Positions 1-64,000 of a stretch of 64,000 bases of DNA are shown one piece after another. The notes under the pieces were generated by a model that saw only the letters and a program-made list of their open reading frames with translations, did not search any database and was not told where the DNA came from. How positions within the stretch are numbered: position 1 is the stretch's first letter; each line of letters opens with the position of its first letter. Made by a program: the position numbers and the translations under genes. Source of the stretch: a virus; the IMG/VR virus record IMGVR_UViG_3300025276_000026, positions 33,369-97,368 of that record; one strand, given 5' to 3'.

Positions 1-332
1 ATTGCTCTATCTTTGCACCATGATTCAGTTTCGTTTACCAACCAATCGGTTGGTGTCGCTTCGGTAAGTTTTCCTATACTATCTACAATAGTTTTGCTTT
101 GAGATAACAGTCCATCATTCAATGACGTGTTGTTATCTAGATTTATGAGAAGTGCTTCCACTGTAGGTGGTTTAGTGTACTTATCGAAATAAGATATTAT
201 CTCGTTAAATACAGTCTTCTCGTCCGACTCGGAGAAATACTCTTCCTTAAGGAACGGTATTACCTTCCTTGTAAAGGGTTCATTCTGAACTAAGTTCTTC
301 AGTATTGTCTGTTCTAATCTCACTTGTTCCAT
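1..332 (-). CDS. 41: Replicative DNA helicase gp41 (DnaB-like), N-terminal part
   Basis: This is the first about 110 codons of the primosome helicase; the rest lies beyond the window start. The translation begins [15 protein letters not shown] and contains [10 protein letters not shown] and [15 protein letters not shown], which align with the T4 gp41 N-terminal domain (the WLVKETE region). In T4, gp41 unwinds DNA 5'-3' ahead of the polymerase and works with the gp61 primase. The start at 332 overlaps the end of uvsX by 53 bases. The uvsX-gp41 order is that of T4-like phages. The ATPase domain is not in view. Confidence 0.8.
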
Positions 333-1335
333 ACTTAAAATATTCCTGTGCTTTCTCTTCAAGTAACGCCATTACATCGGGTGTAAAGTGTTTCTCGGGA
401 TTGTTATTAATTGTCTTTCCGAATTCGGTTTTACCTGTAGGTAGTTTAACACGAGTTCCTTCTTTTGTAAAGACGCCAAATGCAAGTGCCATGTCTAAAA
501 GACCATAGTACCTGTCCAATCCTTTCTCATAAGAAAGTCTTACATCCACCACTCTATTCTCAACTGTCATCCTTGACTTTGCATTCTTGCAATGGATGAT
601 GTTTCCGATTACCTCTGTACCCTCTTTCTCTTTCTTCTTAGAAAGATAGATGATTGATGATGCAGCGTACTTGAGTCCACTACCACCACCCATCTCTTTT
701 TGAGGGAACATTGACCCAATCACATCATATGTGTGATTAGTGACAATCATGGGGACACCAACTCTACCTAATTTCAATGTCAAGACTCTGAATGCACCTT
801 TGGTGATTTGAGCTCTTGTCATATCTTTGGTTTCCTTACCTTCTGCAGTGTCTTCGATTTCTTTAGTAGTTGATAACATACCAAGTGAATCTAAACAAAA
901 CATCATTTTAGGACGTTTGGTTTTGGGGGTATCATTATACTTATCCAGTATACTGATTGCTTGATTTCTGAATTCCTGTACTGTAACAACTGGAACAATA
1001 ACAACTCTTGACGAGTCTATTCCTCTTGATTCAATCATATCTCTCGATATTGCAGATTCAGATTCAAAGTAAATCACTGCTGAATCGGGATGGTCTTCGA
1101 GGAATTGTTTTACCATGCCGAGGGCAAAGTAAGTTTTTCCTGTTGCAGATTCTCCAGCGATTGCTGTGATTTTGTTTGCTGGTAGACCACCGTATAGTGA
1201 CCCACTTAATAGTGCATTAAAAATATGACTTCCAGTATCAATAAAGGAATCCACATCTCCAGCTGCGACACCGTCGGAAACTATACTTGCGTATTCGTTG
1301 CCCGATGCTTTTACTAAATCTTTTAAAAATGACAT
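280..1335 (-). CDS. uvsX: UvsX RecA-like recombinase
   Basis: RecA-family strand-exchange protein that forms filaments on ssDNA for recombination-dependent replication and repair. Walker A GESATGKT lies at about residues 61-68 and the Walker B region at [11 protein letters not shown]; the length of 351 aa is close to T4 UvsX. The open frame extends 12 codons upstream, but [15 protein letters not shown] at 1335 is the likely start because AGGAGA lies 7 bases before it and the upstream extension runs through the promoter. It works with UvsY (36201-36644) and UvsW (34087-35487), also in this window. Confidence 0.95.
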
Positions 1336-1360
1336 AACACTTCTCCTAATGTATACATCT

Positions 1361-1389
1361 ATTATACACAAAGGGTGGTGAAATTGTAA
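1361..1389 (-). promoter_or_regulatory. Early sigma70-type promoter for uvsX
   Basis: The minus strand reads TTACAA (1384-1389), a 17-base spacer, then TATAAT (1361-1366), about 25 bases upstream of the uvsX start. Confidence 0.7.
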
Positions 1390-1396
1390 GAGGGTT

Positions 1397-1576
1397 TTAG
1401 AGTTTTTTTTCTATTTCTTTTAGAGACTTACCAACTTGAGACATTTTTTGGTCGAACTTGGTATGTTCTTTCATCATTGCTGTAAGCTTAGTCATAGATA
1501 TTTCTAGATGAAAGATACAACCAAAGATAATCATAATCATTCCTATATAGAAACAATCCATGATAGTAATCAACAT
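1397..1576 (-). CDS. Small single-pass membrane protein, 59 aa
   Basis: A short frame that fills the gap between the nuclease gene and the uvsX promoter. It begins [19 protein letters not shown], one hydrophobic segment, followed by a charged Met- and Lys-rich helix ([16 protein letters not shown]...) ending SLKEIEKKL. Its ATG overlaps the upstream stop as TAATG, so it is probably translationally coupled. No family recognised. N-terminal TM plus amphipathic tail resembles small holin-like or membrane-interference proteins, but that is only a shape argument. Confidence 0.6.
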
Positions 1577-2067
1577 TAGGAAACCTCGTCTATTTGCTCT
1601 TGTGTAACGGTACCGTTACTGAGTAATAGAGCTCTATGTTCCATGTGTCTTTCTTGAGTAGTGTCTTTGTTTTCACCAGTGTATAATACTGCGTGATGGT
1701 CAAAAATCATTCGTTGATTGACTGAAACTCTTTCGTCTGTTTGAACGATTGGATTTCCTTCTTCGTCAAGTGGAGTAACAAATAGTTCTCCAAGTATTCT
1801 TCCGAACTTTCCTTTGTCATGACTAACGAGTGTGACATCACCTTGTGCAAGTAATTTTGTAAGATGATACTTAGATGCTTTACCAAAAACCTTCTCCACT
1901 AAGTCTCTTGTACGTGACTCGGGGGTATCGATTCCCATAAGACGCACTCTTTGTTTTTTTAGTACAGTTGAAAACCCTAAATCTATATCAACGTCAATTG
2001 TGTCGCCGTCAACGATTTTGGTTACTGTTACGTGAAATTCTGCTTGTTTAAATAATTTTTTACCCAT
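1576..2067 (-). CDS. Staphylococcal-nuclease-like (thermonuclease) protein
   Basis: SNase-fold nuclease, 163 aa. It has VDGDTIDVDIDLGF followed by RVRLMGIDTPES; R42, D47, T48 and E50 have the same spacing as the catalytic R35, D40, T41 and E43 of staphylococcal nuclease, and a later FGRILGEL supplies the second arginine. It would cleave DNA or RNA using Ca2+. No signal peptide is seen, so it should act in the infected cytoplasm, perhaps on host DNA. Similar proteins occur in marine T4-like phages. It follows the IscU-like gene and has no visible Shine-Dalgarno; a CTAAATA box lies exactly 5 bases before the ATG. Confidence 0.85.
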   Translation of the reverse strand: MGKKLFKQAEFHVTVTKIVDGDTIDVDIDLGFSTVLKKQRVRLMGIDTPESRTRDLVEKVFGKASKYHLTKLLAQGDVTLVSHDKGKFGRILGELFVTPLDEEGNPIVQTDERVSVNQRMIFDHHAVLYTGENKDTTQERHMEHRALLLSNGTVTQEQIDEVS

Positions 2068-2072
2068 GATTC

Positions 2073-2080
2073 TATTTAGG
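2073..2080 (-). promoter_or_regulatory. Late-type promoter box directly before the nuclease gene
   Basis: The minus strand reads CCTAAATA, then 5 bases, then the ATG at 2067. It overlaps the TAA stop of the IscU-like gene. One of seven late-type boxes at this exact spacing. Confidence 0.4.
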
Positions 2081-2546
2081 AGTTCGCTAACTTAGGGGGG
2101 TTATTATGACCAATCATTGAATGGTCTAAGATGGGATGTTTGTAGTCTTCTGCTTGTTTGGACTCATAGTCTACCATCGCCTGTTTAATAGCATCTTCTG
2201 CTAGTACTGAACAATGTAATTTGATTGGTGGTAGTTGCAGTGCATCTGCAATGTCTTTGTCTTTGATGAGTTTTGCTTCATCGATAGTCTTACCCATCAT
2301 CAAGTCCACGAACAACGAAGAAGATGCAATTGCACTCCCACATCCGTAAGTCTTGAATTTTACGTCGACAATCTTTTCGTTGTCATCGAGTAAGAGTTGA
2401 AGTTGCATTACATCACCACACGCAGGAGCTCCTGCAAGTCCTGTTGCAACCTTGGGATTGTTTCTATCCAGTGAACCAACAGCGTGTTTTTGTGGGTTAG
2501 CGAGTACGGCTTCGAACCGTTGTACTACTTCTTTTGAGTATGCCAT
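2076..2546 (-). CDS. iscU: IscU/NifU-type iron-sulfur cluster scaffold
   Basis: An auxiliary metabolic gene of 156 aa. All three cluster-ligand cysteines are present: C43 in GAPACGDVM, C69 in YGCGSAIASSS, C112 in KLHCSVLAEDA, with IscU spacing (26 and 43 residues). The conserved Asp (D45) and an LPPIK motif at 105-109, like the HscA-binding LPPVK of bacterial IscU, are also there, so it looks functional. The C-terminal tail beyond the family's usual end contains IGHNNPP, a motif I associate with proteins of alphaproteobacteria and their phages. A ferredoxin is encoded at 32503-32763. No Shine-Dalgarno is seen. Confidence 0.9.
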   Translation of the reverse strand: MAYSKEVVQRFEAVLANPQKHAVGSLDRNNPKVATGLAGAPACGDVMQLQLLLDDNEKIVDVKFKTYGCGSAIASSSLFVDLMMGKTIDEAKLIKDKDIADALQLPPIKLHCSVLAEDAIKQAMVDYESKQAEDYKHPILDHSMIGHNNPPKLANS

Positions 2547-2551
2547 ATAGT

Positions 2552-2559
2552 TATTTATC
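2552..2559 (-). promoter_or_regulatory. Late-type promoter box directly before iscU
   Basis: The minus strand reads GATAAATA, 5 bases, then ATG at 2546. It lies in the 3' end and gap after the polymerase gene. Confidence 0.5.
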
Positions 2560-5047
2560 CAAAAAACGCATCAAGCGACGCAACTGGTTCAACATTCCAG
2601 CCAATCTTCTCAATAACCACCTTCAATGGTTCTATGAATGACTTGTCAAATTGCATGTCGTAGTTGATATATTTGTGTAATTCCAACTCTCTCGGAAGTA
2701 CATTCAAGAACGATATGACGTTCTCGTTAATTGGGTTAGGTGTTGTGAGGTATGTGAAGTGTAACTTCTCTCCACTCTTAATCAACTCGTAACGTTTGTG
2801 TATGTTCTTCTTCTTGAGATGATGGTTGTAAAGTAAAGCACCGCGTACGTGTATGGGTGTACCCTTTCCGTAAATCATCGATGGGTCTGCATACTGTTGT
2901 AGATTGTTGCAACCTCTTGGTGATGACATGTCTTCGGGTGGTAACCTTCTGAAGTCCATACGAGCATTCTCTACGAAATCCCATAGTTCTTGTTCGTCAC
3001 CTTGCATCACAATCTTGAATGCATCCGTAAGTCTACCTCTAACCCATTGTGGTGTACTAGACTTTGCAGTCTCAATACCCATCATCTTGAGTTTAGGTAC
3101 GGCTAGTCGGACTCCTTCGTTGTCGATGACGTTGAGGATATATCTTTTCTTTGCTGTCCATATTCCTCTGTCGGCGATGACCTCTCGTCCCATCTCCATT
3201 TTTTGTTCGTATGCGTTGGTGTATTCTGCAAGGTCTTCGAAACCTTTTTCAAGAACGCTCTCCATGTGTGACTTGGCGATGGAGTCGATGAAGTTAGTGA
3301 TTTTGGTTTTATCTGTTTCATTGGGCATGACCTGTTGTATCAATTTGTCTAGTGTAATATAAACAGAATCAGTATCCATTGCAACAACATAATCTTCGTC
3401 TGTCTTTAGAGTTGTGTTTAACCAATCATTGATTGTCTTCTCTGCATGTTTGATAATCAACTGACCCGACAATGTGATTGCCTCGGCAAGTTGTGGGTCA
3501 AAGAATGCAAAGTATTGATTGGCCAATGCACCATAAGCTGAGTTAAGTGCAATCTTTCTAACCTGTTGGTTATTGTAAGAACGTTTGATTAATGTATTGA
3601 GTTCGTTCTTACGTGTCTTGTCTTTACAAGTTTGCAGTTCCTTCTGATACTCAATCATCTTACCCTTCCACATCTTACGTTCGTCATAGAACTTCTGCAT
3701 AAGTTCGGGAAGGAAACCTTGTTTGTCGTTAGAGAACCTAGCACCGTTTGGTGTGATACCGAATGCACCGTCAACTACTGTTTCTTTGTTGAATAGTTTC
3801 TCTACGGATGTATCTGTTAGTCCTCTCTGCATCTTCTCGGGTGAGATGTTGTACTGCATAATGATGTGAGGATACAGTGAGTTTAAATCGAATGAGACAA
3901 CCCATTCATGTTTACCCACGATAGGTTCTTTAACATATGCACCTTGAATCCTGTCACCTTTTATCTGACCAAGTCTCTGAGGTGGTGTAGCAATGTTCTG
4001 TTCTTTAAGGAAGTTGTAGATGATTGTTTCCCAATACTTAACCATACCAAATGTATCATTGTAGTTACATTTTGCATTGTAAGACATTGCAAGAATCAAT
4101 TCCATCAATCCTAGTTTGTCTTCTAAGTCTTCTACCAAGGTAACATCCTTTACATTATATGCAAGGAACTTAGAATAGTTGTTTCTGTATAGATGGTGAA
4201 GAGAACCTTCCTCTTCATAGCTTATCTTGGTCTTACCTAACTCTACCTTTGCAATATGGTCTAGTCTGTAAGACTCTTGGTTTACGAATGTATGTTTTTT
4301 GTATAGTTCTAGGTAATCAATTACATTGATTCCGTACAGATTAAAAACCTGTTGCTGAGAACCCCAATTGGTTTTGAATTCTCTGACATCGCACATGTTC
4401 CATGGTGAGAACTTTTTGTGTGATTCTGTACCAAAGACTCTGTCCACACGATTACACAAATAAGTAATGTCAAAAGTATTAACATTCCAACCTGTGATGA
4501 TATCGAACTTCTCTTTTCTCCAGTACTTGATAAACTGTTCAAGTAAGTCTTTTTCATCCTGTGCTTCATGATAAGTCACATTCGCTGGTTTTTCATCCCA
4601 TGGGCCGATACCAAAAGTATGTGCCATGAATCTGAAGGGTTTGATTGTTATTGCATTGACCTTTTCCAAAGCTTGCATAGGTTCGGGGAACCCATCTTCA
4701 CATTCACACTCAATGTCGAGTGTTGCAATCTTGATTACTTTGGGGTCGTATTTGATGTCACCTTGAAACTTGTCGGCAATGTAGGTGTAGATATATCTAT
4801 CATAACCATGAATGTCCATTCCAGCAGTTCCTGCGAACTTCTCTCGGAACTTCCTTGCACCACCCATTGAATTTAGGTTCACTGGTTCTAGGTTTCTACC
4901 ATCCAATGACTTGAATGCAGAGTCCTTTTTAGTCGGGACGTAATGAGTTGGACGGTAATCCACAGACATTTGCACCTGTTTCTTACCTTGGTAACCCTTT
5001 ACGAGTATCTTGTCGCGTGTACGACATACGTTTGTATAAAAATCCAT
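2555..5047 (-). CDS. 43: DNA polymerase gp43 (family B)
   Basis: Replicative polymerase with proofreading exonuclease, 830 aa (T4: 898). Exonuclease motifs: DIECE at 111-115, GWNVNTFDITYL, and YNVKDVTLV. Polymerase motifs: FDLNSLYPHIIMQYN (motif A), KIALNSAYGALANQY (motif B) and VAMDTDSVYI (motif C). All catalytic aspartates are present and the gene is uninterrupted by intron or intein. A TATAAT box ends 6 bases before the ATG at 5047 with no Shine-Dalgarno, so the mRNA may be leaderless. It works with the clamp and clamp loader at 18936-21389. Confidence 0.97.
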   Translation of the reverse strand: MDFYTNVCRTRDKILVKGYQGKKQVQMSVDYRPTHYVPTKKDSAFKSLDGRNLEPVNLNSMGGARKFREKFAGTAGMDIHGYDRYIYTYIADKFQGDIKYDPKVIKIATLDIECECEDGFPEPMQALEKVNAITIKPFRFMAHTFGIGPWDEKPANVTYHEAQDEKDLLEQFIKYWRKEKFDIITGWNVNTFDITYLCNRVDRVFGTESHKKFSPWNMCDVREFKTNWGSQQQVFNLYGINVIDYLELYKKHTFVNQESYRLDHIAKVELGKTKISYEEEGSLHHLYRNNYSKFLAYNVKDVTLVEDLEDKLGLMELILAMSYNAKCNYNDTFGMVKYWETIIYNFLKEQNIATPPQRLGQIKGDRIQGAYVKEPIVGKHEWVVSFDLNSLYPHIIMQYNISPEKMQRGLTDTSVEKLFNKETVVDGAFGITPNGARFSNDKQGFLPELMQKFYDERKMWKGKMIEYQKELQTCKDKTRKNELNTLIKRSYNNQQVRKIALNSAYGALANQYFAFFDPQLAEAITLSGQLIIKHAEKTINDWLNTTLKTDEDYVVAMDTDSVYITLDKLIQQVMPNETDKTKITNFIDSIAKSHMESVLEKGFEDLAEYTNAYEQKMEMGREVIADRGIWTAKKRYILNVIDNEGVRLAVPKLKMMGIETAKSSTPQWVRGRLTDAFKIVMQGDEQELWDFVENARMDFRRLPPEDMSSPRGCNNLQQYADPSMIYGKGTPIHVRGALLYNHHLKKKNIHKRYELIKSGEKLHFTYLTTPNPINENVISFLNVLPRELELHKYINYDMQFDKSFIEPLKVVIEKIGWNVEPVASLDAFFG

Positions 5048-5053
5048 ACTGTT

Positions 5054-5082
5054 ATTATAACAGAAAAAGGATTATTCTACAA
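5054..5082 (-). promoter_or_regulatory. Early promoter for gp43
   Basis: The minus strand reads TTGTAG (5077-5082), 17 bases, TATAAT (5054-5059), 6 bases, ATG of gp43. The -35 element overlaps the stop codon of the upstream gene. Confidence 0.55.
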
Positions 5083-5293
5083 GTGTATTTCTAGAGGGAT
5101 TCAGTAATTCTTTTACTGCTTTGAGTTTGTCCTGTGCATCGGCTAAGTTAGCGACCAATTCATCAACAGCACCAACGACATCGGGATGTTCTCCGATACC
5201 GACTGGGTTTTGCTGATAGACTGAGATGTTTGCAGTATGAACTGCAATATCACCTTGGTACTTCTTTTCTAATGCTCTTAATATATCTGCCAT
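5072..5293 (-). CDS. Small helical protein of unknown function, 73 aa
   Basis: Not recognised. It begins MADILRALEKKYQGDI and has a predicted helical C-terminal half (VVGAVDELVANLADAQDKL), probably a short coiled coil. It lies just upstream of gp43 and one base from the preceding gene, so it belongs to the same operon. Short conserved unknowns at this place are common in marine T4-like phages. Confidence 0.65.
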   Translation of the reverse strand: MADILRALEKKYQGDIAVHTANISVYQQNPVGIGEHPDVVGAVDELVANLADAQDKLKAVKELLNPSRNTLVE

Positions 5294-5294
5294 T

Positions 5295-5561
5295 CTACTT
5301 ATTGCCTGTTAGAACCTTGAAATTTTGTGCAAGATTTGGTCTTGGTTCAAATGCAGCTACTACTCTGACTTTTTTAATGTTAAAGGTATAATCCTTTGCA
5401 TAAGGTATCCATGGTGCAAGACCTACTTCCATATTGGTTCCCTTTAATTCTACGATACATGCGTGTGCTTCTTTTACTGTATAACTAGTTACGTTTTCGG
5501 AAACTAAACCTATTACAACATCGCCATTTTCTAGACGTAAACACTTTATAATTTCAGACAC
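5295..5561 (-). CDS. Small beta-rich protein, possibly Sm-like, 88 aa
   Basis: The translation reads (GTG)SEIIKCLRLENGDVVIGLV..., then VELKGTNMEVGLAPWIPYAKD. The pattern (I+xLxxGxxVIGxV, then a hydrophobic strand, then a Pro/Tyr-rich turn before IxxxxV) matches the larger protein at 33635-34090, suggesting a paralogous pair with an Sm-like small barrel. The GTG start overlaps the stop of the lysozyme gene in GTGTCTGA. Function is not known; RNA binding would be a guess from fold only. Confidence 0.6.
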   Translation of the reverse strand: MSEIIKCLRLENGDVVIGLVSENVTSYTVKEAHACIVELKGTNMEVGLAPWIPYAKDYTFNIKKVRVVAAFEPRPNLAQNFKVLTGNK

Positions 5562-6009
5562 TTCTTACTTGCTCCTGTAATTCGAGAGAACGTCTCCCAA
5601 CTTGTTTAAACCATCGAGAGTCTTCCATCTCAACAGCCATTCCTTCCCAATTCTCCGATACAACTGCTTTCCACATGTTGTTAAATTTACCAAAACGACT
5701 TCCACCTAAGTTGAATGTCATGTTAACCAATACGTGTTGTATTGCTTCGGGTAGACTATAGAAGTCCTTCCCACCTTTTGATTCAAATACATGGATAGTT
5801 TCATCTACATGCTTGTCAAAATCAGATTCGTAATACGCATCTACTGTTGATTGACTAACTGGAGTTCCAGCTGGTTTACCTTGTTCTGCATCACCATCTT
5901 TAATAAGATGACCAACACCTAGTGTTAGATAACCTAATGAGTCTGCATAGACTTCAAGGACTTCACCTTCATGTCTTTTAATTTGTTCTTTTAATATTTC
6001 TTTATTCAT
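5554..6009 (-). CDS. e: T4-type lysozyme (endolysin, GH24)
   Basis: Cleaves the beta-1,4 bond between MurNAc and GlcNAc in peptidoglycan at the end of infection. The catalytic triad of T4 lysozyme is present with matching spacing: E14 in RHEGE, D23 in YADSLG, T29 in LTLGVGHL (T4: E11, D20, T26). The 151 aa length is close to T4's 164. There is no signal peptide, so release needs a holin; several small membrane proteins in this window are candidates. It overlaps both neighbours by 8 bases. Confidence 0.93.
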   Translation of the reverse strand: MNKEILKEQIKRHEGEVLEVYADSLGYLTLGVGHLIKDGDAEQGKPAGTPVSQSTVDAYYESDFDKHVDETIHVFESKGGKDFYSLPEAIQHVLVNMTFNLGGSRFGKFNNMWKAVVSENWEGMAVEMEDSRWFKQVGRRSLELQEQVRSV

Positions 6010-6310
6010 CCTGTTCCTGTTCCCTTTTCAATTGTTCATCCACGAGTTCCATCAAAATGTCACCCATGAGGTCGTTTAATTCACTATTATTTAGGAGTTC
6101 CTCAAGTCCAATATCTGTCTTTTGTTGACCGTGAGGGAACCTTCTTATAGTTCTTTGGAAATTAATGTTGGGTTTTCCATCTTCGAATTGTAACTTACCA
6201 TATTGGTATACAAGTCCGTCCCATTCTCCACCTGTCATCTCGATAGCAGCGTCGTTTTCACTTGGATTCTCGACTACCATGTAGACTTTGTTATCGAATA
6301 ATTTTGGCAT
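6002..6310 (-). CDS. Conserved hypothetical protein, 102 aa
   Basis: Not recognised. It begins MPKLFDNKVYMVVENP, has a beta-rich first half (EWDGLVYQYGKLQFEDG, INFQRTIRRFP) and an acidic helical C-terminus (LMGDILMELVDEQLKREQE). It sits between the P-loop kinase (20-base overlap) and lysozyme (8-base overlap), so its expression is coupled to both. It could belong to the upstream modification cassette, but nothing in the sequence shows this. Confidence 0.65.
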   Translation of the reverse strand: MPKLFDNKVYMVVENPSENDAAIEMTGGEWDGLVYQYGKLQFEDGKPNINFQRTIRRFPHGQQKTDIGLEELLNNSELNDLMGDILMELVDEQLKREQEQDE

Positions 6311-6827
6311 GTATTTCCTCTTCGATTCTCATAGAATCATGTATAGAATTGTTATCATGTATATTTAGTTGTCCTAAAAGATTCATGTTTGTTAGTATGT
6401 TATTTATCTGTGTTCGTCTTCCCTTCAGCCATACTTCTGATTGTGTGTCTCCACGTTCTGCGTGACGATTGTGTTCTTCGGTTATGTCTACTGTTAGAAC
6501 GTAAACTAATGCTTCGTGATTTTGCATTAACCATTCTATGTCTACTCCTCTAAAGTATCTATCACCTTCTATTAGAACATGTTTGTAGGCAATGTTTGCC
6601 CACTCAATGAATTCTCTAAATTGTGGTATAGAACCGTGAGAGAGCTTATCAGTTCCACCGAATGTCTCTCCCTCGGGATATTGACCGACTACTAATATGT
6701 CACCATGTTCTTGGCACTTAAATAGTTTCATCGGTTCAATTAGGTTGGGTTCATCTAACCTAGAGATAAGTCTTCTCATGAGAGTTGACTTTCCCGAACA
6801 TGGAACTCCACCAACCATGATAATCAT
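6291..6827 (-). CDS. P-loop nucleotide/polynucleotide kinase-like protein
   Basis: 178 aa with Walker A GVPCSGKST at residues 7-15 immediately after the first strand (MIIMVG), a candidate second motif HVLIEGDRYFRG and a basic lid-like segment (WLKGRRTQINN). This is the small P-loop kinase layout. It starts in a 4-base overlap with the ParB-like gene, downstream of a TET-like dioxygenase and a cytosine methyltransferase. Known phage hypermodification pathways use P-loop kinases that phosphorylate hydroxymethylated bases within DNA. By inference it may phosphorylate 5-hydroxymethylcytosine in DNA. An ordinary nucleotide kinase or tRNA/RNA repair kinase is the alternative. Confidence 0.75.
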   Translation of the reverse strand: MIIMVGGVPCSGKSTLMRRLISRLDEPNLIEPMKLFKCQEHGDILVVGQYPEGETFGGTDKLSHGSIPQFREFIEWANIAYKHVLIEGDRYFRGVDIEWLMQNHEALVYVLTVDITEEHNRHAERGDTQSEVWLKGRRTQINNILTNMNLLGQLNIHDNNSIHDSMRIEEEIHAKIIR

Positions 6828-7822
6828 ACTGAACTACCGTCCAAGTTGACTACCACATCTTCCAGTGGAAGACCATCATTAAGAGGGTCTGCTGTAGTAA
6901 TCTGACCTATGAATCCTCTGAATTCAAAGATGTGATGATACTTTCTATTAAGATGCTGGGTTACCCACAACATAGTTCTGTCAAAAGAATCCATCCAGTT
7001 ACTTCTTTGGTCTGCAATTTTTGAAGGGTCTACATTTAAAATGTAACCATAGATTTGAACTGGTACTAAGTACGTATCATACAAATCTATCATCTGTTTT
7101 ATTTTAGTTCCAAAGTCCCCATTTGGTCTTGCAAAACCTATCTGCTGTAAGTCAAGAACATACCCTTTCGATGGGAATTGATTCTCAGCAAGAATCCTGT
7201 TTGCAACTCCAGCGTCTACATCTATCACATTTTCAAATACAGAAAGACTTGACCTAAATCTATTAAAGATTGCAGTCCTTTGTGCTGGTGACTTTGTTGG
7301 GGTCATATCTTTTAATCTATCCTTCAAATAAGAAGTGTTATCTCTTGTACAAGAACCTTGGGCTACAAGTATCTTTAAAGCTTTAACATAGTCTTTGTCA
7401 TCATTATCCTGTGCTGGTAAATGACATTCATTGGATTGAATCATAAACATGATTTCATTAGCTGGTGTATCAAAAGTTACAACATCTACTATGACCATAG
7501 TTTGCTCAAGTTCTGTAAATGCTTCTAGTCTATTGAAACCTGCTTTCAGATAGTACTTTTCATCTGCACCAAGTTCGACTACCAATGGTGGTTCTGAATA
7601 GACCCAACCTAGGTTTTGAAATGAATCTACTAACTTAAGAACGTTTGCTCTTAAATGGTTGTAGACTCTAATGTTTAAAGATGGGCCTTTCTTTACAGAA
7701 TGTATGATATCTTCAAGTGGGATTAGTTTCCTAGTGGTGAAGTTTACACCTTTAGGATACTTTGGTTTACACTCTTTGAGTGACCTATTCACGTCGAATA
7801 GGATTTGATTATTGTTTGACAT
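6824..7822 (-). CDS. ParB-like protein
   Basis: 332 aa. The N-terminal half has a ParB/sulfiredoxin-type core: VYSEPPLVVELGADEKYYL followed by KAGFNRLEAFTEL, matching the ParB box where a GxxR motif binds nucleotide. The C-terminal 200 residues are helical and not recognised. It has its own Shine-Dalgarno (GGAG, 9 bases before ATG). ParB-type domains recur in phage base-modification operons beside kinases and oxygenases, which is the context here. In vitro some ParB-like proteins hydrolyse CTP or act as nucleases; which applies is unknown. Confidence 0.65.
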   Translation of the reverse strand: MSNNNQILFDVNRSLKECKPKYPKGVNFTTRKLIPLEDIIHSVKKGPSLNIRVYNHLRANVLKLVDSFQNLGWVYSEPPLVVELGADEKYYLKAGFNRLEAFTELEQTMVIVDVVTFDTPANEIMFMIQSNECHLPAQDNDDKDYVKALKILVAQGSCTRDNTSYLKDRLKDMTPTKSPAQRTAIFNRFRSSLSVFENVIDVDAGVANRILAENQFPSKGYVLDLQQIGFARPNGDFGTKIKQMIDLYDTYLVPVQIYGYILNVDPSKIADQRSNWMDSFDRTMLWVTQHLNRKYHHIFEFRGFIGQITTADPLNDGLPLEDVVVNLDGSSV

Positions 7823-7858
7823 AGTTGTTCTCCATAGTCGTTAGTTTGGAACGACACC

Positions 7859-7889
7859 CATAAAAAAGGGTCTCTTTTTTATTTCAAGT
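7859..7889 (+). terminator. Weak hairpin with T-run between the ParB-like and dioxygenase genes
   Basis: ACCC and GGGT arms around an AT-rich loop, then TCTCTTTTTT on the plus strand. The T-run follows only in plus orientation, although all local genes are on the minus strand. It may block antisense transcription or simply mark the operon break. Confidence 0.3.
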
Positions 7890-7911
7890 GTAACTCCACT
7901 ATTATTTAGGT

Positions 7912-8913
7912 CTAAAAGAAACTGTCCAGTGAACCTTTGTCTTCATACTTTCCAGCATGAGGGCCGATAGGGTTCTCTGTCTTTCCAGCTCTTCCTTTAG
8001 TTGCAACATGTTCATCACAATATGCAACACATGATAACCTTACTCCTTCACCAGTGATAGGGGTAACACCGTGCAATTCATTTGAATCTGCAATCAGTAC
8101 GTCTCCATCATCTGCTTCAATAGCAATACCATATCTAGGGAAACATAAGTATGCACCCCCAAATTCTCCAATACGGAAGACACACATAGTTGTCATTCCG
8201 AACTCTAAATCTTTACCATCCAAATGTGCAGACATCTTTACAGTGCCACCAGTTGAATACTTGTTTGCAGATAACGCTGTCATCGGTGAACCACCAATGT
8301 GATACTTCTCATCTATACACTCATCTGCAAAAGTTTTTTGTAAGTTGTATACTTCGGGAACTGCACTCTTCAATGCTTCTTCATTGACGTTTGCAATCTG
8401 TGATAAGGTTTCAAACTTTTCTGCGTTAGATTTCTTTTGCATCCAACCACTTGCCTTAATCATTCCTGTGAATCTGCCACGTTTATACCCGATTAGAACT
8501 GAATGAATCTCGTTTGCTTCTGCAATACGATTGAACTCACCATTCTTCTTTAGTGGGTAATAACTGTTAGGTGTTCTTAGGACATAGTCCTTACCTTCGA
8601 TTAATCCTTTTGCCTTCATATCTTCGTGGTCGATAGGCCCGGCTGCATTTGCTCTCATTGTAGATGTATCATCGATAGAGAACAAAGTATCTTTAACTGT
8701 TTGGTAAGTCTTACCTTTGTATGCATTCTTTACAATACATGCAAGTAAGGTTTCACCCATAAGAGTACCATGTGGTTTATAGATTTTGATAACATCACCA
8801 TCATATTCGATAGATGATATAACAGTATCATAGGAATCTTCGGTAAGATATTTACCGTTCCACTCTTTGAAGGTTTCTTTAAACCCTAAGTCTTTTGTTG
8901 CAGTGAATTCCAT
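7912..8913 (-). CDS. TET/JBP-like 2OG-Fe(II) dioxygenase (putative 5-methylcytosine hydroxylase)
   Basis: 333 aa. The C-terminal part has the double-stranded beta-helix signature: HLD (H230, D232), a GGAYLCFPRYGIAIEADDGD segment, distal H281 in ELHGVTP, and R292 in GVRLSC that would bind 2-oxoglutarate. The GGxxLxxPxYG...GDVLIxxSxELHGxxP pattern is that of TET/JBP enzymes, which oxidise the methyl group of modified bases in DNA. The gene directly follows, and overlaps by 28 bases, a C5 cytosine methyltransferase, so the likely reaction is 5mC to 5hmC. ATG at 8913 was chosen over the upstream TTG. Confidence 0.85.
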   Translation of the reverse strand: MEFTATKDLGFKETFKEWNGKYLTEDSYDTVISSIEYDGDVIKIYKPHGTLMGETLLACIVKNAYKGKTYQTVKDTLFSIDDTSTMRANAAGPIDHEDMKAKGLIEGKDYVLRTPNSYYPLKKNGEFNRIAEANEIHSVLIGYKRGRFTGMIKASGWMQKKSNAEKFETLSQIANVNEEALKSAVPEVYNLQKTFADECIDEKYHIGGSPMTALSANKYSTGGTVKMSAHLDGKDLEFGMTTMCVFRIGEFGGAYLCFPRYGIAIEADDGDVLIADSNELHGVTPITGEGVRLSCVAYCDEHVATKGRAGKTENPIGPHAGKYEDKGSLDSFF

Positions 8914-10160
8914 GGTTCTATTATTTGTCCTTTTATGCTTTGAACGAGGTAGTATAAACAAAGTGGTGCAACCATCAATCCGATTCTTGCTCCCTTGTCG
9001 TCATAATCACCTGTCATTTTATAATCATTAGGTAAAGTCATTATCCTTACCATTTCTTGAGGTGTATAAATTCTTTTACCACCATGGTGGAAATGATTAC
9101 CACCCATAAACTTTGGTTGACACCCTGCTTCAGTCAATGAATGAGCTGGAAGATGTTTAGGAACGATTCTTGACATGTAGTAAGAATGTTTCTCATCTTC
9201 GGGTTTGATATGTCCAAGTCTAATGTTCTCTTGGAACCATGGTTTTACGATATGGTCTCCGATAGATGTATATGCTTGGTTCTCTCTTTCTTTAAGTACA
9301 GGGGTGAGTCCAAGACATGGAGTACACTCTGCAAATTCTTCCTTTGGGTGTACATCAAATCCATTTACCCAATGTCCTTTGGAAGATTCATCCATTGCAG
9401 TTTCTAAATAAGCTGCATCAATAATGTTCTGTTCGTCTGTTTCTAAATCGTGAATTGCATCTTCAATGGATGCAAATTCTTTTACTGGGTCGGGGAAAAC
9501 TGAAGACATGCACATCCAAGGCATTCCAATTCCTTCTAGTACATCATCACGTACACCAACCATGAATACTCTTTCTCTCTTCTGAGGTACACCATGCTGA
9601 TGTCCCTTCATAACTTTCCAAGTCACTGAGTATCCTAGTGCTTCGAAGTCGTTTACCATCCTGTTTAGATGGTCTCTTGCATAGTCCATTGAAAGACCCT
9701 TCACGTTCTCACATATTATAACTTTAGGCATTAACCCTTCGGCAATCCTAATCATTTCCCATGTAAGGTCTTCAATGTTCTGTTGCTTCATACCATAAGC
9801 CATCTTCTCTTTGTTCCAACCTTCTTTCTTGGAACCTGCCATAGAAAATGGTGGACAAGGTGGTGACCCATCCATGATATCTAATTCGTATTTCTTAAGT
9901 CCACTAAGCTCCATGATACCTTCTGCAGTGACTTCTTTGATGTCTCTACATTCGTGTACTGTGTTAGGGAAGTTTTCTAGGTAGGTGTCAACATGTAACT
10001 GTTGGAACTCGTTCATGTAACGAACGTCACCACCTGCTAGTTTGTAACCACATGAAGAACCCCCACCACCAGCAAAGAAAGTAATGTAATTAAACTGTTT
10101 ACTTTCACTGTTACGGTGAAGGTCTTCTAGGTTGTATTGAAAATATTTATTATCACTCAT
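8886..10160 (-). CDS. dcm: DNA (cytosine-5-)-methyltransferase
   Basis: About 424 aa with the ordered C5-MTase motifs: I (TFFAGGGGSSCGYKL, SAM binding), IV (DGSPPCPPFS with catalytic C102), VI (CENVKGL, E151), VIII (QKRERVFMVG) and a C-terminal motif X-like region (RIGLMVAPLCLYYLV). The target-recognition region lies between VIII and GGNHFHHGG. No restriction enzyme neighbours it, so it is not an R-M pair; its partner is the overlapping TET-like gene. The ATG at 10160 is chosen because GGAG lies 6 bases before it, and the upstream ATG at 10172 sits inside the -10 box. Confidence 0.95.
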   Translation of the reverse strand: MSDNKYFQYNLEDLHRNSESKQFNYITFFAGGGGSSCGYKLAGGDVRYMNEFQQLHVDTYLENFPNTVHECRDIKEVTAEGIMELSGLKKYELDIMDGSPPCPPFSMAGSKKEGWNKEKMAYGMKQQNIEDLTWEMIRIAEGLMPKVIICENVKGLSMDYARDHLNRMVNDFEALGYSVTWKVMKGHQHGVPQKRERVFMVGVRDDVLEGIGMPWMCMSSVFPDPVKEFASIEDAIHDLETDEQNIIDAAYLETAMDESSKGHWVNGFDVHPKEEFAECTPCLGLTPVLKERENQAYTSIGDHIVKPWFQENIRLGHIKPEDEKHSYYMSRIVPKHLPAHSLTEAGCQPKFMGGNHFHHGGKRIYTPQEMVRIMTLPNDYKMTGDYDDKGARIGLMVAPLCLYYLVQSIKGQIIEPWNSLQQKT

Positions 10161-10170
10161 CATAGACTCC

Positions 10171-10200
10171 ATTATACTATATTTAGCACAACTCTGTCAA
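10171..10200 (-). promoter_or_regulatory. Strong early promoter for the methyltransferase operon
   Basis: The minus strand reads TTGACA (10195-10200), an 18-base spacer, then TATAAT (10171-10176). Both hexamers are perfect consensus, so the modification cassette should be expressed early and strongly. Confidence 0.8.
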
Positions 10201-10208
10201 GGCGATTT

Positions 10209-10733
10209 CTAAAGATTTTTCAATATATTTTCAGGGCTTGAAACTTCATAAGGGTCGGACTCTGCATTATCAGTGTATCCTTCTTCAATGAATGCTTTTT
10301 CAATTACACCATCGTTAACAACGACTGCATATCTCCAAGACCTATATCCGAAACCAAGATTTGATTTAGAACATTCTGCACCAATCAAATGTGTGAACTC
10401 ACCATTACCATCGGGTAGTGGGTAAACATTCTTGATACCTAATGATTCAAACCATGTGTTCATAACGAATGTATCGTTAACTGAAACACAATAAATCTCA
10501 TCGATTCCTTTTGCTCTGAACTCTTCGAATTTCTCTTCAAAGCCAGGCAGTTGTTGTGTAGAACATGTTGGTGTGAATGCGCCAGGCAATCCAAATATGA
10601 TTACTCTTTTACCAGCAAACTGTTCTTTAGTGTCTAGTGATACAAACTCACCGTCAATTCTCTGAGGTATAATTACTTCGGGAACTGTTGTAGTCCCTTC
10701 GATAATTTCTAATCCCATTGTTACTTCTGTCAT
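10209..10733 (-). CDS. Peroxiredoxin (Prx5-type)
   Basis: 174 aa thiol peroxidase. The peroxidatic motif is PGAFTPTC with T54 and C57, and the later GYRSWRYAVVV supplies the conserved arginine. It would reduce H2O2 or alkyl peroxides in the host cytoplasm. There is no fused glutaredoxin domain, so it depends on host thiols. It has its own promoter and a Shine-Dalgarno (GGAG, 8 bases before ATG). Carried as a single gene beside Hsp20, it looks like a stress-protection gene taken from a host. Confidence 0.9.
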   Translation of the reverse strand: MTEVTMGLEIIEGTTTVPEVIIPQRIDGEFVSLDTKEQFAGKRVIIFGLPGAFTPTCSTQQLPGFEEKFEEFRAKGIDEIYCVSVNDTFVMNTWFESLGIKNVYPLPDGNGEFTHLIGAECSKSNLGFGYRSWRYAVVVNDGVIEKAFIEEGYTDNAESDPYEVSSPENILKNL

Positions 10734-10764
10734 AATCTATACTCCATAATAAATAGATACACCC

Positions 10765-10793
10765 ATTGTAACATCAATGAGTATATCTTTCAA
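10765..10793 (-). promoter_or_regulatory. Promoter for the peroxiredoxin gene
   Basis: The minus strand reads TTGAAA (10788-10793), 17 bases, TACAAT (10765-10770), about 30 bases before the start codon. Confidence 0.6.
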
Positions 10794-10802
10794 GGGGGTT
10801 TC

Positions 10803-11240
10803 TTAAGAAATTTTGATTTCTTGAGGTTTATCTTCTTCGGGTATAATCCTTTCTAAAGACACACTCAAAATACCATTCTTCATGTCTGCACCTTTAACGA
10901 CAATGTCGTCTGCAAGTGTGAATGTTCTTTTGAATGAACGAGATGCAAGTCCTCTATGGACATACTCAAGTTCTTCTCCACCCTTTTGTTTACCTTCGAT
11001 AAGAAGTACATTTTTCTCTTTTGAGATTGTGATATCTTTCTTATCAAATCCAGCCAGTGCAAGTTCGATACTGAAGTTCTCTGCATCGTGTTTTACAATA
11101 TTGTAAGGTGGATAGTTTGTATTAGTCGGTGACTGATTGGCACGTTCTAATAGTTGAAGAGTTCTGTCGAACCCGATTGCGAATGGGAATTCTTTCCCGA
11201 AATTGAAGATGTCGAAATCTCCGAGCTGTTTACTTGTCAT
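10803..11240 (-). CDS. hsp20: Small heat-shock protein (Hsp20/IbpA-like)
   Basis: 145 aa alpha-crystallin-domain chaperone. YPPYNIVKHDAENFSIELAL starts the domain, followed by AGFDKKDITISKEKNVLLIEG and the characteristic RGLASRSFKRTFTLADDI; the C-terminus has the IxI-like tail QEIKIS. It would hold unfolded phage or host proteins. Hsp20 is a signature gene of marine T4-like phages. GGAG precedes the ATG, and a perfect TATAAATA late box lies about 60 bases upstream. Confidence 0.92.
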   Translation of the reverse strand: MTSKQLGDFDIFNFGKEFPFAIGFDRTLQLLERANQSPTNTNYPPYNIVKHDAENFSIELALAGFDKKDITISKEKNVLLIEGKQKGGEELEYVHRGLASRSFKRTFTLADDIVVKGADMKNGILSVSLERIIPEEDKPQEIKIS

Positions 11241-11299
11241 AGTGTTTCTCCTTTATTAAGCAAGTTATGTTATGTAACCCCTAATGGGCATTACAATAG

Positions 11300-11307
11300 T
11301 ATTTATA
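11300..11307 (-). promoter_or_regulatory. Late promoter for hsp20
   Basis: Perfect TATAAATA on the minus strand in the gap between the cyclase and hsp20, leaving a 5' leader of about 50 bases with a Shine-Dalgarno. Confidence 0.65.
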
Positions 11308-11334
11308 GCATATATGGGGACGAATTTAAAAACT

Positions 11335-13212
11335 TCAAGTCTTTTTAAGTAATCTAGTTTTACCATCGAATAATGGTGCATAGATTTTGACTGGTATCTC
11401 CTTACCTTTAACCTTGATTTCGTCGATGAACTTCCAGTCAATATCGATTTGGTCTTTGGTAAACTCTGAGAATAGAATTGGAGTATCGTATTGTCTAGTC
11501 TGAACTTCAAGTCTGGCTGCAAGGTTGACTGCATCACCGACCACTGAGTAATCGAACCTAAGTTCTGACCCCATATTACCTACGATACATGGGCCTGTGT
11601 TGACCCCTGTGCCGATTACAACTGGTGGTAGGTCTAATCCTTCCTCTACAATATCCTTATTCATCTGTTCAGTAAGTATCTCTATTTCCATTGCAGTTCT
11701 GATAGCCATCTCTGCATGGTTCGGACAATCCAAAGGAGCATTCCAAAATGCCATTAGACAATCGCCCATATATTTGTCGACGGTTCCACCGTTCTTGATT
11801 ACTATCTTAGTCATACCATCGAGGAATCTATTGATGAGTAGGACTAATCCCTCGGGGTCATCGTTTTTCATGTAAGCTTCACTGATTGGAGTGAATCCTA
11901 CGATGTCTGCGAAGAGGAATGAAAGTTCCTTTCTGTCTCCACCTAATCGTAATTTAGAGGGGTCTTTTTGTAGCTCTTCAATCATGTCGGGAGATAAATA
12001 CTTTTGGAACTGCTTCTTGATTTGTTGCTTTTCTTGGAAAGTCACATAGTATTTGTTAAACGAAGCATGACCGAAAACTACTAAGGAGGCCAACGATGAA
12101 AAGAAGGTATCGAAAAGAACGAGCTCTGAAGTCCAAATATAATAACTCCCGCCAATCTGGCATACTACAAGTAATAGAAACCCTGTCCCCGAAAGAACTG
12201 TGGGAAGCTTGTAAACCATCGCAAGTATCATTAGCAAAACTATCAGAAGAAGAGCAGTCTCTAGTGATTCAAGATAGTAGGATTGTTGTATTTGAACTCC
12301 TGTCAAAACGGTTTGAAGCAGGTTCGCTTGCACTTCGTGGGGATACATTACACCCCTTGGGGTTGAAACTGGATTATTCAAACCCTCTGCGGTTAGACCC
12401 CATACAAGTATTTTATTCTCAACATTAGAATCGGGTAAGTCTACAGCAGAAATCCTTTGGAAAGTGTTCCAATAGGATATCATTACGTCACTGGTTGGAG
12501 TGGTGGTTATCGGTTTGTCTCTTCCCATCCGAACCCACTCCACTCCAGTCTCGGGTGTGATTCTAGTTTGATAACTTGGTTGTTCTCTAAGGGCTCTTAA
12601 AGCTTCTAACATTAGTGAGGGGTACACTTCACCGTTTGCCGTAACCAATAGTGGTACAGACCGCGTGGTACCGTCAAAATTGGGTGTTCCAGTGACCGCT
12701 GGGGTAGCCGTCACAACTCCAACTCCATAGGTGTTACTCATCAAAATTTCAATCGGACTAACAATCCCATCGAAGTTCCATAGAAAATCTTTAGGTTCCC
12801 CACCCCCAAACGTTGAGTTACCAACAAATGGTGCAGAACCTTTTTGAGTTTGTGAGGTTGGAGCAGCTCCGAGTATTGTGAGACGGTTTACTAATCCTTC
12901 TGCGAATACCGCGTCTTGTGTTGGGTCTCTATCGGGTTTTGAAAATAGCATACCAAAAATATGAGTGTTGCTATAATGGGTATTAAGAAGCAAGTCACGA
13001 TAAATCCCACGACGAATAGGATACTGTCCGTAAGTTTCAAGAGATTTTTCGTCAATGTCGACGAGAATGATGTTATCGACATAGAATTCTTCCTGTTGTT
13101 GGTGTAAGTAATCGAACCATGACCATGATATGTTCTCTATAAAATATGGGTTCCATATCTTAAGTGCAAAGAGAGCTAGTATAGTTACTAATACTGTTTT
13201 CCAAGTATACAT
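11335..13212 (-). CDS. CHASE2-domain class III adenylate/guanylate cyclase
   Basis: 625 aa membrane sensor cyclase. Order: N-terminal TM (residues 6-20), extracytoplasmic CHASE2 domain (IILVDIDEKSLETYGQYPI, RRGIYRDLL), three TM helices at roughly 320-390, then a cytoplasmic class III cyclase domain. The cyclase has the metal-binding Asp of FLFADIVGFT, the second Asp in DKYMGDCLMAF, and the C-terminal catalytic segment DYSVVGDAVNLAARLE, so it looks active. It directly follows the curlin-like gene in the same operon, with a FecR-like gene nearby; CHASE2 cyclases and FecR proteins often neighbour each other in bacteria. It would make cAMP in response to an outside signal. Confidence 0.93.
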   Translation of the reverse strand: MYTWKTVLVTILALFALKIWNPYFIENISWSWFDYLHQQQEEFYVDNIILVDIDEKSLETYGQYPIRRGIYRDLLLNTHYSNTHIFGMLFSKPDRDPTQDAVFAEGLVNRLTILGAAPTSQTQKGSAPFVGNSTFGGGEPKDFLWNFDGIVSPIEILMSNTYGVGVVTATPAVTGTPNFDGTTRSVPLLVTANGEVYPSLMLEALRALREQPSYQTRITPETGVEWVRMGRDKPITTTPTSDVMISYWNTFQRISAVDLPDSNVENKILVWGLTAEGLNNPVSTPRGVMYPHEVQANLLQTVLTGVQIQQSYYLESLETALLLIVLLMILAMVYKLPTVLSGTGFLLLVVCQIGGSYYIWTSELVLFDTFFSSLASLVVFGHASFNKYYVTFQEKQQIKKQFQKYLSPDMIEELQKDPSKLRLGGDRKELSFLFADIVGFTPISEAYMKNDDPEGLVLLINRFLDGMTKIVIKNGGTVDKYMGDCLMAFWNAPLDCPNHAEMAIRTAMEIEILTEQMNKDIVEEGLDLPPVVIGTGVNTGPCIVGNMGSELRFDYSVVGDAVNLAARLEVQTRQYDTPILFSEFTKDQIDIDWKFIDEIKVKGKEIPVKIYAPLFDGKTRLLKKT

Positions 13213-14016
13213 CTAGTTTTGTGTGACTGATATATTACAACCACCTGCTGTTTGACAACTTTGAGTTAGTGTATAGTTTTGTACGCTATTACTTTGTTGA
13301 GTTAGATTTATGTTAGTTGAGTATGTTCCTGTTAGGGTTATGTTTGCGTTATGAGCTCCTGAACCACTTTGGGATATAGTACCTGTATTACCATCAACAT
13401 ATGATTTTAATGAAAGAGTTTTCTTTCCATCTGTTTCTTGGACTACATAAAATGAATTATCGTCTGCATACAAGTATACTGTAGCATCATGTTCTGAATA
13501 GGCATTATTGTTACCATTTCTTTGATACCCTGCTAATGCATTATTACTACCGTGGATATCTAGAGTAAGTGTCACTCCACCACCTTCATCACCGTCACTA
13601 GTAAATGTAGTATCGGATGACCCACTTAAAGTAACACCTTGACCCCATCGAACAGAATTACTGTCACCCAAGATATGAAAATCTATATTTGATTCTTTAC
13701 ATGAAGAACCCCTAGTGCAATTTTGTTCAAAGTGAAGTGAATTGGAATCACCATTTAAGTCTCCACCCGAACCTTGTTGAGTACCCCAAGTAGGAACAAA
13801 GGAAATAAAATTCTTGTTTCCTGTTTGTTTGATTAGTATTTGATTTGATGCACCACCTAGTGAAAAGATAGTGTCGTTGTTGAACCCAATTTGAGTTACA
13901 TTGAAGACAAGATTGTCATTGGACTGACTCCCTGTCGTTTCCACATCAACCTTGTTGTTATCGTTTGCGACAACAAACAAGGGTAACATAATTAATAATG
14001 ATAAAAACTTTTTCAT
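13213..14016 (-). CDS. Curlin-repeat secreted amyloid-like protein
   Basis: 267 aa. It begins with a signal peptide (MKKFLSLLIMLPLFVVA, cleavage after A17) and then imperfect curlin-type repeats rich in Q, N, G and S: FNVTQIGFNN, ILIKQTGNKN, TISQSGSGAHN, INLTQQSNS, YTLTQS, NISVTQN at the C-terminus. The Q-x-G-x-x-N spacing is that of CsgA/CsgB. Two pairs of cysteines are present, unusual for curlins. It should leave the cell through the CsgG pore encoded upstream. Good Shine-Dalgarno (AAAGGAT). It could be the major subunit or the nucleator. Confidence 0.8.
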   Translation of the reverse strand: MKKFLSLLIMLPLFVVANDNNKVDVETTGSQSNDNLVFNVTQIGFNNDTIFSLGGASNQILIKQTGNKNFISFVPTWGTQQGSGGDLNGDSNSLHFEQNCTRGSSCKESNIDFHILGDSNSVRWGQGVTLSGSSDTTFTSDGDEGGGVTLTLDIHGSNNALAGYQRNGNNNAYSEHDATVYLYADDNSFYVVQETDGKKTLSLKSYVDGNTGTISQSGSGAHNANITLTGTYSTNINLTQQSNSVQNYTLTQSCQTAGGCNISVTQN

Positions 14017-14023
14017 AATCCTT

Positions 14024-14170
14024 TTAGATTAACCATTGAAACAATAAGCATAAAATAACTCCTTCAGAAAATGATAACCAATACATATGGTAATCATCTA
14101 GTCGCATAGCTTTTTGAAATCCAAAGATTTGGTTCTCATGCCATACACGGAATTTTTCTGATATGTTCAT
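14024..14170 (-). CDS. Small membrane-tail protein in the curli island, 48 aa
   Basis: A short frame with a good Shine-Dalgarno (AGGAGAATAT before ATG). It begins MNISEKFRVWHENQIFGF and ends in one hydrophobic segment (WLSFSEGVILCLLFQWLI), so it is probably tail-anchored. It fills the gap between the FecR-like and curlin genes and ends 7 bases before the latter. No family recognised. Confidence 0.55.
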   Translation of the reverse strand: MNISEKFRVWHENQIFGFQKAMRLDDYHMYWLSFSEGVILCLLFQWLI

Positions 14171-14178
14171 ATATTCTC

Positions 14179-15318
14179 CTAGTTTGTTTGTGTGATGGTA
14201 ATATTTAGAGACGAACCATCACCCACCTGTATTGATGACTCTTTTTCGTCTGTTATGGTTCTAATGGATGCTTGTGCAAACATCGGTAACTTAATAGATA
14301 TAATTCCATTAACTTCCCTGTAGAACCATATTTGACCAAGACCCTTGTCTACAATAGTAGAATATTGTGTGTCTTTGTCAAAGCCTGGCAGAGTTCCGTC
14401 AATACGAACCACTCCGAAGGCATTAGATTGTTGTCTGTCGAGACCAACCTTACGGTCAATGTCTAAAACTACATCTAATAAATCTTGTAAGAAATCGACA
14501 TCAAGTAAATCTCTGTCGAGCTCTGTGTATTCTAACTCATCATCTTCAAAGTACTGTTCTTCCAAGTCATTAAACTCTAGGAAGTCCACGTCAAGAACGT
14601 TACTTGTATCGTTCTCTTTACTACTCTGTTCTTCTGCAACCTGTTTGTTCACCTCTTCGGGTGGACTGACAATGAATAAGTTGTCAATCAAGTTGGGTGT
14701 AATTCCATTAACCACTATTGGTTTAGTTGGTGAATCATCGTATGTAGAAACCATTGTTGCTTGATACGCTTCATCCAATAATACCTGTCCGCCTGCATTA
14801 CTAACTAGGATACTTCCCGAAGGAGCTCCCCATTTATCGGGTAGCAGTATCACAAGTGACCTTCCGATTTCATCAATAGATGTTGTGAAGTCGGTGCCGT
14901 TAACTGTTATCTGTGCAGTCGGTGTAGTTATATTTATGTTAGCTTTCTTAATCTTTCCACCAAAACCCGAAGCAAATCGAGCGGTGCCTTGTGCCATACG
15001 AATGGCCATCTTGGACTTTGAAGGGTCGGGGTCATAGTAAACCTCGTCTATCCATACCTTTGAATGTTCTGTTAAATCCAGTTGTTCCGTACCTTGGAAT
15101 TGGATTTTCATTCTGCCGTTCTGAGTCTGTGCTGTATCATACATCAGCACATCGGATTCATCTGTTGCAGATATCACGGAAGTTTCTCCGTCTCTCTGAA
15201 GACCAGCTGAACCCTTGTATTCGATAATCTGACCTATCGGTTCACCATATGATAGTGAACTGATAAGTAAGAGATTAACTATCGTTGTCGTCTTTCTGAA
15301 TAATGTCGATGTTAGCAT
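14179..15318 (-). CDS. FecR-domain periplasmic protein
   Basis: 379 aa. Signal peptide to about residue 25 (LLLISSLSYGEPIG), then a FecR domain: IGQIIEYKGSAGLQRDGE, LMYDTAQTQNGRMKIQFQ, IRMAQGTARFASG, ITTPTAQITVNGTDFT. Next come a very acidic linker (about residues 225-285) and a C-terminal domain ending SSLNITITQTN, which resembles the end of the adjacent curlin-like protein. It has no TM to contact a sigma factor, so it is not a classical FecR anti-sigma regulator. It may bind the curlins or the CHASE2 cyclase sensor. It overlaps the upstream curlin gene by 44 bases. Confidence 0.8.
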   Translation of the reverse strand: MLTSTLFRKTTTIVNLLLISSLSYGEPIGQIIEYKGSAGLQRDGETSVISATDESDVLMYDTAQTQNGRMKIQFQGTEQLDLTEHSKVWIDEVYYDPDPSKSKMAIRMAQGTARFASGFGGKIKKANINITTPTAQITVNGTDFTTSIDEIGRSLVILLPDKWGAPSGSILVSNAGGQVLLDEAYQATMVSTYDDSPTKPIVVNGITPNLIDNLFIVSPPEEVNKQVAEEQSSKENDTSNVLDVDFLEFNDLEEQYFEDDELEYTELDRDLLDVDFLQDLLDVVLDIDRKVGLDRQQSNAFGVVRIDGTLPGFDKDTQYSTIVDKGLGQIWFYREVNGIISIKLPMFAQASIRTITDEKESSIQVGDGSSLNITITQTN

Positions 15319-16006
15319 TAGAGGTCACAAATGATACGTCAATGATACCACTACAAGATTGACCACTCGGACAACTTGTATCTGAACCACTCTTCTGAAT
15401 GATATCAATATCATTGCCTGAACCAGTTAAGATTGCAGTGATTTTATTATCAGTCGCGTCAGCTTGAATGGTATTAATGTCGTTTGATGAACCACTTACA
15501 GTCCAGTTCCAAACAGCATTATCCGAATCAACTTTGGTTGTGAATACGTTACTTGAACCACCTACTACTAAGTCCCAGTTTAAGTATTCTGCTGATGCAG
15601 TGTAACCGACATCTATATCAAACGTGTTAGATGAACCTGTTACAGCACCTGCCATGTTTAAGTTGTCTGCACTACCTTGATAACCTATGTTCCAATCCAT
15701 TGAGTTCGAACCACCAGTAAATGTTAAATTTACTGTTGAACTATCTGCAATGAAAGGGCCGTATAGTTTGTTGACATCACCAAATTGTACTAGTGTGAAA
15801 CTGTTGTTTGCACCAGTAAGAATCATGTCAGCAGATGTTCCCGAGAAATTATCTAAACCGACTTTGTTTCCGTAACCTTTCTGAGTGAAGTTCAACGTTA
15901 GGGCTGTACCACTTTGTTGTAACCATATTTCGTTATCGTCTGCTCCTGCAAATGCAGTAGTCGATAATCCTAATGTTAACATAATCAATAATAATTTATT
16001 CTTCAT
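15275..16006 (-). CDS. Second curlin-like secreted protein
   Basis: 243 aa with a signal peptide ending TTAFA (about residue 20). The mature part has regularly spaced beta-strand repeats with S/N/G turns: NFTQKGYGNKVG, LTGANNSFTLVQFGDVN, FTGGSNSMDW, VTGSSNTFDI, VGGSSNVFTT, VSGSSNDINTIQ, LTGSGNDIDIIQ. The [TG]-G-[SA]-[SGN]-N turn with alternating hydrophobics is amyloid-like and less canonical than CsgA. It has a Shine-Dalgarno (AGGAG) and overlaps csgG by 11 bases, so secretion partner and substrate are co-translated. Confidence 0.78.
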   Translation of the reverse strand: MKNKLLLIMLTLGLSTTAFAGADDNEIWLQQSGTALTLNFTQKGYGNKVGLDNFSGTSADMILTGANNSFTLVQFGDVNKLYGPFIADSSTVNLTFTGGSNSMDWNIGYQGSADNLNMAGAVTGSSNTFDIDVGYTASAEYLNWDLVVGGSSNVFTTKVDSDNAVWNWTVSGSSNDINTIQADATDNKITAILTGSGNDIDIIQKSGSDTSCPSGQSCSGIIDVSFVTSNANIDIIQKDDNDS

Positions 16007-16904
16007 GTTTTTCTCCTATTGAATGTAACTCGTTTCTTCCATGTGTTCCATGGGGGTGACGATGTTCATCTTTAATTACCCAAAAACTTCTATCGTGTCC
16101 TTGGTATATTAGTTCTAGAACGGCAAGTTCAATTGCTGAACGTGTTGCTTTCGTAACACCTTCATTTTCTGCTCTGCCATCTTCCATTTCAATTAACTTC
16201 GTATCCATATCAACGAAGCGGAATACATCATAACCACCACCTGTACTTAGAATCGTTTTCTGAGTCTGTACATTCAGTAAAATCTCACCAGTTAAAGTTG
16301 ATATTCCTCTCAACGATACGGTGATAACATCCCTACGATATGAAATAGAACTGCCAATACCTAAGTATCTTGCGCCTCTTCCACCGCTTTCGATGTTCGA
16401 ATCATAACCAATAATCCCACCTTCCAGTAGGATTCCTGCGAAGAGCAAGGGTTGAATTCCTGTTGGGGAACCCTCATTACCTTCCTGTTCTGCAAAACTT
16501 TCTCTAGTAGAACGAATGATTTGACGCTCTCTTACTAGTGCATCTAAACTTGTTCTCTCTACTACTCTAAACCATTTACCCTTCCCTGCTGTCTTAAGTG
16601 CATCAATCAAAAATGATTCAGCTCCTTGTGTGACTGCAGTGGAGAAAGATGCAATTCCATCTTTACTCTTACGTTGTCCTGTCTTATCCATGAAAGCGTA
16701 GACTGCAACGACTGGCATTACATCTGCTGGTGGTAACAGTAACAACTCTTTATAAGTAGGTATATTTACTACTTCTGCCTTCTCAATGCACTCACCCACC
16801 TTACTCATTACAAGAGAGGTGCAACTGTCGGTCATAGACGGAATACTTGCACACCCAGTGGTGAACAAGACCGTTATCAGTCCTATAATTGCCCATTGCT
16901 TCAT
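15996..16904 (-). CDS. csgG: CsgG curli secretion channel lipoprotein
   Basis: 302 aa outer-membrane lipoprotein that forms the nonameric curli export pore. Lipobox FTTGC with C18. It has the family's characteristic segments: PVVAVYAFMDKTGQ, FSTAVTQGAESFLIDAL, WFRVVERTSLDALVRERQII, ILLEGGIIGYDSNIESGG, GARYLGIGSSISYRRD, ITVSLRGISTLTGEILLNVQ, and VFRFVDMDTKL. These align along the whole of E. coli CsgG. The insert before PLLFAGI and the His-rich C-terminus are extra. It is followed by its substrates and preceded by csgF. Confidence 0.95.
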   Translation of the reverse strand: MKQWAIIGLITVLFTTGCASIPSMTDSCTSLVMSKVGECIEKAEVVNIPTYKELLLLPPADVMPVVAVYAFMDKTGQRKSKDGIASFSTAVTQGAESFLIDALKTAGKGKWFRVVERTSLDALVRERQIIRSTRESFAEQEGNEGSPTGIQPLLFAGILLEGGIIGYDSNIESGGRGARYLGIGSSISYRRDVITVSLRGISTLTGEILLNVQTQKTILSTGGGYDVFRFVDMDTKLIEMEDGRAENEGVTKATRSAIELAVLELIYQGHDRSFWVIKDEHRHPHGTHGRNELHSIGEKHEE

Positions 16905-17399
16905 TTAGAAACTTCCTGTACCAACTGGTATATCTAAAATCGTTGTTGTCCCATCCTCGGTCACTATCGTTAATCGAATGAAGTCTACTCCATCCTCTCC
17001 AGTCATCCTTTCATATGTGACTGTATTACCTTCCATTACGAAAGTACCGTAGGCAGCTGCTGTTCCGTTAGAGAACATGTTCTCTACTAACTGTTTTGCT
17101 AACTGAGCATAAATTCTGCTCTCTACGTTTCTTAAAAATTTTGCAAGTGTTGTGTTCTGTGCTTCTCTGTCTGCCTTTGCAATGGCATCTTCTAAATCTT
17201 GTTTTATCTTATCACGTCTAGACTTCTCTTGATTTTCTATAGTCAAATAGTGAGCAGATATCCCTATCCCATTAAAGGATGGACTCTTAAACTTGTGTAC
17301 TATCTCGTCTGCATTGGCATAGTTGATACCAAGACCACATGCTGTTACCAACATTATTAGTCTTACAACGTGCAATTTACTTTCTATTTTTCTCAACAT
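16905..17399 (-). CDS. csgF: CsgF curli assembly factor
   Basis: 164 aa. In E. coli CsgF is exported through CsgG, sits in its mouth and couples secretion to nucleation. Here a signal peptide (GLGINYANA, cleavage before DEIVHKF) is followed by the conserved mature N-terminus HKFKSPSFNG, which in CsgF is the segment that binds the CsgG constriction. SRIYAQLAKQLVENMF matches the helix and TTTILDIPVGTGSF the conserved C-terminus. It ends at the base before csgG. The Shine-Dalgarno AGGAG is 7 bases before the ATG. Confidence 0.9.
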   Translation of the reverse strand: MLRKIESKLHVVRLIMLVTACGLGINYANADEIVHKFKSPSFNGIGISAHYLTIENQEKSRRDKIKQDLEDAIAKADREAQNTTLAKFLRNVESRIYAQLAKQLVENMFSNGTAAAYGTFVMEGNTVTYERMTGEDGVDFIRLTIVTEDGTTTILDIPVGTGSF

Positions 17400-17652
17400 T
17401 CTGTGACTCCTGCTTCTTGCTGTTCTCTTTCATTTCGAGAACCACATTTACTTTCTGCTGTAAACGGATTAAATCTTGGTCTAACATTCTGACTTGGTCA
17501 ATAACTTTAATCAATGCAAAATGCTGTTTCTCTATCTCGGGTTCTAGTTTTTCACCTACGAACCACCAAATAAAATATATGAAATATCCTAGACCCACCA
17601 TCATTACAATTGGGAATCCGTAATCAGATATTACTTGAACGAGACCTTCCAT
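17377..17652 (-). CDS. Membrane protein with coiled-coil tail, 91 aa
   Basis: One N-terminal TM (FPIVMMVGLGYFIYFIWWFV) and then a charged coiled coil (HFALIKVIDQVRMLDQDLIR). The N-terminal pattern (hydrophobic, G, PI, MVGLGYFI) resembles the next upstream protein at 17653-17949, so the two may be paralogues. It overlaps csgF by 23 bases. A holin or a CsgE substitute are both possible roles; no CsgE homologue is visible in the window. Confidence 0.6.
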   Translation of the reverse strand: MEGLVQVISDYGFPIVMMVGLGYFIYFIWWFVGEKLEPEIEKQHFALIKVIDQVRMLDQDLIRLQQKVNVVLEMKENSKKQESQNVEKNRK

Positions 17653-17949
17653 TTAGTCTCTCCTTACATCTAGTTTACCGTCTTCTATAAAGTTCTCTGC
17701 TCTTGCAACCCTGTCTATATCGGGTCTAAGTTCTAACGCTGCAGAGACTAGTAAATCTATCTTAATCATTTCATTGGACATTGTTCTTGCACGATTCTCT
17801 AGGGATGTACAGAACATTGTAAGGGTTTTGATATCATCAACAACACCTTCAAGTATTTGTTTTATGACAAGGAATATGAAAAAGCCCATTACTAAACTTC
17901 CAGCAATCGGAGCTCCCACTTCACCTATCAATACAAATATATCATTCAT
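17653..17949 (-). CDS. Membrane protein with helical tail, 98 aa
   Basis: N-terminal TM (PIAGSLVMGFFIFLVIKQIL) then a helical, charged tail (LENRARTMSNEMIKIDLLV). Likely a paralogue of the 91 aa protein downstream and head of the curli transcription unit. A CATAAATA-type sequence lies just upstream. Not recognised as a known family. Confidence 0.6.
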   Translation of the reverse strand: MNDIFVLIGEVGAPIAGSLVMGFFIFLVIKQILEGVVDDIKTLTMFCTSLENRARTMSNEMIKIDLLVSAALELRPDIDRVARAENFIEDGKLDVRRD

Positions 17950-17989
17950 GCATTTATTTATGTTTTTTCTTTATTAGTAAGCACTTACA

Positions 17990-18027
17990 TGGGCTAAAAA
18001 AAAGAGACGTTTCCATCTCTTTTTCAA
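17990..18027 (-). terminator. Rho-independent terminator after the SAP-like membrane gene
   Basis: On the minus strand AAAGAGA and TCTCTTT pair around TGGAAACG and a run of T follows. It separates the replication cluster from the curli island, which supports the island being a separate unit. Confidence 0.75.
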
Positions 18028-18039
18028 ACTCGTATAGAG

Positions 18040-18288
18040 TTACTTCAATTGTTCACGGATTTCACTAATCACAGCAGCCTTGGAGCCAGACTTCTTAACC
18101 TTAAGGTTCTTCTTGTCTGCAAGTTCTACTAGTTGATTCTTAGTCAATTTCTTAAGGTCTGCAACGGTAGTTGGTTTCTCTTGAGTTGACTTGGTCGCTG
18201 GTTTCGAAACGGCTTGTTTCTTGTCACCTTTGACAGCGAAAAACAAGAATGCAACAGCGAGTATTGCTACTATAACTATTCCGTCCAT
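18040..18288 (-). CDS. Membrane-anchored protein with SAP/HeH-like C-terminus, 82 aa
   Basis: N-terminal TM (IVIVAILAVAFLFFAV), a Lys/Thr/Pro linker, then a helix-extended-helix module: VADLKKLTKNQLVELADKKN followed by VKKSGSKAAVISEIREQL. SAP/HeH modules usually bind DNA, so it could tether DNA to the membrane. The Shine-Dalgarno TAGGAGAAC precedes the ATG. Function not established. Confidence 0.65.
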   Translation of the reverse strand: MDGIVIVAILAVAFLFFAVKGDKKQAVSKPATKSTQEKPTTVADLKKLTKNQLVELADKKNLKVKKSGSKAAVISEIREQLK

Positions 18289-18302
18289 AATGTTCTCCTA
18301 AT

Positions 18303-18497
18303 TTATTTATCCAACAATGGATTTTTATCTTTTGCTTTACCAATGGCAAGTGCAAAGACTTCTATGTATTTATAGCACTTCGCCCAGACGGCATCGTCCT
18401 TCGGTGTGTCGGTCATCATTACAATGACTGAACATATAGATATGATTGCTGGTATCGCTGACATGAATGCCCAGATACTACTGATTAAATCCCACAT
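18303..18497 (-). CDS. Small membrane protein, possible holin, 64 aa
   Basis: The N-terminus is strongly hydrophobic (SSIWAFMSAIPAIISICSVI) and the C-terminal half is polar with a short helix. It has a good Shine-Dalgarno (TAGGAGAAACTT). Size and topology fit a small holin but there is no family match, and it lies next to regA rather than to lysozyme. Confidence 0.55.
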   Translation of the reverse strand: MWDLISSIWAFMSAIPAIISICSVIVMMTDTPKDDAVWAKCYKYIEVFALAIGKAKDKNPLLDK

Positions 18498-18532
18498 AAG
18501 TTTCTCCTATTAAAGTTAACAGAAGTATTTAT

Positions 18533-18943
18533 CTATTTAGTACCACCAATGGAGTACTTTGTTGTAAGTTTCCAGTTAGTTTTTTCTTTGTAAGGTATAA
18601 TTTTGATTTGTGAAAGGGGTGCAGTTGGTTCTTCTATCATAGAAGGTGTAACTACTGTGACAAGTTTCCACTGTGCTAGCAGCTGACAGATAGTGTTTCT
18701 TCTACCTATATCAGACTCATCTATGTTAGTGGGTTTACCGTCGAGTTTGAATAACTCTTTGAAGTGAGTGATGTAATACTTACCACGTTTGTGTAGTATG
18801 TGACAAGATTGAAATAACTCTTGGTCTCTTCTAGATGCAACACCTATGCGTGAAAGTGTCTCCCTAATCTTTAGGAAGTCGTCTTTTTCGGGGAAGGTTA
18901 CCTCAACGAGGTCTTTTACTATTTTTTCTTGTCCATCATCCAT
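18533..18943 (-). CDS. regA: RegA translational repressor
   Basis: RNA-binding protein that blocks ribosome access to early mRNAs. It matches T4 RegA over its length: FLKIRETLSRIGVASRRDQE, LFQSCHILHKRGKYYITHFK, LFKLDGKPTNIDESD, RRNTICQLLAQW and the C-terminal WKLTTKYSIGGTK. It has a slightly longer N-terminus than T4. The ATG at 18943 overlaps the gp62 stop in ATGGATGA. The order gp45-gp44-gp62-regA is as in T4, where RegA represses this same transcript. Confidence 0.92.
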   Translation of the reverse strand: MDDGQEKIVKDLVEVTFPEKDDFLKIRETLSRIGVASRRDQELFQSCHILHKRGKYYITHFKELFKLDGKPTNIDESDIGRRNTICQLLAQWKLVTVVTPSMIEEPTAPLSQIKIIPYKEKTNWKLTTKYSIGGTK

Positions 18944-19334
18944 TGTTATTACCACCAATATTCATTCTGTTCTTCAACTCACGTATTTCTTTATCAGACA
19001 ATAGAGTAAACAATTCTTTTGCTTCTCTTGTTGACATCTGATAATAGTCTTTTACGACAGTGAGTTTTTTACTAACGTATGGTTTAGCCCATTTTGAAAA
19101 TCTCTGTCGTTTTCGTAAAGTATTTAGGAAAAATACGTATTGAAGACGATTGTCTAGACCGTGGCGACAGTTCATTTCGTTAGTAAAGAAAACAGAATCT
19201 TGGTGGTAAGACAAAGATTTGTTTATAAGGAATGGTTGATATGCTTTCTCTTCGATATCATCAACCATGATATCTTTTTTGTCGGAAGAGACCGACTTAA
19301 CAAAGTCAAAAGGATTTCGTTTGTTAGGGTTCAT
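18936..19334 (-). CDS. 62: Clamp loader small subunit gp62
   Basis: 132 aa (T4: 187). It has NPFDFVKSVSSDKKDIM at the N-terminus, the family segment FLINKSLSYHQDSVFFTNEM followed by NCRHGLDNRLQYVFFLN, then RKRQRFSKWAKP. With gp44 it loads the gp45 clamp onto primer ends. The start overlaps the preceding stop as TAATG and its end overlaps regA, so translation is coupled throughout. Confidence 0.88.
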   Translation of the reverse strand: MNPNKRNPFDFVKSVSSDKKDIMVDDIEEKAYQPFLINKSLSYHQDSVFFTNEMNCRHGLDNRLQYVFFLNTLRKRQRFSKWAKPYVSKKLTVVKDYYQMSTREAKELFTLLSDKEIRELKNRMNIGGNNNG

Positions 19335-19600
19335 TACTTACCTGTTACAGCAGAAAATGAATTGAGTAGGTCATCACCATAAAGAGGTTCACCAAAGAAA
19401 ACAATTTCACCTGTCTCTCTAATCTCTCTCTTGACGACACCGTTGTTGTATTCAATATCCAATACTGAACCATCGTTTCCCCTAGTGTCGTACCAGCAGG
19501 AGTTTAAGGAATGTGCGTGAAGGGATTTGACCTTGTTAGACCACTCCTCTGCGAGAAGTAATCGTCTTTGTTTGTCTACTACTGAATCGTATTCACTCAT
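19334..19600 (-). CDS. Hypothetical protein in the clamp-loader operon, 88 aa
   Basis: Not recognised. It begins MSEYDSVVDKQRRLLLAEEW, then has a compact beta-rich stretch (SVLDIEYNNGVVKREIRE, TGEIVFFGEPLYG). It sits between gp44 and gp62 in the replication operon, overlapping a micro-ORF upstream and gp62 downstream, so it is made in step with the clamp loader. Confidence 0.65.
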   Translation of the reverse strand: MSEYDSVVDKQRRLLLAEEWSNKVKSLHAHSLNSCWYDTRGNDGSVLDIEYNNGVVKREIRETGEIVFFGEPLYGDDLLNSFSAVTGK

Positions 19601-19674
19601 TTTTTAATCCCCCATCCTAGGCACCAACAAGTGGTGACTGTAATTGCAAGTAGTAACATCACTACATCAATCAT
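19597..19674 (-). CDS. 25-residue membrane micropeptide between gp44 and the 88 aa gene
   Basis: The frame reads MIDVVMLLLAITVTTCWCLG plus five more residues, one hydrophobic segment with two Cys. Its ATG overlaps the gp44 stop (ATGA) and its own TGA overlaps the next ATG (ATGA). Such a double 4-base overlap, leaving no non-coding bases, argues that it is really translated. No function known. Confidence 0.55.
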   Translation of the reverse strand: MIDVVMLLLAITVTTCWCLGWGIKK

Positions 19675-20609
19675 TTGAATTTGCATTCTCCCATGACTTC
19701 TGTTAGACATGCAACAAAGTTAATCTCTGAGTCCATTGCAAAAGCTGCTTTGTATTGATAGTCTGCAATTATTAAAACTGCAGCTGGTATTGATTGTGGT
19801 TCGAGTTTAGTTTCAAGTGCATTGAAAACTTTTCGGAATAATGTATTGAAGTCATTGTCGGAATTAGTTCCAACCCACTTCCTCATTGCCGACCAGTTCT
19901 TTGACTTAATCATATCGACCAGTGGTGTTAACTTCTCTTCCGATAAGGTTGAGATGAGTCCACTATCAATTACACCACTTACACCGTAACGTTGAATCTC
20001 ATTGAGACATCTACGGAAATCGGGGAAGAACTTCATGATTAATTCTGCAAGGACTTTAGGGTCTGCCTCAATCTTTTCTATCTCACAAATGTTCTTACAT
20101 CTTGACAACATCTGTTGTGCAAGTTGAGGTCTTTGTGTTGGTGTTATTGAAAAATCTATAACTGTAGTTCTAGAATGTAATGGTGGAATAATTCTATTCT
20201 TGTAATTACATGTAAAGATAAATCTACAATTGGACGAGAACTCTTCTATGAAGTTTCTCAAAGCTGGTTGAACTGAGTCTGCAGATATGTAATCTGCTTC
20301 GTCTAAGATAACGACCTTTGCACCACCCGATAATGAAACCGAAGATGCAAAGTTCTTAATCTTTGTTCTGAGTGTGTCAATCAAACGTCCTTCATCGGAA
20401 CCGTTGATTACTATAAAGTCTGCATCGAGTTCATTACACAATGCTTTTGCAACCGTTGTTTTACCAACACCTGCTGACCCACACAATAATAGGTTAGGTA
20501 TCTCTCCCTGCTTTACAAATTCCTTAAAGGTTTCTTTAAGTTCTTTTGGTAGTATGGTGTCCTCAATTGTTTGAGGACGATACTTTTCTACATAGAGAAA
20601 TTCATTCAT
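19671..20609 (-). CDS. 44: Clamp loader ATPase gp44
   Basis: About 312 aa AAA+ subunit. N-terminal YVEKYRPQTIEDTILP, Walker A CGSAGVGKTT, Walker B VVILDEADYIS, sensor 1 FIFTCNYKNRIIPPLHSR, and the C-terminal collar helices. It uses ATP to open and load the gp45 clamp. The ATG at 20609 is set by homology (MNEFLYVEKYRP); it has no Shine-Dalgarno, but overlaps the stop of a 40 aa micro-ORF (ATGA), which explains how ribosomes reach it. Confidence 0.95.
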   Translation of the reverse strand: MNEFLYVEKYRPQTIEDTILPKELKETFKEFVKQGEIPNLLLCGSAGVGKTTVAKALCNELDADFIVINGSDEGRLIDTLRTKIKNFASSVSLSGGAKVVILDEADYISADSVQPALRNFIEEFSSNCRFIFTCNYKNRIIPPLHSRTTVIDFSITPTQRPQLAQQMLSRCKNICEIEKIEADPKVLAELIMKFFPDFRRCLNEIQRYGVSGVIDSGLISTLSEEKLTPLVDMIKSKNWSAMRKWVGTNSDNDFNTLFRKVFNALETKLEPQSIPAAVLIIADYQYKAAFAMDSEINFVACLTEVMGECKFK

Positions 20610-20728
20610 AGGAGCAAACCCCCCACCGAGTTTGCAGTGCAGACAACCCATTGATGAGTGAAGTCTACTCCCGCGTATATTGCAGAGACTGGCACAATAT
20701 TCACACTATTAATATATAGGTTAGGCAT
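20606..20728 (-). CDS. 40-residue micro-ORF coupling gp45 to gp44
   Basis: It fills exactly the space between the clamp and gp44. It begins MPNLYINSVNIVPVSAIYAG and ends in VGGLLL. Its ATG lies within the last codons of gp45 and its TGA overlaps the gp44 ATG. It may be a real small protein or a translated leader whose passage regulates gp44 output. In T4 this junction is controlled by RegA. Confidence 0.5.
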   Translation of the reverse strand: MPNLYINSVNIVPVSAIYAGVDFTHQWVVCTANSVGGLLL

Positions 20729-21389
20729 TGTATTTGCTGTCTGGCTCCAGTGCAATAAAGTACTCAAGTTCTACATCTACATTATTGAAATGAGATATAC
20801 CTTTTGATGATACTTGAACATCATAGTTACCGTCTAGAATTTTAAGATTCTCCATCTTGAAATTCATTTCATAAGATGTACCATCACTCTCTGCTTCTAC
20901 GATTCTTGAGAACGTATTAGAAGAAGGACTCTTCTTATCTGTAACAACTAATGTTACGACTGTACCATCTGACTTAAGAACTAAATCATTAACACCTAGA
21001 ACTGCAGCTGCTTTCTTCAAGTCACCTAACAATGTGGATGTTACTTTGAATTCAATCTCTGCCTCTGGCATAGTTATCATCTTGTCGGGTGCAGTCACCA
21101 TACCTTCCGCTGCATAGAAATATGCGAGAGAGGAATTGTTATCTGCCACAGACAATGACGAAGCATTGAATTGGAAGTCGGGGTCATCCATTAAGGATGT
21201 TGCACCTAAGAATTCTGGCAAGTTGTATATACTGAAGTCTTGAGGGAATTCCTCAGACACAGTTGCAACTGCAAGAATGTTTTTCATATTGGAAATAGTT
21301 TCCAGTTTGTTGCCTGTTTTGACTCGAATGCCCGAGTTTATAGTCGAGAAGTTCTTTAGAACATCTTTTGTATCATTACTAATTTTCAT
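20721..21389 (-). CDS. 45: Sliding clamp gp45
   Basis: 222 aa trimeric processivity clamp. The N-terminus ISNDTKDVLKNFSTINSGI and the C-terminus FIALEPDSKYNA match T4 gp45 (LSKDTTALLKNFATINSGI; VVALEADS). In T4-like phages it also acts as the mobile enhancer of gp55-dependent late transcription. The start is taken at ATG 21389; a GTG lies directly before it. Confidence 0.95.
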   Translation of the reverse strand: MKISNDTKDVLKNFSTINSGIRVKTGNKLETISNMKNILAVATVSEEFPQDFSIYNLPEFLGATSLMDDPDFQFNASSLSVADNNSSLAYFYAAEGMVTAPDKMITMPEAEIEFKVTSTLLGDLKKAAAVLGVNDLVLKSDGTVVTLVVTDKKSPSSNTFSRIVEAESDGTSYEMNFKMENLKILDGNYDVQVSSKGISHFNNVDVELEYFIALEPDSKYNA

Positions 21390-21391
21390 CA

Positions 21392-21715
21392 CTAGTTAGT
21401 CTCCTTTTTGTAGCCCGATTCCTCGAGCAATAATTTATCGTGGTTGTTAAGGGCAAGGAATCCATAATGGATTACCTTCAATAGGTCGGCACGATTCTTC
21501 CCACCCTTTTTCCCATATCTCTGGGCATATTTCATAATATTCCCAACACAGAATCCTTCACCGTGACCTGCGTCCATGATAAACTCTGTTGCTTGATATT
21601 TGTTAAGACTATAATGTTGGTCGTAAGTCGAGTCAACATATGAAGTGAACTCCTTTAAGAGTTCTCCTTCATTGTATTTGTAGTCTACAGTCTTAATAGT
21701 TTTATTCCAATACAT
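21392..21715 (-). CDS. DUF3310-like protein
   Basis: 107 aa. The segment YQATEFIMDAGHGEGFCVGN followed by IMKYAQRYGKKGGKNRADLL is the short helical pattern of the DUF3310 family found in many phages (GN-x-x-KY-x-x-R-x-x-KGG-x-x-DL). Some members are annotated as nucleotide kinases without good support. It lies just upstream of the clamp gene and shares its operon. Confidence 0.6.
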   Translation of the reverse strand: MYWNKTIKTVDYKYNEGELLKEFTSYVDSTYDQHYSLNKYQATEFIMDAGHGEGFCVGNIMKYAQRYGKKGGKNRADLLKVIHYGFLALNNHDKLLLEESGYKKETN

Positions 21716-21730
21716 GATACTAGTATACTC

Positions 21731-22969
21731 CTAGTAGTCCGATTGGTCAATAGTGTTTTCTGAACTTTCTGCATTCAAGTCGATGCCTGCATCAATCTTG
21801 GAGTAGAGGTCAAGAATACTGTTTCTAGTTTCTTCGTCGAACCTAGAGATACACATTGTAATTGACTTGAGTTTGTCATTGAACATTCTGAATGCATTGA
21901 CAATGTGAACAAGTCTTCTAGTCGTAACAACATCGTCGATACCACCTTCGTAATATGTTTTTCTAATGATGTCAGCCCAGTCAACAAGTTTCTCACAGAA
22001 CTCTGTGTCAACTTCACCAGTAAGACCCATCTCTTTTGTAAGGATTGTCTTCTCAATTTTCACTGGTGGATATTCTTGTTGCATCGTAATTGCAAACCTT
22101 TCCAACATCGCTTCGTTCATGATTTGAGTTCCAATGAACTTTCCATCGTCTGAACCTTGACCTTTAGTGTTTGCAGTTGCAAGAACTGTAAACCCAGCAG
22201 TAGGTGAAACCCACTCACCAGTCTTCTTAATAAGGTAACCTTTACCTTCTAGAACTGATTGTAGACACATCAACTTGTTAGAACCTAAGTCCACTTCGTC
22301 AAGAAGTAACACGGCACCTTTTCTCATTGCTTTGATAACTGGGCCTTCTCTAAAGATGACGTTACCATTCTGCAAAGTGTGACCACCCATTAGGTCGTCC
22401 TCATCGGTCTCGATAGTAATGTTAACTCTGTAAAGTTCTCTCTTCAATTGAGCACAAGTTTGTTCTATCATTAACGTTTTACCATTACCACTCAGACCAG
22501 TAACGAATACTGGAAAGAACAATTTGGATTTGATAATGTTCTTGACATCTTTGAAATGTCCGAAAGGAACATAGTTAGACATAATCTCGGGGATGATTTT
22601 AACACCATCGTCGAGTAGATTGACTGACTCTGTTTGAGCTGCAACTGGCATATTACTTGGGGAAGCAATTGATGTAATTGGAGCAGCCTTTGTAGAAACT
22701 GCAACTGGAACATCATCTGAATACCCACCGTTATAACCAGTGATAACTGCTTGAAGGTTGTACAACAAAGGCCCAGTCTCTTGGGTTTCTTTGAAGTCAT
22801 ACTTCGAGGATTTTATCCATGAAGGGAAATATCCATCAAAGGCATCTTTGATTTCTTTCCTTCCAAAGGAAGTTTGGTTAGGGAATTTCGTAACGAGTTC
22901 TCCCAAAAACTCAGCCCTGTCGGGTGTGTAAGAAAATTTCTTACCGTTAACATCAATTGAATTTGTCAT
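21731..22969 (-). CDS. cobS: MoxR/CobS-like AAA+ ATPase
   Basis: About 412 aa. Walker A GLSGNGKT, Walker B AVLLLDEVD, sensor segment FTVLATANTKGQG. The MGGHTLQNG loop and the AMLERFAIT segment are typical of MoxR/CbbQ/CobS ATPases. In marine phages this gene is usually called cobS, but no cobalamin genes are here; its partner is the VWA protein at 23314-25683, as in MoxR-VWA chaperone pairs that remodel other proteins. The ATG at 22969 has AAGGAGA before it; the longer frame runs into the promoter. Confidence 0.88.
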   Translation of the reverse strand: MTNSIDVNGKKFSYTPDRAEFLGELVTKFPNQTSFGRKEIKDAFDGYFPSWIKSSKYDFKETQETGPLLYNLQAVITGYNGGYSDDVPVAVSTKAAPITSIASPSNMPVAAQTESVNLLDDGVKIIPEIMSNYVPFGHFKDVKNIIKSKLFFPVFVTGLSGNGKTLMIEQTCAQLKRELYRVNITIETDEDDLMGGHTLQNGNVIFREGPVIKAMRKGAVLLLDEVDLGSNKLMCLQSVLEGKGYLIKKTGEWVSPTAGFTVLATANTKGQGSDDGKFIGTQIMNEAMLERFAITMQQEYPPVKIEKTILTKEMGLTGEVDTEFCEKLVDWADIIRKTYYEGGIDDVVTTRRLVHIVNAFRMFNDKLKSITMCISRFDEETRNSILDLYSKIDAGIDLNAESSENTIDQSDY

Positions 22970-23009
22970 ATAGTCTCCTTGTCTTTCAATTTGTTTTCTC
23001 ATCATGTAT

Positions 23010-23039
23010 ATAATAACAAAAAGCTGGGGGCATTGTCAA
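23010..23039 (-). promoter_or_regulatory. Early promoter for the CobS-like gene
   Basis: The minus strand reads TTGACA (23034-23039), 18 bases ending AGCTTTTTGT, then TATTAT (23010-23015). It shares its spacer with the promoters at 26546 and 38260. Confidence 0.7.
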
Positions 23040-23041
23040 GG

Positions 23042-23314
23042 CTACTTTAGCGACTCGAATCTAGTTCCCATTTTCTCTAAGCATTTCACAACGCCCTTCT
23101 TGTTTCTTTCGGTCAAATAGTTCTCACCTTTGTTGACCCATATTCTGAATGCAAAGCATTCCTTTTCTTCAGACTTACATTCTTGTATCTTTGGACAATC
23201 ATGGAATGTACATGGGGCAGGCCCAACATCCATAACTGCATCTGCAAATTTGGAATAGTCTGATTGGTGGTTTATGTAATACGCCTCGTCTACTCTAAGT
23301 GGGTCTCTATTCAT
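23042..23314 (-). CDS. Cysteine-rich conserved hypothetical, 90 aa
   Basis: It contains four cysteines in CTFHDCPKIQECKSEEKEC plus one near the end, a possible metal site. It begins MNRDPLRVDEAYYINHQ. It lies between the VWA protein (1-base overlap) and the CobS-like ATPase, so it may belong to that complex. Function unknown. Confidence 0.65.
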   Translation of the reverse strand: MNRDPLRVDEAYYINHQSDYSKFADAVMDVGPAPCTFHDCPKIQECKSEEKECFAFRIWVNKGENYLTERNKKGVVKCLEKMGTRFESLK

Positions 23315-25683
23315 TATGATATCTCCTTGATAAATTCATTTGTTAAAAATCTTGATGTAGTTTTTGCTCTCTGATTTCTTTTGAAAGCTGCCATGACTTT
23401 TGACTTCTTGGCATCGAACAATTCGTCGGACAGTTCGTCTGAACCTTCAGCCGATAACGATGAGGTTGCAGTCAAGAATAATTTTCCGTATCCGTGAGCC
23501 TCAACAACCAATCCGTTTTTTCTAATCTCCATCCAAAGAGCTCTGTCGTTATGGTAAACTGTATCTTTATGTTCTGTGTATTGCATGATGTCCATCATGT
23601 CTGCTTTCTTGTCTAGGCAGAAGTAACCAGTGACAGTAACGTTACAAGTTTTTGACAACCAAGACAAAAGGTTCTGAGTCTTTTTGAAGTCATTGCTGTA
23701 TCTTGCACTGTATCTGTTACTTCTCTGAATTTCTTGATAAGGAAATACTTTGTTATCGTAAGGGTCAATGATTTCTGTCATCTCATTCATATCCCAAGAA
23801 TCTATTCCTTGTGCTTTTGCCCAGTCGTATTTCTCATCTCTATCCCCATCATTAAGAAGTGGAGAAGAGTGTGAGTAACCATCTGTGATAACTGTTAAGA
23901 TTGACTTCTCGATACTGTATGCAGTGTTGAACTCAGGCAGTAACTTTCTCATTGCAACTAAACAATGGTTCAGAGGAGTGCCACCTAATCTGTAATTGAC
24001 AGGTCTGCAACCAGTGTTGAAGTGAACGTAGTACTCATTCTCGTCAAGTAGTAACTCAGAGTCATTGTAAAACTCATTATGTTTTGCAATAGTCTTCTCA
24101 GAACTTCTCCATCCAAACTTTCCTAGGAAGTGATTGTTCCAAAGAGCTGCAACGTTCTTCATCATCTTTGTATATTTTTTGTTGTTCATTTCGTTAGAGA
24201 ATATTTCTACAAGGTTTCCTGCGTCGGTACCGTAAGTGTATTCTTCTTCCGCTGCATATGCATCTGAGAACAAGTAGATTCTGTGAGGGATGTTAGTCGC
24301 TCTACAGAATTCTGAAAGGATAATTGTTTGTTCTAATAAGTCAGCACAACTGTTACCAATTGAACCACTCCAATCAAGTAAAACATTCACACCATGATTT
24401 TGTCCATCTGGCAAGTAAGTAACTCTTTTGAAAACGTCATCGACGATTTGATACTTTGCAAGTTTGTTCATGTCTAACTTTCCAGTTTTACCACTGAAAG
24501 CTTTAACACTTCTCATTGCAGTCTGTCTCATTTCAAATTCTTTTGCCATGTGCATAACAAGTTTCTTGTTCTTGTCTCTAAGTTTCTTAGAAGTGAACTC
24601 TGCTCTGTAATCTGATTTCGACTTGTTTTCTTTGACCCAAAAAGTATCCCAGTCAGCAAGAACTTTATCATGACCGATAACTAAATCAACATTTGATTTC
24701 TTTTTGAAAACTTCTCTTAAGTTTATTTGAGTTCTCCATGTTGGAGTGTCTTCTTGAAACATCTCTTCATTGTTATGTGCATTATGTTCAGTGATTGATT
24801 CCCTTGCTCCTTGAGCATCGTCGAAGTCTTCGGCAGTACCTTGACTACCCTCTTTACCACCAGTAGATTTTCTACCTTCTTCTTCTGACTCGTCATCGTC
24901 TTCATCGGTGTCATCTGAATCATCACCACCGTCACCGTACTCGGGTGCTTCTGGCAGGTTGTCTTCACTATCGTCTTCGTCTTCTTCTTCTGAGTCTGAA
25001 GTATCATCGTTCCACTCTTCAGAACCAGTTGACTCGTCACCTTCTTCTTGGTCTTCGTCGTCGTCTCCCTCGGAAGGAATGTAAGTCTGAGGAACTAATG
25101 CTTCGTCGTCTTCAGTTCTTGTCTCGTTTTCTTTAGACCACTCATAGATAGCAGTTGCACAAACCACAACGTCTTCCCAAGTCTGACAAGCTTCTGCCAT
25201 GTCTAGGAATACTTGTTCTTCTTTTGTTAGGTTGATTGTAATTCTTGAACCACACTTAGTAATAAGATTAATCTTATCAATTATTGAAAGTTCCTGTAAG
25301 TCTCTTTTTGCAATTCCGAAGAAGTCCTTTTCCATCAACTCATTGTATGCAGTGTAGAAAGATTTTCTTAGTCCTTGAAATTTTAGTTTGATTGCTTTCT
25401 CAATTCTGACATCCTCAACAACGTTAAGGTAACCTTTAAGAGTTTTGTTTTTAGTCAATGCATTATGAAGACCCTCGTAAGGTGTGTTCAATGCATGACC
25501 AACTTCGTGACCCATGAACAAGTCATAAAGTTCATTACTAATTCCTTCTTTGAAAGTAGGACAAGCAAGTATCCTATTCTTGACATCGAAGTATGCAGTA
25601 GGTATTGGTTTGTGAACAATAGTAATGTTCTCAGTCGCCATTAACTTTGCAAGTTGGTCTTTTTGGTTTCTAGTATTTGTCAT
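23314..25683 (-). CDS. VWA-domain protein with HEVGH motif (CobT-like partner)
   Basis: 789 aa. The N-terminal domain has MGHEVGHALN (H59, E60, H63), a gluzincin-like zinc motif. The middle (about 200-310) is a very acidic low-complexity linker (runs of D, E, S). The C-terminal half is a von Willebrand A domain with the MIDAS motif DWSGSIGNS and later TVITDGYS. This layout is that of CobT/VWA partners of MoxR ATPases. In marine phages it is often just called peptidase. The HExxH could be catalytic or structural. The Shine-Dalgarno GGAG is seen only for the gene downstream; its own start lies after the promoter at 25712. Confidence 0.85.
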   Translation of the reverse strand: MTNTRNQKDQLAKLMATENITIVHKPIPTAYFDVKNRILACPTFKEGISNELYDLFMGHEVGHALNTPYEGLHNALTKNKTLKGYLNVVEDVRIEKAIKLKFQGLRKSFYTAYNELMEKDFFGIAKRDLQELSIIDKINLITKCGSRITINLTKEEQVFLDMAEACQTWEDVVVCATAIYEWSKENETRTEDDEALVPQTYIPSEGDDDEDQEEGDESTGSEEWNDDTSDSEEEDEDDSEDNLPEAPEYGDGGDDSDDTDEDDDESEEEGRKSTGGKEGSQGTAEDFDDAQGARESITEHNAHNNEEMFQEDTPTWRTQINLREVFKKKSNVDLVIGHDKVLADWDTFWVKENKSKSDYRAEFTSKKLRDKNKKLVMHMAKEFEMRQTAMRSVKAFSGKTGKLDMNKLAKYQIVDDVFKRVTYLPDGQNHGVNVLLDWSGSIGNSCADLLEQTIILSEFCRATNIPHRIYLFSDAYAAEEEYTYGTDAGNLVEIFSNEMNNKKYTKMMKNVAALWNNHFLGKFGWRSSEKTIAKHNEFYNDSELLLDENEYYVHFNTGCRPVNYRLGGTPLNHCLVAMRKLLPEFNTAYSIEKSILTVITDGYSHSSPLLNDGDRDEKYDWAKAQGIDSWDMNEMTEIIDPYDNKVFPYQEIQRSNRYSARYSNDFKKTQNLLSWLSKTCNVTVTGYFCLDKKADMMDIMQYTEHKDTVYHNDRALWMEIRKNGLVVEAHGYGKLFLTATSSLSAEGSDELSDELFDAKKSKVMAAFKRNQRAKTTSRFLTNEFIKEIS

Positions 25684-25711
25684 AATTAATTTGTTTCCCG
25701 ATTCAGACTAT

Positions 25712-25741
25712 AGTATATCAAAATAGCTGATGCATTGTCAA
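25712..25741 (-). promoter_or_regulatory. Early promoter for the VWA operon
   Basis: The minus strand reads TTGACA (25736-25741), 18 bases, TATACT (25712-25717). Confidence 0.75.
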
Positions 25742-25744
25742 GGC

Positions 25745-25927
25745 TTAGATTGTAATAAATTTTCGTCTTGATTTTGAGAATTGTTTCATTGGAGACTTGA
25801 AGATGATTTCTTCAGTGGTTCCTTGTTTGATATAACCAACTAACTGTAAAGCTTTGTTTACTATGTAAGTGTGGTTCTTGCATGGGTATTCACCCCAATC
25901 TGTAATCTCTTTTAAATAAGTATTCAT
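25745..25927 (-). CDS. Small hypothetical protein, 60 aa
   Basis: It begins MNTYLKEITDWGEYPCKNHT and ends basic (KSPMKQFSKSRRKFITI). Its ATG overlaps the preceding stop (TAATG). It is part of a row of four coupled short genes (25745-26512) behind one early promoter, the usual setting of host-takeover genes. Not recognised. Confidence 0.6.
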   Translation of the reverse strand: MNTYLKEITDWGEYPCKNHTYIVNKALQLVGYIKQGTTEEIIFKSPMKQFSKSRRKFITI

Positions 25928-26091
25928 TATACAGTATCCAAATGTGTTCTAAGTTGATTGAAATATACCTTTCCAATATTTGGATAATTCATAACCTGTC
26001 TATAGTGTTGAACAATATTTTCCTTAGTAAGTTTGACACCAAGGTCACTTTCAATCCAAGACAATACTATTAAGAATTTTTGATGTTTCAT
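25927..26091 (-). CDS. Small hypothetical protein, 54 aa
   Basis: A short frame reading MKHQKFLIVLSWIESDLGVK, then LTKENIVQHYRQVMN and a C-terminal YFNQLRTHLDTV. Predicted helical. It is joined to both neighbours by TAATG overlaps, which leaves no gap in the cluster and supports translation. Not recognised. Confidence 0.55.
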   Translation of the reverse strand: MKHQKFLIVLSWIESDLGVKLTKENIVQHYRQVMNYPNIGKVYFNQLRTHLDTV

Positions 26092-26387
26092 TATGCAGCG
26101 ACCTTTAAGTAGGTAGTGTATGATTCGTAGTGACCACTTGTTCCGATTGCAGAGTTGTCACATCCTCTTCCGTCTGTCCACATTTCTAACTCGATGTTAT
26201 CATATGAAGTTGAAGGGATTAACACTTTAGGATATTTTTGTTTAAGGTTCCAATCATACTCGTGGTTGATTGATGTAATCTTGACGACTAGATGGTCGTC
26301 ATGAATTTCTTTGAGGTAACCATTGTAGTAGTCACCGTTCTGTTTCCACTGTACTTGTTCGTACTCTTCTAACCACTCATCCCACAT
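26091..26387 (-). CDS. Small hypothetical protein, 98 aa
   Basis: The start MWDEWLEEYEQVQWKQNGDY at 26387 overlaps the preceding stop (TAATG); the longer upstream frame runs through another gene. The protein looks like a small beta barrel (YYNGYLKEIHDDHLVVKITS, Tudor- or SH3-like spacing), then ELEMWTDGRGCDN. Function unknown. Confidence 0.6.
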   Translation of the reverse strand: MWDEWLEEYEQVQWKQNGDYYNGYLKEIHDDHLVVKITSINHEYDWNLKQKYPKVLIPSTSYDNIELEMWTDGRGCDNSAIGTSGHYESYTTYLKVAA

Positions 26388-26512
26388 TATGACTGACTCC
26401 TTAAAAGTGCAGTTGCATATTCCGTCATGGAAACACCCTCGGCACCAGTGTACTTTGATAACTTGCTGATGTTTACAGCAGTAAGTTTCATACAGATTTC
26501 TTGAATAGTCAT
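26387..26512 (-). CDS. Small hypothetical protein, 41 aa
   Basis: First gene after the early promoter at 26546. It starts MTIQEICMKLTAVNISKLSK with a good Shine-Dalgarno (AGAGGAAC). Predicted helical; YTGAEGVSMTEYATALL suggests a short helix-turn-helix, weakly. Size and place suggest an early takeover protein. Confidence 0.55.
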   Translation of the reverse strand: MTIQEICMKLTAVNISKLSKYTGAEGVSMTEYATALLRSQS

Positions 26513-26545
26513 ATTTGTTCCTCTTTGATTTTTCATTATATACAT

Positions 26546-26575
26546 AGTATAACAAAAAGCCAGAGGCATCGTCAA
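26546..26575 (-). promoter_or_regulatory. Early promoter, repeat copy
   Basis: The minus strand reads TTGACG (26570-26575), 18 bases, TATACT (26546-26551). From the end of the spacer through 13 bases after the -10 box, 32 bases are identical to the plus-strand promoter at 38260. Confidence 0.8.
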
Positions 26576-26582
26576 GGCATGA

Positions 26583-27251
26583 TTAGCGAAGGATGTGGGA
26601 GTTTCTTTCTCGGATTTGGTGTTGGTTTTCGTCTAGGTTTAGACGTTCGTCGACTAGGATTCTGTCCTCGATATCTGTGAACCACATTGAAATGGTGTGT
26701 CTCGAGCCCCTTCTCACAGTTTGTACGCCATGTTCAAGGTATAGACCTTGGAATAGAAGACCCCCAGCGGTCTCTATGGGATGCTCATGGCCTATTGGGA
26801 AGGTGTCACTGGGTGGAAAATAAGTTGTTCCACCACGGAAATTGTCGTTTAAATAAAGGATGCACGTCCATTCTCTAGAGTTTCCTTTCTCGGGAACTGC
26901 ATTTTCATTAATCTCTGAATTAGAATAGGTATCGTAGTGTGGTTTTTGTACTCCACCAATTTCCCATTCGTTAAGTGCAATCATTTCGGGATAGAAATGT
27001 TGTCCTGTTTCTTTGTATATTTCGGATGTACATTGCTGAGCTGCACGTCTAATACAATCACGAACCCATGGGGTTTTTATGTGAACGTAATCAATAGCAC
27101 GGTAATCTGTACCGTCACCAATTGTTCTTAGATGTTTATGCTTTAGATGATACGTTATCAGACTCTTGCAGTCTTGTGGACTCAACATGTTCTGAAGACT
27201 TATCGGCTGATACACTTTGGATGTATTTGGCAAGTGCTTGTCGTTTCTCAT
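26583..27251 (-). CDS. 2OG-Fe(II) oxygenase, prolyl-4-hydroxylase-like
   Basis: 222 aa. Iron ligands H105 and D107 (KPHYDTYS), distal H174 (LEHGVQTV) and R184 for 2-oxoglutarate (RRGSRHTISMWF). The GGxTYFPP segment is typical of P4H catalytic domains. It may hydroxylate a host or phage protein. The frame overlaps the deformylase gene by 116 bases if it starts at 27251; an alternative ATG at 27188 reduces this to 53. Not adjacent to the TET-like enzyme, so probably a separate role. Confidence 0.82.
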   Translation of the reverse strand: MRNDKHLPNTSKVYQPISLQNMLSPQDCKSLITYHLKHKHLRTIGDGTDYRAIDYVHIKTPWVRDCIRRAAQQCTSEIYKETGQHFYPEMIALNEWEIGGVQKPHYDTYSNSEINENAVPEKGNSREWTCILYLNDNFRGGTTYFPPSDTFPIGHEHPIETAGGLLFQGLYLEHGVQTVRRGSRHTISMWFTDIEDRILVDERLNLDENQHQIRERNSHILR

Positions 27252-27750
27252 ACTCTATTCTCTTAGCTTTTTCTTTAGGTCGTGATTTCAATGCACGGTC
27301 TAGTTTCAATTTTGAAGCACGTTGTAAAAAGATGATACCATTAAGATGGTCAACTTCATGTTGAACACATCTTGATGCGAGTCCATCTAGACTTATAACT
27401 ATTTCTTCACCTTGTGCAGTCTGATATTTTAGTTCTATCATCTTTGCACGTTTAATCATAAGGTACATATCGGGGAACGATAAGCAACCTTCTTTCATCA
27501 AATCTGTTTCTTGGGATATCTTTGTTATCTCGGGATTAAAGAAACATACATTTCCTTGGTCTTGAGATTTCATTACAAAGACTCTTGCATCCAGTCCTAC
27601 TTGGTTTGCACTCAAACCTATTCCACCGAATCTACCCATTGCATCTGACAATGCTTTTTCTATTTCTTCTGCATCCGTTCTTTTTTCAAAGTCGAAAGTT
27701 TGTGGTGGGGTTCTTAAAACCTTTGAGGCTTCTTCTATCAATTGATACAT
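27136..27750 (-). CDS. def: Peptide deformylase
   Basis: 204 aa metalloenzyme that removes the formyl group from nascent proteins. All three motifs are present: GIGLSANQ (43-50), EGCLSFP with metal ligand C89, and QHEVDHLNG with H131, E132 and H135. The C-terminal 50 residues are extra and charged. Deformylase is common in marine phages, where it is thought to keep phage protein maturation going in the infected cell. Confidence 0.94.
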   Translation of the reverse strand: MYQLIEEASKVLRTPPQTFDFEKRTDAEEIEKALSDAMGRFGGIGLSANQVGLDARVFVMKSQDQGNVCFFNPEITKISQETDLMKEGCLSFPDMYLMIKRAKMIELKYQTAQGEEIVISLDGLASRCVQHEVDHLNGIIFLQRASKLKLDRALKSRPKEKAKRIEYEKRQALAKYIQSVSADKSSEHVESTRLQESDNVSSKA

Positions 27751-27752
27751 AT

Positions 27753-29096
27753 TTATTTCTTAAGTAGACCGTTATATTTAACGGCAAGGTTATAATATTG
27801 CCCGAGTTTCTTAAGTCCAGCATGTCCTGCCTTGTTAGTCCTCACTGACATCTGCATGGTATACGTTGTATCTTTCGATGCAAGATGTATAAACCAATTT
27901 TGTTTTGATGATTTAGAAGCTTCTGCTTTAATGAACTTAACTACTGGTAAAAATACTCCGAGTTCATCATCATCTGTAACCTGCTCATACGTGGAACCAA
28001 TTCCTTTAATAACTTTGGTTGGAACGCCTGGGGCTTCACGTAAAATTTCTTTCTTTATATAGTCAAATGATTTGCCACCTTGTTTCCCATTCTTATTGAA
28101 TAGGTCTATCAGTGATTGACGGACTATCTCTAGTACTTGATTGTAGTACTCTTCATATTGTTTGTTGTTATTTTTATCTAAGTCCTTTAGAACTTGTTGT
28201 GTAGTCTTTCTATCTTTACTATCATACGTTGCAGAAGAAGGCATACCTTCAATCTTTGAGTATACTTTCTTATGTAAGTCTAGTGATAGTTTCTTAACAT
28301 CTTTACCACTTGAAAATGCTTGGAATACTGGATTCACATATGTGTTAAGTTTTGGTTCTGAAGTTTTCTTACCACCTGCTTTAAGAGAGGTTCCTAAGAG
28401 AGCTCCATCTGTAAATTGTAAAAAGATATCGCCTGGATGTTTGGGTGGGACTCCAGCTGGTTTTGCACGGTACCCCCAAAAGACACTCTTGATTGATTTT
28501 TCTTTCATCTCATCATAGATATACTTTGTAATACCTATTGCATTCTCAACCTTCTCTGTAAACTTGGATGACTCTTCTGCTTGTGCAATGAAATCTTTTG
28601 CTGATTGTTTGTCTGAAGCACCAACACATTTTAACTTGTCAACGTCCTGTGTAAGTATCCACTCATAGAATGATGGTACCGACTTAGGTTTGTAACGTTT
28701 TTCCCATGCAATGCAAGGGAAGAGTTCTGTGATACTTGAATTCAGTGTTGTCTCATTCATGCCACCACTCTTGGGTTTAAACATGATGATTGCACGGTCT
28801 CCATTCAATGATGGGATAAAGATAGGGTCAAAACTTGATAGAGAACTTCCTTTAACTTCTGCAGTAATATCTGCATTCCTTAATTTCTTTTCCATCTCAT
28901 CTCTATCAGCATCTCTGTCCTGTGTCTTAACAACAAAAACTGTAGTCTTAGTATTAGATTTCTTATGCTTCTCAATCGTCAACCCATCTATTACTTCCGA
29001 AGGTAGGTCATTGACTTCTAATGCTTCGTCGAGTGAAGGAATATCTAGTCTGATATCCTCAAGTTTGGGGTCGAGTAATTCGTTGAATGATTTCAT
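27753..29096 (-). CDS. Conserved phage protein of unknown function, 447 aa
   Basis: Not recognised with certainty. The middle has GDIFLQFTDGALLGTSLKAG followed by SEPKLNTYVNPVFQAF; a D-x(12-14)-S-L-K pattern of this type can mark a PD-(D/E)xK nuclease core, but the match is weak. The N-terminus (MKSFNELLDPKLEDIRLDIP) is acidic. It lies between gp46 and deformylase. A GATAAATA box sits exactly 5 bases before the ATG with no near Shine-Dalgarno, so it is likely a late gene and could be a virion protein. Confidence 0.7.
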   Translation of the reverse strand: MKSFNELLDPKLEDIRLDIPSLDEALEVNDLPSEVIDGLTIEKHKKSNTKTTVFVVKTQDRDADRDEMEKKLRNADITAEVKGSSLSSFDPIFIPSLNGDRAIIMFKPKSGGMNETTLNSSITELFPCIAWEKRYKPKSVPSFYEWILTQDVDKLKCVGASDKQSAKDFIAQAEESSKFTEKVENAIGITKYIYDEMKEKSIKSVFWGYRAKPAGVPPKHPGDIFLQFTDGALLGTSLKAGGKKTSEPKLNTYVNPVFQAFSSGKDVKKLSLDLHKKVYSKIEGMPSSATYDSKDRKTTQQVLKDLDKNNNKQYEEYYNQVLEIVRQSLIDLFNKNGKQGGKSFDYIKKEILREAPGVPTKVIKGIGSTYEQVTDDDELGVFLPVVKFIKAEASKSSKQNWFIHLASKDTTYTMQMSVRTNKAGHAGLKKLGQYYNLAVKYNGLLKK

Positions 29097-29101
29097 AATA
29101 C

Positions 29102-29109
29102 TATTTATC
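29102..29109 (-). promoter_or_regulatory. Late-type promoter box before the 447 aa gene
   Basis: The minus strand reads GATAAATA, 5 bases, ATG at 29096. It lies directly after the gp46 stop codon. Confidence 0.5.
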
Positions 29110-30825
29110 CTATTCTGCTAGTCTAGAGAAGTTTTTGTACTTCTCAAATCTTAACACATTACTGAACTTATCATATAATGTATCTCCTTTATGACTAATG
29201 ATAAATGCATTTACTCCATCTGTCAAGGTGTTTAACAGCTTTAAAAATTCATCTGTACCTGTAACGTCTAGAGATGAGTCAAATACTTCATCTAAAATAA
29301 GTAGATTAGTGTTCACACTGTTCTTCATTCTTGCAACACTTCTCCATGTGAATAGTAGTGCAAGGTCGATTCTCATCTTCTCACCTTGAGAAAAGTTTTC
29401 GTATTTGAATACGTCACGGAATCTTGATTTAATTGTTTCATCGAATGATTCGTCCAATTCAAACCCAACATAGAACTCAAGTTGTGCTAGATACTTATTA
29501 ATAAGCTTGTTCATGATAGGAACGTACTGTTTAATAATCTTCTCTTTAACACCTTGGTCTCTGAGAAGCATGGTTGCAATCTCATAGTAATGTGTTTTGT
29601 CTATTAAGGATTTGTTTTTGGTGTGTAGGATATCTAATTGGTCTTCACCTTCAGTAATTCTTTCATGTACGTCTGAACCACCAGTGGTCTCTACCTTTAA
29701 GGTTTCTATCTCTTCACTAATCTTTTGAATGTACTTTTGATTAGATAGAATTTCAGTTTGATGTAACCCTACTTGTCTTTGTATTTGGTCGATGCCGTGT
29801 TGGATGTCACAGATTTCAATGATACGGTTTGAACAATTCCATAATCCTTCTTCAATCTGTTTGAGCGCAGAAGCAATCTCCGTTGCCTTCGTACTCTTTG
29901 ATTTGAGATGTTCTTTCTTATGTTCCTCATCTAACCCCTGTTTGCATGTTGGACATTCGTCGTTCTCTTCATAAAACTCAACTTCTTTCAATGCTTTATT
30001 ACGTGCATTCGTGAGTTGCTTTTCCACATCTTGTAAGTCTTTCAACTTCTTATTGATGGAATCTCTATCAGAAATTGTCAACTGAATAGTATTAATTTCT
30101 GTGGTATTACTATCTATGACTTCTAAAAGCTCACCGATATTTTTATTGGTATCAATAATGGTTTCTTGGAACTGGGTAATCTTTTGCATTCTATTCTCAG
30201 TCATCACTTTAACTTGTTCGTTTAAGCCACTGAGTCTTTCTTCTAGAATTTCAACTTGATGTTGGGTATCCTTCAAGTCAATTTGATGAGCAGCTTTCTT
30301 CTTACGAAGTAGTTGCATCATGGTTGTAAAGATGTTTATATCAAGTAAGTCTTCTACCAGTTTCCTTCTATCCTTTGCTCTCAATTGCATAAAGGGTGTG
30401 AAGTTGGCAGAACCTAGGATTGCAACCTGTGTAAATGAGCGATAAGACATCTTTAGAATGTTACGTTCTAGATGGTCTTGGTAGTCTCTTACTGTTGCAT
30501 CTTGGTTTACAAATACGTCATCGACATACAGTTCAAAGATGTTTGGTTTGATACCACGGATTATTTTGTATTCTCTTTTACCAATATAAAAGAACACCTC
30601 AACGACCATAGCTTTCTCGTTGATACTATTAATGAGTAGTTCTTTTTTTAGATTTCTAAATCCACGTCCATACAATCCGAAACATAATGCATCTAATAGT
30701 GTGGACTTACCAGCACCATTCTCTCCTAAGATAAGGGTAGTTTGATGTGAGTCTAATTGTATTTCAGTAAATTTATTACCCGATGAAAGTAAGTTCTTCC
30801 ATCGTACTTTTGTAAAATTTATCAT
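29110..30825 (-). CDS. 46: Recombination endonuclease subunit gp46 (Rad50/SbcC-like)
   Basis: 571 aa SMC-like ATPase. Walker A GENGAGKSTLLDAL, long coiled coils, zinc hook CPTCKQ near the middle, signature FSQGEKMRIDLAL, Walker B LLILDEVFDSSLD and a His switch (SHKGD). With gp47 it resects double-strand breaks for recombination-dependent replication and degrades host DNA. It overlaps gp47 by 4 bases. Confidence 0.96.
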   Translation of the reverse strand: MINFTKVRWKNLLSSGNKFTEIQLDSHQTTLILGENGAGKSTLLDALCFGLYGRGFRNLKKELLINSINEKAMVVEVFFYIGKREYKIIRGIKPNIFELYVDDVFVNQDATVRDYQDHLERNILKMSYRSFTQVAILGSANFTPFMQLRAKDRRKLVEDLLDINIFTTMMQLLRKKKAAHQIDLKDTQHQVEILEERLSGLNEQVKVMTENRMQKITQFQETIIDTNKNIGELLEVIDSNTTEINTIQLTISDRDSINKKLKDLQDVEKQLTNARNKALKEVEFYEENDECPTCKQGLDEEHKKEHLKSKSTKATEIASALKQIEEGLWNCSNRIIEICDIQHGIDQIQRQVGLHQTEILSNQKYIQKISEEIETLKVETTGGSDVHERITEGEDQLDILHTKNKSLIDKTHYYEIATMLLRDQGVKEKIIKQYVPIMNKLINKYLAQLEFYVGFELDESFDETIKSRFRDVFKYENFSQGEKMRIDLALLFTWRSVARMKNSVNTNLLILDEVFDSSLDVTGTDEFLKLLNTLTDGVNAFIISHKGDTLYDKFSNVLRFEKYKNFSRLAE

Positions 30826-31892
30826 AGGTAAGTGTGTTCATCCAATGCTTCATTATATAAGGTCTTCATAATCTCGTCGAGCTTCTCTTTCTTACCTTGT
30901 ATTTCTAACCCATCAACATACTTGGATAATATGGTTAGGGTATCGTCGACACCTTCGATTTCATCATCGTCAAAGAAATCCATGTGTTTGTTATCATCTA
31001 CAACTGCAACATGTATCGGGTTAGATGCATGTACCTTGTCTAGGTATGAGTCAAACCAATAAGGATTGTCTTTATTAACAACAATAACCTTTACAAATTT
31101 ACCCTCAAATCTTGAGTAGTCAATATCGTTTAAGGCTTCGAACGTTTCTATCTTACCATCATCATAGTATCCCTTCTCGAACATAGTTAAAGGGTTGTGT
31201 ACTGGTGTAAGTTCTTTTGTTTCTGTATCAAAAATGTGGAAGTACTTCTTGTCATTATAATCTGACCAAGTGAATTCCATTTGTGAACCTAAGTATCTGC
31301 AGTTCTTTACTTCTGATTTGTGATGGAAGTGACCACTGTATACCTGTTCAAACCTCTTGAGGTAGGATATGTCGAGTCCGTGTTGACACGTCATGTTAGG
31401 TAATAGTAATGCACCTTCTATCTCGAAATGTCCCATACAGTGTGTAGCAGCTGCCGTCTGCATGAATTCTACCATGTCTGCATAGTTATCATTGTTAATC
31501 CATGGGACTAATGCAATTGGGAAGTCATCGTAATCCTTTACAATAGGGTCGGCGTATACGGTAATATTAGGTTGATTGTAAAGAAGTAACTCGGGTGAGT
31601 TAACATCATTTGTGTTCTTATAATATGTATCATGGTTACCTAGAATCAAGTCCATCTTGATTCCCCTTTCGTTAAGTGGGTTTACAAAGTGTTCGATGTT
31701 TGCTTTCATCGATGCAAAGTTTACATACTTACGTCTATCAAAGTAATCACCCATGTGGATAATCTGTTTGATATTATGTTCGTCTAGATATGGGAAGAAA
31801 ACTTCTTCATAAAAACGTCCTTGGTACTTGGACATCTCAACCATGTCTGAACGGACACCACAATGGGTGTCATTTAGAATAGCTATTTTCAT
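30822..31892 (-). CDS. 47: Recombination endonuclease subunit gp47 (Mre11/SbcD-like)
   Basis: 356 aa calcineurin-type phosphoesterase. Metal-binding motifs in order: NDTHCG, GDYFDRRK, GNHDTYY and GHFHHKSE. It forms the nuclease of the gp46/47 complex. It overlaps gp55 upstream by 4 bases, so sigma factor and nuclease share a transcript. Confidence 0.96.
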   Translation of the reverse strand: MKIAILNDTHCGVRSDMVEMSKYQGRFYEEVFFPYLDEHNIKQIIHMGDYFDRRKYVNFASMKANIEHFVNPLNERGIKMDLILGNHDTYYKNTNDVNSPELLLYNQPNITVYADPIVKDYDDFPIALVPWINNDNYADMVEFMQTAAATHCMGHFEIEGALLLPNMTCQHGLDISYLKRFEQVYSGHFHHKSEVKNCRYLGSQMEFTWSDYNDKKYFHIFDTETKELTPVHNPLTMFEKGYYDDGKIETFEALNDIDYSRFEGKFVKVIVVNKDNPYWFDSYLDKVHASNPIHVAVVDDNKHMDFFDDDEIEGVDDTLTILSKYVDGLEIQGKKEKLDEIMKTLYNEALDEHTYL

Positions 31893-32455
31893 TCAGTCGG
31901 TTCTTCGAATTTTTCTAGTGACTTTTTCTCTTTTGCTTTTTTGGATTTTGATTTACGTGGTTCATACTCAACACGGTTCATATTCTCTTGCATCCATTCA
32001 ACGTTTGAGTTTGTAAGGGTGGGGTCATGTTGACCATCGATAGTAGAGAATGAATCCATAGTAAGGGATGATTCCATAATTTGTTTCTGTTTAATATAGA
32101 CCTGCTTCTTTTCCTTCTGAATCCTTCTCAAGAAAGCGTAGTAACAAATCTGAGTAACATATGCAAATGCATTACTTGATTTTTCAACGTTGAAGTTACC
32201 GATGTATTGAATACAATTTTCGATTGCATCACAAATCATTTCGTCACGGTAAGTATAGTTGATGAAATTTGGTCGAGTGGATAATCGGGTTGCAATCTTA
32301 TAGATGCACTCACCAATGTATTCAGTCATACGTGGTTTGATGTTTCCTTCGAGAAGTTCTGCCTTTACCAAATTATTATACTCTGCAACAGCAGCTGTAA
32401 ACTCTTTGTTATTGACGTAATGTTCTGCTTTCTTTGGGTCTTTTTTAGTAGTCAT
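31889..32455 (-). CDS. 55: Late-transcription sigma factor gp55
   Basis: 188 aa divergent sigma factor. It matches T4 gp55: YVNNKEFTAAVAEYNN, RMTEYIGECIYKIATRLSTR, FINYTYRDEMICDAIENCIQ, YIGNFNVEKSSNAFAYVTQ, YAFLRRIQKEKKQV. It redirects host RNA polymerase to TATAAATA boxes, many of which are visible here. The C-terminal Lys-rich tail differs from T4. TATAAT ends 6 bases before its ATG with no Shine-Dalgarno. Confidence 0.92.
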   Translation of the reverse strand: MTTKKDPKKAEHYVNNKEFTAAVAEYNNLVKAELLEGNIKPRMTEYIGECIYKIATRLSTRPNFINYTYRDEMICDAIENCIQYIGNFNVEKSSNAFAYVTQICYYAFLRRIQKEKKQVYIKQKQIMESSLTMDSFSTIDGQHDPTLTNSNVEWMQENMNRVEYEPRKSKSKKAKEKKSLEKFEEPTE

Positions 32456-32461
32456 GTATAC

Positions 32462-32489
32462 ATTATACCTGTTTTAACTGGTATTGTAA
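32462..32489 (-). promoter_or_regulatory. Early/middle promoter for gp55
   Basis: The minus strand reads TTACAA (32484-32489), 16 bases, TATAAT (32462-32467), 6 bases, ATG of gp55. Confidence 0.55.
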
Positions 32490-32502
32490 GTGGCTTTCTC
32501 AA

Positions 32503-32763
32503 TTAATTCATTTGAGTAATGTTGGGGGATACTTCGGATAGTCTTGCATTGATTTCTATGTAATGAATTTGATTCTTGGGGACTTCATCTTCTGAGAATA
32601 TAGCATCTACTGGACACTCTGCAACACATAGACCACAATCAATACATTCGTCGGGATGGATAACTAACATGTCATCTGCTTCATAGAAACAATCTACTGG
32701 ACATATCTCTACACAATCTGTGTATTTACATCCAATGCATGGTTCTGTTATAATAAAAGCCAT
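32503..32763 (-). CDS. fdxA: 7Fe ferredoxin (FdxA / Azotobacter FdI type)
   Basis: 86 aa. Nine cysteines at 9, 12, 17, 21, 25, 40, 43, 46 and 50 have exactly the spacing of Azotobacter FdI (8, 11, 16, 20, 24, 39, 42, 45, 49), so one [3Fe-4S] and one [4Fe-4S] cluster are expected. Segments [16 protein letters not shown] and [20 protein letters not shown] are the family signature. It lacks the longer C-terminus of bacterial FdxA. With the IscU-like scaffold it suggests support of iron-sulfur electron transfer during infection. Confidence 0.93.
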
Positions 32764-32832
32764 TTAGTTTTAAAAGCCTATAGACATATGAGAAAAGTGT
32801 GATAAAATGAATATGTCCCAAGGGGGATATAC

Positions 32833-33102
32833 TTAGCTAGTAGGTAGATTAGTTCCTAGATTGATGACTGCAAACATCATAAACATCATTCCCATTACTG
32901 TTATTTGTATTAAGGTAGGAATTACGACGAACATTACCAAGGGGTCGAATTTCATTGACATGAAGAAGTCTTCTTCTAACCAATCATTTGCTTCTTTGTC
33001 TGTCGCGTCTTTCACAGTATTATTTAGGTAAGTTAAATCACCCTGTTTTAAATCAGTCAAATCGAATACGGATTGTTTAGGTTTTCCCCATGCATCTTTC
33101 AT
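32833..33102 (-). CDS. Membrane protein, 89 aa
   Basis: Polar N-terminal half (MKDAWGKPKQSVFDLTDLKQ) and a C-terminal hydrophobic stretch, VMFVVIPTLIQITVMGMMFM, continuing to FAVINLG: one or two TM helices. It is the last of a chain of overlapping membrane genes (32833-33550), joined upstream by ATGA. No family recognised. Confidence 0.6.
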   Translation of the reverse strand: MKDAWGKPKQSVFDLTDLKQGDLTYLNNTVKDATDKEANDWLEEDFFMSMKFDPLVMFVVIPTLIQITVMGMMFMMFAVINLGTNLPTS

Positions 33103-33218
33103 AGAGCTTTACATACCATTTTGAATTGTTCCAACTCTCTGACTGCTCGAAGAGCTCCAGGCTCTCTATCCATTAACATCCATCCCATAAAGAATACAAT
33201 CATTAAAGTGTATTTCAT
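33099..33218 (-). CDS. Membrane micropeptide, 39 aa
   Basis: MKYTLMIVFFMGWMLMDREP then a charged helix (ALRAVRELEQFKMVCKAL). ATGA overlaps join it to the gene on each side. N-in or N-out single TM. Not recognised. Confidence 0.55.
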   Translation of the reverse strand: MKYTLMIVFFMGWMLMDREPGALRAVRELEQFKMVCKAL

Positions 33219-33301
33219 TTACGGACTCTGATTGAATAGATTACTGCAATGATTAAAGCTTGCATTGACAATGCTGTCAATAGAAATTGGATATCAGACA
33301 C
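33215..33301 (-). CDS. Membrane micropeptide, 28 aa, GTG start
   Basis: It reads (GTG)SDIQFLLTALSMQALIIAV and ends YSIRVRK: one hydrophobic segment and a basic end. GTG start inside the preceding gene (8-base GTGTCTGA overlap, the same overlap form as at 5554-5561), stop overlapping the next ATG. Reality depends on translational coupling. Confidence 0.45.
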   Translation of the reverse strand: MSDIQFLLTALSMQALIIAVIYSIRVRK

Positions 33302-33395
33302 TTGGCATAATCCCCAAAATTGAGATGATAAAGATTAGGCAGAGACATAAAGTCTCTACCGTATCTCGTAAAACATTTAGTTTATTTCTTATCAT
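33294..33395 (-). CDS. Membrane micropeptide, 33 aa
   Basis: MIRNKLNVLRDTVETLCLCL then IFIISILGIMPSV: basic amphipathic start and one hydrophobic segment. TAATG overlap with the upstream gene. Not recognised. Confidence 0.5.
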   Translation of the reverse strand: MIRNKLNVLRDTVETLCLCLIFIISILGIMPSV

Positions 33396-33550
33396 TATGC
33401 TACTGTAGCGACGATAATCAATACTGGTAATGCGAAAGGAAGAGTCAACAGCACTAGAAATTCGATAGTGTCACAAACTTTACATTCAAAGATTGAAACT
33501 TCTCTAGCTTTTCGTACCATGCTCTTCGCAATGTAAGTTGCTGTGGACAT
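33395..33550 (-). CDS. Small membrane protein, 51 aa
   Basis: First of the micropeptide chain. It starts MSTATYIAKSMVRKAREVSI, with a Shine-Dalgarno (AGGA, 4 bases before ATG) supporting 33550 over the longer upstream frame. One C-terminal TM (EFLVLLTLPFALPVLIIVAT). It could be a holin-like or signalling peptide. Confidence 0.55.
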   Translation of the reverse strand: MSTATYIAKSMVRKAREVSIFECKVCDTIEFLVLLTLPFALPVLIIVATVA

Positions 33551-33634
33551 GGTTTTCCTATAGGTTATTATAAAAGTCATGTATAATATGATATAAACCA
33601 AAATTATACGGTACTATGTATACAAATTAAAATC

Positions 33635-34090
33635 CTAATGAATAATTCTGTCGTCGTCGATATCATAATCAAAATCCTCTAAGAGGTCATCATCATTTTC
33701 AATCAAAGATTCCATTACTTTATTCATGTATTTTCTTTGTACGTCTTCAATACCAATTTTCTTATTAGTAAGAGGGATGGTTCCCTGTTCTACCATTTCT
33801 AACCAACGACTAGAAGCTTCATCATAGAAAGGTATGAACTGTTGGTTCATATCACTCCTATGTAATACTTCTGTTGCTGGTATTAAAACAATAGAGTCTT
33901 CACTCAAAGGTGCATACGGATAAAACGTAGCAAGAGTCTGAGTTAAGTTTTGAACTGTGAGTTGGCATATCATAGGTAAGGTTATTTCCAATCCAACATG
34001 GGTATCTCTAACCATGCCTACAAGTTCACTACCAGTCTTTAGTTTAATAACTTCGTACTTTTGTGGTGTTAAATCTGAGGGTCTTGTCAT
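33635..34090 (-). CDS. Sm-like/beta-barrel paralogue, 151 aa
   Basis: The N-terminal half (YEVIKLKTGSELVGMVRDTH, ITLPMICQLTV, ATFYPYAPLSEDSIVLIPATEV) shares its pattern with the 88 aa protein at 5295-5561. The C-terminal part is acidic (DDDLLEDFDYDIDDDRIIH). It overlaps uvsW by 4 bases. A TATAAATA box lies about 50 bases upstream inside uvsW. Function unknown; a small RNA-binding barrel is possible. Confidence 0.6.
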   Translation of the reverse strand: MTRPSDLTPQKYEVIKLKTGSELVGMVRDTHVGLEITLPMICQLTVQNLTQTLATFYPYAPLSEDSIVLIPATEVLHRSDMNQQFIPFYDEASSRWLEMVEQGTIPLTNKKIGIEDVQRKYMNKVMESLIENDDDLLEDFDYDIDDDRIIH

Positions 34091-35487
34091 TTTAAGTCAA
34101 ACTGCCTTATCTCGTATGTAAAGTTCTCTTCGTTGTATATATTTATACGTTCTCTAAGGTGGTTCAGCGTATGATTCTCACATTGTAAGTCGTCTGATAT
34201 ATCAAACAACCTCATGGAATCTTTACCGTCGGCCTTACGAAGTCCTCTACCTATCGATTGAAGGTTTCTAATTCGACTCTTTGATGGGGATGCAAAAACA
34301 ATGTTGTCTATCTTCTTAATGTTCACACCAGTTGAGAAGGTTCCGTATGATGCTAGTATGACATTGTCATTTGCTTTCTCTACTAACCCTCTGACTGCTT
34401 CCCTGTCTATTACATCCGTACCACCATATACATAGTGCAACTTATCTCCCAAACGAGGGAACATCTTTTTCTGTAGAACTGCACCGTGCTTCTCTACAAA
34501 CTGGAATAAGACTAGGGTGTTACCTTTTAAACTGTATACAAGATTACATAAGAAGTCGTTACGAAGTTCACTTGAAACTAGGTAATCCATCTCATCTTGG
34601 TAGGACATTTTCTTCTGTTTAGTATGACGTAGTATGACACAATCTATAGAAAGATTTGCAATCGTACCCTCGTCCATTAATTCTTTTGTTGTGATAACCT
34701 TTTTAACTGGGCCGAAGAGACCTTCTAGTTGTAGTCTGTGTACCTCTGTTCCGTCTAGTGTACCAGTGCAACCAATTCTTATAGAAGTCTTCTTCATCTT
34801 CTCTAGGATACCTTTCAGTACATTTGCTTTGAATAGATGGGCTTCATCTCCGACAACCATCTCAAAAGATTCTAAAACTTCCTTCGGTGCTTTAGCAAAC
34901 GATTGCCATGTAGTAACTGTGATGGGTGCATCAAACACTGGTTGTTTAGAATAGATTTTACAGATAGGTTCTTTGTATCCATAGTCTTGGAAATCTTTAG
35001 TCATCTGTTCTACCAGTGAGGTAGTAGGAACGATAACAACGGTTTTACAATCGTAGTATCTTGCTAGCATATAAATGATAAGAGACTTACCACTTGCAGT
35101 AGGTGACAATAGTAACTGTCTTCCATACTTAACTGCAGACTCGAATGCTTCTATCTGATAATCTCTAGGTTTGAATGGTAGATTCAAATCCTCAATGTGC
35201 CAGTCTTTTAGTTTGTGTTTGTAACCGATGACATCTTGGATACCTTCAAACTCATACCCACGTTCTCTACAGAACTCATCCACGTATGGAAGTAATCCTA
35301 TGTAGACCTTGTGTGTTTTGATTGAGAAAAGATATACCTTACCATCCCACCATTTGTTTTTATAACTTGGCATGAATTTTGCGTTAGGTACGGTGAAGGA
35401 AAAATAATCGTGAAGGTCTTTAGCCAAACCATCATCACAATCTACCTTCATGAAACATTCATCCACTTTAGAGACGGTGACTTTCAT
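34087..35487 (-). CDS. uvsW: UvsW DNA/RNA helicase
   Basis: 466 aa SF2 helicase. The N-terminal substrate domain has DDGLAKDLHDYFSFTVPNAK. Motif I SPTASGKSLIIYML, motif II VGDEAHLF, motif III GCTGTL, motif VI QSIGRGLRKADGK. It unwinds R-loops and branched DNA, ending origin-dependent replication in T4. It lies close to uvsY, as in other T4-like genomes. Confidence 0.95.
   Translation of the reverse strand: MKVTVSKVDECFMKVDCDDGLAKDLHDYFSFTVPNAKFMPSYKNKWWDGKVYLFSIKTHKVYIGLLPYVDEFCRERGYEFEGIQDVIGYKHKLKDWHIEDLNLPFKPRDYQIEAFESAVKYGRQLLLSPTASGKSLIIYMLARYYDCKTVVIVPTTSLVEQMTKDFQDYGYKEPICKIYSKQPVFDAPITVTTWQSFAKAPKEVLESFEMVVGDEAHLFKANVLKGILEKMKKTSIRIGCTGTLDGTEVHRLQLEGLFGPVKKVITTKELMDEGTIANLSIDCVILRHTKQKKMSYQDEMDYLVSSELRNDFLCNLVYSLKGNTLVLFQFVEKHGAVLQKKMFPRLGDKLHYVYGGTDVIDREAVRGLVEKANDNVILASYGTFSTGVNIKKIDNIVFASPSKSRIRNLQSIGRGLRKADGKDSMRLFDISDDLQCENHTLNHLRERINIYNEENFTYEIRQFDLK
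34140..34147 (-). promoter_or_regulatory. Late box inside uvsW, before the Sm-like gene
   Basis: Perfect TATAAATA on the minus strand, 50 bases upstream of the start at 34090. It could be a chance match in coding sequence. Confidence 0.35.
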
Positions 35488-36201
35488 TTATCTGTATGGT
35501 TGTCCTATGTACCAGCCGACTAGACTAGTTCTAGTTCCTTGGGTAACTGGAGTAACTTGGTGATGTACAAATGAGGGGAACATTATTAATGAACCTTTTT
35601 GCTTTGCAGAATTAGGAATCTGCCTCATGTAATCTCTCATGTCTCTTGTATAATCTGTTGAGGTTAACGTATCTTTTGCACGGATGTCTTCCATCCATTG
35701 GAAGTTACCACCCTCGTATTCTAAAGGGTCTGTTAACTGTATGGAGAAACTAATCTTTCTAAACATACCACTGTTTGCATATGGTTTGTCACTGGCATCT
35801 GTGTGCCATGTATAGAAACCACCACGACTTCCTTGTTGTGCATTATATGTTGTATGTTGTAATGGTTCTAATCTGTCTAAGTCGAAGTTCCAACCACTCT
35901 GTTTCATTCCCATGTGGACTGCATTTTCTACCTTCTCCCAAACCTCACCCATGAGAACTTTTGCATCACCAGTCATCCATCTTATGTCGGATGCTCTGAT
36001 ATTGTTTACAACTTCACCACCTTCTCCACCACCAGCTCTTTCTGCACCTCGGGATTCATCGTCGGGGTCTAAGTCTAGTCTACCACCTTGGCCAACTGCA
36101 CCTGCCTCTAACGGAAACTCCATTGCCTTTCCGTTGATTAATTCAACTTCAGCTGAGGATAGTAGTTCGGGGTATGTAAAAATATGGGTATTCAGATTCA
36201 T
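35488..36201 (-). CDS. 2OG-Fe(II) oxygenase, PKHD/PiuC-like
   Basis: About 237 aa. Iron ligands H133 and D135 (WHTDAS), distal His about 214 (FVHHQVTPVTQGTR), R224. The EGGNFQWM and GSLIMFPS segments are typical of PKHD-type hydroxylases, common in marine phages. It contains a low-complexity insert rich in G, E and D (about 45-65). The ATG at 36201 overlaps the uvsY stop (TAATG). Substrate unknown. Confidence 0.85.
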   Translation of the reverse strand: MNLNTHIFTYPELLSSAEVELINGKAMEFPLEAGAVGQGGRLDLDPDDESRGAERAGGGEGGEVVNNIRASDIRWMTGDAKVLMGEVWEKVENAVHMGMKQSGWNFDLDRLEPLQHTTYNAQQGSRGGFYTWHTDASDKPYANSGMFRKISFSIQLTDPLEYEGGNFQWMEDIRAKDTLTSTDYTRDMRDYMRQIPNSAKQKGSLIMFPSFVHHQVTPVTQGTRTSLVGWYIGQPYR

Positions 36202-36644
36202 TATTGTCCAGCCATAAACTTTCTCCAATCGATTGTGTTCTTAATCGTTTGGTGTCTCCATGTTATATTCTGCATACATTCCTTAAGGAAGTCTACAGTC
36301 ACTTTAAGGTACTCAATCTTTGCATTGAGTTCTTGTAAATCTTTATCTGCATTAAAAAATATCTGCATGTCATTCTTCATGATTTTTAAACCATTGAATG
36401 GGTCGGGTTCCCAACCAAGTTCTCGGATTGTATCGTCATCCATTTTTCCGTTGAACCACAACCACTTATCTTTAAGTAGAGTGTTGTATTTTGTTTGGTA
36501 GTTTTTAAGGACGAGAATCTTACTTGTTAGTAAGTCTTGATATTTTGCATGGAGTTTAGGTACTTCTAACGAAGCAGTATCCAATTCGATATCATCTATT
36601 TCACAGTCATTAACCCATTGGGCTTTCAATTCATCTAAGTTCAT
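36201..36644 (-). CDS. uvsY: UvsY recombination mediator
   Basis: 147 aa. It matches T4 UvsY in layout: MNLDELKAQWVNDCEIDDIE, KYQDLLTSKILVLKNYQTKY, WFNGKMDDD, FFNADKDLQELNAKIEY, IKNTIDWRKFMAGQ. It loads UvsX onto gp32-coated ssDNA. TATAAT ends 7 bases before the ATG without a Shine-Dalgarno. Confidence 0.88.
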   Translation of the reverse strand: MNLDELKAQWVNDCEIDDIELDTASLEVPKLHAKYQDLLTSKILVLKNYQTKYNTLLKDKWLWFNGKMDDDTIRELGWEPDPFNGLKIMKNDMQIFFNADKDLQELNAKIEYLKVTVDFLKECMQNITWRHQTIKNTIDWRKFMAGQ

Positions 36645-36651
36645 AATATAT

Positions 36652-36657
36652 ATTATA
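36652..36657 (-). promoter_or_regulatory. -10 box before uvsY
   Basis: TATAAT on the minus strand, 7 bases from the ATG. No good -35 element is seen at 16-18 bases, so activation may need a phage factor. Confidence 0.4.
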
Positions 36658-36673
36658 CCACAAAAAGGGTCTT

Positions 36674-37210
36674 TTAACTAGTGGTTTCTATGTCGTAGTA
36701 AGTAAATTTAAACTCTACGGTGGCAACCACTGCCTCTCCGTCTGCACCCGATTCAAACTCTAGACCACTCAAACTGATTGGAAAACAGTCGTGGAATCTA
36801 AAGAACTTATTAGGTATGTTTTTGTTAGTTGTTGTAATCAAAGTGATGTCCGACATCTCATTGTCTGTTGCACCGAGAGATGCCATCTGTCCAGTAGCAG
36901 TTTGTTTACTACCAACATAATCTGCATAATCTTTAGGGTCTTTGATTGGTACAATTGCATTCATCCAATCGTAGATTTCTTTAAAGTTTTGAATATCTTC
37001 ATCGACTAAAAAGTCAACTGATAAATTTTCGAACGTAACCTTGTCGCCTGGAAAATATGCATCCAATCCGACTCCAGCACCCTGTGCAATTTCAGAAAAC
37101 TGCAGGCCTGGAATATTACACTTCTTAATGTAGTATTCAGTAGTAGGTACCTTGTCAATAAGAAGTCTAAAATTATTCTTATTGAGAATGGATTTATTGA
37201 TATCAACCAT
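36674..37210 (-). CDS. Tail-tube-fold protein (gp19/gp54-like)
   Basis: 178 aa. NNFRLLIDKVP, CNIPGLQFSEIAQG, FENLSVDFLVDEDIQNFKEI, IYDWMNAIVPI and a C-terminal FRFHDCFPISLSGLEF...VEFKFTYYDI follow the same strand pattern as the gp19 tail tube at 44248-44745. It may be a baseplate-tube junction or tube-initiator protein. The exact T4 counterpart is not certain. Confidence 0.6.
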   Translation of the reverse strand: MVDINKSILNKNNFRLLIDKVPTTEYYIKKCNIPGLQFSEIAQGAGVGLDAYFPGDKVTFENLSVDFLVDEDIQNFKEIYDWMNAIVPIKDPKDYADYVGSKQTATGQMASLGATDNEMSDITLITTTNKNIPNKFFRFHDCFPISLSGLEFESGADGEAVVATVEFKFTYYDIETTS

Positions 37211-37421
37211 TTATTTTTGTTATCCGTTTGTTACGTACAGAGTCTTGGTAGTCTCCGTCTCTGTAATCTCGTGTCGTTGTTGATTCACAAAGATATCCAT
37301 CTTGGATATAAGTTGTAATCGTTTTTCTAGAGATGACATTGGTTGTCTCTTCACCATTTGGGAATGTAACATCTACCCATGGGCCCTCTAGAACCTTCAC
37401 TTGTTTTTCAAATTCTTTCAT
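37203..37421 (-). CDS. Hypothetical protein, 72 aa
   Basis: MKEFEKQVKVLEGPWVDVTF with a beta-rich middle (ETTNVISRKTITTYIQDGY) and a charged end. Good Shine-Dalgarno (CGGAGAAA). It overlaps the tube-like gene by 8 bases, so it may be a tail accessory protein. Not recognised. Confidence 0.6.
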   Translation of the reverse strand: MKEFEKQVKVLEGPWVDVTFPNGEETTNVISRKTITTYIQDGYLCESTTTRDYRDGDYQDSVRNKRITKING

Positions 37422-37438
37422 AATTTCTCCGTATACCT

Positions 37439-38233
37439 TTATTTAGGTGTTTCGATATGCCAGAACCTACGAAAGTGTACATAGTTTGGTGGTATAGATG
37501 CATATTTAACTGGAGTCTTTGGGTCTTTTGGTACAACTTCTTCTTGTGTCCAGTTATAAACGTCTCTTCTGTAACACTCATGTTCTATAACAACACCAAA
37601 ATCAGTATTCATATCTTCGTCATCGTGTCTTGTATAAGTCTTACCTAATTGTTCTAGGTATTCTTCCACATGGTAGTCATTGAATGCAGCTTCCCAGTGT
37701 TCATATCCATTGAAGACTCTTTTTTGTTTTATAACATCCCCACATCTAAGGGTATTGTTGTCTGCATGGAACACTTGTGAGAGATGTACCTCTGTCTTAC
37801 TTGGGTGTACTGCAGTCTCTAAAAACATTTCGTCTGCATGATTGAATGCCCTTCTTAAATCATCGTAAGGACTTTCAACATGATAGAGTGTACCAAAGTG
37901 AATAATTAAATCCCACTTTCTGTCATAACTCCACTCATCGTTATGGTTGATACATAACTTCTCTGAGTCTGTATCAATTACATCTAATAGTTCTTGTCTT
38001 GCATCTGCATAAGTAACTGTTGCACCTAGTTTCTCAAAGTGTTTACTAACCAATCCATGTGCAGTTCCTAGTTCTAGGATAGTCTTCCCATCAAACCAGT
38101 CTTCTCCCTTACAATCGATAACCTTTTGGGCTCTCTTTTCTGTTGGAAGGAACATTGTATGGTCTTCACCCTGTGCATCTGTAAATCTGTAGAACCCTTC
38201 GAGTCCGTCTGAGTATTTAATCATCTTTATCAT
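37439..38233 (-). CDS. SAM-dependent methyltransferase
   Basis: About 264 aa class I methyltransferase: motif I ILELGTAHGLVSKHFEKLG, then VTYADAR, and WDLIIHFGTLYHVESPYD for motifs IV-V. No target-base motif (such as NPPY) is present, so it is probably not a DNA N-methyltransferase; a small molecule, tRNA or protein is likely. The ATG at 38233 has a GATAAATA box exactly 5 bases upstream and no Shine-Dalgarno. It is divergent from the phosphatase gene. Confidence 0.8.
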   Translation of the reverse strand: MIKMIKYSDGLEGFYRFTDAQGEDHTMFLPTEKRAQKVIDCKGEDWFDGKTILELGTAHGLVSKHFEKLGATVTYADARQELLDVIDTDSEKLCINHNDEWSYDRKWDLIIHFGTLYHVESPYDDLRRAFNHADEMFLETAVHPSKTEVHLSQVFHADNNTLRCGDVIKQKRVFNGYEHWEAAFNDYHVEEYLEQLGKTYTRHDDEDMNTDFGVVIEHECYRRDVYNWTQEEVVPKDPKTPVKYASIPPNYVHFRRFWHIETPK

Positions 38234-38238
38234 ACAGG

Positions 38239-38246
38239 TATTTATC
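38239..38246 (-). promoter_or_regulatory. Late-type box before the methyltransferase
   Basis: GATAAATA on the minus strand, 5 bases from ATG 38233, next to the divergent plus-strand promoter. Confidence 0.5.
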
Positions 38247-38259
38247 GCTTTCAAATGCC

Positions 38260-38289
38260 TTGACAACGACACCAGCTTTTTGTTATACT
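38260..38289 (+). promoter_or_regulatory. Plus-strand early promoter
   Basis: TTGACA (38260-38265), 18 bases, TATACT (38284-38289). It shares a 32-base identical block with the minus-strand promoter at 26546. Confidence 0.85.
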
Positions 38290-38298
38290 ATGTATATA

Positions 38299-38745
38299 AT
38301 GAAAAAACAAACTATAATTTTTGACGTTGATGGAACTATTGCTGATGTAGAGCATAGGAGACATCACGTAACACAACAACCTACTGACTGGAAATCGTTT
38401 AAAGAACAAACTGTTTTTGATACTCCTGTACAATGGGTGTGTGATATTGCAAAGAGACACATTGAAGAGGGACACGATGTTGTATTCTTCAGTGCAAGAA
38501 ACGAATCACAAAGAAGTCTTACTGAAGCTCAGATTGATGAGTGGATTGGTAAGGGTCATCAAGGATTGTTCCTTAGACCCGAAGGTGACTTCAGACCCGA
38601 CGAGATATTCAAATCAGAACTTGCAGATAAGTTCGAAGAGTTTGGTGGTAAGATTGACCTTGTATACGATGACAGGAATAAAGTTGTTGCAATGTGGAAG
38701 GCAAGAGGTATCACTACTGTTCAAGTTGCCGAGGGTGATTTCTGA
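38299..38745 (+). CDS. HAD-family phosphatase (polynucleotide 3'-phosphatase-like)
   Basis: 148 aa, the only plus-strand gene in view. HAD motif I FDVDGTIAD, motif II FFSARNE, motif III/IV KIDLVYDDRNKVVAMWKARG, ending TTVQVAEGDF. This is the layout of the phosphatase domain of T4 polynucleotide kinase (PseT), without its kinase domain. It may repair 3'-phosphate ends of tRNA or DNA. The ATG at 38299 is set by the HAD motif; the longer frame runs through the promoter. No Shine-Dalgarno is visible. Confidence 0.85.
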   Translation: MKKQTIIFDVDGTIADVEHRRHHVTQQPTDWKSFKEQTVFDTPVQWVCDIAKRHIEEGHDVVFFSARNESQRSLTEAQIDEWIGKGHQGLFLRPEGDFRPDEIFKSELADKFEEFGGKIDLVYDDRNKVVAMWKARGITTVQVAEGDF

Positions 38746-38770
38746 TACTGCAACGTGTTTCTGCAAGACC

Positions 38771-38800
38771 AAAAAAAAACCCCTCGAAAGAGGGGTTTTT
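38771..38800 (+). terminator. Bidirectional terminator between the phosphatase and capsid genes
   Basis: AACCCCTC and GAGGGGTT form a stem with a GAAA loop; it is preceded by a run of A and followed by T, so it ends transcription from both sides. The other strand reads the same stem with TTTC as loop. Confidence 0.92.
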
Positions 38801-38831
38801 AGTATCACCGAAGTGATTAGAACCGAAGTCC

Positions 38832-40133
38832 TTACAGAATGTTTGACACTGCAAATTTTCTGTAGTACTGGTTAGTTCCCGCAGTTGCAAGTCCGTCTGC
38901 TGGTGTAGCACCAACGAAAGGATTTGAAACCATACCATATCTAGTTTTGAAACCGATTTTTGGTTGGAAAGTATTCTCACCGACAGCACGAACCATTTGT
39001 AATGGTACGTAAGGACAGTAGAAAAGACCAGCATCATAAGGGTTAGTTCCTCTATAACCTACAGTCAAGTAATCAACACCAGCATATGGGTCGACGTATA
39101 CTTTAACTCTTCCGTTTAGGATACCAGCAAATGTATTGCCAGTGTCGTCAACGTTTAAGTTTGTAGATAAAGCAGGTGCGTAATCTAATACTCCTGCCAT
39201 TGAAAGAGCAGATGCTACGTCTGAAGAACATAGGATAAAGTTACCTTTTCCTCTTCTTGTTTCTTTAGCTATCTTGTTTGACTCTCTTTCGATTTGGAAC
39301 AATAATCCTTTAAATTTCTCAACAGACCATCTTCCGTTTGCGTCAACGTCTAAGTTGAACGTTCCAGCAGTAGCAGTTGCAGCTGCACCTACTTTAGCTT
39401 GAACGTTAACATTTCTGATAACTTCACGGTTGATTTCTGCAAGAATTTCTGATGAAAGAATATTTGCAAGTTCTGATTCTGCATCAAGACCGTGGATTGC
39501 TTTGAGGTCTTGTGCTAATTCGAGTGTGTACTCTGCTTTTAATGCTCTGGATTTTGCAGTTACGGTTGCTTTCTCAATGCTGAATGCCATTTGAGCGAAA
39601 CCGTTTGATGCTTCAACGTCTCCAAGTGCTTCTGCACTTGCTGTTGACATACCCGCACCTGTATCAGTCGCATATGAACCATTGAATGGGTCATTATTAC
39701 GTGCTGCTAAAGGGCCGTCAGCGACAACTTGGTTGTCATTGGAATACTTAGTATCTGCTTCGTTAAATAACGCTTCAGTTTTACCTTCTCTTCCTGCTGA
39801 TGGATAGTCATTGTATCTTGCTTTCATAGCAAAGATAAGCCCTGTTGGGCCAGTCATTGGTTGAACACCACAAATGTCGTATGCAACGAGATTTGGCATG
39901 GCTCTACGTACTAATGAAATCAAGATTGGATTCCAGTTAGATACTGCAGAACTTCCAGTAGCATTTAAAGGTGCTGCTTCGTCAAGAGTTTGACCTTCTT
40001 CGAAAAGGGCCTTCTCTTGGTTTTCAAGAATAACAGCAGTAACGGCACGCTTGTAGTTGTCTTCGATTTTTGGTAAATCGGAGTGTTCTAGAATCGGCTG
40101 CCACTTCTCTTGTAAGTTTTCTGATAAAAACAT
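38832..40133 (-). CDS. 23: Major capsid protein gp23
   Basis: 433 aa. It begins MFLSENLQEKWQPILEHSDL and has the family segments NWNPILISLVRRAMPNLVAY, DICGVQPMTGPTGLIFAM, LAQDLKAIHGLDAESELANI and EINREVIRNVN. An acidic LDEAAPL near residue 49 is a possible gp21 cleavage site (T4-type sites end in E). Good Shine-Dalgarno (AAAGGAAAAATT). Confidence 0.96.
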   Translation of the reverse strand: MFLSENLQEKWQPILEHSDLPKIEDNYKRAVTAVILENQEKALFEEGQTLDEAAPLNATGSSAVSNWNPILISLVRRAMPNLVAYDICGVQPMTGPTGLIFAMKARYNDYPSAGREGKTEALFNEADTKYSNDNQVVADGPLAARNNDPFNGSYATDTGAGMSTASAEALGDVEASNGFAQMAFSIEKATVTAKSRALKAEYTLELAQDLKAIHGLDAESELANILSSEILAEINREVIRNVNVQAKVGAAATATAGTFNLDVDANGRWSVEKFKGLLFQIERESNKIAKETRRGKGNFILCSSDVASALSMAGVLDYAPALSTNLNVDDTGNTFAGILNGRVKVYVDPYAGVDYLTVGYRGTNPYDAGLFYCPYVPLQMVRAVGENTFQPKIGFKTRYGMVSNPFVGATPADGLATAGTNQYYRKFAVSNIL

Positions 40134-40148
40134 AATTTTTCCTTTAAA

Positions 40149-41501
40149 TTAACCTAATGGTTTTAGTTTTGTTATTGCTTGAGTGTACTGTTGCATATCG
40201 GGTGCAAGTGTTGGTGCAGATTGCTCTGAGATAACACCTGTTCCTTCTTCTACAATAGTATCCTCAACTAGTTTGTCAATGTCATTTGGGAAGTAAGCTT
40301 CTGCAATTTCAGCAATCTTCTCAGCGAAGTCTGCCTCATCTTTAAAGTCTACACCATTTGACAATGATTCTAGCTTCTCTTTTTGTGATTCGGACAAACT
40401 GTCACCAGCTGCCGTTACCACGTTACTTCTCTTGAGGGCATCTAACTCTTCTGTGATGTCAATATTTCTACTAACTTCACCATCAAGTTTCTGTTCCATC
40501 TCGTCGAGACGATTTGCGAGTTCATCGATAACGTTGTACTTATCTTCTGGCACGTCAACATAATGTTCTGTGAACAATGTTTTCAAACCATCGATGAAGT
40601 TTTCTGTCATCTCTGCTCTCAATCCTCTTTCTATTGCAAGTTCGTTTTCTTTCGTCCACTCTTCTGCAACATATGAAAGATATTTATCAACACCTTCCGC
40701 TAGGTCGGTTTTGATTTTTTCCACTGAGGATTTTAATTCTTCTGTGTACTGAGTCTCTAGGGACTCTTTAATTTCTGCAACTTTTGAAGTCACTGCAGCT
40801 TTGAAGATAGTTCTAGCTTTGTCAGAATTCTCGTCTGATAAATCTAATGCTTCTGAGATTTTAGATAGGTCGTCTTCTACTTCAATCTCGATTAGATTTG
40901 CTTCGAGCTCTGCAGAAGTTTCTTCGTCAACTTCCTTCTCTTTCTTTTTATCTTCGTCTTCGTCATCACCCTTTTCGAAATTGAACTTTTCAGCGAAGTC
41001 TGCGACTGCATCTTCGTCCATTCCTTTTAGTGATTCTACTATTTTTCTAGCTACTTCTGCTTTAGTAAGGGTCTCGTCAACTTCTTCTTCTGATATAGAA
41101 CTAAATCTACTTTGAAGTTCTTCCTTAGTCATTTCCTTCATATTGTTGACGATAGCTTTGATAGATTCCATTTTAGTAGATTTAACTACGTCTTTAGATT
41201 CTTCTTCTTCTTCTGAAACTTTTGCAAGTTTAGGTTGCTTGTCTGCCTTACCAGCATTCTTTTGTTGGGCATCACCACTTACTGGTTTCTGTCCTTCTGC
41301 TTTCTTGATAGATGCAACTGCTTTGTCAACAGGATTTTCTTCGGGTTTAACGACTTCTGCTTTACCTTGACCTACGGTCTCGGCGTCAGATGAACCTTGC
41401 TTTACAGGTTTCGCGTCACCTTTTTGAGCACCGTCTGTAGGTTGTTTCACTTCAGAAACTTCTACTTCTGTACTTTCTAGGTTATTTTCTAACTCTGCCA
41501 T
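40149..41501 (-). CDS. 22: Prohead core scaffold gp22
   Basis: 450 aa (T4: 269), very acidic and helical, with E/K-rich coiled coils (KEEVDEETSAELEANLIEIE-type segments). The N-terminal 120 residues are Lys/Gln/Glu low complexity. The C-terminus SAPTLAPDMQQYTQAITKL resembles the end of marine gp22 proteins. It lies between the protease and the capsid gene as in T4. A TATAAATA box and Shine-Dalgarno AGGAG precede the start. Confidence 0.85.
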   Translation of the reverse strand: MAELENNLESTEVEVSEVKQPTDGAQKGDAKPVKQGSSDAETVGQGKAEVVKPEENPVDKAVASIKKAEGQKPVSGDAQQKNAGKADKQPKLAKVSEEEEESKDVVKSTKMESIKAIVNNMKEMTKEELQSRFSSISEEEVDETLTKAEVARKIVESLKGMDEDAVADFAEKFNFEKGDDEDEDKKKEKEVDEETSAELEANLIEIEVEDDLSKISEALDLSDENSDKARTIFKAAVTSKVAEIKESLETQYTEELKSSVEKIKTDLAEGVDKYLSYVAEEWTKENELAIERGLRAEMTENFIDGLKTLFTEHYVDVPEDKYNVIDELANRLDEMEQKLDGEVSRNIDITEELDALKRSNVVTAAGDSLSESQKEKLESLSNGVDFKDEADFAEKIAEIAEAYFPNDIDKLVEDTIVEEGTGVISEQSAPTLAPDMQQYTQAITKLKPLG

Positions 41502-41529
41502 GTTTTTCTCCTGTTTGAGTTTACTTTTT

Positions 41530-41537
41530 TATTTATA
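41530..41537 (-). promoter_or_regulatory. Late promoter for gp22-gp23
   Basis: Perfect TATAAATA on the minus strand, about 28 bases before the gp22 start, with room for a leader and Shine-Dalgarno. Confidence 0.7.
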
Positions 41538-41539
41538 TG

Positions 41540-42193
41540 TTAAAGGCTTTCAACAAACCTTTTCCATAGATTTAACTTAGTTTCTTCTAATTTATTCAGC
41601 TTAGCACCCCTTAATTGAGTCCTCATGCTGTCTGCGTCAACTGCTTTTAATATACCGTTAGACATAATCCACTCTACACCCTCGTAAATACCTTCAACGA
41701 AGGCCTCGGGAGCAGATGGGTCTGCCACTATATCGGCTGCTGTTGCCAATTGGAAGTCACCTTTTACGTATTGAGCACCACCTTTTTCTTCCAAAGAACC
41801 TAATCCTCTAGATGAAACTCCTAATTTGGCACCATCGTCGATAAGATTTCTTACAATCTGACCGTTTGGTGTGCTCAAAATCTTTGCACGTCCTATATAA
41901 TTGTTACCATCTTCTTCTAAAGATGTAATCATATGTGACACTTTATCAAGATTGATAGTCGGGCCCTCGGGATGACCGAGTTCTCCGAATGCTCTATCCT
42001 TCTCAATGAATTCTTTTCTATAACGGTTAACTTCTTTTTCCATAATTGCTTTAGGATAGACTCTACCGTTTCTATTTTTTATTTCTGACTGCATGAAGAC
42101 ACCTTCTATGAAGTATTCCTTCTTGCCTTCACTGTTTGCTTCAACAATGACTGGTGACATTTGATAGTCGTTATATTCAGATATTAATTTCAT
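41540..42193 (-). CDS. 21: Prohead maturation protease gp21
   Basis: 217 aa serine protease. Catalytic His in GELGHPEGP (H74) and Ser in LGVSSRGLG (about S127/128). The N-terminal YFIEGVFMQSEIKNRNGRVY is the family signature. It cleaves scaffold and capsid during head maturation. It overlaps the upstream gp68-like gene by 17 bases. Confidence 0.94.
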   Translation of the reverse strand: MKLISEYNDYQMSPVIVEANSEGKKEYFIEGVFMQSEIKNRNGRVYPKAIMEKEVNRYRKEFIEKDRAFGELGHPEGPTINLDKVSHMITSLEEDGNNYIGRAKILSTPNGQIVRNLIDDGAKLGVSSRGLGSLEEKGGAQYVKGDFQLATAADIVADPSAPEAFVEGIYEGVEWIMSNGILKAVDADSMRTQLRGAKLNKLEETKLNLWKRFVESL

Positions 42194-42479
42194 TTATAAT
42201 TTCCTCTACTGTTATTCCTTCTTCAGACATGGTAGACATTATCTTTTTAATGTCTTTCATCTCTTTCTCTGCAGCTTTCAAATCCTTATAAGAATTATCA
42301 CCACTGAATAAATTACCATCCATATACACATCAACTCTATTCTTTCTGTTCTGTGCATACGACACCATCACTTTTTTCGAACCAATCCTTACCGAATCAC
42401 TTTTGAGTTCTTTTGAACCTGTTGGCAACTTTAATTTTGCCTCGTTCAACTCATTAGATAATACGTTAAAGGATTTCAC
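42177..42479 (-). CDS. Prohead core protein (gp68 position)
   Basis: 100 aa. MKSFNVLSNELNEAKLKLPT, then a charged beta-alpha region (KKVMVSYAQNRKNRVDVYM) and an acidic end. Position between portal and protease is that of T4 gp68; sequence similarity to it is not obvious to me. Confidence 0.55.
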   Translation of the reverse strand: MKSFNVLSNELNEAKLKLPTGSKELKSDSVRIGSKKVMVSYAQNRKNRVDVYMDGNLFSGDNSYKDLKAAEKEMKDIKKIMSTMSEEGITVEEIINEINI

Positions 42480-42482
42480 TAA

Positions 42483-42662
42483 CTACTCTCCAGTAGGTTC
42501 TTTAGTGGGATTATCCATCCAGTCGACTTGAGCATTAACTCGTTTCATGTCGACAGCATCCGCTGCACTCTGTTTAAGTCCATCACCGATAGACCCTCTT
42601 GCAGCTTCGAATTGACCTTGTTCTATTTGGTCAACTATACTTTTTGCTATTTCACTACTCAT
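42483..42662 (-). CDS. Small prohead core protein (gp67 position), 59 aa
   Basis: MSSEIAKSIVDQIEQGQFEA, then ARGSIGDGLKQSAADAVDMK and an acidic end WMDNPTKEPTGE. It lies directly after the portal gene, the position of T4 gp67, which is similarly short and acidic. GGGAG precedes the ATG. Confidence 0.6.
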   Translation of the reverse strand: MSSEIAKSIVDQIEQGQFEAARGSIGDGLKQSAADAVDMKRVNAQVDWMDNPTKEPTGE

Positions 42663-42665
42663 ATT

Positions 42666-44204
42666 TTAAAAACTCCCGAAGTCATCTTCGTCTTCTTCAT
42701 CGCCCTTATCACTATTTCCTTCTTTAGCGATTTGAGCATCAATTATTTTTATGTCTTCTTCTGATTGTCTTAGTATATACTTTCTAATGTACTCATCTGA
42801 ATAGTACTTACCAACATACTCTGAAGCCTGACCGAGAGTATCTAATCTCTCTCTTAAAATCTCTGCATCCTTCAACTCTGTAAAATGGTTGTCGGTTGTA
42901 AAATCATACTGTAAGAAGTCTTTGACTTTGTCAAACTCCTCACCACTTACGATTTCCTTAAGTACTAATTGTGTCTTAAGAATATCTGTAAAAACTCTTC
43001 CAAACTTCTTCTGAAGTCTGTTTGTGAACTTATTAAATTTAAGTTCGTCTCTAGAAATTTCAGATGAACGACCCATGTTGAATCCGTTATCTGCTTCCAT
43101 TCTAGATGAAGGTACGTTTAGAGATTGATATAACTTCTTCTTGAAGTATTCTATATCATCTATGTCTGCTAGGTTTTGTCCGCCTGGCAATGTAGTAATC
43201 TCTGTTCCTCTACCACCTTCTCTTCTTGGTAACCAAAAATCTTCCAACATACTCATATGTTTTCTATCATCTTTGATTTCACCTGTATCTGCATTGTAAA
43301 CCAACTTGTTCTTGTATCGGTTCATTACATCAGCAAGATACTGTTCTGCCTTTGCTTTTGGAAGGTTACCTACGTCGATGTAGAATATCCTTCTTTCGGG
43401 GGCTCTTGAAATCCTATAGATAACAAGTGCATCTTCCATCATTGATAACTGATTTGCAGTCTTCAATGCCTTGTGCAGATACCCGATAACTACGTTCTTA
43501 GTGTAGTCAAGTAATCCCGAAGTTGTATAACATACTGCCTCGGGTGCGATTCGTACAGTGTTTCCTTCCGCTGCACTAGTCTTATCAAAACCTTTATCAT
43601 TGAATACGAAGAACTCTTCTATCTTAGAAACCCTTTCTATCTTAGTCTTTGGGTCTCTTTCCTTCTCAATGTTTCTAACCTTCTTAATCTTAATAGGGTC
43701 AATATTTCTCAAGTCCATGATACCAGCTTTTGGTTTTTTGCCGTCCACGACTTTATGGAAGTATATCCTTCCATCCACGTACCATTTTCTGAATAATTCA
43801 TGAGAGTTCTGATTGAACTTCATCATTGATAGGATGCTACTGAACTCGTCTTGTACCTTGTTTTTGATACTGTCAGAGAGTTTAACATCTCTGAGGTCGA
43901 GTGACACTATCCTATCGGAACTATCCGATGTGATACACTCATTAATAATGTCTTCGATAGCAGAGTCACACTCTGGCACCAAAGATATTTCACGGTATCG
44001 TCTAATGAGTTCTGCCTCATTTTTGATACCACCTTCCATATCGATGTAAGCACCGTATGCTCCACCCGATATAAAACCGCTCTGTTGTTGTATGACTGGC
44101 GTACCGTCATCATCAACTGGGGGTACAAATGATGGAGATGAGGGCATCTCCTTCGTTCGTAATTCATCCTTTTTACGGGATATTTCAAATCCTAATATTT
44201 CCAT
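42666..44204 (-). CDS. 20: Portal protein gp20
   Basis: 512 aa. MEILGFEISRKKDELRTKEM at the start, then AYIDMEGGIKNEAELIRRYR, DSAIEDIINECITSDSSDRI, VIYRISRAPERRIFYIDVGN, and the C-terminal helical domain. It forms the vertex for DNA entry. There is no Shine-Dalgarno; TATAAATA ends 5 bases before the ATG. Confidence 0.96.
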   Translation of the reverse strand: MEILGFEISRKKDELRTKEMPSSPSFVPPVDDDGTPVIQQQSGFISGGAYGAYIDMEGGIKNEAELIRRYREISLVPECDSAIEDIINECITSDSSDRIVSLDLRDVKLSDSIKNKVQDEFSSILSMMKFNQNSHELFRKWYVDGRIYFHKVVDGKKPKAGIMDLRNIDPIKIKKVRNIEKERDPKTKIERVSKIEEFFVFNDKGFDKTSAAEGNTVRIAPEAVCYTTSGLLDYTKNVVIGYLHKALKTANQLSMMEDALVIYRISRAPERRIFYIDVGNLPKAKAEQYLADVMNRYKNKLVYNADTGEIKDDRKHMSMLEDFWLPRREGGRGTEITTLPGGQNLADIDDIEYFKKKLYQSLNVPSSRMEADNGFNMGRSSEISRDELKFNKFTNRLQKKFGRVFTDILKTQLVLKEIVSGEEFDKVKDFLQYDFTTDNHFTELKDAEILRERLDTLGQASEYVGKYYSDEYIRKYILRQSEEDIKIIDAQIAKEGNSDKGDEEDEDDFGSF

Positions 44205-44209
44205 AACTA

Positions 44210-44217
44210 TATTTATA
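44210..44217 (-). promoter_or_regulatory. Late promoter box directly before gp20
   Basis: Perfect TATAAATA on the minus strand, 5 bases from the ATG. Transcription would start at or next to the start codon. Confidence 0.6.
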
Positions 44218-44240
44218 CCACTCCAAAAGTGGTTTTTTTC
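44216..44240 (+). terminator. Hairpin with T-run between tail tube and portal genes
   Basis: ACCACT and AGTGGT pair; the plus strand continues TTTTTTT. It overlaps the gp20 promoter box by two bases. On the minus strand only A-runs flank it, so as a terminator it would act on antisense transcripts. Confidence 0.45.
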
Positions 44241-44247
44241 ACTTTAA

Positions 44248-44745
44248 TTAAAGGACTCTTTCCCAATGAGAGAAAGCTATTTCAACTGTAAATTCTTCTA
44301 ATGCATCGACTGTTTCATAACTTAATGCTATTTCACCGATGTTTTTAGGGAACATGTTGAAGAACTCGTATCTCGCTAGAACTGAGTCATCTTTGTTTAA
44401 CTGTTCTACAAATCCTCTAGATAATAAGTAATCTAAAGTTGTAGAGCCTTCACCACTATCCATTGCTTGGATTTCCATCTGCCATGCTTCAAGAGCAGTT
44501 CTTGCAGAGAATTCCATATCATTGATGATAGTAACTGACCAGTCTGCGAAACTTCTTTCACCTGCCAGTTTTAGAACCATTCCTCTAAAAGGAACTGGTG
44601 TTTCACTCAAGGTTGCAGCTGGAATGTTTGCACCCTTACACATGAACTCGATATTGTTTCCAGCTCTTGGTAAGAATACTCTAAAACGGTTTGCTCTTGG
44701 GCCACCACCGATTAGTTGTGCTTTAAATTGGTCTATTGTTGCCAT
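44248..44745 (-). CDS. 19: Tail tube protein gp19
   Basis: 165 aa. NRFRVFLPRAGNNIEFMCKG, ANIPAATLSETPVPFRGMV, WSVTIINDMEFSARTALEAW, YEFFNMFPKNIGEIALSYET: the gp19 pattern. It forms the inner tube through which DNA passes. It follows the sheath gene by 12 bases. Confidence 0.93.
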   Translation of the reverse strand: MATIDQFKAQLIGGGPRANRFRVFLPRAGNNIEFMCKGANIPAATLSETPVPFRGMVLKLAGERSFADWSVTIINDMEFSARTALEAWQMEIQAMDSGEGSTTLDYLLSRGFVEQLNKDDSVLARYEFFNMFPKNIGEIALSYETVDALEEFTVEIAFSHWERVL

Positions 44746-44757
44746 GTTTTATACTCC

Positions 44758-46758
44758 TTAAACTGCGCCATAGATTTCACTAAACTCAACACCCGACCTT
44801 GCAGCCACGAAGTTAAGAGTGATAAAGTTAATACTTCTAGCAGGTTTAACAAAGATAGAACAAACGAATTCGTTTCTATCAATGACACTATCAGTGTTGT
44901 TTGTTTCGTCACAAACTACTGAAAAGTCTACTAGTCCTCTTCTGTTTTTTACATCTCTTAGGAAAGGTTCTACTGCAGCTCTAAATTGTGCTCTTGTGAA
45001 TGCATCGTTGAATTCAAAGAGTTGTGCTTTCGCAGCTGTTGATATTGCCTTCTCTAATACTATGAATAATCTTCTGACATTAATTCTATCAAATGCTGAT
45101 GGAGAACTTAATGCTGTCTTATCACCGTAAAGAATTGTTCCTTGGCCTGGGAATGTTACTACTGGATTAACTCTTGCTCTGTACAAGTCATCTCTAGATG
45201 CTTGTGAAGGGTTAAACGCAAGTTTAGTAATTCCTAGGTACTGTCCTCTTGAGAATCCTGCTGGTGAGAACCATGCATCTCTAAGTAGGTCAGACCTTGC
45301 CATTATGCCTGCTGTATGTCCGTTAGCAGGTACGTAACAGTACTTATCGTTGTATCTGTCGTACTGATATGTCCAACCGCTGTCGATTACGGCATATGAA
45401 CTTGAAGACATAGTGTTAGCAGTGGTTATAACGTTACTTGATTGTGTTGACTCTGAAGTAACACCAACAACGTCTGCACGTCTTGGTGACATAACTGCGA
45501 CACAATCTTTTCTTGATTCTGCAATCATTACCGCTTGATTAGAAAGTGTAGTCCAGTCTGCAAGAATGTCTTGGTCTGTTCCACTTCCATTATCAGTTCT
45601 TGAAGAACCTACGATTAGGAAAGATATATCTGTTGTTTCACCATCTTTGAAATGAGTTTCCCATGCACCGTACTTCTGAGCTGCTGTTGCAGTTCTTCCG
45701 TTGGCACCATTTGCTAGGGATGTAGTCTCTGGCAATGTAGGTCTTCCGAATGCTTTGCCTGAAGTAGCAGATATTGCATGAGTTCTGTTTTCATTTGCAG
45801 TGTTTACCATTGCAGTTGAATGGAATGTCCAATATATGTACTCTGATTTATTTGCTATTACTTTTTTGTAATAGTTAGTCTCACCACTTGCATCTTTTGC
45901 GTCTGACGCAAGAGAAACAAATCCGTAAGTTTCTAAAATTGAATGTCTAACACCACTGATTGCACCGTCTTCGTCGGATACAACAACGTGAATCTCGTCA
46001 GCAACTCCACCCGCTGCAGTTGCAGAAGTAGATGTGCCAGGAGCTTTATCGAATGATGCAAAGAATTCCCAGTATCTATTTACTGCAGAACCATTAGCAA
46101 CTGTTGCAATTAGACCTGTCCCTGTAGGTTGACCTAATGCTTCGATTGTTATAATGTCTGTGTTGATTGCAGTAACACGATATTGTTGTGTTACAGCAGC
46201 GAATGTTATGATGTCTCTGACTTTTAATAATGCTCCACCACCACTCGCAAGAGTGATTAGTGTTTGACCAGCTGCTTCTTCAGCACCTGTTGTCGTTGCA
46301 GCGTCATTGTAATATGCATCGGGTGATGTACATACAGAAACTTTTAATGAATTACCTAAGACGCCAGGGCATCGTGCAATCCATTTTCCTACTGTTGAAC
46401 CTAGAGCGCCTGTTTCATAAGATGCGACGTAAGTGTCGTTGTTCTTAAGAAGTGATGTAGTAGAACCACCAGCGTTTGCACTAAACAAACCTGTAGTTCC
46501 GACTCTAACGACTCTTAATGATGAACCATATCTTAAAAATGCTTCTGCTGAATAAAAGTCTTCTGCTCCAGCATTGGTATTAGCTGGTTCTGAGAACTCT
46601 TCTACTAAAGCCTTTGTGTCTGAAACTGTCTTAACTTCATCAACAGGGCCCCATTGGAATGAACCAGCGAAAGCACCAGTTGTGCTTGATACTGCTGGTA
46701 CAACATTTGTAAGGTCAACCTCTTTGACCTGTACGCCTGGTGATACTTGAAATGCCAT
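44758..46758 (-). CDS. 18: Tail sheath protein gp18
   Basis: 666 aa. Start FQVSPGVQVKEVDLTNVVPA; C-terminal FTRAQFRAAVEPFLRDVKNR and NEFVCSIFVKPARSINFITL. Contractile sheath subunit. Good Shine-Dalgarno AGGAG and a late box 40 bases upstream. Confidence 0.96.
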   Translation of the reverse strand: MAFQVSPGVQVKEVDLTNVVPAVSSTTGAFAGSFQWGPVDEVKTVSDTKALVEEFSEPANTNAGAEDFYSAEAFLRYGSSLRVVRVGTTGLFSANAGGSTTSLLKNNDTYVASYETGALGSTVGKWIARCPGVLGNSLKVSVCTSPDAYYNDAATTTGAEEAAGQTLITLASGGGALLKVRDIITFAAVTQQYRVTAINTDIITIEALGQPTGTGLIATVANGSAVNRYWEFFASFDKAPGTSTSATAAGGVADEIHVVVSDEDGAISGVRHSILETYGFVSLASDAKDASGETNYYKKVIANKSEYIYWTFHSTAMVNTANENRTHAISATSGKAFGRPTLPETTSLANGANGRTATAAQKYGAWETHFKDGETTDISFLIVGSSRTDNGSGTDQDILADWTTLSNQAVMIAESRKDCVAVMSPRRADVVGVTSESTQSSNVITTANTMSSSSYAVIDSGWTYQYDRYNDKYCYVPANGHTAGIMARSDLLRDAWFSPAGFSRGQYLGITKLAFNPSQASRDDLYRARVNPVVTFPGQGTILYGDKTALSSPSAFDRINVRRLFIVLEKAISTAAKAQLFEFNDAFTRAQFRAAVEPFLRDVKNRRGLVDFSVVCDETNNTDSVIDRNEFVCSIFVKPARSINFITLNFVAARSGVEFSEIYGAV

Positions 46759-46797
46759 ACTTTTTCTCCTGTTAATGTAAAAAGTTGTTTACTGTTT

Positions 46798-46805
46798 TAT
46801 TTATA
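46798..46805 (-). promoter_or_regulatory. Late promoter for gp18
   Basis: Perfect TATAAATA on the minus strand in the 81-base gap between gp17 and gp18. Confidence 0.72.
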
Positions 46806-46839
46806 ACTTTTAATTTCCTATTAAATGGCACTAAGGCCA

Positions 46840-48426
46840 TCACATGTTTTTGTGATACCATCTATCACCTTCCTTATCCACAAATGAAGATTCTTGAGGA
46901 CTTCCCTCTCCGAAGACTCCTGCTGGTAGCAAATCGTCTTGGATTATCTTCTGTTGTTCGGCATACAACAAGTCTTTAACTTGTGTATCGGTTAAGTGAT
47001 AGAAGTATTCTGTAGTGATAAACCAACTAAACAGGACAATATTCATTACCATGTCGTCGTGATAACCTCTATCAGCTTCGAAACTTGTACCTTTATTTAT
47101 AAAGGTCATGAGCTCGGTTATTGTAGGCCTATCCACTAACTCTAATCTGTGTTCTTCTAACAATTCTTTCATTGTTGAACAACCGATTCGTTTAATCTTT
47201 CTTGACATCGTAACTCCGATGTCGGCTGCACTTGCAAAACCTTGGGTAAAAACGTTCTCATACTCAATGTCATAGTGCAATTGATTAGCAACCATAGCAC
47301 CTTCATTATTATTTTCAATTATTACAATTGGTTTATTATAAGGTGTTACAAACTTATTTATAATATCGGGGAAGAGAAGGGGACTTATCATGTTATCTCT
47401 GTACACAGCCACCTGTTTAAAGGGTTGTATGGAGACATCAAAGATTGTGAACGTACTCCAATCCATCCCCCTACCCTTTGCAACATCGACTGTTACTATG
47501 TATTCATGACCCTCTACTGGTTTATCATACATCGTAAACCCATCTCTCACCCATTCACCGTCTATTGCTTTCATTTCCAATAGGGTGTTACTATTAATAA
47601 GAGTATTACCAGTTCCTAAGAACGAGTTACCATACTCTTGTTCAAACTGTGCTTCGGACGTGTTGCCGATTGTTTGTTGTTTCCATGCTTCATCTCTGCC
47701 TGGCACATCAAACCAGTTAATAAGGAAGTCTTTATAGTCCGACTGGCCATGTACTGCACTCTCATATATCTTATGGAACATATTACCTACACCGTTTGCA
47801 GTAGAGGTAATGATAACCTTGGAGTTTTTACCCGAGGTAACAACTGGATATGTTGCAGTATAGAAGGTTGCAGCGTCTTCTACGAATGCAAACTCATCTA
47901 GATATAGTAAGTTAATTGACATACCACGAATAGATGATGAGGATGTTGCAGCTGCAACTACCTTTGAATCGTTTGCAAATTCTATTGAACCTTTGTTAAG
48001 AATCTTAACGCCGGGCTGTAGAAAGAACGGAACTGATTCTAACATAGTAACAATACGTGCAATCATCTCCCTTGCAATTGCACCTTTGTTTGCAAGAACC
48101 GCTACGGTAACTTCGGGATGAAATACTAGGAACCATAGTAAGTAAGCACATGACGTAATGGATTTACCACTCTGTCTAGATGCAAGTACTACGTTAAACC
48201 TATTGTCGTTATAATGATTTATTAGTTTGTCTTGATACCCACGAAGTTTAAAGGGAACCATACCCTCGTCTAGTGAGATAATCTGTGTGTAATTCTCAAT
48301 GAAATGACAAGGGTCTTCAGAACATTTGATGTATTCTGCAAGCTCATCCTTGGTGTATTGTATATCAATACCACCTCTTTTGATGAGGTTGTTACCTAGA
48401 TAACCTTCATTGGTTGGTGCAACCAT
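46840..48426 (-). CDS. 17: Terminase large subunit gp17
   Basis: 528 aa packaging motor. Walker A SRQSGKS (83-89), Walker B NLLYLDEFAFVED, coupling motif VIITSTANG, nuclease motifs YIVTVDVAKGRGMDW and IVIIENNNEG, and the last acidic cluster DDMVMNIVLFSW. It packages DNA by the headful mechanism in T4. It overlaps gp16 by one base. Confidence 0.96.
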   Translation of the reverse strand: MVAPTNEGYLGNNLIKRGGIDIQYTKDELAEYIKCSEDPCHFIENYTQIISLDEGMVPFKLRGYQDKLINHYNDNRFNVVLASRQSGKSITSCAYLLWFLVFHPEVTVAVLANKGAIAREMIARIVTMLESVPFFLQPGVKILNKGSIEFANDSKVVAAATSSSSIRGMSINLLYLDEFAFVEDAATFYTATYPVVTSGKNSKVIITSTANGVGNMFHKIYESAVHGQSDYKDFLINWFDVPGRDEAWKQQTIGNTSEAQFEQEYGNSFLGTGNTLINSNTLLEMKAIDGEWVRDGFTMYDKPVEGHEYIVTVDVAKGRGMDWSTFTIFDVSIQPFKQVAVYRDNMISPLLFPDIINKFVTPYNKPIVIIENNNEGAMVANQLHYDIEYENVFTQGFASAADIGVTMSRKIKRIGCSTMKELLEEHRLELVDRPTITELMTFINKGTSFEADRGYHDDMVMNIVLFSWFITTEYFYHLTDTQVKDLLYAEQQKIIQDDLLPAGVFGEGSPQESSFVDKEGDRWYHKNM

Positions 48427-48845
48427 TACTCTTTAGTCTTCTTCAAAAATTTCTGTAATTCTGAAGTTGAACCTACGTATAGATGATTGTGTTGTGTACC
48501 AACCTTTGGTTTATCATCGTCTTTCTCTAGGTCTTTAATCTTCTTTTGTAGGTCTAATAATTTCTCTGCAGTCTCACCGACTGTCTTAAGTAACTGACCA
48601 GCAACCTCGTATGCACGTGGGTGTTCAGTTTCTTTTGCAACCTCTAAGATACCATCGATAGCATCTTGTCCACGCTCTACAAGACCATAGAGATTCTCTC
48701 TTGCGTATTTGTAGTCGTTTATTATGGATTCACCTCGGTCATTTAGTGACGGAAGCTTGTTCGGTATTACTTGAACTTCTTGTTTGATTTCTTTTTCGAT
48801 ACCAAGGATGTCATCCAGTTGGTTATCTATTGTATCTTTCGCCAT
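48426..48845 (-). CDS. 16: Terminase small subunit gp16
   Basis: 139 aa. Helical with a central pair of helices (RENLYGLVERGQDAIDGILE; AYEVAGQLLKTVGETAEKLL) and a coiled coil, as in T4 gp16. C-terminus HNHLYVGSTSELQKFLKK is conserved in marine homologues. It recognises DNA for packaging. Confidence 0.88.
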   Translation of the reverse strand: MAKDTIDNQLDDILGIEKEIKQEVQVIPNKLPSLNDRGESIINDYKYARENLYGLVERGQDAIDGILEVAKETEHPRAYEVAGQLLKTVGETAEKLLDLQKKIKDLEKDDDKPKVGTQHNHLYVGSTSELQKFLKKTKE

Positions 48846-48847
48846 AA

Positions 48848-49921
48848 TTAACTCGCATCTGTAGTCCTATCGTCTGCAAAACTTCGGGTAGAACCGTCAT
48901 CATAAAATGTTACTGTCTCTGCGACAACAAAGGTATCGGTTGGGTCAACTGAACCTACAAACTTCAAGTTTGTTTTTGCATCTATTGTGACTGCAGCGGA
49001 AACTACCATTGATAGTTTATTTGCATTAATAGAAACAATGGTTGGATTGGTTCCCAAATTCGTTCCGAACACTTCATCGTTCACACTTACCTTTGTATTT
49101 ATAGCTACTGGAAAAGTGATTGTAGTCGATGCTGATACGGCATTACTTCTGGCTGCAAATGCTGGTTCGTAATGTTTGACTTCTTTAACTAGACCACTAC
49201 TATCTATTTCACTAGTAGTGAACAGACCACTTGCAGTCTTAACTTGTCCTTGGACTCCGTCTGATATATAAATTCTTTCGATAACGTTCTTAATAACCTC
49301 TCCAGTATATACTGGGCCGAAGAAGTATAGTTTCATAGAGAACTCTAAAGTGTATTCTATAACACGTCTTTCTTCGAATGTACCTTCATATGAGTCTTCC
49401 ATTGTCACTGAGTTAAGGATGATTGGTACATCTCTGTAATCAGTCATCGAATCAATCATCTTCATGGTAACTGTGTATTCGGGTTGGAAGTATGGTAGTA
49501 TTTGTTCTACTATTTGTAGTGCATCATTCATGTTCTTTGCAAGAATTGATAAACTAAATGTTAAATTGTATGGTGCTGGTTGGTATTGAAACCCTCTTTT
49601 TCCAGTATCGCTTCCTTCTAAAGATGATTTACTATTTCTAATTAATTTGTTTTGTTGTCTAGTTGCATCATACTCAAATCCAGTAAGTTCAAATGCAAGT
49701 CTAGGCATACTGATTGCAGTTCTCATACCATCATTAAGATTAGCATCTTCTGCTAGTCGTTGTAAGAACTTCTGTTTAGGCCCATAACTTATGGGTACTT
49801 TTGATTCTGTGAGTACAGTTCCGTCTGCCTTGACTTTCTTAACAGTTATGTTATTAAACAGAGTTCCAAATATGGAAACAGCACGTTTAAAAGTTTCATT
49901 ATAAAAGTATGTCCCAAACAT
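48848..49921 (-). CDS. 15: Tail sheath stabiliser/completion protein gp15
   Basis: 357 aa. MFGTYFYNETFKRAVSIFGT, VPISYGPKQKFLQRL, YNLTFSLSILAKNMNDALQI and VEQILPYFQPEYTVTMKMID match T4 gp15 (272 aa), including the VEQILPYFQP signature. About 120 C-terminal residues after ERIYISDG have no T4 equivalent. It caps the tail and joins it to the neck. Confidence 0.93.
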   Translation of the reverse strand: MFGTYFYNETFKRAVSIFGTLFNNITVKKVKADGTVLTESKVPISYGPKQKFLQRLAEDANLNDGMRTAISMPRLAFELTGFEYDATRQQNKLIRNSKSSLEGSDTGKRGFQYQPAPYNLTFSLSILAKNMNDALQIVEQILPYFQPEYTVTMKMIDSMTDYRDVPIILNSVTMEDSYEGTFEERRVIEYTLEFSMKLYFFGPVYTGEVIKNVIERIYISDGVQGQVKTASGLFTTSEIDSSGLVKEVKHYEPAFAARSNAVSASTTITFPVAINTKVSVNDEVFGTNLGTNPTIVSINANKLSMVVSAAVTIDAKTNLKFVGSVDPTDTFVVAETVTFYDDGSTRSFADDRTTDAS

Positions 49922-50784
49922 TATGTAACCTCACCAAATGGATTCGTCTCACTGAAGTCTAGGTAACCATCTGCCTTATCTTCAAAGTCTTTATTCTGTG
50001 CATTACCATCGTTAGCAAACGTCAGCACGTCTGTAATGGATTCTATGACTACTGTCTTACCACTTGTTGCACCGACTAGGGTGTCACCAACAGCAAGGGT
50101 TCTAGTAACATCCTTGATAGTAAGTTTACGAACGTTGTCTGTCACGCCTGGAGTCCAACCAATAACTTCACCAGTTGCAGCCCCACTATAATTGATAACT
50201 TCTTGAATAGTAAAGTCTCCACTTGTATTTGAAACAACCATTTCGATTGTGTATGCTTGTTCGTTCTCTACTAAGTCTATAACAGTTCCAGTATCGAAGT
50301 CTTCTCCACTGTACTCGAACAGTTCACACTGCATCTTGAATACAAATAGTTTTCCGACTTGATAGAATGGATTCTCATGTTCTACAAATTTGATTTCAAA
50401 CAAAGAACCACTGAGAGGGAAGTAAATTAAATCTCCCTCGTTAGGTCTTAGTGATGTTGTAAGGTTTGAATCTAGGGAAATGAATCTCTCCCAAGTTCTT
50501 AATGATAATACAAAGGTTGCTTGGTCTCTTACTTGTACACCAAACTTGGACATTAAGTCCCCATCACCTTCAAATCCATCTGTATTTTCTAGATACATTT
50601 CTACTGCATAGGATTCTCCGAATGCAGATTGTACATCTTCACCGAGGATTGTGTCCTCTTCAACTACTTCTCTTGGTAGATAGTAGACTTCATGTCCATA
50701 CATTCGTAATGATTCAACTACTATATCTTCGTACAGGTGTTGTTCAGAATTAACTGCATGGTTAAAAAATACATTTGTTGGCAT
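49921..50784 (-). CDS. 14: Neck protein gp14
   Basis: 287 aa. FFNHAVNSEQHLYEDIVVES, MYGHEVYYLPREVVEEDTI, ESYAVEMYLENTDGFEGDGD and FVLSLRTWERFI are the family segments. It overlaps gp15 by one base. Its C-terminal half (SNTSGDFTIQEVINYSG...) is a beta-rich addition. Confidence 0.92.
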   Translation of the reverse strand: MPTNVFFNHAVNSEQHLYEDIVVESLRMYGHEVYYLPREVVEEDTILGEDVQSAFGESYAVEMYLENTDGFEGDGDLMSKFGVQVRDQATFVLSLRTWERFISLDSNLTTSLRPNEGDLIYFPLSGSLFEIKFVEHENPFYQVGKLFVFKMQCELFEYSGEDFDTGTVIDLVENEQAYTIEMVVSNTSGDFTIQEVINYSGAATGEVIGWTPGVTDNVRKLTIKDVTRTLAVGDTLVGATSGKTVVIESITDVLTFANDGNAQNKDFEDKADGYLDFSETNPFGEVT

Positions 50785-50788
50785 ATTG

Positions 50789-51604
50789 TTATCCCATTAA
50801 ATCCATGACTGGCATTTCGAAATTCAGTCTTGACTCTTCTTCTAATCTTAATATCTCTTCTTGAGCTTCTGTTTTCATTTGAGCAGCGTCTAGTGTGACT
50901 CCGCCCGGCAATGCAATACCACTAAATTTGGATAGGTTTTCTCCCCATTGATACTTAACTAATGCAGTACAATACTTCTTCAACCACATGTCATTGAATA
51001 CGTCTGTCATATCTGTAGGGTCGATTTTTCTGTAACACTCAATGATTAAGTATTCTCCAGTAACCAATCTAGATGCATCTAAGTTCATGTACAATCTGTT
51101 GCTGTGCATGTTGTAACTTATTGGTGTTCTTCCAACTAAAATATTGTTCATCAATGAAAGGTTCTGTTGAACCATGGAGTAATGTAATACATTTGTAGAT
51201 GATAAGTCATGCATATCATTCAGTCTTAACTGATATCTTAAGTCAAACATATTGAGGTTTGATTTATCATTGAATGGTAGAATGTTTAGAACTGACAATA
51301 CATGCTCTGGAAGAGTCAAGTAATTTTGTTGTTCTAGATATGTTTGACCGTCAACAGCTTGACCGCCACTTGTCGCTGCAGTATGAGACTCGTTAGTTTT
51401 GAACGAAGCAATTTGAGCTGCAGTAAGTTGGTGTTTTAGATAACACTTAATTGAACCGTCATAACAGAATTCTCTGAAGTATTGTAATGCTTCGTCGAGT
51501 CTATCGTCGAACTGGTCGTCATCTACGTTGATTTCCAACACAGGTGCGCCTAGTTTTCTCTTGACGTATTCCTTAAGAGTAGCTTTTGAATTTGGTGAGG
51601 CCAT
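50789..51604 (-). CDS. 13: Neck protein gp13
   Basis: 271 aa. LKEYVKRKLGAPVLEINVDD, DQFDDRLDEALQYFREF, GRTPISYNMHSNRLYMNLDA, EYLIIECYRKIDP and LVKYQWGENLSKFSG. With gp14 it seals the filled head. An AGGA motif 8 bases before the start and a CTAAATA box further up are seen. Confidence 0.92.
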   Translation of the reverse strand: MASPNSKATLKEYVKRKLGAPVLEINVDDDQFDDRLDEALQYFREFCYDGSIKCYLKHQLTAAQIASFKTNESHTAATSGGQAVDGQTYLEQQNYLTLPEHVLSVLNILPFNDKSNLNMFDLRYQLRLNDMHDLSSTNVLHYSMVQQNLSLMNNILVGRTPISYNMHSNRLYMNLDASRLVTGEYLIIECYRKIDPTDMTDVFNDMWLKKYCTALVKYQWGENLSKFSGIALPGGVTLDAAQMKTEAQEEILRLEEESRLNFEMPVMDLMG

Positions 51605-51639
51605 AGTATTAATCCTAGTTTAATACTATTTAGGTGTTT

Positions 51640-51900
51640 TTATTCTTGGAAATAAGTTTTGGTAGCGAGTTTATCTATTTTATCTGAGATACGGTTCATT
51701 TGGTCAAGAAGCTTCGTCATATCCCTCTCAATCTCTTCACGTGTGACATAGTCTTTTGCTATCTCTTCACGTGTTTTATTTAGTAGAATACCTTGTCGTG
51801 ATACTTCTTGAAGTGTGTTCCTAAGAAGGAAACCAATAGGTACGATAACGAATACCGTAACGATATTCCATAGTATGTAAGGTGTGACTGTAAGTTCCAT
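51640..51900 (-). CDS. Membrane protein with coiled coil, possible holin, 86 aa
   Basis: One TM (YILWNIVTVFVIVPIGFLLR) followed by a coiled coil (YVTREEIERDMTKLLDQMNR). The topology resembles XhlA-like haemolysin/holin accessory proteins. Located after the neck genes. CATAAATA ends 5 bases before the ATG with no usable Shine-Dalgarno. Holin assignment is a shape argument. Confidence 0.6.
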   Translation of the reverse strand: MELTVTPYILWNIVTVFVIVPIGFLLRNTLQEVSRQGILLNKTREEIAKDYVTREEIERDMTKLLDQMNRISDKIDKLATKTYFQE

Positions 51901-51905
51901 ACCTT

Positions 51906-51913
51906 TATTTATG
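51906..51913 (-). promoter_or_regulatory. Late-type box before the 86 aa membrane gene
   Basis: CATAAATA on the minus strand, 5 bases from the ATG at 51900. Confidence 0.5.
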
Positions 51914-51917
51914 AAAC

Positions 51918-52631
51918 CTATTTCACCAAGGGGTTGCCTAGGGCATCTAAATTGAAAATAAATTCATCTATTGATGGTGGAGTATCTTGGGCGTCTCTTC
52001 TATCCGAACCTGCGTTCCCAATATGATGTACTCTTGAATTGAATGATATACTGTATCTTTCTTTGTCGGTAGGATTAGGTTCTACCATATGCATTGCACC
52101 ACTAGGAAACAATACAAGTCTTCCTCTAACTGGCATGTATCCGATACTCTCTTGATTTCTAGCAACGGATGGATGGTCTGCAACAACTTTAGGGTCACAG
52201 TTGATTAACTGAAGGTCTCCCTCGTCACCGTCTCCGTGTATGTAAAAGACTCCACTGTACCAACAACCATTATGTAAATGTGGTGTATTCCATGCACCCT
52301 TGTCATTGATGTTTGCCCATGTGTTATCTATTTTGACTTGTGCATCGTCGGGATGAACTCTAAAGAATTGTTGTACTTCATCTCTCAACGTAGCTTCAAT
52401 ACATCTAATAATCTTTGCAAAGGCTGGATGTTTTTCAACACCATCTTGTGATTGCCAACCAGTATATCTATTTGATATCTGTCTACCCTTCGGGTCTCTT
52501 CTTCTCCACTCATCCATTTCTTTCTTAAGAGATATTAAGTATTCTTCTGATACTGAATCTTTACCATACCTTTCTTGGTCTAGTAAGTCTCTCTCAAATA
52601 TGAATGTGGGGAATGCTAATCTAACTGACAT
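51918..52631 (-). CDS. 2OG-Fe(II) oxygenase-like protein, HxH form
   Basis: About 237 aa. WANINDKGAWNTPHLHNGCW, YSGVFYIHGDGDEGDLQL, GRLVLFPSGAMHMVEPN and RYSISFNSRVHH follow a family of putative 2OG oxygenases that have H-x-H in the first ligand position instead of H-x-D. The start at 52631 has GGAG 6 bases upstream. Substrate unknown. Confidence 0.8.
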   Translation of the reverse strand: MSVRLAFPTFIFERDLLDQERYGKDSVSEEYLISLKKEMDEWRRRDPKGRQISNRYTGWQSQDGVEKHPAFAKIIRCIEATLRDEVQQFFRVHPDDAQVKIDNTWANINDKGAWNTPHLHNGCWYSGVFYIHGDGDEGDLQLINCDPKVVADHPSVARNQESIGYMPVRGRLVLFPSGAMHMVEPNPTDKERYSISFNSRVHHIGNAGSDRRDAQDTPPSIDEFIFNLDALGNPLVK

Positions 52632-53517
52632 CTTGGTCTCCAAATAATTCCAATTGTACTTCTTCTTTCTGTTCTAAGTCGGGGTTATGCATAGGACATT
52701 CGGGTGGTGGATTGTCTTCTTTAAACATCTTACCCTTCTCATTCCAATACTTAATCCTTCTGTATGCACCTGCCATACCTTCGATATGTCTCTTCTCTTC
52801 TCTGAGTTCGGGTGACCTATTCCACTCATCCATGGTCTTAAGTTTACTACCGTCTTCACCTTCTCTATGAGTGGTTCGAACGGAACGATTCTCTTGCCAT
52901 GATTTATTGTCGTATGTTATGTATGATGCTGTCCAATCTTCTCTTCTGTAAGGTATTATTTGAACTAAGGGTGTGCCTGCTTTGATTGTGAAATCTTTGT
53001 CTGTTCTAGGATAGAAAATAATCTGAGAGTTATCCATGTTAACATTGAATGCATCTGTATCAATCATACCTTGCCATGTTGCAAAATACTTATTCTGAAA
53101 TAGGAATGGGTCTAGATATAGACAAGAATAGCCAGGCGGTGTGATAATGTTCCAAGGTGCTTTCATCTTGAATGCATCCCTTGTTGGTGCATCATCCTCG
53201 TGTAAGTATGTAAAGTGATGACCTGCTTGAGCAGCTGGATGTGTTGGGGATGATAATGAATCTCCCTTATCGGTATTTGCAGCTGAGGAGTTTGGACTTA
53301 CTTTAACTTCCATATCTCTCTTTGCACATATTAACCAACCAGTTTTTAACCAGTCATCCATAGCAGGACATGACCTTAGAGTCTGTGCCTTTTGTCCACG
53401 AATATTCTGTTGCACCTTCATGGTCTTCCACCAATCGGGTTGAATGGATTTTGCAAGAACTGGTCTCCAGTTCTCTACCGTTTCCTTATCGTATGTGGTG
53501 AATTCTATCGTAGGCAT
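52621..53517 (-). CDS. Unknown conserved protein within an oxygenase cluster, 298 aa
   Basis: Not recognised. It has a WWKTMKVQQNIRGQKAQTLR segment with a single Cys near CPAMDDWLKTGWLICAKRD, then KMKAPWNIITPPGYSCLYLD, PLVQIIPYRREDW and a C-terminal CPMHNPDL. The PWNIxTPPGYS pattern recurs in marine phages and bacteria. It overlaps an oxygenase gene at each end (11 and 32 bases), so it probably works with them, perhaps as another cupin-like enzyme. Confidence 0.65.
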   Translation of the reverse strand: MPTIEFTTYDKETVENWRPVLAKSIQPDWWKTMKVQQNIRGQKAQTLRSCPAMDDWLKTGWLICAKRDMEVKVSPNSSAANTDKGDSLSSPTHPAAQAGHHFTYLHEDDAPTRDAFKMKAPWNIITPPGYSCLYLDPFLFQNKYFATWQGMIDTDAFNVNMDNSQIIFYPRTDKDFTIKAGTPLVQIIPYRREDWTASYITYDNKSWQENRSVRTTHREGEDGSKLKTMDEWNRSPELREEKRHIEGMAGAYRRIKYWNEKGKMFKEDNPPPECPMHNPDLEQKEEVQLELFGDQDVS

Positions 53518-54208
53518 CTTCCCCCCAGTTTACTTTGAGACTAATTTCGTCTCCTCTTATTACTAAAGAACGTCTATCCATGTATCGTGCTTTAGGTGAA
53601 GGTGCATCAGCACCATGTGGTATTCTTCCATCAAATATTAACAGTCTATTTGGTTTAAAATAAACCTCTTGTGTTTGATGATTCTTAATGTGGTCTGCTC
53701 TTCCATGTATTCCTTGTTGCATTTCATCATACAATCTTAAAGAACCACCCCATGAGTCATTCCAAAATCTATTAGGATAGTATAGGAATGAAAGATTCCA
53801 ATCATCTTGCATATCACAATCTGCATGTGTAGTTCCTTCAAGTCCTTGAGTCTGAGAATTCAAACCAAAGTATTGAAACCTCTCCCACATAAATCCAAAG
53901 TCTGTTTGGAGTTTTCTATTTAACCAAGCCATTAGATATGTGTCTCTAGGTTCCATACCATCTTCTATTTTTTGGTCATGACCTCTGAAGAAACCTGCTC
54001 CCCAAAAACTATGATGAGGTAATCCTGTAGGACTATCTCCTCTAACTTGATTAGTTTTTGCCCAGTAACTTTTCTGTGTGATGGATTCGTCAATTCTATG
54101 ATGCATAGTTTGACCTAGATAATCATCTAGGACATATACCTTTTGTAAAGGCATATCTTTAATATGAAAGGGTTCGTTGATGAACTCTAACTCAACATCA
54201 TCATACAT
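53486..54208 (-). CDS. 2OG-Fe(II) oxygenase-like protein
   Basis: 240 aa. H128 and D130 (THADCDM), then DDWNLSFLYYPNRFWNDSWG, GGSLRLYDE, distal H198 in DGRIPHGADAP and R213 in RRSLVIRGDE. This is a complete 2OG site. Part of the oxygenase cluster between neck and fibre genes, which suggests modification of a virion or surface component. Confidence 0.8.
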   Translation of the reverse strand: MYDDVELEFINEPFHIKDMPLQKVYVLDDYLGQTMHHRIDESITQKSYWAKTNQVRGDSPTGLPHHSFWGAGFFRGHDQKIEDGMEPRDTYLMAWLNRKLQTDFGFMWERFQYFGLNSQTQGLEGTTHADCDMQDDWNLSFLYYPNRFWNDSWGGSLRLYDEMQQGIHGRADHIKNHQTQEVYFKPNRLLIFDGRIPHGADAPSPKARYMDRRSLVIRGDEISLKVNWGEDAYDRIHHIR

Positions 54209-54211
54209 TGA

Positions 54212-54772
54212 CTAAACTCTTCTAGTATCTTCGGGTGCGTAAGGTGAAGGTATTTCACTCACATAAGAATCAAAGTCTTTCAAGAAATCTTCTCTTGTAG
54301 ATTGTATCTCATTTGCAAGTTGGTCTAGAACACAATTGGCTGCATCTGCATATTCCATTACTCTTCTAGCGTTGTTTCTATGAGGATGGTTAGACCCTTC
54401 TCTTCCAGCATACATTGTTTCTGCAAGAGTATCAAAGTTATACTGTAAACATTCCTGTTCAACGTATTGTTTAGTTTGTCTGAAAAGAGATTCAACATAT
54501 TGTTGATTGAGACTATGACCCATAGGTGGTTCACTGTTCTCAATATACTGTTCAATCATTTCACACTCTTCTTTCGAAAGTGCTACTTTTGTTTGTTGGT
54601 CAAATGATAGACCGTCTTCGTAATTGACTATCTTAACTTCGATATCGTCATAGACGATAACATCGAAATCAAAGTCAAAGGCTGGTTTGTCGACATTCTG
54701 ATAGTCGTATTCTAGTCCGTTTGGTTTACGGATGAATAACGTTCCGTCACTGTCGTATATAAATGCATTCAT
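54212..54772 (-). CDS. Unknown protein, 186 aa
   Basis: Not recognised. MNAFIYDSDGTLFIRKPNGL then a beta-rich first half (IVYDDIEVKIVNYEDGLSFD), a helical second half with ARRVMEYADAANCVLDQLAN. It lies between the oxygenase cluster and the glycosyltransferase. N-terminal beta plus C-terminal helices resembles fibre-assembly chaperones in general shape only. Confidence 0.55.
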   Translation of the reverse strand: MNAFIYDSDGTLFIRKPNGLEYDYQNVDKPAFDFDFDVIVYDDIEVKIVNYEDGLSFDQQTKVALSKEECEMIEQYIENSEPPMGHSLNQQYVESLFRQTKQYVEQECLQYNFDTLAETMYAGREGSNHPHRNNARRVMEYADAANCVLDQLANEIQSTREDFLKDFDSYVSEIPSPYAPEDTRRV

Positions 54773-54804
54773 AATTTAGTTCCTCTCAATATTATTGTAT
54801 CACA

Positions 54805-56379
54805 TTAGTCGCCAATTGGCAACTTTCTTTTCCATTTTAAAAAGTCTTCAAGATTATTTATGGTGCTATAATCCATCCCTTTTACCCAAGGGCCACCACG
54901 TGTGTAGTGAATCCCGCTGTAGTTATATTTCTCTTCGTGATTATCGTATCCTTCTACGAAGATATAGTGTTCGGGTATCTTGGATATCTTCTCCGTCCAC
55001 TCAAATTGGTGTAACTGTTTTCCTGTCCATGTATTAACTACTTCGGGTGTTAACTTCTTACAGTCTTCATGACCATTGTTGAACACCATCATACTAGACC
55101 AAAGTTTCCTAGGGTAATCTATGTTAACCTCACCATCAAACTTTGTCTCATCATGTTTGTATTGTGGATACTGAATACATGCAACAGCATCATTAGGGTT
55201 TAAGTAGTAGAACATTGGTAGTATACTCTTCTTAAAGATGAAATCATCATCAATAAAGATACTAAATCCTTCATAGTTCTCTAAGTAAGGTATTAAGAAT
55301 CTACTGTATGTAAACTCAGTACTTTGATTTGCATACTCTCTAGTATACTCTTCAATCTCTGCAATGTCAAGTATTTTAACTTCGGGTGCCCAATGACATT
55401 GGTCATGCATCCATCCTTTACCAAAGCCTTGTTGAATACTTTCTAAGATTGCATACTTAGATACTTTTGATAAGTCTCCATGTCTACTGTCATGACCGAT
55501 ATAGATTGTAAGTGGTTTACCTTTTGCAAGGTCAAACATCTGTTTGTTGAATTCATGTACTTCATCTCTGAAATCTAAATCCATCAATGCAGTATTGTAT
55601 TCGATACACCCATCCACGTATGTACATGAGATATGATATGGTTTATTTAATCTTTCACACTTATTATACCACATCTGTAATACGCTGTCAAGGCTTGATG
55701 GTTCTACTTTGACCACATCATAACTATCTAAGACCATGATTTCCATATCATTATCTTGCAACTCTTCAAAGACACCCGAACGAATAGAGCCTGGATGTAT
55801 TCTAAAGGTATAAGTAGGTTCAGTATTCAAACCAGTAATACCATTCTCAATTACGTAACCTTGAATAGGAGCTCTAAGACCTTCTTCTTGAATACTCTGA
55901 ATTAACCAATGTGCTTTTGCACCATGATAATACATTGATAGTAATGAACCTTCTGACTGTTCATTTCTGTCTACACCTTCCCAATCGATTAATGTGTCTA
56001 AATTAACATACCCATCTGCATCTTTCATGTCCATTCCAGCATGGCCTGGAATTGGTGTCCTAGGTTTCTCTGCATATCCTACTGGTAAAAACTTGTTATA
56101 TATTACGGATTCATTTCTAAGACCATTGAACCCACCAAATCTATTGTCCTTTCTTAGATACTCAAAGTCTTTCCACTTTGCAACTTTTACTGGGGGTAGA
56201 ATTTCATCGAACAACCATTCTAATATCTTGTATGATTCTTTGGTTTTATCTATGCTATCGAGATTAAAAGCACCTAGATGATAGGGCCCAAGGGATTGTC
56301 TGTCTTGTGACGTAAGATTTTTCCAATCTTGTTTTGAGATAAGTTCTTTCGCTTGTTCTAAGGTCTCAATTTTCTGCAT
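54805..56379 (-). CDS. ParB-like / glycosyltransferase fusion protein
   Basis: 524 aa. The middle has a ParB-like stretch (IQEEGLRAPIQGYVIENG, then TFRIHPGSIRSGVFEEL). The C-terminal half has a nucleotide-sugar glycosyltransferase pattern: LTIYIGHDSRHGDLSKVSKY, then FTYSRFLIPYLENYEGFSIF with the metal motif IDDDF. It may add sugar to virion proteins, since it neighbours fibre genes, or to hydroxymethylated DNA, since ParB-like domains occur in base-modification systems. Shine-Dalgarno GGAG and an upstream CTAAATA box are present. Confidence 0.75.
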   Translation of the reverse strand: MQKIETLEQAKELISKQDWKNLTSQDRQSLGPYHLGAFNLDSIDKTKESYKILEWLFDEILPPVKVAKWKDFEYLRKDNRFGGFNGLRNESVIYNKFLPVGYAEKPRTPIPGHAGMDMKDADGYVNLDTLIDWEGVDRNEQSEGSLLSMYYHGAKAHWLIQSIQEEGLRAPIQGYVIENGITGLNTEPTYTFRIHPGSIRSGVFEELQDNDMEIMVLDSYDVVKVEPSSLDSVLQMWYNKCERLNKPYHISCTYVDGCIEYNTALMDLDFRDEVHEFNKQMFDLAKGKPLTIYIGHDSRHGDLSKVSKYAILESIQQGFGKGWMHDQCHWAPEVKILDIAEIEEYTREYANQSTEFTYSRFLIPYLENYEGFSIFIDDDFIFKKSILPMFYYLNPNDAVACIQYPQYKHDETKFDGEVNIDYPRKLWSSMMVFNNGHEDCKKLTPEVVNTWTGKQLHQFEWTEKISKIPEHYIFVEGYDNHEEKYNYSGIHYTRGGPWVKGMDYSTINNLEDFLKWKRKLPIGD

Positions 56380-56416
56380 GATGTCTCCATAATATCTGTC
56401 CTATATTTAGGTAGAC

Positions 56417-56441
56417 AAAAAAAACCCCTCTTTCGAGGGGT
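56417..56441 (-). terminator. Terminator after the first repeat protein gene
   Basis: On the minus strand ACCCCTC and GAGGGGT pair with a GAAA loop and TTTTTTTT follows. Nearly the same stem as the terminator at 38771. Confidence 0.9.
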
Positions 56442-56469
56442 CTTTATTCACTGTCGGGTAAGTTCCTAC

Positions 56470-57588
56470 CTATGCTGAAATTGGTGTTGCAGGCCACTGT
56501 TGTGAACCAACTCCATCCCATCTTGCTTCGGGGGTTTGACCCTGTCTTGCATATGTGAACGGACTTCTATGTTGGTACGTAAACGGTGTCTGACCAGTTC
56601 TATTGTAAGTAAACGGACTTCTATGTTGATATGTGAAAGGTGTTTGACCTTGTCTAGCATATGTACTAGGAGACCTGTGACTGTACGTAAACGGTGTCTG
56701 TCCAGTTCTTTGATACGTAAACGGTGTTTGTGCATTTCTTATATTAGGTTCTTGACCTGTTGCGATATAAGGGAAGTTAACCGCTGCATTTCTTATGTTA
56801 GGTTCTTGTGCATTTACAGGGTTTCTATAAGTGAACGGTGACCTATGTTGATAAGTAGCAGGTTGTCTAGCATTAGAAGGGTTCTGATAAGTGAACGGAC
56901 TTCTATGGTTATACGTAAACGGTGACTGACTGTTTCTAATATTAGGTTCCTGTGAAGAACGGATATTAGGTTCTTGGTTGTTTCTAATATTAGGCTCTTG
57001 TGCAGATACAGGGTTTCTGTAAGTGAACGGTGACCTATGGTTGTACGTAAATGGTGCTTGGTTATTCCTAATGTTAGGTTCTTGTATAGACCTAATGTTC
57101 GGTTCTTGAATACTTCTAATGTTAGGCTCTTGTGCAGATACAGGACTTCTGTAAGTGAACGGTGACCTGTAGTTGTACGTATATGGTGACCTATGGTTGT
57201 AAGTACTAGGTTGTCTTGCATTATTAGGCTGTCTTGCATTTGCAATATACGGTTGTCTATATGTAAACGGTTGCCTTGCACTGTTAGGTTGTCTTGCATT
57301 TGCAATATACGGTTGTCTATATGTAAACGGTTGTCTTGCATTATTAGGCTGTCTTGCACTTACTGGATGTCTGTATGTAAACGGATTCTGAAACGTAAAT
57401 GGATTCTGTCCATTTGCTGGATATCTTGCGTTATATGTAAATGGTGCTTGGAATGTAAATGGTTGTTGAGCATTCGCAGGGTATCTTGCACTATATGTAA
57501 ACGGTTGCTGTGATATCGAAGGCGACCTTACGTTCACACTCGACTGAGCATTACGGATATTCGGTTGTTGTCTGTACCCTATTGGCAT
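56470..57588 (-). CDS. Heptapeptide-repeat protein, 372 aa
   Basis: Almost all of the protein is built from 7-residue units of form [R/Q]-x-P-[F/N/S/Y]-[T/I]-[Y/R]-x, for example RSPFTYN, RSPFTYR, QEPNIRN, RQPNNAR, PYIANAR. Only the first 15 residues (MPIGYRQQPNIRNAQ) and the last 15 (GVGSQQWPATPISA) differ. No Cys, few acids. A regular proline every seven residues suggests an extended or solenoid fibre. Likely a virion surface or adhesin protein; its partner follows upstream. Confidence 0.7.
   Translation of the reverse strand: MPIGYRQQPNIRNAQSSVNVRSPSISQQPFTYSARYPANAQQPFTFQAPFTYNARYPANGQNPFTFQNPFTYRHPVSARQPNNARQPFTYRQPYIANARQPNSARQPFTYRQPYIANARQPNNARQPSTYNHRSPYTYNYRSPFTYRSPVSAQEPNIRSIQEPNIRSIQEPNIRNNQAPFTYNHRSPFTYRNPVSAQEPNIRNNQEPNIRSSQEPNIRNSQSPFTYNHRSPFTYQNPSNARQPATYQHRSPFTYRNPVNAQEPNIRNAAVNFPYIATGQEPNIRNAQTPFTYQRTGQTPFTYSHRSPSTYARQGQTPFTYQHRSPFTYNRTGQTPFTYQHRSPFTYARQGQTPEARWDGVGSQQWPATPISA
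56520..57570 (-). repeat. 21-bp tandem coding repeats, array 1
   Basis: The DNA shows imperfect 21-base units encoding the heptapeptides, with wobble-position variation between copies. Because unit length is a multiple of three, gains or losses keep frame. Two other frames also stay open, giving false long frames. Confidence 0.8.
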
Positions 57589-57636
57589 CTTAATAGTCCT
57601 GTTAAATTATTTGTCATTGTCATATGTCTCATCAGC

Positions 57637-58887
57637 TTACGGCTCATAATAGTTAGGACTTCCGCCACCATAGGCAAAGTAGTATGTAAATGGTGACCTA
57701 TGTTGATATGAACTAGGTGATTGTGCAATACTTGGAGTCTGAACATTCACCGACGAACGAGCATTGGCAATGTAAGGGACTCTATATGTAAACGGATTCC
57801 TTGCACTATTAGGTTGCCTTGCGTTAGCAATGTATGGTTGTCTATAAGTAAACGGTTGTCTTGCACTATTCGGTTGTCTCGCATTACTTGGTTGTTGATA
57901 AGTAAACGGTGCTTGGAATGTGAAAGGACTCTGTCCATTTGCTGGATACCTACTGTTGTAAGTAAACGGTGCTTGGAATGTAAACGGTGACTGACCATTT
58001 GCTGGATACCTACTGTTGTAAGTAAACGGGGCTTGGAATGTAAACGGTGACTGACTGTTTCTAATATTAGGTTCTTGAATACTTCTAATGTTAGGTTGCT
58101 GAGCACTCACTGGGTTTCTATATGTAAATGGAGACCTATGGTTGTACGTAAACGGTGACCTATGGTTGTATGTGTAAGGAGACCTGTGATTGTATGTACT
58201 AGGTTGTCTTGCGTCTCTTATGTTAGGTTGCTGTGCATTTACAGGGTTTCTATAAGTGAACGGTGACCTGTGGTTATACGTTGATGGTGACCTATGGTTA
58301 TAAGTAAACGGACTTCTGTGTTGATACGAAGCAGGTTGTCTTGCTTGACGTATGTTAGGTTCTTGTCCATTCACTGGGTTTCTGTAAGTGAAAGGAGTCT
58401 GACTATTACGTATGTTAGGTTCTTGTCCGTTTACTGGGTTTCTATATGTAAATGGAGACCTATATTGATAAGTAACAGGTTGTTGACCTACATTATTGTA
58501 AGTAAATGGAGACCTATGTTGATACGTACTAGGTTGTCTTGCATTAGCAATGTAAGGATACGGTTGTTGTGCAGACCTAATGTTAGGTTCTTGGTTGTTA
58601 GCAATGTACGGATACGGTTGCTGTGCATCTCTTATGTTTGGTTCTTGTCCAGTTGCAATATAAGGATACGGTTGTTGTGCATCTCTTATGTTTGGTTGCT
58701 GACCAGCTGCAATGTATGGATATGGAATTTGCGTTGCAGTTTGCCCTGACGCATTATTCCATCCAGTAGGAGTCTTAACATAAATTTGGTCGACGGCCTT
58801 CCATGTAGTAGAACCTGTCTTTACCCATGCACCTTGAGTTGAATTCCAACCCGACGGTGTTTTGACCTTTTGTGAACCTGTTGCCAT
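57637..58887 (-). CDS. Heptapeptide-repeat protein with unique N-terminal head, 416 aa
   Basis: Residues 1-65 form a non-repeat head (KVKTPSGWNSTQGAWVKTGS, YVKTPTGWNNASGQTATQIP: two copies of a W-containing module). Then heptapeptides: QQPYPYI-A-type units near the head, later RSPFTYN, QQPNIRD, ARQPSTY units, ending FTYYFAYGGGSPNYYEP. The head may attach the protein to the virion and the repeats form a shaft. Paralogue of 56470-57588. Confidence 0.7.
   Translation of the reverse strand: MATGSQKVKTPSGWNSTQGAWVKTGSTTWKAVDQIYVKTPTGWNNASGQTATQIPYPYIAAGQQPNIRDAQQPYPYIATGQEPNIRDAQQPYPYIANNQEPNIRSAQQPYPYIANARQPSTYQHRSPFTYNNVGQQPVTYQYRSPFTYRNPVNGQEPNIRNSQTPFTYRNPVNGQEPNIRQARQPASYQHRSPFTYNHRSPSTYNHRSPFTYRNPVNAQQPNIRDARQPSTYNHRSPYTYNHRSPFTYNHRSPFTYRNPVSAQQPNIRSIQEPNIRNSQSPFTFQAPFTYNSRYPANGQSPFTFQAPFTYNSRYPANGQSPFTFQAPFTYQQPSNARQPNSARQPFTYRQPYIANARQPNSARNPFTYRVPYIANARSSVNVQTPSIAQSPSSYQHRSPFTYYFAYGGGSPNYYEP
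57660..58730 (-). repeat. 21-bp tandem coding repeats, array 2
   Basis: Same 21-base repeat type as array 1, with long near-identical blocks shared between the two genes (for example three tandem units around 57900-58060), so recombination between arrays is possible. Confidence 0.8.
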
Positions 58888-58938
58888 TTAGTTATCCATT
58901 AATTATATTGTTATTTATTAAGATTCTAAACCCCTATT

Positions 58939-61143
58939 TTAGGAGTATAGAACCCACATGTCACCAACCGCTCCATCACCACTTGTAGGTGCTGAAGTTG
59001 ACTGGTACATATTTCTTGCAGTTCCACCACTATTAGATGCATTTGTTATTGACAATGCTCCTGTAGATACTGCCGAAGGGGTTACTGATATCGCTCCAGT
59101 TGAAGCACCAGTTGCAGAAGTTGTACCGAATACAAATCCTGTTGCACTGTCGTCCCACCCCATAAATACGTTACTCTCACTTCCTCTCTCAATCACTATA
59201 CCTGCGTCGTTTGAAGGACTGCCTGTAGTTCCGTTTCCTAACTCAATCAATGAGTCTGTCATTGTTGTGTTAGTAGAACTTACTGTAGAAGTAGTTCCGT
59301 TAACTGTTAAGTTTCCACTTAGTACCATGTCTGCAAACGTTACGTTACTTGAAGTAGCAACTGCCTGTCCGATGGATATTGCACCACCACTAAATCCGAC
59401 ACCAGTACCAGCACTTAGTTGAGCTCTTACATCTGAAGCAGTAGGGCCGTCATAAGTATATGCACCTGTTGAAGCGTTGTATGCAAGTCCACCAATTCCG
59501 TTTGAAACTGCTGAATGTAATGCTCTGATTTCTCCATCTGTACTACCAGTAATGGTAAGTGTTCCAGCTGCGTCATTGTAAGTTTTTGTGATGTTAGTGC
59601 CTGCAGTAATAACTGCATTCATTCTGTCATCTACTTGTTCTTGGTCTAAAGCATCTGTTGCAATAGTAAGTGTTCCAGCACTGTCATCATATGTTGATGT
59701 GATGTTTGCACCGTCTGTGATTAAAGTATTAACTCTATCGTCAACTCTCTCATCTGTGTAGTATAAGTTTCCACTCTCACCAACGTGAGATGTGTTTAAA
59801 GTGACCGCTGCTCCTAGAGCAACTGCTTGTGAGTTAATTGTAACTGAAGAGTTGGAAAGTTTTGCGTTTGCAATTGAACCTGCTAACATGGCATTAGTAA
59901 TACCAGTTGCTTTTACTCTTAGTGTATCTGAATTTGTTTCGATTGAACTGTCATCTACTGTTACGGATAGAACACCACTTGAGTGTCCAAGACCGTCACC
60001 TGCTACTGAAGCATCTAGGTTTAGGGTTGCATCTCCCGAAGTAGCACCACCTGTTAGACCGTCACCTGCGATAACACCTGTGATGTCCGCTGCGTTTCCG
60101 TCAATAGTAAGTGTTCCAGCTGCATCATTATATGTTGCAGTGATGTTTGTACCACCAACAACTAATGCACCGACTCTGTCGTCGACTCTTTCGTTTGTGT
60201 AGTAAAGGTTACCACTCTCTGTGATTCCACCAGTATTTAATGTGATGTTTGCTGTACCGTCGAATCCAACACCCGAGATAGTTCTTGAACTTGCAAGTGC
60301 TGTAGCAGTTCCTGCTAGGCCTGTTGTATCTTGGTTAAGTGTTGCAACTGTAAAGTCTAATGTGTTGTCTGCATCTTGATAAGCTACTGTAATACCACTT
60401 TCAGCATTACTTGTTACCATTGCTCCGACTGTATCTGCGATAAATTCTGCGTCTACTGCAAGGTCTATTGTTCCGTCTGCATCGTCATATGTTACTGCAA
60501 TACCTGTTTCAGTATTTGAACTGAACATTGCACCAGCAATATCTTGAACTCTTTCTGAAGTATGATAAAGGTTAGTTGAACCTTCTGTTAAACTGTCTGT
60601 GTTTGATGAACTTTCATCTACTAATTTTCTCCATGAACCAGCATGAGCAAAGTACCCTTTTCCTGTTCCATGAACATGAGCAAACATACCATGGTATGTA
60701 CTTGCACTAGGTAAGTCACCTTCTGCACTATACATGTTAGCAAACAATACTTTGTTACCACCCATGTCGAGGTCTGAACCATCGATACTTGCTCTAATAG
60801 CAGTCATGTCAGCTTCAATAGTATCTGCATTAACTGTGATACCTGTTCCAGCACCAATGTTTAATGTAGCATCTCCACTAGATGCAGTACCAGTTAAACC
60901 AGCTCCTGCGTTAACTCCAGTGATATCACCTTGTTGTCCATTCAGTGTAAGTGTTCCTGCTGAATCGTCGTAAGTTGCAGTAATTCCTGTTCCACCAACG
61001 ATTAATGCATTGACTCTATCGTCAATTGCTTCGTTTGCAGCGGTACCAAAAGCAGCTGCTACTAGGTCACCCGAACTGTCTAATACATCGTTCGTTCCTA
61101 CTGATAAACCATTCTTAAGTATAAAATTCTTTTCGCCTGCCAT
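58939..61143 (-). CDS. Tail fibre-like structural protein, 734 aa
   Basis: The N-terminus GEKNFILKNGLSVGTNDVLD resembles the start of the next protein. Long runs of repeated modules follow: GTGITATYDDSAGTLTLNG, NLYYTDERVDDRVNTLI, TYNDAAGTLTI. C-terminus STSAPTSGDGAVGDMWVLYS is typical of marine phage fibre proteins. Probably a trimeric beta-rich fibre for host contact. Confidence 0.8.
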   Translation of the reverse strand: MAGEKNFILKNGLSVGTNDVLDSSGDLVAAAFGTAANEAIDDRVNALIVGGTGITATYDDSAGTLTLNGQQGDITGVNAGAGLTGTASSGDATLNIGAGTGITVNADTIEADMTAIRASIDGSDLDMGGNKVLFANMYSAEGDLPSASTYHGMFAHVHGTGKGYFAHAGSWRKLVDESSSNTDSLTEGSTNLYHTSERVQDIAGAMFSSNTETGIAVTYDDADGTIDLAVDAEFIADTVGAMVTSNAESGITVAYQDADNTLDFTVATLNQDTTGLAGTATALASSRTISGVGFDGTANITLNTGGITESGNLYYTNERVDDRVGALVVGGTNITATYNDAAGTLTIDGNAADITGVIAGDGLTGGATSGDATLNLDASVAGDGLGHSSGVLSVTVDDSSIETNSDTLRVKATGITNAMLAGSIANAKLSNSSVTINSQAVALGAAVTLNTSHVGESGNLYYTDERVDDRVNTLITDGANITSTYDDSAGTLTIATDALDQEQVDDRMNAVITAGTNITKTYNDAAGTLTITGSTDGEIRALHSAVSNGIGGLAYNASTGAYTYDGPTASDVRAQLSAGTGVGFSGGAISIGQAVATSSNVTFADMVLSGNLTVNGTTSTVSSTNTTMTDSLIELGNGTTGSPSNDAGIVIERGSESNVFMGWDDSATGFVFGTTSATGASTGAISVTPSAVSTGALSITNASNSGGTARNMYQSTSAPTSGDGAVGDMWVLYS

Positions 61144-61361
61144 TAGATAGTGCCTCCATCAATTGTCGCATTTGCTAATCTAGTATCGAATGCACTGTTA
61201 AATCTACTATCTGTATAGTAAAGGTTTGATGAACCTTCTGTAAGGTTATCGGATGTAAGTAGAGATATAGCAGTCGCTGCCAGTTTTCCTGCTGAAGAAA
61301 TAACTTCAGTCGAACCTACTGTGAGACCATATTCTATTACGAATGTATTTTGTGTTGCCAT
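61143..61361 (-). CDS. Short fibre-like protein, 72 aa
   Basis: NTFVIEYGLTVGSTEVISSA and LTEGSSNLYYTDSRFNSAFD match the N-terminal head and repeat module of the 734 aa protein. It is a head without a shaft: a paralogue reduced in length, or a small attachment subunit. AAGGA precedes the ATG. It ends one base into the next start. Confidence 0.65.
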   Translation of the reverse strand: MATQNTFVIEYGLTVGSTEVISSAGKLAATAISLLTSDNLTEGSSNLYYTDSRFNSAFDTRLANATIDGGTI

Positions 61362-61469
61362 TTGTGTGTCCTTTTAATGGTTACCTTGAGGTGTTGATAC
61401 ATTTATTTATCGATTCCACCAGTTCAAGACCACCGTATATTGTGTGTTTTAAAAAAAATTGCTCTTTAT

Positions 61470-62303
61470 TTAAGCGTCAACCAAAATCTTCTTAAACTTG
61501 AAGACCGTTGAGTTGCTTGAGGCAGGAGTAGTTCTGATACGCAATGTTCCAATGTTTATATCAACACCGAACGTTGCGAGTTCTGTAGACCCTGTTAAGA
61601 CCGTGCCATACTGTGACACTGAACCTACTGTTCCATTATGTACTATTGATAATTCTGTGAACTGATAAGTCCCACTTGTCGAATCAGAGATAGATACTTC
61701 ATACTTTGCACTTCTATATGTCGAAGTTGAGAATGTATCCATACTAGTTTCAGTTGTTGCAGTAGTAGTTAGTGTTCCACCATCTAATCCAGCTGCAGAT
61801 TGGAATGTCAATACACCACTACCATTTGTAGTGAGAATTTGACCACTAGTTCCATCTGAAGTTGGGTAATTTATACTTGCACCTGTCAAACTATTCGTTG
61901 CAGTCAATGTTGTTGCAACTAAGTCACCAACATGTAAGTCTGCTAATGCGTACCCACTGCCAGTTAGGTTAACAGTAGATGAAGGTTCTACTTCAAGACC
62001 ATCAAATAACTTCCATGTAGAGTCTGTAGCGTCTCTGAATAGACCTGTATACTCACTTGCACCACCTTCCCCACTTAAACCATCATTATAGTTACCATAG
62101 ATTCCTATATCAATAGTATCCGTAGCAGTGTTACCACTTGCCAGTTCTATTAAGGAGTCGGTAACGGATTGCGTTGTTGAGTCAATAACCGTATTGGTTC
62201 CGTTAACAGTTAGGTCACCTGTAACAACTAGATTGCCACCAATACTGGTGTCACCTGCTGTTTGAAGACCAACGTCTGCAAAAAATTTACTCTTTGTTGC
62301 CAT
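61470..62303 (-). CDS. Tail fibre-like protein, 277 aa
   Basis: KFFADVGLQTAGDTSIGGNL, LVVTGDLTVNGTNTVIDSTT (fibre module), SDGTSGQILTTNGSGVLTFQ, then a C-terminal domain beginning DTFSTSTYRSAKYEVSIS that recurs in the next two proteins. The 5' box TATAAATA ends 5 bases before the ATG. Confidence 0.75.
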   Translation of the reverse strand: MATKSKFFADVGLQTAGDTSIGGNLVVTGDLTVNGTNTVIDSTTQSVTDSLIELASGNTATDTIDIGIYGNYNDGLSGEGGASEYTGLFRDATDSTWKLFDGLEVEPSSTVNLTGSGYALADLHVGDLVATTLTATNSLTGASINYPTSDGTSGQILTTNGSGVLTFQSAAGLDGGTLTTTATTETSMDTFSTSTYRSAKYEVSISDSTSGTYQFTELSIVHNGTVGSVSQYGTVLTGSTELATFGVDINIGTLRIRTTPASSNSTVFKFKKILVDA

Positions 62304-62308
62304 AGTCT

Positions 62309-62316
62309 TATTTATA
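62309..62316 (-). promoter_or_regulatory. Late promoter box directly before the 277 aa fibre gene
   Basis: Perfect TATAAATA on the minus strand, 5 bases from ATG 62303, right after the terminator at 62329. Confidence 0.6.
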
Positions 62317-62328
62317 GCTAATCCAGCA

Positions 62329-62356
62329 CAAAAAAAGGGGTTCCGAAGAACCCCTT
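62329..62356 (-). terminator. Strong terminator with TTCG loop
   Basis: On the minus strand AAGGGGTTC and GAACCCCTT pair around TTCG; TTTTTTT follows. It ends the transcript of the 137 aa gene and is followed by a new late promoter. Confidence 0.93.
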
Positions 62357-62380
62357 AAAAGAATTTACGTTATCTTTTAC

Positions 62381-62794
62381 TTATGCATTTACTGTTGTTC
62401 TATCGAACTTAGTAACGGTTGATGTAGTTGAGGCAGGTGTGATTCTCAATCTGAGGTCACTCCCACTTATATCTGCATCAAATGTTGCTAGAGCAGAACC
62501 GCTTTTTAACGTGCCGTATGCTGTTAGTGTTACATTAGTACCGTCATGAATTAACATTAATTCAGTACTATGGAAATCACTCCCTTGAGACATTGCAATA
62601 ACATATCTCGCAGCTCTATAACTAGCCTTTGCAAACGTATCCAAGTTAACTTGGGTAGTTGCAGTAGTAGTTGTATCACCACGACTTCTGTTAGCATCTT
62701 CTAAGGCTTTCGTAGTAGTGATACTATCCGAGGATGTATCATACTGAAAAACACGGATTAATTCTGCTAATTTAAAACTCATTGATTTTGCCAT
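62381..62794 (-). CDS. Fibre-associated protein, 137 aa
   Basis: Short N-terminus (MAKSMSFKLAELIRVFQYDT) and then the domain NLDTFAKASYRAARYVIAMS ... STELMLIHDGTNVTLTAYGT ... LRLRITPASTTSTVTKFDRT shared with the two flanking fibre proteins. GGGGGG precedes the start. Probably a stand-alone copy of the fibre tip domain. Confidence 0.7.
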   Translation of the reverse strand: MAKSMSFKLAELIRVFQYDTSSDSITTTKALEDANRSRGDTTTTATTQVNLDTFAKASYRAARYVIAMSQGSDFHSTELMLIHDGTNVTLTAYGTLKSGSALATFDADISGSDLRLRITPASTTSTVTKFDRTTVNA

Positions 62795-62808
62795 TAGTTA
62801 ATCCCCCC

Positions 62809-63636
62809 TTAAGAGTGTCTAATTTGGAATGTATCCACTGTAGTGTTGGTGTTACTTGGAGTTATGAGAAGTCTCATATTCCCCGAGTTAACATCAGCAC
62901 TCAATGTAAACAAACTTGCTGTTGAATACACATCTCCGTATTGTACGAAGAATGCATTCGAGCCGTTATTAATAAGTAATACTTCACATGCATGTGTCCC
63001 TGCCGAAGCATGGGTTGCATTAACGACATACTTGATGCCTTTAATTGCAACTGCATTTGAAGATAATACTTGGTCTGCTGTCGTAGCGGTTAAAACACTT
63101 GCAGTAAAGAACCCTTGAACAAGGTTCGCTGCAGCTGTTAGAGCCACTACTTCTAGTACATCTCCACTCAAAGCATTTGCTTGGAGTGTGATAGTCGAAC
63201 TATTAGTAGCAGTATAATCTACTCCACCGTCGATTAGTTTCACACCATTCAAATAGACTTGTTCACTACCTGCTTGATAAGTCAACGAATTACTACTATC
63301 ATCGTTTCCGCTGATAACTGTAGTCGTTGAACCTATCGTGTAGGTAAATGTGGCAATTCCACTTGATGGTTGTGCAACGAATGACAATGACCCACTACCA
63401 TTGGTAGATAGGACTTGATTCGAACTACCGTCACTAGTCGGAAAGGCATAGGCATCATTAACGCTTAAAGTTGTAGGATTAGAACCGATTTCGAAAACCG
63501 CTGCTGACCCATCGTTCTTTTCAGTATACATTCTACCATGATAGGTATTAATCGCGACTTCACCTAGTGATAAATCACCAGTAGTCGGGACTGCATTCTG
63601 AGTCGAACTTCTTTTAAAATTAATAACTGTTGCCAT
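62809..63636 (-). CDS. Tail fibre-like protein, 275 aa
   Basis: VINFKRSSTQNAVPTTGDLS and LGEVAINTYHGRMYTEKNDG form a typical marine fibre N-terminus (also seen in cyanophages). QVYLNGVKLIDGGVDYTATN follows, then the shared C-terminal domain (KYVVNATHASAGTHACEVLL, ITPSNTNTTVDTFQI). Confidence 0.78.
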   Translation of the reverse strand: MATVINFKRSSTQNAVPTTGDLSLGEVAINTYHGRMYTEKNDGSAAVFEIGSNPTTLSVNDAYAFPTSDGSSNQVLSTNGSGSLSFVAQPSSGIATFTYTIGSTTTVISGNDDSSNSLTYQAGSEQVYLNGVKLIDGGVDYTATNSSTITLQANALSGDVLEVVALTAAANLVQGFFTASVLTATTADQVLSSNAVAIKGIKYVVNATHASAGTHACEVLLINNGSNAFFVQYGDVYSTASLFTLSADVNSGNMRLLITPSNTNTTVDTFQIRHS

Positions 63637-63680
63637 GTTACTCTCCTAGTATTGATTGATTGATGAAATTTTAATATTAA

Positions 63681-64000
63681 TTAAAATGTTCCGCCGTCAA
63701 TACCAGTGATTGCAACTGCACCACTAGAAACCGTGAAGTTTGCTGTAGCAAAACTTGCGATACCTTTGTTAGATACTGTTGCATCTTCTCCAGTAATCGT
63801 AGCAGTTCCACCACTATAAGCAACATCCATACCTTCACCAGCTGCAACAATAACAACACCTAAATTAGATGCAGTTGACTGTTCACTACTGATTGTTATG
63901 CTTCCAGCACCGTTAGTAACATCAATTCCGTCACCAGCAGTAATAGTTCCTAGAGCTAAATCTGAACCAGTACCCATCATTATCTGACCGTTACTTGGAG
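63681..64000 (-). CDS. Tail fibre-like protein, C-terminal part
   Basis: The frame stays open to the window end and reads PSNGQIMMGTGSDLALGTIT, then AGDGIDVTNGAGSITISSEQ and ends AITGIDGGTF. The PSNGQI...ITAGxGIxVTNGAGSITIS signature is common in phage fibres. The gene continues beyond 64000, so its N-terminus is unseen. Confidence 0.75.
   Translation of the reverse strand, partial: PSNGQIMMGTGSDLALGTITAGDGIDVTNGAGSITISSEQSTASNLGVVIVAAGEGMDVAYSGGTATITGEDATVSNKGIASFATANFTVSSGAVAITGIDGGTF

What the first reader, a model, noticed from the sequence alone, without database searches (positions are those of the whole stretch)
6291..10160. Putative cytosine hypermodification cassette: C5-MTase, TET/JBP-like dioxygenase, ParB-like protein, P-loop kinase
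Seen: four consecutive minus-strand genes behind a perfect-consensus promoter; the MTase and dioxygenase overlap by 28 bases, the ParB-like gene and the kinase by 4. Known: TET/JBP enzymes oxidise methyl groups of bases in DNA, and some phages pair such enzymes with C5-MTases and tailoring enzymes; P-loop kinases and ParB-like domains recur in base-hypermodification operons. Inference: the MTase makes 5mC, the dioxygenase makes 5hmC, the kinase phosphorylates it in DNA, and a further group may be added. Unlike T4, no nucleotide-level hydroxymethylase (gp42) is visible, so the route would be post-replicative and sequence-specific.
Basis: partly seen in the sequence, partly recalled or inferred. 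Interest (0 to 1): 0.9.

Follow-up and report, generated by a model that had tools for sequence, protein, structure and literature searches.

The report
Phage cytosine-modification operon with DNA kinase
A marine T4-like phage carries a small operon that probably methylates cytosines in its own DNA, oxidises the methyl group to hydroxymethyl, and then phosphorylates it, whereas close relatives carry sugar-adding enzymes in place of the kinase.

Summary
In detail: four minus-strand genes behind a real, conserved promoter. Profile searches place them as a C5-cytosine methyltransferase, a TET/JBP dioxygenase with all catalytic residues, a ParB-fold protein, and a P-loop kinase (Pfam Ploopntkinase3). 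In 80 viral loci sharing this TET gene, the slot after it holds either this kinase (58) or glycosyltransferases (16: TET-associated GT, T4-type DNA alpha-glucosyltransferase, GT8), never both. That points to kinase and sugar transferases competing for the same 5-hydroxymethyl group. In a distant branch (Caulobacter phage Cr30 and relatives) the same kinase family sits beside TET and amino acid:DNA transferase. No dCMP-hydroxymethylase-type enzyme, carboxy-SAM synthase, or amino acid:DNA transferase was found in the window record or relatives, including complete phage Melnitz. So the phosphate may be the end product, or be used by an unrecognised enzyme. The ParB-like gene is dispensable, recently transferred and fast-evolving, yet always directly abuts the kinase (28 of 28 distinct genes). 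MTase-TET-tailoring clusters are a known kind from work I recall; the kinase-terminated version is a variant. No chemistry has been measured.

The parts
10171..10200 (-). sigma70-type promoter TTGACA-18-TATAAT; -10 box ends 7-10 nt before the candidate ATGs at 10163 and 10160 (probable leaderless start)
   Evidence: 12/12 consensus; conserved in relatives including Melnitz, absent in the clade with a different upstream gene
8886..10160 (-). C5-cytosine DNA methyltransferase (SPPC motif; Leu at the CmoX R350 / HhaI N304 position)
   Evidence: PF00145 7.3e-47; alignment A5; nearest solved structure 8YF3 = SpCmoX
7912..8913 (-). TET/JBP-family 2OG-Fe(II) dioxygenase; H230, D232, H281, R292 invariant
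   Evidence: PF12851 9.5e-14; alignment A2 including Cr30
6824..7822 (-). ParB/sulfiredoxin-fold protein; exchangeable, mobile, fast-evolving gene that always precedes the kinase
   Evidence: AlphaFold model pLDDT 84, Foldseek to ParB/Noc/PadC, sulfiredoxin, SerK; turnover and transfer
6291..6827 (-). P-loop kinase, Ploopntkinase3 family; predicted to phosphorylate 5-hydroxymethylcytosine in DNA
   Evidence: PF18751 1.8e-7; model pTM 0.85, P-loop kinase fold; invariant Walker A, EGDR, R..D.Q.E motifs; context
6002..6310 (-). 102-aa protein of unknown function overlapping the kinase by 20 nt; downstream operon neighbour, not assigned to the pathway
   Evidence: phrog_3998 7e-6; kept next to the kinase in most relatives of one clade

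Best explanation
This is a post-replicative cytosine hypermodification operon of a marine T4-like (probably pelagimyophage-type) virus. The MTase makes 5-methylcytosine at a short motif, probably GpC. The TET enzyme oxidises it to 5-hydroxymethylcytosine in DNA. The P-loop kinase phosphorylates that hydroxyl with ATP, giving 5-(phosphonooxymethyl)cytosine, either as the final bulky, charged, restriction-blocking mark or as an activated intermediate for an unrecognised enzyme. Kinase and glycosyltransferases are alternative ways of capping the same 5hmC. The ParB-fold protein is an optional, rapidly exchanged partner of the kinase, perhaps for DNA or site targeting. Shown by computation: family membership, catalytic residues, conserved gene order, mutual exclusion, absence of alternative routes. 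Inferred: all chemistry, the GpC motif, the kinase substrate and the ParB role.
For: Families: PF00145, PF12851 and PF18751 all above curated cut-offs. TET H-x-D...H...R invariant in 13 diverged homologues. In 80 loci with this TET: 58 kinase, 16 glycosyltransferase, 0 both; GT-bearing records hold no kinase elsewhere beyond a partial P-loop hit, and kinase-bearing records hold no TAGT or AGT. The slot alternatives include PF11440 DNA alpha-glucosyltransferase (5.7e-74), whose T4 namesake acts on 5hmC in DNA, and PF20691 TET-associated GT. One KIN-to-GT swap is nested among TETs about 92% identical to the window's. Deep kinase homologues (hhalign 8.9e-42) sit beside TET and PF18724 amino acid:DNA transferase. 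No PF00303 in the record or relatives. Low dN/dS (0.07-0.22 in the close pairs) on MTase, TET and kinase. Phosphorylation of 5hmdU in DNA by a phage kinase is established and blocks many restriction enzymes (PMC7653180).
Against: No LC-MS or biochemical data. The MTase clade carries Leu where canonical C5-MTases have Asn and CmoX has Arg, so its cofactor pocket is unusual. The kinase fold also resembles nucleoside and NMP kinases. A few loci (L127, L208) have MTase and kinase with no TET between them. The deep AADT-associated branch shows no homologue of this MTase nearby, so its TET may act on thymine and its kinase on hmU. The window record (97 kb) is incomplete.
Confidence: 0.72

Rival explanations
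1. The 'MTase' is a CmoX-type carboxymethyltransferase using carboxy-SAM, making 5-carboxymethylcytosine rather than 5mC.
For: Nearest solved structure is SpCmoX, 8YF3, E 7e-66; CmoX acts at GC motifs, and ParBc proteins co-occur with CmoX on contigs (PMC12783734).
Against: The defining Arg350 is Leu in the whole TET-linked clade; CmoX homologues from S-B43, S-CRM01 and TurkishDelight keep Arg. CmoA (TIGR00740) was not found in the record or relatives but was found in S-B43. A TET needs a methyl substrate.
Confidence: 0.06
2. The kinase is a nucleotide-level enzyme (for example a dNMP or hmdCMP salvage kinase) unrelated to modification of DNA.
For: Foldseek hits include guanylate, cytidylate and nicotinamide riboside kinases.
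Against: A salvage kinase would be expected in GT-type phages too, but it is excluded there. The family was not found in bacterial genomes and associates with TET/AADT. There is no nucleotide-level hydroxymethylase.
Confidence: 0.12
3. The kinase product is only an intermediate; an unrecognised transferase, possibly the ParB-like protein or a slot alternative, replaces the phosphate by an amine or other group, as AADT does in other phages.
For: In the deep branch the kinase pairs with AADT; all 28 distinct ParB-like genes lie directly before the kinase, mostly with a 4-nt overlap.
Against: 19 of 80 loci have the kinase with no slot gene; no AADT by profile in the record or relatives; hhalign finds no ParB/AADT similarity.
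Confidence: 0.35
4. The ParB-like slot gene is a free-standing homing-type or selfish gene inserted at the TET|kinase junction, with no role in modification.
For: Exact empty junctions, 16 slot changes on the TET tree, L014 (empty) and L015 (ParB) with identical TET proteins; raised identity in a tract spanning TET 3' end, ParB and kinase against L015; unrelated slot genes elsewhere, one ParB-like with a weak HNH match at its C-terminus.
Against: ParB-like genes were found only directly before the kinase, including away from TET (28/28); no nuclease motif was identified in the window protein; ParB-like genes also sit in other modification clusters (PMC12783734).
Confidence: 0.4

Closest known systems
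Phage MTase-TET-tailoring clusters (recalled from Burke et al. 2021 PNAS and Iyer et al. 2013 NAR; neither paper held here)
   Same: C5-MTase plus TET plus downstream tailoring genes; relatives of this locus carry the TAGT family named after them
   Different: here the tailoring slot holds a kinase and a ParB-fold protein, with no glycosyltransferase
Methylophilales phage Melnitz (MZ577096)
   Same: MTase (52%), TET (52%), kinase (54%) in the same order next to DNA polymerase; same promoter type
   Different: an unrelated 427-aa protein in the ParB slot; published only as a type II methylase plus hypotheticals (PMC9004378)
Caulobacter phage Cr30 and relatives: TET + kinase + amino acid:DNA transferase
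   Same: homologous kinase (30% identity) and TET
   Different: they carry AADT and, in Cr30, a PF00303 enzyme; no homologue of this C5-MTase was seen near the kinase
5hmdU DNA kinase pathway of thymidine-hypermodified phages (ViI, M6)
   Same: phosphorylation of a 5-hydroxymethylpyrimidine within DNA (PMC7653180)
   Different: a different kinase family (HMUDK_hel PF18723 not matched) and a different base
CmoX/CmoA/CmoY system of Synechococcus phage S-B43
   Same: related MTase fold; GC target there; ParBc neighbours noted
   Different: no Arg350, CmoA not found, and a TET is present

Membership tests
C5-cytosine methyltransferase | PF00145 domain with catalytic Pro-Cys, ENV and QxRxR motifs | tested here: met
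   SPPCPPFS, CENV, QKRERVF in the alignment
C5-cytosine methyltransferase | motif X Asn (HhaI N304) | tested here: not met
   Leu in the whole TET-linked clade; cofactor therefore uncertain
TET/JBP dioxygenase | PF12851 above cut-off with HxD...H...R | tested here: met
TET/JBP dioxygenase | oxidises 5mC in DNA | not testable with these tools
   needs an enzyme assay
Ploopntkinase3 P-loop kinases | PF18751 above cut-off, Walker A, P-loop kinase fold | tested here: met
Hydroxymethylpyrimidine DNA kinases | phosphorylates a 5-hydroxymethyl base in DNA | not testable with these tools
   only genomic association shown
5hmdU DNA kinase (ViI/M6 type) | HMUDK_hel PF18723 domain | tested here: inconclusive
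   no match in the record or relatives, but no control genome rang either
CmoX carboxymethyltransferase | Arg at position 350 contacting carboxy-SAM | tested here: not met
   Leu (definition from PMC12783734)
CmoX carboxymethyltransferase | CmoA encoded nearby | tested here: not met
   a positive hit in S-B43 shows the search works, though the window record is incomplete
ParB/sulfiredoxin fold | ParB_N fold | tested here: met
   Foldseek E 6e-6, probability 1.0; no PF02195 match by sequence
ParB/sulfiredoxin fold | CTPase motifs GERRxR and ENxxR | tested here: inconclusive
   GFNR conserved but without the Glu; the second motif is degenerate
T4-type nucleotide-level hydroxymethylation | dCMP hydroxymethylase (PF00303 superfamily) | tested here: not met

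The most novel reading that the evidence does not exclude
A phage genome whose end-product modified base is phosphorylated 5-hydroxymethylcytosine, a charged base phosphate made at the DNA level by MTase, TET and kinase, with an exchangeable ParB-fold partner that directs the kinase. Related phages switch between phosphate and sugar caps on the same 5hmC by swapping one gene slot.
Probability: 0.33. Interest if true: 0.8.

Novelty: new variant of a known kind. Interest (0 to 1): 0.64.

Why it matters
It predicts a cytosine modification that I found no report of in the library searched. It also gives a natural series of phages in which one slot decides whether 5hmC is phosphorylated or glycosylated, so host defences could be compared against caps on the same scaffold. 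Melnitz, a cultured phage, has the same MTase-TET-kinase set, so the prediction is testable at once by mass spectrometry. It also corrects misleading names: the kinase family is called 'terminase small subunit', TET 'SNF2 DNA repair protein', and GT8 genes of pelagimyophages have been assigned to LPS (PMC7029224) although some sit in this slot.

Tried and rejected
The CmoX reading was taken seriously after the 8YF3 hit and rejected on Arg350 and CmoA. AADT was sought by two profiles in the record and relatives: none. ParB versus AADT similarity: none. Homology of Melnitz gp7 and of the L072 slot protein to known domains: nothing in Pfam even at E 10; they look GIY-YIG-like by eye but this was not confirmed. 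A riboswitch or structured RNA in the 89-nt TET/ParB gap: z -1.1 and no Rfam match in 5000-12000. Kinase in bacterial genomes: none confirmed. One alignment had no stretch conserved enough to search with. GpC obs/exp (0.72) and CpG (0.66) do not identify the MTase motif. Burke 2021, Iyer 2013 and a third paper are not held in the library, so comparison with them rests on memory.

Full report
Four minus-strand genes lie at the stated coordinates with overlaps of 28 and 4 nt, behind TTGACA-18-TATAAT. The promoter is not chance: relatives whose MTases differ by 20% or more keep it, and Melnitz has a 12/12 copy with a 17-nt spacer. In the clade with an upstream peroxiredoxin the -10 box usually ends 6-9 nt before the ATG, so the MTase transcript is probably leaderless. 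In a second clade the MTase follows an upstream reading frame directly and the promoter is missing.

Family assignment. The MTase matches PF00145 (7e-47), the dioxygenase Tet_JBP PF12851 (9.5e-14, above cut-off), and the kinase Ploopntkinase3 PF18751 (above cut-off); the ParB-like protein has only weak PHROG matches. The TET metal and 2OG residues H230, D232, H281 and R292 are invariant in 13 homologues including Cr30. An AlphaFold model of the ParB-like protein (pLDDT 84) matches ParB, Noc and PadC, then sulfiredoxin and the free serine kinase SerK, so the fold call is right. The kinase model (pTM 0.85) is a P-loop kinase resembling nicotinamide riboside kinase, guanylate kinase, PSTK and chloramphenicol phosphotransferase.

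Origin. The window is 33369-97368 of a 97,368-bp IMG/VR record. It has a T4-type polymerase about 48% identical to cyanomyophages and a CsgG gene, a combination reported for pelagimyophages (PMC7029224). The host is inferred, not shown.

Natural swap experiment. Eighty IMG/VR loci share this TET at 49-100% identity. The MTase-TET pair is nearly constant; what follows is not. 58 loci carry the kinase, 16 carry glycosyltransferases (TAGT PF20691, DNA alpha-glucosyltransferase PF11440 at 5.7e-74, GT8), none carries both, and 6 carry neither detectably. Whole records of GT-type phages have no kinase elsewhere apart from one partial P-loop hit, and kinase-type records have no TAGT or AGT. On the TET tree kinase/GT changes three times, one of them inside the window's own clade; loci are related, so counts are not independent. 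Since the alternatives include an enzyme class that in T4 acts on 5hmC in DNA, the simplest reading is that the kinase uses that same hydroxyl.

Independent branch. A scan with the Cr30 kinase found 30 loci; in most of them a TET is on the same fragment and in 17 a homologue of the Cr30 AADT, often with overlapping genes, confirmed on examples as PF12851 and PF18724 'Amino acid:DNA transferase'. Profile comparison joins the two kinase branches (8.9e-42). That supports a role in phosphorylating hydroxymethyl bases in DNA. In the window's branch AADT was not found in the record, Melnitz or the other long records searched, hence the suggestion that phosphate may be terminal. The biochemical precedent is that phosphorylating 5hmdU in phage DNA increases restriction resistance (PMC7653180).

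Routes excluded. No thymidylate-synthase-superfamily enzyme was found in the record, five relatives or complete Melnitz, while Cr30 has one; so hydroxymethylation should be post-replicative. The MTase's nearest solved structure is the carboxymethyltransferase SpCmoX, but its essential Arg350 (PMC12783734) is Leu here and in the whole TET-linked clade, and CmoA was not found. The GpC prediction rests on CmoX's published GC motif and on my recollection of TET-linked phage MTases.

The ParB-like gene. It is absent in 19 loci where TET stop and kinase start lie within -4 to +1 nt. Slot type changes 16 times on the TET tree. Between window and L015 its synonymous divergence is 0.05 against 0.37-0.46 for TET and MTase, with 25 amino-acid-changing and 10 silent codons: recent transfer and fast evolution. 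Yet all 28 distinct genes directly precede the kinase, mostly with a 4-nt overlap, seven of them without a TET detected just upstream. So it looks like an exchangeable kinase partner or a selfish gene that exploits this junction; I cannot decide between these.

Verdict. A real operon, correctly read in outline. The MTase-TET-tailoring plan is a known kind; the kinase as alternative to glycosyltransferases, without AADT, and the ParB-kinase coupling are the new parts. All chemistry is inference.

Noticed in passing
11335-13212 (-), 14179-15318 (-), 15996-16904 (-): CHASE2-domain class III nucleotide cyclase, FecR-domain protein and CsgG close together. CsgG is reported for pelagimyophages (PMC7029224) but that text mentions neither CHASE2, FecR nor a cyclase.
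   Followed up: partly
8886-10160 (-): The TET-linked MTase clade has Leu at the near-universal motif X Asn and Pro after the catalytic Cys, positions lining the cofactor methyl pocket.
   Followed up: partly
L064:5868-6401, L065, L066, L069: A second, tandem kinase copy that keeps Walker A but has ECD in place of EGD[R].
   Followed up: partly
L208:3043-6164, L127:3457-6537: MTase and kinase operons with no TET gene between them.
   Followed up: no
L001:6269-7552, L072:8996-10273, L071:3426-3995, L128:4065-5549: Unrelated proteins in the slot before the kinase; by eye GIY-YIG-like, PD-(D/E)XK-like, and ParB-like with a weak C-terminal HNH match. Not confirmed.
   Followed up: partly
phrog_800, phrog_6059, Cr30 gp114 and gp129: Misleading database names: this kinase family as 'terminase small subunit', TET as 'SNF2 DNA repair protein' or queuine transferase.
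   Followed up: yes
10200-10160 (-): Probable leaderless promoter, -10 box 6-9 nt from the ATG in most relatives.
   Followed up: yes

Follow-up and report, generated by a model that had tools for sequence, protein, structure and literature searches.

Even-spaced proline repeats in two neighbouring proteins of uncultured T4-like phages, candidates for virion appendages

Two neighbouring genes of an uncultured T4-like phage encode proteins, here called A and B, that consist largely of proline repeats with a strict preference for even spacing, and the same spacing was found in a third protein, C, of related loci. We hypothesize that A and B, together with C, are late virion appendages with a beta-type shaft of even-length words, which would be hydroxylated and maybe glycosylated and the length of which would be tuned by recombination. 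As a complete model, this is given about an even chance of being right.

The analyzed DNA, referred to as the window, is a stretch of 64,000 nt that comprises bases 33369–97368 of the 97.4-kb IMG/VR record IMGVR_UViG_3300025276_000026, and its last position, 64000, is also the end of the record. Terminase, portal, tail sheath, scaffold, and major head protein were all found together with T4-type replication genes, showing that the virus is T4-like. In its major head protein, the virus shares 67% identity with Methylophilales phage Melnitz and 66% with Pelagibacter phage HTVC008M. IMG/VR contains at least 160 relatives of the repeat proteins, all of them from T4-like phages. Relatives were also present in two contigs, L092 and L093, that have been binned as Sphingobacteriales and Flavobacteriales MAGs, which is either a hint at the host or a case of mis-binned phage contigs.

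ORF analysis and translation placed A (416 aa) at positions 57637–58887 and B (372 aa) at positions 56470–57588, both on the minus strand, and the repeats extend over more than 300 residues in each protein. The initial annotation had described two neighbouring repeat proteins of this kind, one of them with a distinct N-terminal head containing tryptophan modules, and all of these points held. The head of A (MATGSQKVKTPSGWNSTQGAWVKTGSTTWKAVDQIYVKTPTGWNNASGQ; 58741–58887, minus strand) comprises residues 1–49 and contains three VKT..W-type modules. It is conserved, with a mean pairwise identity of 82% among 31 representatives and with invariant columns in the alignment, and beta strands were predicted for it by AlphaFold2 at low confidence. 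It is followed by the even-spaced proline repeats (about residues 50–400) and by a short GGG-rich tip that ends with EP. B has no separate head, but carries a conserved C-terminal tail, RWDGxxxQxWPxTPI, the motif residues of which form invariant columns among the B homologues. The proline content of the two proteins is 13–15%. Both shafts are rich in P, Q, N, R, Y, S, A, and T, while K, C, L, M, and W are absent from them.

Across the IMG/VR loci, 71 alleles of A were present. They combine the fixed head with an exchangeable tip, which belongs to one of three classes: short and often glycine-rich (most alleles), variable with about 150 aa, or Hint-like. The Hint/intein-like tips (L022:8001-9962, L029:8001-9617, L065:8001-9413, and L076:8001-9512) scored below the Pfam cut-offs; such domains might let the fibre tip cleave itself or become cross-linked. 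The tip of about 150 aa co-occurs with an extra gene of 90–100 aa between A and B, the product of which is possibly a fibre chaperone or a tip partner; this gene was seen in L034, L039-L043, L045, L048-L052, L055, L060, L062-L063, and L070-L072. C, the third protein with even-spaced proline repeats, is encoded about 8 kb upstream of A and beyond the window end (L001:2-892, plus strand). It has a conserved C-terminal KVKG...VPxAQ module, and most loci that extend far enough have it upstream.

The repeat unit turned out not to be the heptapeptide, encoded by 21 bp, that had been assumed at the outset: residue identity at lag 7 was at the background level (0.03–0.04), the spacings were 6, 8, and 10 residues, and there was no 21-bp period. 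Of the 54 spacings between consecutive prolines in A, 24 measure 8 residues and 20 measure 6; spacings of 2 and 10 occur four times and once, respectively, and a spacing of 7 is absent. B had 20 spacings of 8, 20 of 6, and five of 10, and its single spacing of 7 was located at the N-terminal edge. Accordingly, 53 of the 55 prolines of A and 48 of the 50 prolines of B have the same parity. The residue autocorrelation peaked at lags of 6, 8, 18, 20, 36, and 44 and reached 0.23–0.28 at lags 8, 20, and 44, compared with a maximum over all lags of 0.14–0.15 for shuffled sequences. At the DNA level, Tandem Repeats Finder reported periods of 18, 24, 54, 60, and 132 bp and one of 30 bp, none of them being 21 bp.

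The even spacing was general among the relatives. In the set used for the parity statistics (52 distinct A, 45 distinct B, and 27 distinct C proteins), 91–95% of the proline spacings of up to 20 residues were even, compared with about 47% in shuffled proteins. When each distinct inter-proline word was counted only once and only within the repeat region, all 368 words of B, 383 of the 399 words of A, and 456 of the 501 words of C had an even length. Words of 2, 4, 6, 8, 10, and 12 residues occur, and odd lengths are nearly absent. With the prolines masked, identity within A and B was still 0.11 at even lags versus 0.05 at odd lags, a roughly twofold difference. The shaft consensus is [QR]-x-P-x-[TI]-x-[NQRS]-x, and the alternate positions are enriched in Y, F, A, S, and N. 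A two-residue register would be expected of an extended beta-type chain; polyproline or collagen would give threes. A collagen-like phage fibre with Gly-X-Y triplets was considered as a candidate and rejected, as shaft glycine amounts to about 2% and there is no period of three.

The proteins had been proposed to be novel, and this was borne out by the absence of any credible family, PDB, or isolate-phage match. Pfam and PHROG contained no credible relative of A or B, a PDB sequence search with A gave none, and no account of these proteins was found in the literature. Likewise, tblastn and blastn searches of 50,697 GenBank phage records with the whole protein and with the head alone yielded nothing credible, although the low-complexity filter may mask short matches in these searches. 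The parity test detected no even-spaced repeat proteins in HTVC008M (whole) or in the analyzed parts of Mosig and Melnitz. A scored above the curated cut-off of the Trappin/cementoin family (PF10511; 43.2 versus 27 bits) because of its hexamer-like GQEPN... words, and B scored below it (21.7 bits). Membership of A in this family was rejected as a case of convergence, the resemblance being local (about 25 residues): the shafts consist of mixed words of 6, 8, and 10 residues and have no lysine for cross-linking, whereas the family is characterized by lysine-containing GQDPVK hexamers that are transglutaminase substrates. AlphaFold2 with 26 homologues of A gave no confident fold (mean pLDDT 37); such a result is often seen with obligate oligomeric fibres, and with disordered proteins as well.

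The arrays change in length by whole units. A 132-bp (44-aa) unit at approximately 56994–57126 (minus strand) is present as a single copy in the window and as two copies in contig L001; A and B of the two align without mismatches, a single 132-bp gap after base 462 of B being the only difference. A of L004 and L017 differs by 264 bp without any mismatch, and B of L014 and L011 differs by 132 bp. All gaps within the arrays of close alleles were multiples of 6 bp (12, 24, 54, 60, 132, and 264 bp), and gaps of 1, 3, and 4 bp between alleles were confined to a region near the C-terminal end. The expected expansion and contraction of the arrays was thus observed, close relatives differing by whole units of 54, 60, 132, or 264 bp. 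Identical words are encoded in many ways: the 13 copies of PFTY in A have nine DNA spellings, and the 17 copies in B have 11, which indicates that the arrays are old and have been selected as protein.

The initial annotation had also predicted exchange between the two arrays by way of long shared DNA blocks. Shared blocks do exist, but they are not long, the longest exact block having 38 bp. The exchange itself is supported, as A and B from the same genome share seven times more 20-mers than A and B from different genomes (means of 39.7 and 5.7; none of 5000 permutations gave a value as high). In addition, the word usage of A was more similar to that of B from its own genome (0.25) than to that of A from other genomes (0.17). 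This sharing within genomes indicates concerted evolution of A and B. A solenoid structure and a variation of host range by way of the arrays, which the initial annotation had also suggested, are speculative.

The genomic position is fibre-like, as had been suggested, A and B lying between tail-fibre genes and gp13/gp14. The gene order is C, structural proteins, tail fibre, A, B, glycosyltransferase, a protein without assignment, prolyl-hydroxylase-like oxygenase, PHROG 7084 protein, second oxygenase, gp13, gp14, and gp3, and with few exceptions the 79 IMG/VR loci and two MAG contigs share it, according to a gene listing that omits some overlapping ORFs. The gene directly upstream of A (58939–61143, minus strand) encodes a tail-fibre/YadA-type structural protein of 734 aa, which matches PHROG 697 and 9729 as well as cyanophage structural proteins with a YadA domain. 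A motif scan revealed a T4-type late-promoter-like box, AATAAATA, about 32 nt upstream of A (58912–58919, minus strand), and a late-type box, NATAAATA, was present at a distance of 28–42 nt before A in 17 of the 32 distinct sequences compared. Downstream of B, a terminator-like hairpin with a T run is located at 56420–56445 (minus strand), and RNA folding of 56400–56470 gave z = −3.6. A late promoter and a position among fibre and neck genes are traits of T4-like fibre proteins, and the A/B locus agrees with both. In T4, gp12 (short tail fibre) and wac (whiskers) are located immediately ahead of gp13. From the position, the late-type box, and the terminator, A and B are read as late structural proteins.

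Downstream of B follows a cassette of five minus-strand genes, of which the hydroxylase-like and glycosyltransferase-like ones had, like C, been overlooked in the initial annotation. The first (54805–56379) encodes a glycosyltransferase-like protein of 524 aa that matches PHROG 28018 (E 7e-41) and has a GT8-like C-terminal half. It missed the curated cut-off of glycosyltransferase family 8 (PF01501; 20.4 versus 24.3 bits), and 11 of 24 orthologues matched this family at E 0.01 or better. Residues 1–280 form a conserved N-terminal half without a family. A repeat protein was located directly upstream of the glycosyltransferase gene in all 121 loci with enough upstream DNA, which came from 158 loci fetched by a glycosyltransferase or oxygenase query and are close kin, not independent cases. 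Among the loci keeping this pairing, the glycosyltransferase has diverged down to 42% identity. The second gene (54212–54772) encodes a conserved protein of 186 aa that has no family and is linked to the cassette by locus comparison; no GenBank phage relative of it was found.

The third gene (53486–54208) encodes a 2OG-Fe(II) oxygenase that is prolyl-4-hydroxylase-like and scored above the cut-off of PF13640, a family that was also matched by 23 of 23 orthologues. H128, D130, H198, and R212 are invariant in all orthologues. In a PDB profile search with the oxygenase family, a prolyl 4-hydroxylase was ranked first (E 1.2e-4), followed weakly by HIF prolyl hydroxylases and Tpa1. The AlphaFold2 model of the oxygenase had a pLDDT of 82, and its best Foldseek match was PHD2 (E 9e-7, TM about 0.5), a protein that is over-represented in the PDB. 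Judged by its HxD...H...R site and the DSBH fold of the predicted model, this oxygenase is nearest to the protein prolyl hydroxylases. It is a member of PHROG 274, which is labelled DNA endonuclease V, yet it has the fold and the active site of a 2OG oxygenase, and its structural matches include cyanophage proteins that carry the name DNA endonuclease V. The label of PHROG 274 looks like a misannotation.

The last two genes encode a PHROG 7084 protein (52621–53517), assigned by its PHROG match and locus linkage, and a second 2OG-Fe(II) oxygenase (51918–52643; PF13759). Profiles of the glycosyltransferase family and of the PHROG 7084 family had no match in the PDB. HTVC008M, covered in full, and those regions of Mosig and Melnitz that were analyzed do not have the cassette; the exceptions were one distant glycosyltransferase (31%) and some distantly related proteins for the second oxygenase. 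In marine T4-like phages, 2OG oxygenases are numerous, and several were seen at the same locus in HTVC008M and Mosig without such repeats.

Under the proposed model, A, B, and C would be virion proteins of uncultured T4-like phages that are expressed late and form long, thin fibres or whiskers. The shaft would be assembled from words that have 6, 8, or 10 residues and one proline each, and would probably be oligomeric. With an even word length, each side chain keeps its face in an extended beta-type chain, and an odd insertion would flip the faces. The head of A would serve for attachment and its tip would be exchangeable, and B would contribute the RWDG...WP motif conserved at its C-terminus. 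Shaft prolines would be hydroxylated by the neighbouring prolyl-hydroxylase-like oxygenase, and the neighbouring glycosyltransferase may then attach sugars to the shaft. Recombination between units and between both arrays would shift the shaft length by whole words. The virion location, the beta structure, and the two modifications are what we infer for A and B. Two proteins with 13–15% proline, encoded beside a prolyl-hydroxylase-like and a sugar-transferase-like enzyme, hint at a fibre that carries hydroxyproline and perhaps sugars; proline hydroxylation of A and B is probable, and their glycosylation by the neighbouring enzymes may perhaps occur as well.

Several other explanations have to be weighed against this model. 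A and B might be disordered, sticky spacer or brush proteins rich in Arg and Tyr, located on the virion or in the cell and without a regular fold. The shaft composition, the AlphaFold2 result for A, and the lack of a PDB relative would fit such proteins; however, parity should not matter to a disordered chain, and yet it holds for hundreds of distinct words in all three proteins and the indels in the arrays preserve it, so that disorder is considered unlikely. It could also be imagined that the arrays mainly reflect the dynamics of repetitive DNA, i.e., slippage and unequal exchange, that parity is a founder effect, and that length is neutral. The variation of 132-bp and 60-bp units among near-identical contigs and the swapping of sequence between A and B are in line with this, and descent from a small set of even-length words may explain the even spacing in part. 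Nevertheless, the many DNA spellings per word show that the words were kept as protein, and odd words are nearly absent from the range of 2–12 residues, and the C-terminal end does show gaps of 3 bp; we regard DNA dynamics as the main explanation as very improbable. The length differences themselves might be assembly artefacts. For the duplicated unit in B of L001 a collapse is possible, because the copies share 131 identical bases, which is enough to collapse in a short-read assembly. For L004/L017 and L014/L011 it is unlikely, because the longest exact match is only 51 bp (at the offset of the difference) and 43 bp, respectively, which is normally resolvable, and artefacts are judged to be an improbable cause of the length differences in general.

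A further explanation concerns the substrate. The oxygenases and the glycosyltransferase might act elsewhere, on the host surface, on nucleotides, or on other virion proteins, and their adjacency to A and B might be inherited gene order. This explanation draws on the oxygenases at the same locus in phages without repeats, and the linkage is confined to one phage lineage, so inherited synteny instead of function is possible. Furthermore, the glycosyltransferase match below the Pfam cut-off and the terminator between B and the glycosyltransferase gene speak against modification of A and B by the cassette. On the other hand, the pairing has been kept in all of the judged loci despite the divergence of the glycosyltransferase, and the oxygenase adjoining these proline-rich proteins is of the prolyl-hydroxylase-like type. 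Action on other substrates is therefore seen as a serious possibility that falls somewhat short of an even chance.

The proposed appendages share several features with gp12 and wac (fibritin whiskers) of T4, namely the place between baseplate/tail-fibre genes and gp13/gp14, the late-type box, and, for A, the layout of head, shaft, and tip. In contrast to these proteins, to which no sequence relation was found, the shaft of A and B is an even-word proline repeat and not a coiled coil or one of the known fibre motifs. A virus-encoded prolyl 4-hydroxylase has been described for chlorovirus PBCV-1; it acts on proline-containing peptides, and its viral role is unknown (PMC7019647). PBCV-1 infects an alga, whereas the candidate substrate described here adjoins the enzyme gene and belongs to a bacterial virus lineage. 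Tandem-repeat proteins of Borg elements are, like A and B, in-frame, fast-changing, proline-rich, and located on mobile DNA; they are described as disordered and as arising independently at each locus (PMC9879509), whereas the A/B family is conserved in place and has a strict even-residue register. The combination of proline-rich repeats, a prolyl hydroxylase, and sugar transfer is, as a principle, also that of the plant hydroxyproline-rich glycoproteins (extensins and AGPs), but A and B have no Ser-Pro4 or Ala-Pro motifs and no homology to them, and their modification is a prediction.

As a sequence law, the parity rule is simple, strong, and testable; it applies to a protein family that has no known relative and is found in many uncultured T4-like phages, and the many natural variants can be used to infer a fibre fold that is as yet unknown. 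For the 2OG oxygenases, a group that is common in marine phages and for which few targets are known, the conserved neighbours provide a concrete hypothesis on the substrate. The most far-reaching version, a new class of fibre that unites a beta shaft with a two-residue rule, a phage-made hydroxyproline-glycoprotein, length tuning by paired genes, and plug-in tips including Hint-like ones, is put forward as a speculative proposal with a low chance of being right in full. Should both the shaft with its parity code and its modification be confirmed, A and B would represent a new structural class of phage fibre.
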